Shown here in pieces: positions 1 through 13,959 of a stretch of DNA of 13,959 nucleotides; within the stretch, counting starts at the first letter, position 1, and each line of letters opens with the position of its first letter. The stretch is from Methanosarcinales archaeon (GTDB taxonomy: Archaea > Halobacteriota > Methanosarcinia > Methanosarcinales > Methanosarcinaceae), in the NCBI GenBank assembly GCA_012329085.1, contig JAAXQB010000282.1:1-13959 (forward strand), read 5' to 3'. The position numbers were made by a program, and so were the translations under genes. Under the pieces are notes generated by a model. The model had not been told where the DNA came from. It saw nothing but the letters and a program-made list of their open reading frames with translations, and searched no databases.

Positions 1-957
1 GAAAAGTAATACGCTATCACCTGGTTCTATTTTTGTAGGTTCTGTATGATAGGATATAATTTTAAGATCTGGTATAGATTCTATGAGTATTTGTATCTCG
101 TTGCTAAATTCACGGATTTGTCCATTAGAAGCCTTATATGAAATAGTAATTGGGATGCTATGCTTGCCTGGTAAAGTACCTTCAGGAATGTCAATATGGA
201 ATATTACCCCCCTTACATCTCCATGATTTAATCTGCCAATATGCACATGATCTGTGCCTGACCATGATGGTTTAAATCCTGCATAAAACACATTTAATAT
301 TACCTCAATATTCTCTGCATGTCCTTCACCTTGATTTTCTATAAATACTCTAACTTTAACATTTTCATCATCTGGTCGTATATTTAAAGGATTTGTTATG
401 ACTTGTCCAATATTAAATAATGGCTCTCCTATTACATTAAAATGGATTCCAATATTTGCAATTCGTGGAATTTTAGTGGATATTGTTTTTGTTATAGGAA
501 TGGTTGTAACTACTCCACCTATTGTTTCTACTCTAGTACCTACAACTATTGATTTAGTAGTAAGCTCATCCCATGTAATTATAATTGGCAATAAATATAC
601 ACCCGTTGGAACAGTTTCATGTACAAAAATCGTCACCTCAATCTCTTTTTCTCTAAATGAATCAAGACTTCTTATATGAATAGAATTTGACCCTATAATT
701 GATAATTGTTCAGTGTCTTGAAATAAAATCATAATATTTGCTGCATCAAGCCCGCCATTATTTCTTAGGGTTATTGTTACAATTGTAGATTCTCCTGGTG
801 TAAATTCATCCACATAATCTACATCATCTATTATAATTGCAGAATGTGAAGATTCTACGGTTGGCATATATATGGAAAGTGTTATTGAAAATAAGATGAT
901 AGCAATTACTATGATTGAAAATATATTAGTTTTTTTCAAAATATTTTTATTAAACAT
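1..957 (-). CDS. Secreted COG1361-type surface protein, 5' part only (runs off left edge)
   Basis: An uninterrupted reading frame of 319 codons runs from an ATG at 957-955 to the window edge, so the C-terminus is missing. Residues 1-11 are basic (MFNKNILKKTN). Residues 12-31 form one hydrophobic segment, a signal peptide or signal anchor. The rest is rich in beta-strand patterns and looks like consecutive immunoglobulin-like CARDB/COG1361 modules: about 40-140 (with FTPGESTIVTITLRNNGG), about 165-300 (with VKVRVFIENQGEGHAENIEV), and a third starting near 305 (LKIISYHTEPTKIEPGD). The pattern 'PGE/PGD ... V ... NNG/NQG' repeats in each. Known family members are exported archaeal proteins with S-layer-like domains of mostly unknown role, so a cell-surface location is inferred. 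No Shine-Dalgarno sequence is evident; a TATA-like CTATAAAAAAA (complement of 1012-1022) lies upstream and touches the first hairpin repeat. The family call is good; any specific function is unknown. Confidence 0.75.
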   Translation of the reverse strand, partial: MFNKNILKKTNIFSIIVIAIILFSITLSIYMPTVESSHSAIIIDDVDYVDEFTPGESTIVTITLRNNGGLDAANIMILFQDTEQLSIIGSNSIHIRSLDSFREKEIEVTIFVHETVPTGVYLLPIIITWDELTTKSIVVGTRVETIGGVVTTIPITKTISTKIPRIANIGIHFNVIGEPLFNIGQVITNPLNIRPDDENVKVRVFIENQGEGHAENIEVILNVFYAGFKPSWSGTDHVHIGRLNHGDVRGVIFHIDIPEGTLPGKHSIPITISYKASNGQIREFSNEIQILIESIPDLKIISYHTEPTKIEPGDSVLLF

Positions 958-1011
958 AATTTGTAAATGCGTATTTTCTAAATAAGAAAATGAGTTTGAG
1001 AAAATTTTTGT

Positions 1012-1022
1012 TTTTTTATAGC
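1012..1022 (-). promoter_or_regulatory. Possible TATA box of the surface-protein gene
   Basis: The complement reads GCTATAAAAAAA, a plausible archaeal BRE/TATA core. It lies about 60 nt upstream of the ATG at 957, so a start roughly 25 nt downstream of the box would leave a short leader. Its BRE side falls inside the first arm of the hairpin repeat at 1021-1041. It was found by inspection only; other A/T runs nearby could also serve. Confidence 0.3.
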
Positions 1023-1093
1023 TCGTTCGGAACGAACGAGCGTTAGTATATAATTTATAGAATTATATACTGAGGGAAATTTCTAATTTCTCG
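1021..1093 (+). repeat. Intergenic triple-hairpin element, most complete copy
   Basis: Three hairpins follow one another. The first (1021-1041) has 8-bp arms GCTCGTTC/GAACGAGC and loop GGAAC. After GTT, the second (1045-1071) has a perfect 11-bp stem AGTATATAATT/AATTATATACT with loop TATAG. The third (1072-1093) pairs GAAATT with AATTTC inside a GAG...CTCG frame. The same three-part order recurs at 11993-12059 and, more decayed, at 8828-8900. A fragment of the 3' part (GTTAG, TATACT, GAGAA...TTTCTCG) is seen at 1401-1434. The structure is read directly from the sequence; the function is unknown. Confidence 0.8.
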
Positions 1094-1117
1094 ATTTTAT
1101 TTTCTACATTTGTATTT

Positions 1118-1317
1118 TTTTGATAGCACATTCAGAATGAATGTGCGTTAGAAAAAATCTTTGATTTTTGATAGCACATTCAGAATGAATGTGCGTAAAC
1201 ACTCATTCTTTTAGAATGAGTTAGAAAAAATCTTTGATTTTTGATAGCACATTCAGAATGAATGTGCGTAAACACTCATTCTTTTAGAATGAGTTAGAAA
1301 AAAATCTTTGATTTTTA
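1118..1317 (+). repeat. 73-bp tandem repeat array made of hairpin elements
   Basis: Two adjacent 73-bp units (1149-1221 and 1222-1294) appear identical by eye. They are preceded by a partial unit (1118-1148) and followed by another (1295-1317, with one extra A). Each unit holds three hairpins: an AT one (AAAAATC/GATTTTT, loop TTT), one with arms GCACATTC/GAATGTGC and loop AGAAT (1174-1194, 1247-1267; also 1126-1146 in the leading partial unit), and one with arms ACTCATTC/GAATGAGT and loop TTTTA (1201-1221, 1274-1294). The GCACATTC hairpin is followed by GTTAG in the partial unit and by GTAAAC in the full units. The units are contiguous, with no unique spacers. Confidence 0.9.
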
Positions 1318-1867
1318 ATTTTTTCATTATTGAACCACCATTTTAATTATTGAAAATTAACTATTAATTAATATGATTTTAAGAGAATAAATTATTTTTT
1401 GTTAGTTATACTCAGAGAATTTTTAAATTTCTCGTTTTATTAAATAATACTTTAAAATTGTATTTTTTGATTTTTTTACTAAATATGAAATACCTAATAG
1501 TTATTGAAATATTTAATATTATAATTATACAAATCTATTATTATTTCAATTAATTTTTTTTGTAAATTCTTGCAAATTTTCAATAGATTATTTGGCACTC
1601 ATTCTTAAAATTTTTTTCATTTTTTATTAATATTAAATATTATTTATGATAATATATAAAGTTAATCTATTATATAAAAAGTTAAAAAAAATATGGTATA
1701 ATTGATATGACATGACATAATATGAGTTAATAATCAATAGTAGATATTAAATTTAATATTTCGCATCCCTGACAAAAACAATAAACTGAATTTATAAATT
1801 TTGTAGATTTTTTTTTGTATTTTGTATTTTGTATTTTTAATTATATATAACTTATAAAGTTATATAC
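1318..1867. other. AT-rich gene-free interval
   Basis: About 550 bp of very AT-rich sequence with no coding frame I can support on either strand. It holds a decayed fragment of the hairpin element at 1401-1434 and a palindrome at 1844-1866 (10-bp arms TATATAACTT/AAGTTATATA, loop ATA). Half of an ACTCATTC hairpin appears near 1597-1604. No tRNA, rRNA or promoter is recognisable. Confidence 0.5.
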
Positions 1868-1871
1868 TTAC

Positions 1872-1938
1872 CACTCATTTATTCTGATACGCGTTAGAGA
1901 AAATTTTAATAGCTCATGATTGAACGAATGAGCGTTAT
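1872..1938 (+). repeat. Degenerate copy of the intergenic hairpin element
   Basis: The 1912-1933 hairpin has arms GCTCAT/ATGAGC around an enlarged loop containing TTGAAC, and it is followed by GTTAT. A more decayed hairpin with GCGTTAG lies at 1872-1896. Between them is GAGAAAATTTTAATAGCTCA, also present at 6740-6759 beside another copy. The element ends about 14 bp from the stop codon of the MFS-like gene. Confidence 0.65.
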
Positions 1939-1951
1939 CTCGTCCTTTTTT

Positions 1952-2548
1952 TTACTCTTGTATATTCACAATATCTTTAATCTTAAATAATAATGCAATT
2001 GCCACCAAATAAATAAGTGCTACAACAATTGCAATTAAAAGGAAATCGATATGAACACCTAATAATCCTGCACCAATCATGGCAAAACCAAATATGATAC
2101 CACTTGCACCCCAATAAGTGCCCATCATTCTTCCCCTATATGCAATGTGAGTAATATCTCCAAGATAAATTGCTTCAACTGTATCCCACATTCCACTTGT
2201 AAGACCACTAATTATCAACAAAATTATTATCCCAGAAACAATAATCACTAGATTTATTTCAATTATTACAATCAATGGAAATGCTAAAAAAACGAATACA
2301 CTTACTATCAAACTAATAAGTAAAAATGGCTTTCTACCATATTTATCAGATAATTTTCCAGCAAAATAAGCACCAAAAGAATCTGCAATCATTGAAATAC
2401 CAAGTCCTGATCCCATAAGAGCCATTCCACCCATATCAAATAAAAATGCAATTAAAAATGGATGAAATAAGCCATCAGCAAATGCTGTTAATACACATAC
2501 TATAAACATTTTTTTATAATTAGAATAACCTTCTATTTTTTTATACAT
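1952..2548 (-). CDS. Half-size (six-helix) MFS-like membrane protein
   Basis: This 198-residue membrane protein has about six hydrophobic segments (roughly 14-36, 42-63, 74-96, 99-120, 143-164, 168-190). The loop after the second carries GKLSDKYGRKP (about 64-74), the motif A signature between helices 2 and 3 of the major facilitator superfamily. Full MFS transporters have about 400 residues and 12 helices, so only the N-terminal half is present. The adjacent sequence past the stop is a hairpin repeat and AT-rich DNA, with no sign of the second half. It may be a truncated transporter or a short protein acting as a dimer. The ATG at 2548 is preceded by AAGGT (complement of 2559-2563) at about 10 nt and by a TATA-like box near 2600. 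The substrate cannot be inferred. Confidence 0.7.
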   Translation of the reverse strand: MYKKIEGYSNYKKMFIVCVLTAFADGLFHPFLIAFLFDMGGMALMGSGLGISMIADSFGAYFAGKLSDKYGRKPFLLISLIVSVFVFLAFPLIVIIEINLVIIVSGIIILLIISGLTSGMWDTVEAIYLGDITHIAYRGRMMGTYWGASGIIFGFAMIGAGLLGVHIDFLLIAIVVALIYLVAIALLFKIKDIVNIQE

Positions 2549-2596
2549 GATGATAATTACCTTTTATTTCTATTTGTATTAACATCTTTTTTATGT

Positions 2597-2606
2597 CATA
2601 TATAGC
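2597..2606 (-). promoter_or_regulatory. Possible TATA box of the MFS-like gene
   Basis: The complement reads GCTATATATG about 50 nt upstream of the ATG at 2548. A start near 2576 would give a leader of about 28 nt that contains the AAGGT ribosome-binding site. The assignment is by spacing and sequence only. Confidence 0.4.
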
Positions 2607-2740
2607 AATAACATACTCATAAAATTTTAAAACATATTACAATATACATTCCATCAAATGTTATGCTATTTTACATAACTTACCAACAATTTAAAAAATT
2701 AAGTAGAAATTTACCAAAACAATTTAATATCACGCTTTAC

Positions 2741-2779
2741 ATTAATATATCATAAAAAAGCACAAGTAATATTACGGAG
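2741..2779 (+). promoter_or_regulatory. Promoter and ribosome-binding site of ileS-mptE
   Basis: ATTAATATATCATA at 2741-2754 is a plausible TATA box. A start about 25 nt downstream (near 2772) would place GGAG (2776-2779) very near the 5' end of the transcript, 12 nt before the ATG at 2792. The region 2549-2740 between the two divergent genes shows nothing else I can name. Confidence 0.45.
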
Positions 2780-2791
2780 ATTCCATAAAAA

Positions 2792-5700
2792 ATGATAAAA
2801 GAAATATCCAATCAATATAATGCAAATGAGCTTGAAAAAAACATTCATGCATTATGGGATGAAATTAAAGCATACGAAAAAGCACGAAATAAAAAAGATG
2901 GACCAAACTTCTTATTTGTGGATGGTCCGCCATATACTACAGGAAATATACACCTTGGCACAGCATGGAATAAAATATTAAAAGATTGTGTATTGCGACA
3001 CCGCTCTATGAATGGCTTTCATGTTATAGAGCGCGCAGGTTGGGATATGCATGGATTGCCAATTGAAGTTAAAGTCGAAGAATTGCTTGGATTTAAATCA
3101 AAAAAAGATATTGAAGAATATGGTGTTGGAAATTTTATAGAAAAATGCAAAGAGTTTGCATTAGATAAAAAAGACAGCATGACTGAGCAATTTAAGATGC
3201 TTGGAGTGTGGCTTAATTGGAAAGAGCCATATATGACCCTAAAAAATGAATATATTGAAGCTGCATGGTGGGCTATTAAAAAAGCAGATGAAAAAAATCT
3301 TGTTGAAATTGGAAAGCGGGTTGTCAATTGGTGTCCTAGATGTGAAACTGCAATTGCAGATTCTGAAGTTGAATATAAGAATAAGAGAGACCCATCTATT
3401 TATATAAAATTTGAATTGAAAGATTTTAAGAATACATATCTTGTAATCTGGACTACGACACCTTGGACAATTCCTGCAAACATGGCAGTAGCTATAAATC
3501 CTAAATTCGAATATTCAAAAGTTAAAGTGATTAAAAAAGATGGGGAGCTATGCGAATATTTAATAATTGCATCAGATCTTGTTGAAGCTGTTGTTAAAAA
3601 AGGAGGCTATGAATCCTATGAAATTATTGAAATCATAAAAGGTGCGGATTTAAAGGGTGCATATACTCACCCACTTGTAGATTTAGTGCCAAAACAGAGT
3701 GAATTTGAACATAATATTTATCCTGCAAATTTTGTCACTTCTGAAAATACAGGTTGTGTGCATATAGCAACAGGGCACGGCATGGATGATTTTGAAATTG
3801 GTATTAAAAATAACATTCCGATATTTTGTCCAGTTGGATCAAATGGCAGCTATACGGATATGGCTGGAAAATATGCAGGAATGGATATAAGAGATGCAAA
3901 TAATGAAATAATGTCTGATTTAGAATCAAATGGTCTTTTACTGTTTAAAAGTTCAATATCTCACAGGTATGGACATTGCTGGCGATGTAAAACTCCGATA
4001 ATATATCTTGCAACAGAACAGCTATTTGTTAAAATACCAGAGATTAAAGAAGATATGCTTTGCGAAATTGAAAAGGTAAAATGGCATCCAGATTGGGCAG
4101 GTTCTGCACGATTTAAATCGTGGGTAGAGGATGCAAGAGATTGGTGTGTTTCAAGGCAAAGGTATTGGGGAATTCCAATTCCAATATGGAGATGTGATTC
4201 TTGCAATATTCAGCATGTAATTGGTACAAAAAAAGAACTTATAGAAAAAACAGGTGCAGACCCATCAATTGAATTACATAGACCTTACATAGATGAGCTT
4301 ACTATAAAATGCGAGTGTGGAAAAGATATGAGTCGCACAGAAGATGTGTTTGATGTGTGGTTTGATTCTGCGGTTGCATCATGGGCAACTCTTGATTTTC
4401 CGCATACTGATAAAGACTTTAATAAATATTGGCCAGCTGATTTCATCACAGAAGGGCATGATCAAACGCGCGGATGGTTTTATTCACAAATGGGAGCAAG
4501 TATGATTTCGCATGGCACGGCACCATATAAAACTGTTCTCATGCATGGATTTACTCTTGATAAAGATGGTAAAAAAATGTCAAAAAGTATTGGAAATGTC
4601 ATCACTCCAATCGAGGTTATAGATAAATATGGGGCAGATGCATTAAGGGCATATATTTTGTCTGCAAGTGCTCCATGGGAGGATGTGAAATTTATATGGG
4701 ACGAAGTTGCAACCATCCATAGAACACTGAATATTTTTTGGAATGTGTATCGATTTCCGATTCCATACATGGTGCTTGATAAATTTAATCCAATGGAAAT
4801 TTCGTTTGAATCTGTGCAACCTAATTTGCGTAAAGAAGATAAATATATTCTTTCATGTTTAAATTCATTGATTGAAAGCGTAGATCTATCGATTGATAAA
4901 TATTTGATACATAAGGCAATCCGTTCAATTAATGAATTTATCGTGGAAAAAGTATCGAGATGGTATATACCTCTTGTGCGACCGCGAACTTGGACTGAAT
5001 CGGATGACCCTGATAAACTTGCTGCATATAGAGTGTTGTATGAGGTAATGGTCACAACTTCAAAGCTTATGGCACCATTTATGCCACATATTGCAGAGGA
5101 GATATATCAAAATCTTGTAGTGAATGTCGAGAATAATGCACTTGAATCTGTGCATCTTTGCGATTGGCCTATTAAAAATGATGCTCTTATCGATAAAAAA
5201 CTTGAATTATCCATAGAAATTACGCGATCTATTGTAGAAGTTAATGCAAATCTTAGACAAAAAGTTGGAAGAAAACTTAGATGGCCTGTGTCAAAAATTG
5301 TGATAATTCCTAATAAAGATAATAGAAATGTGTATGAAGCTGTTGAAGGTATGCGAACAGTGCTTATGAGTCAAACAAATTCAAAGAATATTTTGCTTGT
5401 TGATGCGTGGGGTGAAGTTGGGAAAGAGATTGTTCCAAACATGGGATTGCTTGGACCTGCATTTAAAAAAGATGCAAAGGTTGTGGCTAATGCATTAAAA
5501 TCTAATGATTGCGAACTTGTATTTAATTCAATAAAGGATAATGGCAATTTTATGCTTAATATTGATGAAAGAATTGTTGAAATTACAAAAGAAATGGTAA
5601 GTTTTAGTGAGACAATTCCAGAGCTTGTTGTGAAAGGAGAATTTGAAGGTGGGCAAATATTTGTAGATGCAAGATTAACGCCAGAAATTGAGGCAGAAGG

Positions 5701-5962
5701 ATATTCACGGGAAGTTATTAGAAGAATACAGGATATGCGAAAAGAATTTGGTCTTGCAGTTGAAGACACTATTGAGGCATATGTTGAAATAAAAGATGAG
5801 CGAGTTGTTGAATTTGTGTCTTCTTTGAAGGAGTATATTGCAAAAGAAGTTCGTGCAGATTCTTTGGAATTTGAGAGTGATGTTGAAGTCAAGGGCAAAT
5901 TTTTGAAAGAATGGAGTGTTGAAGGGATTGTGATAAATATCGGTATTTCAAAAATAGTATGA
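2792..5962 (+). CDS. ileS: Isoleucyl-tRNA synthetase
   Basis: A class I aminoacyl-tRNA synthetase that charges tRNA-Ile with isoleucine using ATP in the cytoplasm. At 1056 residues it has the usual archaeal/eukaryotic-type length. The ATP-binding signature is present as [13 protein letters not shown] (HLGT at 54-57) and KMSKS at 595-599. The CP1 editing domain carries TTTPWT (221-226) and [14 protein letters not shown] (ATGHG at 326-330), whose acidic pair 332-333 includes the expected editing Asp; most relatives have Pro where Thr327 stands. Cys pairs CPRC, CWRC and CDSC/CECG suggest zinc sites. The anticodon-binding helical domain follows KMSKS, with a C-terminal extension to the end. GGAG 12 nt before the ATG supports this start. 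The stop overlaps the ATG of mptE by 4 nt, so the two are probably co-transcribed. The gene looks intact. Confidence 0.97.
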
Positions 5963-6594
5963 ATTTTGAATTGTGGAATCCAATCTATCAAAAAATTCTT
6001 GATGATTTTAAATTTGATAGAAAAGCAGATGATTATGCGGCAAAGATTTTATCAGATATGATAATTAAAAGAGATGATTTAATTGATAGAGCTGTGTTTT
6101 TAGATATTGTGAATGGAAAAGATGTAATTGTGTGCGGAAATGCACCTTCTTTAAAAGATGATATTGAAAGATTGGATTGTGCAAATTTTGTGATGATTGT
6201 TGCAGATGGTGCAACGACTGTTGTATTGGATTCTGGAATTGTTCCTGATATTATTGTGACAGATCTTGATGGGGATGTTAAGCGGGAAGTTTTAGCGAAT
6301 AAGAGTGGTTCGGTGGTTGTTATCCATGCACATGGAAATAATATTGATGCATTAGAGAAGTGGGTTCCGTTATTTAATGGAATATTATGCACAACTCAAT
6401 CTAAACCATTTGGATCTTTGCATAATTTTGGAGGATTTACGGATGGGGATCGTGCTGTATATATTGCATATGAGTTTAATGCAAAGAACATTAAGCTTGC
6501 TGGGTTTAATTTTGAAGATTTGGATGTGACTGATATGAAAAAAAAGAAATTGAAATGGGCAAAATATTTGATTGGTAGATTAGATTTGAAATGA
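5959..6594 (+). CDS. mptE: 6-hydroxymethyl-7,8-dihydropterin diphosphokinase, MptE type (DUF115)
   Basis: MptE transfers diphosphate from ATP to 6-hydroxymethyl-7,8-dihydropterin, an early step of tetrahydromethanopterin synthesis in archaea; it is unrelated in fold to bacterial FolK. The 211-residue protein shows the DUF115 signatures in order: [10 protein letters not shown] (56-65), VADGAT (81-86), [11 protein letters not shown] (96-106), HAHGNN (123-128) and GFTDGDRA (159-166). The C-terminus is basic ([10 protein letters not shown]). The start ATG overlaps the ileS stop (ATGA), indicating translational coupling. T-rich stretches follow within 70 nt, suggesting the transcript ends there. 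The gene looks complete. Confidence 0.9.
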
Positions 6595-6601
6595 TGGTAA
6601 C

Positions 6602-6660
6602 TTTTTTATTTTTTGAGCGGAAAAAATTTATTTATATCATTTTTGTCGATTGTTTTTTTT
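6602..6660 (+). terminator. T-rich transcription end after mptE
   Basis: TTTTTTATTTTTT (6602-6614) and a run of eight Ts (6653-6660) lie within 70 nt of the mptE stop on the coding strand. Archaeal RNA polymerase terminates at such oligo-T tracts without a strict need for a hairpin. This is an inference from composition in a very AT-rich background. Confidence 0.35.
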
Positions 6661-6682
6661 ATCTGAAATAAAATATACAAAC

Positions 6683-6779
6683 ACTCAAACTTTTCAAAAT
6701 GAGTTTTAGAAAATCTTTGATTTTAGTATTATGCAATAAGAGAAAATTTTAATAGCTCATTTAAAACGAATGATCGTTA
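6683..6779 (+). repeat. Decayed copy of the intergenic hairpin element
   Basis: At 6683-6704 ACTCAAAC pairs imperfectly with a 3' arm ending in ATGAGT around a TTTTC loop, followed by TTTTAGAAAATCTTTGATTTT as in the 73-bp units. At 6755-6775 arms GCTCATTT/GAATGATC flank AAAAC, with one mismatch and one G-T pair, followed by GTTAT. GAGAAAATTTTAATAGCTCA precedes it, as at 1896-1915. This copy lies between the convergent mptE and hepT genes. Confidence 0.65.
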
Positions 6780-6825
6780 TTTCGCAATACGATTACCACA
6801 CGATAAATTATAAGTTATTAATGTT

Positions 6826-6965
6826 TCGGAGATGTGTGAAGTTTATCCACAAAGTGGGTAAATTTGGACATAGCCGAAGGCGAAGCCACATATCCGCCTA
6901 TTATAAGTGACTCCAATAGGAACAAGGTGCGAAGCACCGCAGAGTGCCCAAGCCAGCTAACATCA
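6826..6965. other. GC-richer structured segment of unknown nature
   Basis: About 140 bp clearly richer in G+C than the surrounding intergenic DNA, abutting the 3' end of hepT. It contains small perfect hairpins (GGTGC/GCACC with loop GAA near 6928-6940; GGC/GCC with loop GAA near 6890-6898). On the minus strand one frame stays open across it and ends in FVDKLHTSPKH before a stop, but I see no start or recognisable domain. It could be a structured RNA, a remnant of transferred DNA or a repeat end. I do not recognise it. Confidence 0.35.
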
Positions 6966-6974
6966 TCTCTGATT

Positions 6975-7317
6975 TTATTCCAAATCTTTTAACATTTTCT
7001 CAAACAATGGTTTAATGCCGGGTATTCTCTTTTTAACTGTATCCCAGACAACTTTCATATCTACCCCAAAATACCCATGGATTACTTTGTCCCTCATTCC
7101 CGCCATCCCCTTCCAGGGAACTTCGGGATATTTTTCCCTTACATCTTCAGGTATGTTCTTAACCGCCTCGCCGATTATCTCAATTGCCCTTACAACAGCA
7201 AAAACAGTCTTAGAATCTTTAAGTGAATTCATCATAAGATATACCCTCGACAAACTGTGATGCTTTATTCATCGCATTAATGATATCCTCAACGAAATCT
7301 CCTATTTCCCTTTTCAT
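6975..7317 (-). pseudogene. hepT: HepT-type HEPN ribonuclease toxin, frameshifted
   Basis: HepT is the HEPN-domain RNase toxin of type VII HEPN/MNT toxin-antitoxin systems. An ATG at 7317-7315 overlaps the stop of mntA (ATGA) and encodes 31 residues of a normal HepT N-terminus (MKREIGDFVEDIINAM..., ending ISYDEF), then a Thr and TAA at 7221-7219. One base further the family sequence resumes as [20 protein letters not shown] and runs to a stop at 6975. Removing one base near 7224 gives a continuous 113-residue protein of standard length. The catalytic RX4HXY motif is intact as RDKVIHGY (R75, H80, Y82 after repair). A shorter product starting at an internal ATG (7253) would have 92 residues but lack helix 1. 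The gene is either a recent pseudogene, an assembly error or a rescued frameshift. Confidence 0.8.
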
Positions 7318-7622
7318 AAATATACAACCTCCTTTAAAATCCGTTTTCCTATCCTCGGCTTGAGAGCTGATTTTATCACTAGATCAACTTTTGTTCCTAA
7401 TAAATCTGACAAATATTCTTCAAGCTCAACAAATTTTATTAGATCCATCTCAGCTTTTGGATAAAATTCAATTAGAATATCAATATCACTGCTTTTTTTA
7501 TGTTCATCCCTTACATAAGAGCCAAATATCCCAATTTCCTTAACACCAAATTTTTTCTTAAGCTTTTTTTCATGACTTTCAAGAACAGCCTTTATTTCAT
7601 CAAGTGATTTATCTGATATCAT
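7314..7622 (-). CDS. mntA: MntA-type minimal nucleotidyltransferase antitoxin
   Basis: A 102-residue minimal nucleotidyltransferase. The active-site motif GSX10DXD is present as GSYVRDEHKKSSDID (G34, S35, D46, D48), with a third acidic residue at D80 (TKVDLV). In characterised pairs the MNT protein AMPylates a Tyr in the RX4HXY motif of HepT and so blocks the RNase; this partner is encoded immediately downstream with a 4-nt overlap. The ATG at 7622 is preceded by AAGGTG at 5 nt (complement of 7628-7633) and by a TATA-like ACTTATTTAAAGG. All catalytic residues are present, so the antitoxin seems functional although its toxin gene is frameshifted. The pair is more GC-rich than the flanking genes, consistent with horizontal transfer. 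Confidence 0.9.
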   Translation of the reverse strand: MISDKSLDEIKAVLESHEKKLKKKFGVKEIGIFGSYVRDEHKKSSDIDILIEFYPKAEMDLIKFVELEEYLSDLLGTKVDLVIKSALKPRIGKRILKEVVYL

Positions 7623-7627
7623 ATTTA

Positions 7628-7666
7628 CACCTTGTTTTGTGATTCTATTCCAACCTTTAAATAAGT
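7628..7666 (-). promoter_or_regulatory. Promoter and ribosome-binding site of mntA-hepT
   Basis: The complement of 7654-7666 reads ACTTATTTAAAGG, a BRE/TATA-like box. About 25 nt downstream the complement of 7628-7633 reads AAGGTG, a Shine-Dalgarno sequence 5 nt before the ATG at 7622. The short leader implied is typical of archaeal mRNAs. Confidence 0.45.
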
Positions 7667-7689
7667 TATCATATCGGGGCTTGGGAATT

Positions 7690-8592
7690 TCACTTAACTA
7701 CCGATATTCTTTCAAATACCGTACCTTTCGTTGCATGTATTTTTCCATCGACCCTTGCAGTTTCATGGATTGTCACAAATTGTGCATTAATATTACCAAG
7801 AATATGACTTTTTTCCCCAATATATATCTCCTTTTTTGATTCAATATTACCATGTATTGAATTTTTCATTCCAATAGTTAAATTTTGCTTTGTTTTAATG
7901 CTACCATATAAAATATTATTAGACTCCATATCAAAAGATTTTGCACGGATATTACCAATTAGCCTGCAATCGTTTCCTATAATTGCATGATCTGGAACAG
8001 AAATTAAATCATTTGAGATTTTTGATTCATATGGAATGATCATAATTTTATTTTCAAAAATAGCATCTTGAATTTCCATAGATTTGTAATTTTTTTCTAT
8101 TTCCTCCTCTTCCTCATCTTCGATTAAATCTTCGAGTGCTTTTTCTACTTCTTCATCTTTTCCAAGTCGCAACATTTCATTAATATACAAAAATAAAAAT
8201 ACCATCATTGGAATTGGGTTTCTAATTGTGATATTCCCTTTTGCTTCAAATCCTTCATTTATTCTTACATCGTCCCCAATATCTAAATTTCCAGAAACTT
8301 TCAATCTACCTTTTATTGTCACAAAATCTCCAAAATATGCATTTTCTTTTATTTCTACATCCCCATCTATTTCAGACCACATATCTATTTTAGCATCGGA
8401 TTTGGTGGTAATATTACCATTCACTTTTACCTTTTCTCCAATAATTACAAAATCTGAGATAAGACCATAAAATATATTGGAATGTCCTCCTATGATTATT
8501 CCATTTTCTACAATAATTGAATTTGCTTCCATTATCGTATTATCGGGAATTATTAATTTATTTAAAAATTCTTTTTTTGTAATATATATCAA
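7690..8592 (-). CDS. Double-domain bactofilin (polymer-forming cytoskeletal protein)
   Basis: A 300-residue archaeal bactofilin-type protein. Residues about 15-125 form the first right-handed beta-helix, with regularly spaced turns (IIGEKVKVNGNI, AYFGDFVTIKGRLKVSGNLDIGDDVRI). Residues about 125-145 are hydrophobic (NPIPMMVFLFLYI), and 145-168 are strongly acidic and helical (DEEVEKALEDLIEDEEEEEI). Residues about 185-295 repeat the beta-helix (IIGNDCRLIGNIRAKS, LTIGMKNSIHGNI, HILGNINAQF). Bactofilins polymerise without nucleotides into membrane-associated scaffolds; the role in archaea is not established. The chosen start is a TTG at 8592, because the resulting MIYITKKEFLNKLIIPDNT matches the conserved N-terminus of archaeal relatives; the first in-frame ATG would remove about 20 residues of it. 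It lies downstream of mmp11 on the same strand, across a 378-bp repeat-rich gap, so it is probably a separate transcript. Confidence 0.85.
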   Translation of the reverse strand: MIYITKKEFLNKLIIPDNTIMEANSIIVENGIIIGGHSNIFYGLISDFVIIGEKVKVNGNITTKSDAKIDMWSEIDGDVEIKENAYFGDFVTIKGRLKVSGNLDIGDDVRINEGFEAKGNITIRNPIPMMVFLFLYINEMLRLGKDEEVEKALEDLIEDEEEEEIEKNYKSMEIQDAIFENKIMIIPYESKISNDLISVPDHAIIGNDCRLIGNIRAKSFDMESNNILYGSIKTKQNLTIGMKNSIHGNIESKKEIYIGEKSHILGNINAQFVTIHETARVDGKIHATKGTVFERISVVK

Positions 8593-8970
8593 CTCTATGT
8601 AAAATCTTGATTATTTTTAGTGCTAACATAAGTATTATATTTTTCTATTCATTATAATATTTAAATTTTTTTTTTGCAATATTATTGTATGGTGTATTAT
8701 CAAATTTTTTATAGCACATTCAGAACGAATGAGCGTAAACATTCGTTCTTTCAGAATGAGTTTAAGAAAATCTTTGATAGATCATTTGGAACAAATAATC
8801 GTTTGCACATTCGGAACGAATGGGTGTTATTCGAACAAACGAGCGTTAGTATATAATTTGTAACATTGCGTGCTAAGAAAAATTTTCAATTTTTCAGCAT
8901 AAGTTTCATATTGTCAATAATAACACAATTTCACCATATAAAATCATAAGACTAAATCAATAATATCATA
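8593..8970. repeat. Intergenic cluster of hairpin elements
   Basis: This gene-free gap holds five successive hairpins of the family. 8714-8734: arms GCACATTC/GAATGAGC, loop AGAAC. 8741-8761: ATTCGTTC/GAATGAGT, loop TTTCA. 8780-8800: GATCATTT/AAATAATC, loop GGAAC. 8805-8825: GCACATTC/GAATGGGT, loop GGAAC. 8828-8843: a truncated form ending AAACGAGC. The last is followed by GTTAGTATATAATT (as in the complete element), a decayed second stem, and GAAAAATT/AATTTTTC with loop TTC at about 8878-8896. Arms here are imperfect, so this is an older copy. The short frame crossing 8674-8856 consists of repeat sequence and is not counted as a gene. Confidence 0.75.
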
Positions 8971-9867
8971 TTAAAATTTAACTGATAAATCAGGTTTTGC
9001 AAACCAGGGAATAGCTGCAAGTGCACCAATTATTCCATCACCATTAAGTAAAACTTGAACGCTATTTTTTTTGATAGATTCGAGTGCATCATCTCGTGTA
9101 ATCTCTCGACTTCTACATTTTTCACTATATCCATTTAAACAATCTGCATTAAATCCAGAATATGCAACCATACCTGTTTCTTTTGATACACTGTATTTTA
9201 ATAAAGCATTCTTTATATTTATAATAATTTCATTTTTTACTTTTTCATTCACACATGCAAATTCAAGTACAATAGAAACACAGTTTTGAGTTTTTCTATC
9301 AACTGGAAATAATTGTACAATAGAATGAGATAGGTATATGGATTCATTACAACTTAATGCTTTTGCAATATTATGAGCAAGTGCCCATGTTGCACCTTCG
9401 TCTTTTGTATCTGTGTCATCAACTCCAATTAACAATCGTTCTCGCCTTGGAATTATGATGGTTCCTTTTGCAGCCCTACCACCCCCAGAAGTTGTTATGT
9501 TGTAATCAATTACGCCATCAGCCATTGCCCTACATTTTGTTGCACCAACACCTCCTCCCCCAAGTCCAGCATAAGTAACTTTTACAAAATTTCCCTCTAC
9601 ACTAATAGACTCAATACCAGCTGGCATTATAGATGATTTTAGATTAAGTTTTGATTTTTTTACTTTTGCAAGATATCGCGTTGTAGTTCCAAATGAATTT
9701 ATTTGTTGAACAATTGGGCTTTGTAAATAATGGTGTTTAGCCCATGCTGCCCCACCATAACAATTTGTATCTTCAATCAACTCCACATATTCATTATTGG
9801 AATCGCATATTGCATATATTCCTTTGTAAGGTATTGCGTAAGGGTCATTAAGTTGTACTTCTTTCAT
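8971..9867 (-). CDS. mmp11: Methanogenesis marker protein 11
   Basis: A 298-residue protein of the methanogenesis marker 11 family, found in methane-metabolising archaea and of unproven biochemical role. Diagnostic stretches are YGGAAWAKHHYL (37-48), a glycine-rich GLGGGGVG (101-108), SGGGRAAKGT (127-136), and IGVDDTDTKDEGATW (147-161). The last resembles the DDTDS-type acidic motif of the TiaS (tRNA-Ile2 agmatinylcytidine synthetase) C-terminal region, and the middle half of the protein looks related to that fold. The length agrees with the family and no defect is visible. No Shine-Dalgarno is seen before the ATG; a TATA-like box about 30 nt upstream suggests a leaderless transcript. It is divergent from the PspA locus. 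The family call is confident; the function is open. Confidence 0.88.
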   Translation of the reverse strand: MKEVQLNDPYAIPYKGIYAICDSNNEYVELIEDTNCYGGAAWAKHHYLQSPIVQQINSFGTTTRYLAKVKKSKLNLKSSIMPAGIESISVEGNFVKVTYAGLGGGGVGATKCRAMADGVIDYNITTSGGGRAAKGTIIIPRRERLLIGVDDTDTKDEGATWALAHNIAKALSCNESIYLSHSIVQLFPVDRKTQNCVSIVLEFACVNEKVKNEIIINIKNALLKYSVSKETGMVAYSGFNADCLNGYSEKCRSREITRDDALESIKKNSVQVLLNGDGIIGALAAIPWFAKPDLSVKF

Positions 9868-9891
9868 TCATTTATAAATTGTGTGCCAACA

Positions 9892-9904
9892 CTTAAATAT
9901 TTTG
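9892..9904 (-). promoter_or_regulatory. Possible TATA box of mmp11
   Basis: The complement reads CAAAATATTTAAG, centred about 30 nt before the ATG at 9867. A start 25 nt downstream falls within a few bases of the start codon, matching the lack of a Shine-Dalgarno and implying a leaderless mRNA. Confidence 0.4.
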
Positions 9905-9935
9905 TGCAACTTAAATTTAATTATAAATTATTGTT

Positions 9936-9982
9936 GGTATAATATATATGCAACATTAACAAAATAAAATTAATAAACGGAG
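9936..9982 (+). promoter_or_regulatory. Promoter and ribosome-binding site of the PspA locus
   Basis: GGTATAATATATATGC at 9936-9951 is a TATA-like box. A start near 9970 would leave a leader of about 20 nt holding GGAG (9979-9982), 8 nt before the pspA ATG. The whole divergent mmp11/pspA spacer is only 123 bp, so regulators of either gene would have to bind here. No clear operator repeat is visible. Confidence 0.45.
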
Positions 9983-9990
9983 TTAAAAAT

Positions 9991-10692
9991 ATGGGACTTA
10001 TAGGTAGAATGAACACGATTGTAAAATCAAAAATGAATAAATTATTAAATAGATATGAAGATCCAAGAGAAACACTAGACTATTCTTATGAAAAACAGCT
10101 CGAACTATTAAGGAATGTTAAAAGAGGTGTTGCAGAGGTTACTACAGCTAAAAAAAGACTTGAATTGCAAAAAAAGAAACTTGAACAAAATATTGTAAAA
10201 TTAGATAGCCAAGCTCGAAACGCATTAAAATCAGATAGAGAAGATTTGGCACGAATTGCTCTTGAACGAAAAAGTAATTCAAAATTAGAAGTAGAATCTC
10301 TTGAACAACAAATTAAAGACATTCAAAAAGAACAAGATAAATTAGTAGCAACTGAACAACGGCTTGCTGCAAAGATCGCAACATTCCGCACTACCAAAGA
10401 AACTATTAAAGCTAAATATAGTGCCGCAGAAGCTCAGGTTAAAATTACAGAATCTGTAAGTGGAATTAGTGAAGAAATGAGTGATGTAGGGCTTGCAATG
10501 CAAAGAGCACATGATAAAACAGAAGATATGACAGCTCGTGCATCTGCTCTTGATGAATTAATAGAATCTGGAACCTTAGACGATTCTATGGGTGTAGAAG
10601 GAGATGACATTGATAAAGAGCTTGCAAAAATACAAACAAAAAGCGATGCAGACAATGAACTTGAAGCATTGAAAAAGGAGATGAATAAATGA
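9991..10692 (+). CDS. pspA: PspA/IM30 (Vipp1) family membrane-stress protein
   Basis: PspA/IM30 proteins belong to the ESCRT-III superfamily: they form coiled-coil hairpins that polymerise on stressed membrane and limit proton leakage. The 233-residue protein begins with an amphipathic helix (MGLIGRMNTIVKSKMNKLL), then EDPRETLDYSYEKQLELL, the conserved DP-x-x-x-L-x-Y entry to the long helices. A continuous coiled coil spans about 26-145, a third helical part about 150-190 (ISEEMSDVGLAMQRAHDKTEDMTARASALDEL), and an acidic linker precedes a final short helix. GGAG lies 8 nt before the ATG. The stop overlaps the next ATG by 4 nt, so pspA and pspAA are translationally coupled. The gene is complete. 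Confidence 0.93.
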   Translation: MGLIGRMNTIVKSKMNKLLNRYEDPRETLDYSYEKQLELLRNVKRGVAEVTTAKKRLELQKKKLEQNIVKLDSQARNALKSDREDLARIALERKSNSKLEVESLEQQIKDIQKEQDKLVATEQRLAAKIATFRTTKETIKAKYSAAEAQVKITESVSGISEEMSDVGLAMQRAHDKTEDMTARASALDELIESGTLDDSMGVEGDDIDKELAKIQTKSDADNELEALKKEMNK

Positions 10693-10967
10693 TTGTAAGG
10701 ATGATGGGAGAAGGTCAATACGAACTTGATAGTGAGTGTATTAAAGAAGTTAATAAAATCGATAATGAAATTACTGATTTTGTAGAAAATGATGATGCTG
10801 AATCATTTAAAACTTCATTTTTAAAAATGAAAGAATATATAAGAGCAAATGGGGATAAAATTCCAGATGATGTCATAAAACCAAGTGAGTTAGTTATTCC
10901 ACCATGCGATCTTACGATTGAAGAGGCAAAGAAATTGTTTAAGGATGATGGGATGATACCAGATTAA
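10689..10967 (+). CDS. pspAA: PspA-associated protein PspAA
   Basis: A 92-residue protein matching the PspAA family, small proteins encoded beside pspA in archaea and some bacteria. It opens with MIVRMMGEGQYELD, the family's N-terminal signature, continues with the helical stretch EVNKIDNEITDFVENDD and ends with PSELVIPPCDLTIEEAKKLF...GMIPD, the usual P-S-x-L-x-x-P-P-x-D and terminal I-P. There is no signal peptide or membrane segment, so it should be cytoplasmic. Partnership with PspA is inferred from conserved gene order; its molecular action is not established. The ATG overlaps the pspA stop. The gap to the next gene is 67 bp. Confidence 0.87.
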   Translation: MIVRMMGEGQYELDSECIKEVNKIDNEITDFVENDDAESFKTSFLKMKEYIRANGDKIPDDVIKPSELVIPPCDLTIEEAKKLFKDDGMIPD

Positions 10968-11034
10968 AGACATTTACTTGAGATTTAAGTTTTAAGAATT
11001 ATAGGATTACTTAAATGTAGGAAATGGATATAAT

Positions 11035-11969
11035 ATGAAAAAATGGAATAAAGATTACGGATTGCAATTTAGAATGGTGCTTACGATATTTTTGCTTGTC
11101 GTAGTGTATTTATTCTTTTTAGCACTGATGGGAATAATTTCATATATAATAGTGTATAATATTATGTATATTAGTGGCATCAGTGATATTATGATTATTT
11201 TTATAGCATTCATGATTGGTATATTAATATTGCTTTCATTTTTCCAATTCTACTCAGATAATATTGCTTTAAAATGTATGGGTGCAGAAATTATTACTGA
11301 ACAAGAAGAGCCACACCTTCATGAAACTGTATCAAGACTTTGTGCAATTGTAGATTTACCAAAACCAAAAATTGCAATAATAAAACAAAACATTCCAAAT
11401 GCATTTACAACAGGTAAAAATGAAAAAAGTGCAGTTATTGCAGTCACAACGGCACTTATGAAAGAATTAAATCAATTAGAACTTGAAGCAGTCATTGCAC
11501 ATGAATTGAGTCATATTAAAAATAAAGATATAGCAATAATAACGATTGCAAGCTTTTTATATATTGCCGTATTCTTTTTTGCAGAAAAAAATAAAAAATT
11601 TTTTGAAACAGATTGTTTTTAACATTCATGGGAAGCGGCATAATGTGGATGGCAACTAATATAATATGGAATGCAAGTTCAATATTACTTAGTGCTTTAT
11701 CACGATACAGAGAATTTTCAGCAGACAAAGGTGCGGCAATGATTACAGGAAAACCATCCGATCTTGCATCAGCATTGATTAAAATTAGTGGAGTGATGAA
11801 TAGAGTCCCATCATACGATTTAAGAAAAATGCAATGTATGAATGCATTTTTTATAATTCCTGCAAGGGATAAAAAATCTATAATGGATGTATTTTCCACT
11901 CACCCAAATATTGAAACAAGAATAAAAGCACTTTTAAAACTTGAAGAAAGTTTAGAGGTTTTGCAATGA
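11035..11969 (+). pseudogene. htpX: First htpX copy (M48 zinc metalloprotease), frameshifted
   Basis: This is a paralog of the intact htpX at 12472, identical over the first 14 residues (MKKWNKDYGLQFRM) and similar throughout. The first frame (11035-11622, 195 residues) has N-terminal membrane helices and the HELSH zinc motif at 156-160. It then reads FFAEKNKKFFETDCF and stops (TAA 11620-11622). The remainder continues in the -1 frame (to 11969) with SRYREFSADKG, whose Glu is the third zinc ligand, and FSTHPNIETRIKAL. Re-joining the frames at the T run 11616-11620 restores a protein of nearly the same spacing as the intact copy (57 versus 58 residues from ASFL to SRYREF). As it stands neither piece has all three zinc ligands. 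The stop TGA overlaps the ATG of a pspAB stump. It is most likely a decaying duplicate, but an assembly error in the A/T runs is possible. Confidence 0.8.
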
Positions 11970-11990
11970 GATTTTTTAGGTATTTTTGGA
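11966..11990 (+). pseudogene. pspAB: Stump of a duplicated pspAB
   Basis: The junction after the first htpX reads GAGGTTTTGCAATGAGATTTTTT, against GAGGTTTTGTAATGGGATTTTTT at the intact htpX/pspAB junction (13348-13370): two differences in 23 bases. The TTTTTGGA that follows is also shared, with a 2-nt gap. The encoded MRFFRYFW corresponds to MGFFDALFG of PspAB. Similarity stops at 11990, exactly where the hairpin element begins (TAGCTCG from 11991). The rest of pspAB is absent. Confidence 0.7.
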
Positions 11991-12059
11991 TAGCTCGTTT
12001 GGAACAAACGAGCGTTAGTATATTAATTTATAAAATTATATACTGAGAGAAATTTCTCG
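11991..12059 (+). repeat. Intergenic triple-hairpin element, second complete copy
   Basis: 11993-12013 has perfect 8-bp arms GCTCGTTT/AAACGAGC with loop GGAAC, a compensated change from the copy at 1021. After GTT, 12017-12044 forms AGTATATTAATT/AATTATATACT (one bulged T) with loop TATAA. 12047-12058 is the palindrome GAGAAATTTCTC. Order, spacing and orientation match 1021-1093. The element sits between the pspAB stump and unrecognised sequence before the second htpX. Confidence 0.8.
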
Positions 12060-12322
12060 TTTCAAGCTTTATCAATCGTATAATAAATGGCACATTTGAT
12101 AATTGGCATACTTTTGTTAAACCACATTCTTTTATTTTTCGTATGATTGGACTAATGATTTTTATAATATCCGCGCATATAGTTTTAATGAATATATGCA
12201 TAAAAACTCGCCATTTTATATACACAAAAATAATATGTAGTATGGTTGATCTTTGTGGTTTAATAGTACGGATTGGAATATCTATTGTGAGGGCATATTT
12301 ACACCAAAACCATTTACAATAG
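12047..12322 (+). other. Open hydrophobic frame, possible remnant of a membrane-protein gene
   Basis: The frame is open for 91 codons and includes an ATG at 12143 (59 residues from there). It reads FVKPHSFIFRMIGLMIFIIS, AHIVLMNICIKTRHF and so on, with one clear membrane-helix-like stretch. It overlaps the following hydrophobic frame at 12253-12450 in another register, so the two may be pieces of one frameshifted gene. There is no recognisable domain and no ribosome-binding site. In such AT-rich DNA, hydrophobic frames also arise by chance. Confidence 0.25.
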
Positions 12323-12450
12323 AATTGGATATTTTATCTATTATTGCCATATCTATTCTTTTTATATTCTTTCAAACTAAGTGGATGGTAAAAAAACGCA
12401 AAAAATTTAAGAAAATAAATTATAAATTTAAAAATTACACGATTATTTAA
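12253..12450 (+). CDS. Small hypothetical membrane protein, doubtful
   Basis: This 65-residue frame starts at a TTG. It shows a polar N-terminus (STDWNIYCEGIFTPKPFTIE), one hydrophobic segment (LDILSIIAISILFIFFQ, about 25-41) and a very basic tail (KWMVKKRKKFKKINYKFK). The topology would suit a single-pass membrane peptide, or the last helix and tail of a larger, decayed membrane protein. No Shine-Dalgarno precedes the TTG. It ends 21 bp before the second htpX, whose own GGAG follows the stop. I do not recognise a family. Confidence 0.25.
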   Translation: MWFNSTDWNIYCEGIFTPKPFTIELDILSIIAISILFIFFQTKWMVKKRKKFKKINYKFKNYTII

Positions 12451-12456
12451 TATATA

Positions 12457-12460
12457 GGAG
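12457..12460 (+). promoter_or_regulatory. Ribosome-binding site of the intact htpX
   Basis: GGAG lies 11 nt before the ATG at 12472 and supports that start. The same start (MKKWNKDYGLQ) is conserved in the first htpX copy. Confidence 0.6.
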
Positions 12461-12471
12461 ATAAAAAAATT

Positions 12472-13359
12472 ATGAAAAAATGGAATAAAGATTATGGATT
12501 ACAATTTAGAATGATATTTACAATGTTTCTGCTTGCCGCAGTATATTTATTCTTTCTAATATTTTTAAGCACAGTAATGGGAGTGGGAACTCATATACTT
12601 ATTGCATTTATGGGCATATTTTTATTTGTACAATTTTATTATTCAGATAAGATTGCTTTAAAAAGCATGGGTGCAAAAATTGTGACTGAACAAGAAGAAC
12701 CACATCTTCATGAGATGATTTCAAGGCTTTGTGCAATTGCAGATTTATCAAAACCAAAAATTGCCATAATGCAAAGTAGCATTCCAAATGCATTTGCAAC
12801 AGGTAGAAATGAAAAAAACGCAGTTGTTGCAGTCACAACAGCACTTATTAACAAATTAAATAAATCCGAACTTGAAGCAGTTCTTGCACACGAATTGAGC
12901 CATATTAAAAATAAAGATATGGCTGTGATTACAATTGCAAGCTTTTTATCCACTATTGCAGCTTTTCTTGTACAAAATATGTTATTTTTTGGAATGGGGG
13001 GTAGAAATAGTAAAGGTGGAGGCGCAATGATTGCAATATGGGTAGTATCACTTATAGTTTGGGTTGTGAGTTTTATATTAATTAGAACGTTATCACGATA
13101 TAGAGAATTTTCAGCAGACAAAGGTGCATCAATTATTACTGGAAATCCATCTCATCTTGCATCAGCATTAATGAAAATTAGTGGAGTGATGGACCGAGTT
13201 CCATCACAAGATTTAAGGAAAGCAGAAGGTATGAATGCATTTTTTATAATTCCTGCAATGAATAAACAATCTATAATGAATTTATTTTCCACGCATCCAA
13301 CAGTTGAAGCAAGAATAAAAGCACTTTCCCGCCTTGAAGAGAGTTCAGAGGTTTTGTAA
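12472..13359 (+). CDS. htpX: HtpX-type M48 membrane zinc metalloprotease, intact copy
   Basis: HtpX proteases sit in the cytoplasmic membrane and degrade misfolded membrane proteins. The 295-residue protein has N-terminal helices at about 12-34 and 38-55, then EEPHLHEMISRLC and the catalytic HELSH at 140-144 (two zinc His and the general-base Glu). Further hydrophobic segments lie at about 153-175 and 186-205, followed by SRYREFSADKGA with third zinc ligand E212. The terminal FSTHPTVEARIKAL (272-285) is the usual M48B ending. All catalytic residues are present. The stop TAA shares its last base with the ATG of pspAB (TAATG), so the two are coupled. Between the helices a glycine-rich loop (GMGGRNSKGGG) is well preserved, unlike in the first copy. 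This is probably the only working htpX of the locus. Confidence 0.93.
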   Translation: MKKWNKDYGLQFRMIFTMFLLAAVYLFFLIFLSTVMGVGTHILIAFMGIFLFVQFYYSDKIALKSMGAKIVTEQEEPHLHEMISRLCAIADLSKPKIAIMQSSIPNAFATGRNEKNAVVAVTTALINKLNKSELEAVLAHELSHIKNKDMAVITIASFLSTIAAFLVQNMLFFGMGGRNSKGGGAMIAIWVVSLIVWVVSFILIRTLSRYREFSADKGASIITGNPSHLASALMKISGVMDRVPSQDLRKAEGMNAFFIIPAMNKQSIMNLFSTHPTVEARIKALSRLEESSEVL

Positions 13360-13925
13360 TGGGATTTTTTGATGCACTTTTTGGACGAAGTAAAATTCCT
13401 GCGCCAAAATCAGACAATCTTTTTACAATGTCAACAGCATATATTACACTTGATGCAAGTCTAAATCTAACTCCCATTGGTGCAGGAATTTGTTTTAAAC
13501 CAATGGATGTATCAAAATTTAAATATGCTGAACGGGAAATACAAGATCTTTTATATGAATCATGTAAAGAGACTGGTACAACGCACCACACTAAAAAGGA
13601 TGAACATGGATATTTATGGGTTACTTTATATGATCCTGATTTTGAAGACCTTGTCACGACACTTTTTATGGTAAGTGAAACTTTAACAGATCATGATTTT
13701 GGTGAGCGACTTTTATGTGCAGTTTTTAAATTTAAAAATGAAGCGAATTCGGAAGTGCATTGGATTTATAATTTTAAGAGGGGAACATTCTATCCGTTTG
13801 CACCAAAAGGAAATAAAGGAAGAGACGAATCATATGAATTTAGATTGAAATCTATTATGGAAAAGGAACTTCCAATAGAAAAAGAAATGGGGAAATGGTA
13901 TCCTATGTGGGGCATTCCAATTTAG
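13359..13925 (+). CDS. pspAB: PspA-associated protein PspAB
   Basis: A 188-residue protein of the PspAB family, encoded with pspA, pspAA and htpX in archaea and some bacteria. The N-terminal MGFFDALFGRSKIP is the family's signature. Downstream it shows LTPIGAGICFKP, HGYLWVTLYDPDFEDLVTTLFMVSETL and a C-terminal WIYNFKRGTFYPFAP followed by KEMGKWYPMWGIPI. There is no signal peptide or obvious transmembrane helix; the amphipathic start might touch the membrane. The role is inferred from co-occurrence with PspA; no biochemical activity is known to me. It is coupled to htpX by the TAATG overlap. The stop is at 13923-13925; the last 34 bases of the window show nothing further. Confidence 0.88.
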   Translation: MGFFDALFGRSKIPAPKSDNLFTMSTAYITLDASLNLTPIGAGICFKPMDVSKFKYAEREIQDLLYESCKETGTTHHTKKDEHGYLWVTLYDPDFEDLVTTLFMVSETLTDHDFGERLLCAVFKFKNEANSEVHWIYNFKRGTFYPFAPKGNKGRDESYEFRLKSIMEKELPIEKEMGKWYPMWGIPI

Positions 13926-13959
13926 ATATATCTTATAATTATTTTATGATGGTGTAAAA

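Follow-up and report, generated by a model that had tools for sequence, protein, structure and literature searches.

Two families of covarying intergenic hairpin repeats in a Methanosarcinaceae-like archaeon and its relatives

Why should short hairpins scattered between the genes of an archaeon differ in the letters of their arms and still pair? The question is raised by a stretch of 13,959 nucleotides (the window) from an AT-rich, Methanosarcinaceae-like archaeon, in which a preliminary description had noticed at least nine such hairpins. We confirmed that observation and found it to be larger in extent than first seen, since the window contains two hairpin families: the single hairpin originally noticed (family B) and a double hairpin (family A). 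Nine family B copies lie on the + strand, at 1021, 1126, 1174, 1247, 6755, 8714, 8780, 8805 and 11993, and beyond these there are an interrupted copy at 1911 and a truncated copy at 8824. Copies were scored with two covariance models, R1, built from eight of the window's family B hairpins, and R2, built from 16 family A copies of a relative, G183, only, with the window kept out of training. The features of the window are:

1021..1041, + strand: GAA-looped family B hairpin of 9 bp; 57.3 bits with R1, training copy
1047..1093, + strand: family A double hairpin, AT hairpin at 1047-1069 followed by a GAG/CTC hairpin whose tip is shortened; R2 (trained on another genome) 32.4 bits, E 1.5e-4 (1035-1097)
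1126..1146, + strand: family B hairpin; R1 57.1 bits, training copy
1174..1194, + strand: family B hairpin, first of an inverted pair that, together with the following pair (1247), forms a tandem repeat of 73 nt; R1 55.9 bits, training copy
1201..1221, - strand: family B, inverted partner of 1174; R1 37.2 bits, E 1.5e-6 (1194-1234), non-training
1247..1267, + strand: family B hairpin, first of an inverted pair, letters identical to 1174; R1 55.9 bits
1274..1294, - strand: family B, inverted partner of 1247; R1 34.4 bits, E 7.4e-6 (1267-1307), non-training
1388..1438, + strand: possible family A remnant, 71% identity to 1047-1097; missed by R2
1844..1866, + strand: family A AT hairpin, one compensated arm pair; R2 29.1 bits, E 6.3e-4 (1832-1898)
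1911..1932, + strand: family B with an insertion inside the hairpin; R1 31.8 bits, E 3.1e-5 (1899-1940), non-training
6676..6717, - strand: weak inverted family B candidate; R1 17.1 bits, E 0.1
6755..6775, + strand: family B, two mispairs; R1 47.2 bits, training copy
8714..8734, + strand: family B, two mispairs; R1 54.1 bits, training copy
8741..8761, - strand: family B, inverted partner of 8714; R1 19.9 bits, E 0.022
8780..8800, + strand: family B, one mispair; R1 52 bits, training copy
8805..8825, + strand: family B joined to 8780, one mispair, direct repeat D5; only 17.4 bits with R1, training copy
8824..8848, + strand: truncated family B, direct repeat D5, 68%
8850..8900, + strand: degenerate family A, 67% identity to 1047-1097; no R2 match at E<=1
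11993..12013, + strand: family B hairpin with arms GCTCGTTT/AAACGAGC; 56.1 bits with R1, training copy
12018..12059, + strand: family A double hairpin, second hairpin shortened; R2 25.2 bits, E 0.0035 (12007-12063)

The family B hairpin was first described as 8-bp arms around a five-nucleotide loop; in eight of the nine copies it has a stem of 9 bp and a GAA triloop, with the closing pair broken at 8714 and the loop reading AAA at 6755. Its arms do differ between copies, with double changes in five of the nine pairs (9 cells; covariation score matched by none of 500 shuffles); the earlier statement that the copies stay paired holds for only part of the set, one or two positions being unpaired in four of the eight aligned copies (6755, 8714, 8780 and 8805). 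GATA precedes the hairpin and GTTAG or GTAAAC follows it. The AT hairpin said to come after either motif follows GTTAG only, at 1021, about 8848 and 11993, whereas GTAAAC (1201, 1274 and weakly 8741) leads into an inverted copy of the family B hairpin. R1 recovered the three window copies listed above as non-training. A TA-G hairpin pattern, composed after the copies were known, matched eight times in the window, compared with a mean of 0.105 and a maximum of 2 in 200 shuffled windows of the same dinucleotide content. As described, the copies sit between plausible genes; the sole overlap noted is with a spurious-looking 60-aa TTG frame over 8674-8856.

The AT hairpin that follows GTTAG is one half of family A, a double hairpin of roughly 62 nt in which an AT-rich 9-bp hairpin precedes a longer one that contains a tandem G-A mismatch and has GNA or GNNA at its tip. 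R2, although trained solely on a relative, recovers the window's family A copies. Its training alignment contains 35 double-change cells, helix 2 taken alone gives 27, and neither result was reached in 500 shuffles. Among 103 copies from 11 genomes, double changes occur in 15 of the 20 pairs (209 cells, 0/500 shuffles). For both families covariation exceeded every shuffle and every slid control, with the limit that alignments A5, A7 and A8, having been fitted to the models, are tilted towards the structures. The unit stays whole, the AT hairpin being accompanied by the second hairpin in 100 of 103 copies. The G-A mismatch is kept in 83/103 copies, and the tip is GNA in 61, GNNA in 18 (17 GNYA and one GNRA) and neither in 24. 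GNA and GNNA tips give extraordinarily stable DNA mini-hairpins (PMC4686876), and the conserved mismatch with a mostly GNA or GNNA tip is the recipe of such hairpins. Standard folding parameters, for DNA or RNA, do not single out GNA tips.

Of the two outcomes that would have counted against the earlier description, scarcity beyond the window and no excess of covariation, neither was seen in the relatives searched, among which both families are dispersed. In the class that includes Methanoperedens and Methanosarcina, R2 matched 36 of 237 genomes (E<=0.01, strict filters; 201 without a match), with 1 to at least 121 copies per positive genome and at least 100 copies in eight; a rerun in which up to 121 candidates were scored returned 36/36 positives and 0/4 controls. 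Very few of the genomes sampled outside the class match. Family B was present in 19 of the 26 family A genomes tested and one of 12 controls (16/23 without the three genomes that supplied training copies), and its 42 distinct copies contain 53 double-change cells (0/500 shuffles). It consists of one hairpin, some 21-23 nt long, and occurs alone, as inverted pairs in the window and as arrays with 26-nt steps in relatives. With R1, no match was found across the 237 genomes under strict filters, and laxer filters in 20 genomes gave weak matches only; these led, by eye, to the family B arrays, and a hairpin scan of G183 led to the AT hairpin. The best weak R1 match, G184:C102 (E 0.03), is absent from the matches of a later model, R3, in G184 and may be chance.

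The impression that no named family fits agrees with the databases. At gathering thresholds the window has no Rfam match, and at E<=1 L060, L062 and L065 show only a tRNA, and no description of these repeats was apparent in the literature search. Distant BLAST against plasmid and phage records returned only three short, chance-like pieces, and two patterns had no match in viral contigs. A CRISPR array was rejected from inspection of the sequences, in which the arms vary while linkers recur and the 26-nt steps have no spacers.

We next considered where the copies lie. By our own gene calls, 94 of the 103 family A copies are intergenic, intergenic bases being about 15%. Convergent, divergent and tandem spacers are occupied according to their length (p 0.75, 79 copies), and this use of all three kinds led us to drop a role as terminator or promoter. 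A T-tract precedes 50 of 69 unchained family A copies, compared with a background of 5.9%, a figure inflated by the inclusion of the 12-nt flank in R2 and based on a division into chained and unchained copies that was made by pattern and misses some chains. TTTTTGATAG is a common flank of both families, and the family A 3' end (ATTTTCTYG) resembles the T-tract target. Copies chain head to tail. Three sites occupied in G181 are empty in G183, probably reflecting gain rather than loss, and at one locus the unit number differs, with two in G183 and one in G187. The edges of the empty sites are blurred by divergence, and no clear target duplication is seen at the three sites.

These observations are best accommodated if families A and B are short mobile repeats, non-coding and non-autonomous, that occur together in the class of Methanoperedens and Methanosarcina, a reading to which we assign a probability of roughly 0.52. 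Both families would enter 3' of a T-tract (TTTTTGATAG being a common flank); a mobilising enzyme would bind one strand of the DNA by its fold, and mainly fold-competent copies would spread, their arms drifting in compensated pairs. The target-like 3' end of family A would explain the head-to-tail chains if copies serve as targets for one another. The paired form was originally proposed to be either under selection or a product of spread and repair as hairpins, and the data support that interpretation; they lean to the spread of copies that need the fold for mobilisation, because mispairs occur in several of the window's settled copies and empty sites exist. A more specific version is doubtful: that these are hairpin transposons of single-stranded DNA, at most about 62 nt long and spread across the archaeal class, with very stable GNA/GNNA DNA mini-hairpins as the recognised form, the shared target signature TTTTTGATAG and a putative non-RAYT enzyme that moves both families.

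Transcribed RNA elements, that is, small RNAs or UTR structures with an RNA fold that is bound or processed, would account for several of the same properties. On the + strand, G-U cells exceed A-C cells by 54 to 19 (one pair left out; a count of cells, not of independent events). As a signature of one folding strand, this excess also speaks for the mobile-repeat reading. The conserved tandem G-A mismatch fits RNA, short loops are also compatible with it, and the G183 consensus folds better on the + strand, with -17.8 (+) versus -14.4 (-) as RNA and -10.6 versus -9.4 as DNA. However, among 44 copies between codirectional genes the + strand reads antisense in 30 (p 0.02), and neither convergent nor divergent spacers are preferred. 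GNRA is the tetraloop type preferred in RNA, whereas 17 of the 18 tetraloops are GNYA. Together with the lack of an Rfam match and with chains and empty sites, which are atypical of a riboregulator, this makes an RNA role unlikely.

Two further explanations would dispense with mobility. If the repeats were binding sites of a chromosome-organising or DNA-processing protein, kept for host function, one would understand their number, their palindromic form, their mostly intergenic position and their presence in several lineages of the class. This seems distinctly improbable given the 201 class genomes that lack a match, the wide range of copy number among positives and the degenerate copies in the window. 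Alternatively, copying or mismatch repair within hairpins at stalled forks could homogenise the arms, producing compensated changes without selection, and leave the repeats as neutral debris. Template switching would suit the chains, inverted pairs and 26-nt arrays, and the change in unit number at one locus; but such repair alone leaves both the T-tract flank and the intact two-hairpin unit unexplained, and arm correction would erase the conserved G-A mismatches, so that we give this explanation little chance.

Mobile hairpins of the REP type, with their transposases, are a bacterial phenomenon so far described, and the mobile-repeat reading is best understood as one in which the archaeal repeats work like REP or PATE elements, with one strand folding. 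The bacterial counterparts are REP/BIME elements with RAYT transposases and the palindromes tagged GTAG or CGTC, with stems of 5-13 bp and complementary variants (PMC3733652, PMC2817692). Families A and B resemble them in these stems and variants, in being short intergenic hairpins with short loops and high copy number, in their single, dimeric and clustered forms (here with inverted pairs in the window) and in G-T pairs, which are often observed. Unlike REP, they are archaeal, include a double-hairpin unit and carry no conserved GTAG/CGTC tag: at the foot of family A the head is GTAG in 24/103 copies and GTGG in one, with GTTG in 23, ATTG in 15 and ATAG in 12, and T[AT]G in 84. We also found no transposase gene flanked by the repeats. 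REP membership fails because of the missing conserved head and the lack of a transposase tied to the repeats. In the 2013 survey of GTAG/CGTC palindromes, the word archaea occurs only in the reference list. The PATE/SMR elements of Haloquadratum walsbyi, for which a 52-bp form is reported, are archaeal and transposase-free, as the present repeats are; they are described as having near-terminal palindromes (PATE) and no target duplication, and as being themselves targets of other mobile elements (PMC3119063). PATE also has no terminal inverted repeats, and its palindromes are related to those of an IS605-type element. Unlike PATE/SMR, the present repeats measure about 62 nt or less, are mostly hairpin, covary strongly and occupy many genomes of a class, and in the loci inspected no IS605-type relative sharing their palindromes was seen. 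Repetitive hairpin-forming elements reported from sponge mitochondria are similarly mobile-looking short units in spacers, in another domain. Fungal mitochondria, also of another domain, contain double-hairpin elements that are mobile-looking short units in spacers.

Among candidate mobilising enzymes, Y1 transposases matched in 29 of the 36 genomes with family A and in 138 of the 201 without it (p 0.17). The search gave no Y1 match for G187 (120 copies), G184 (40), G078 (15), G027 (11) or G025 (10), assemblies that may be incomplete. Across 30 Y1 loci of positive genomes (up to 1.5 kb on each side, family A model only, incomplete assemblies), R2 gave three weak matches, the best at E 0.0029. 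With Y1 presence untied to the repeats, IS200/RAYT as the mover is not supported. On visual comparison, family A does not resemble the ends of 20 IS200-type genes, and a scan of 1.43 Mb for a parent element interrupted by a gene found no split unit. A covarying, strand-asymmetric double hairpin in many genomes of an archaeal class, with no tied transposase, would suggest either that a new enzyme mobilises it or that archaea have a new structured RNA, and the structure model allows the mobile DNA and RNA readings to be tested in existing metagenomes and transcriptomes. The repeats may also be one cause of assembly breaks in methane-cycling archaea.

Outside the window, the TA-G pattern is weak alone, with no match in 0.28 Mb of other genomes and 10 matches in 1.17 Mb of positive genomes, compared with 2 to 6 when shuffled. 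Copies in G181, G183 and G078 are no more alike than copies from different genomes; over 11 genomes, mean identity was 0.759 within and 0.727 between genomes (0/500 label shuffles), and eight of the 11 lie above the between-genome mean.

We observed hairpins at every position named in the preliminary description, which gave them arms of about 8 bp and a 5-nt loop; the extent required revision, since counting all pairs lengthens the stem to 9 bp and leaves a GAA triloop in eight of nine copies (family B). The closing pair varies from G-C to A-T, with the GAA loop unchanged. The compensated arm changes were borne out, both sides being altered at five of nine pairs in an eight-copy alignment; four of the eight aligned copies carry one or two mispairs each, indicating that pairing describes the family better than it describes every single site. 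A covariance model built from eight window copies (R1) recovered three additional window copies outside its training set (E 3.1e-5 or better), two of them on the minus strand. The minus-strand matches of R1 indicate that the hairpin following GTAAAC, previously read as a separate AT hairpin, is an inverted family B unit; inverted pairs lie at 1174/1201 and 1247/1274, with a weaker one at 8714/8741 (E 0.022).

The AT hairpin behind GTTAG (window 1047-1069) was found letter for letter in G183, a related genome of the class, where it forms the first half of a larger unit (family A): TAG or TTG, the AT hairpin (helix 1), GTCC, and a second hairpin (helix 2), CGAG-tc-AATnn-GA-nn-loop-nn-GA-nnATT-tt-CTCG. 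A 400-kb G183 sample (20 stretches, mostly contig beginnings, four placed at R1 or synthetase matches) held 71 perfect hairpins of at least 8 bp with loops of 3-5 nt, versus 20 in one shuffle. Family A units are chained at ~61-63 nt in G183 and relatives. A model built from 16 G183 copies (R2) matched three window sites, where the tip of the second hairpin is missing:
1035-1097, family A (R2, E 1.5e-4)
1832-1898, family A (R2, E 6.3e-4)
12007-12063, family A (R2, E 0.0035)
Lower-ranked window matches were the palindromic reverse of two of these three copies and a chance-like match within a gene (E 0.42). Across 154 partly overlapping loci (1.43 Mb), the AT hairpin was followed by the second hairpin in 100 of 103 cases; 11 of 114 second hairpins lacked a good AT hairpin by script, with a remnant visible by eye in 10 of those 11. 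The two hairpins of family A stay together.

Among 103 family A copies from 11 genomes, 96.4% of cells were paired, and double changes occurred at 15 of 20 pairs (209 cells), a level reached by 0 of 500 shuffles; slid controls gave at most 26 such cells. These rows were aligned by the model and lean towards it. A fairer test comes from the 16 G183 copies, whose helix 2 has 27 double-change cells (0/500 shuffles). Those copies were chosen by eye for an AT hairpin and similar downstream sequence, helix 2 pairing being no criterion; left out were L060:15437 (an AT hairpin with nothing like a second hairpin), L057:6392 (both hairpins) and matches lacking either flank. For family B, 42 distinct copies from 47 model-aligned rows gave 53 double-change cells (0/500 shuffles).

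G-U outnumbered A-C in family A helix 1 with a lineage-specific pair removed (21 versus 6), in helix 2 (33 versus 13) and in family B (17 versus 8). Since duplex DNA presents both strands alike, this excess suggests that one strand folds by itself, as RNA or single-stranded DNA. Standard folding parameters did not separate DNA from RNA. Helix 2 tips in 103 copies were GNA in 61, GNNA in 18 (one of these 18 being GNRA) and other in 24, led by ATA; PMC4686876 describes DNA mini-hairpins as extraordinarily stable when a GNA or GNNA tip sits on two or more G-C pairs. The fit is weaker for family B of the relatives, where 19 of 42 copies have GNNA or GNA and 17 have ANNA. We infer that DNA is the folded acid.

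Consistent with a dispersed family, copies outside the window were not few. R2 matched 36 of 237 genomes of the class (E<=0.01; strict filters, 20 candidates scored per genome), 31 of which reach 1e-5 by count from the match table; single weak matches in G009, G010 and G014 could have arisen by chance. When the number of candidates scored per genome was raised to as many as 121, there were at least 1416 matches over the 36 genomes and none in four controls; eight genomes had at least 100, five of these at least 121 each. In an even phylum sample that includes class members, R2 matched 6 of 392 genomes (E<=0.001, 12 candidates scored), four being class members. Two genomes, otherwise without family A, have one match each at E about 1e-6 (G055:C177, L100; G073:C66, L101), possibly by transfer.

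A family B model built from window, G181, G183 and G186 copies (R3) matched 19 of 26 family A genomes versus 1 of 12 others (p 0.0003), or 16 of 23 family A genomes without the training genomes, both uncorrected for kinship. Copies in relatives often stand at 26-nt steps, as in G186:C15:16049-16168, G187:C216, G016:C52 and G027:C104; arrays inspected by eye appear to be made of 13-mers, GATAG plus 8 nt, the 8-mers being alternately near-complementary. Because R1, trained on the window only, matched these arrays at just E 0.26 to 0.9, homology of window family B to that of the relatives is likely rather than proved.

By simple gene calls, 94 of 103 family A copies are intergenic; the 79 with genes on both sides are spread over convergent, divergent and tandem spacers as spacer length would predict. 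Of 44 copies flanked by codirectional genes, 30 have the folded strand on the antisense side, and orientation within contigs, mixed by eye, revealed no apparent replication-strand rule. In 8 of 11 genomes, two of which are represented by one pair only, copies were on average more alike within the genome than between genomes; the exceptions were G078, G181 and G183, where a genome's own copies were no more alike than those of others. This pattern agrees with a recent turnover in some lineages, while others would carry old mixed subfamilies. A T-tract precedes 50 of 69 unchained copies, a figure inflated by R2 modelling that flank; T-tracts also occur at empty G183 sites matching filled G181 sites (L103/L066, L113/L056, L116/L065), a difference that fits gain in one genome as well as loss in the other. 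One locus has two family A units in G183 and one in G187. Larger paralogous G183 spacers at L053:2865, L067:19564 and L059:12660 contain two, two and no units, respectively.

Y1 transposases move REP and PATE elements, and ISDra2 targets TTGAT. Y1 matches occurred in 29 of 36 family A-positive versus 138 of 201 negative genomes. A REP-like function is plausible, but we do not assign the repeats to REP because the Y1 loci examined had no strong family A match and the conserved Y1 ends look unlike family A by eye. Family A in turn serves as a target: at L057:6330-6578, L069:9488, L064:14901 and L156:13076, its AT hairpin contains a different mobile element, an insertion sequence whose ends resemble GAGGCTGTCCAACAATCC and which apparently inserted at TATA. 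At L144:5075-5189 a unit is broken by a further hairpin-like stretch (TCGGACTCCTTGAACGTGAGTCC), which may be a nested repeat. A literature search, with subscription journals mostly outside its reach, found no published description of this repeat; comparison was with PMC3733652, PMC2817692, PMC3119063, PMC12306157 and PMC4686876. The palindrome counts of PMC12306157 cover six archaea, with no member of this class as far as can be told from its table.

The window (13,959 bases, GC 31%) encodes an archaeal-type isoleucyl-tRNA synthetase, MptE-like, TiaS-like, PspA-like and bactofilin-like proteins, and HtpX-type peptidases. Among genomes compared, the closest synthetase is that of G181 (71% over residues 1-855), followed by those of G182, G183, G185, G186 and G187 (66%); the G186 and Methanococcoides methylutens synthetases share 77% identity. 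HtpX is 98% identical to one public HtpX labelled Methanosarcinaceae archaeon. The HtpX-type genes are a tandem duplicate (11035-11969 and 12472-13359; 85% over 300 nt), the first copy broken into two frames, with a family B/A pair between them. A HepT/nucleotidyltransferase pair (6839-7622), possibly imported, adjoins a stretch that contains small inverted repeats and appears higher in GC than its flanks. An MFS transporter frame (1952-2548) is likely truncated: it has just 198 aa and aligns with positions 1-173 of a 347-position profile.
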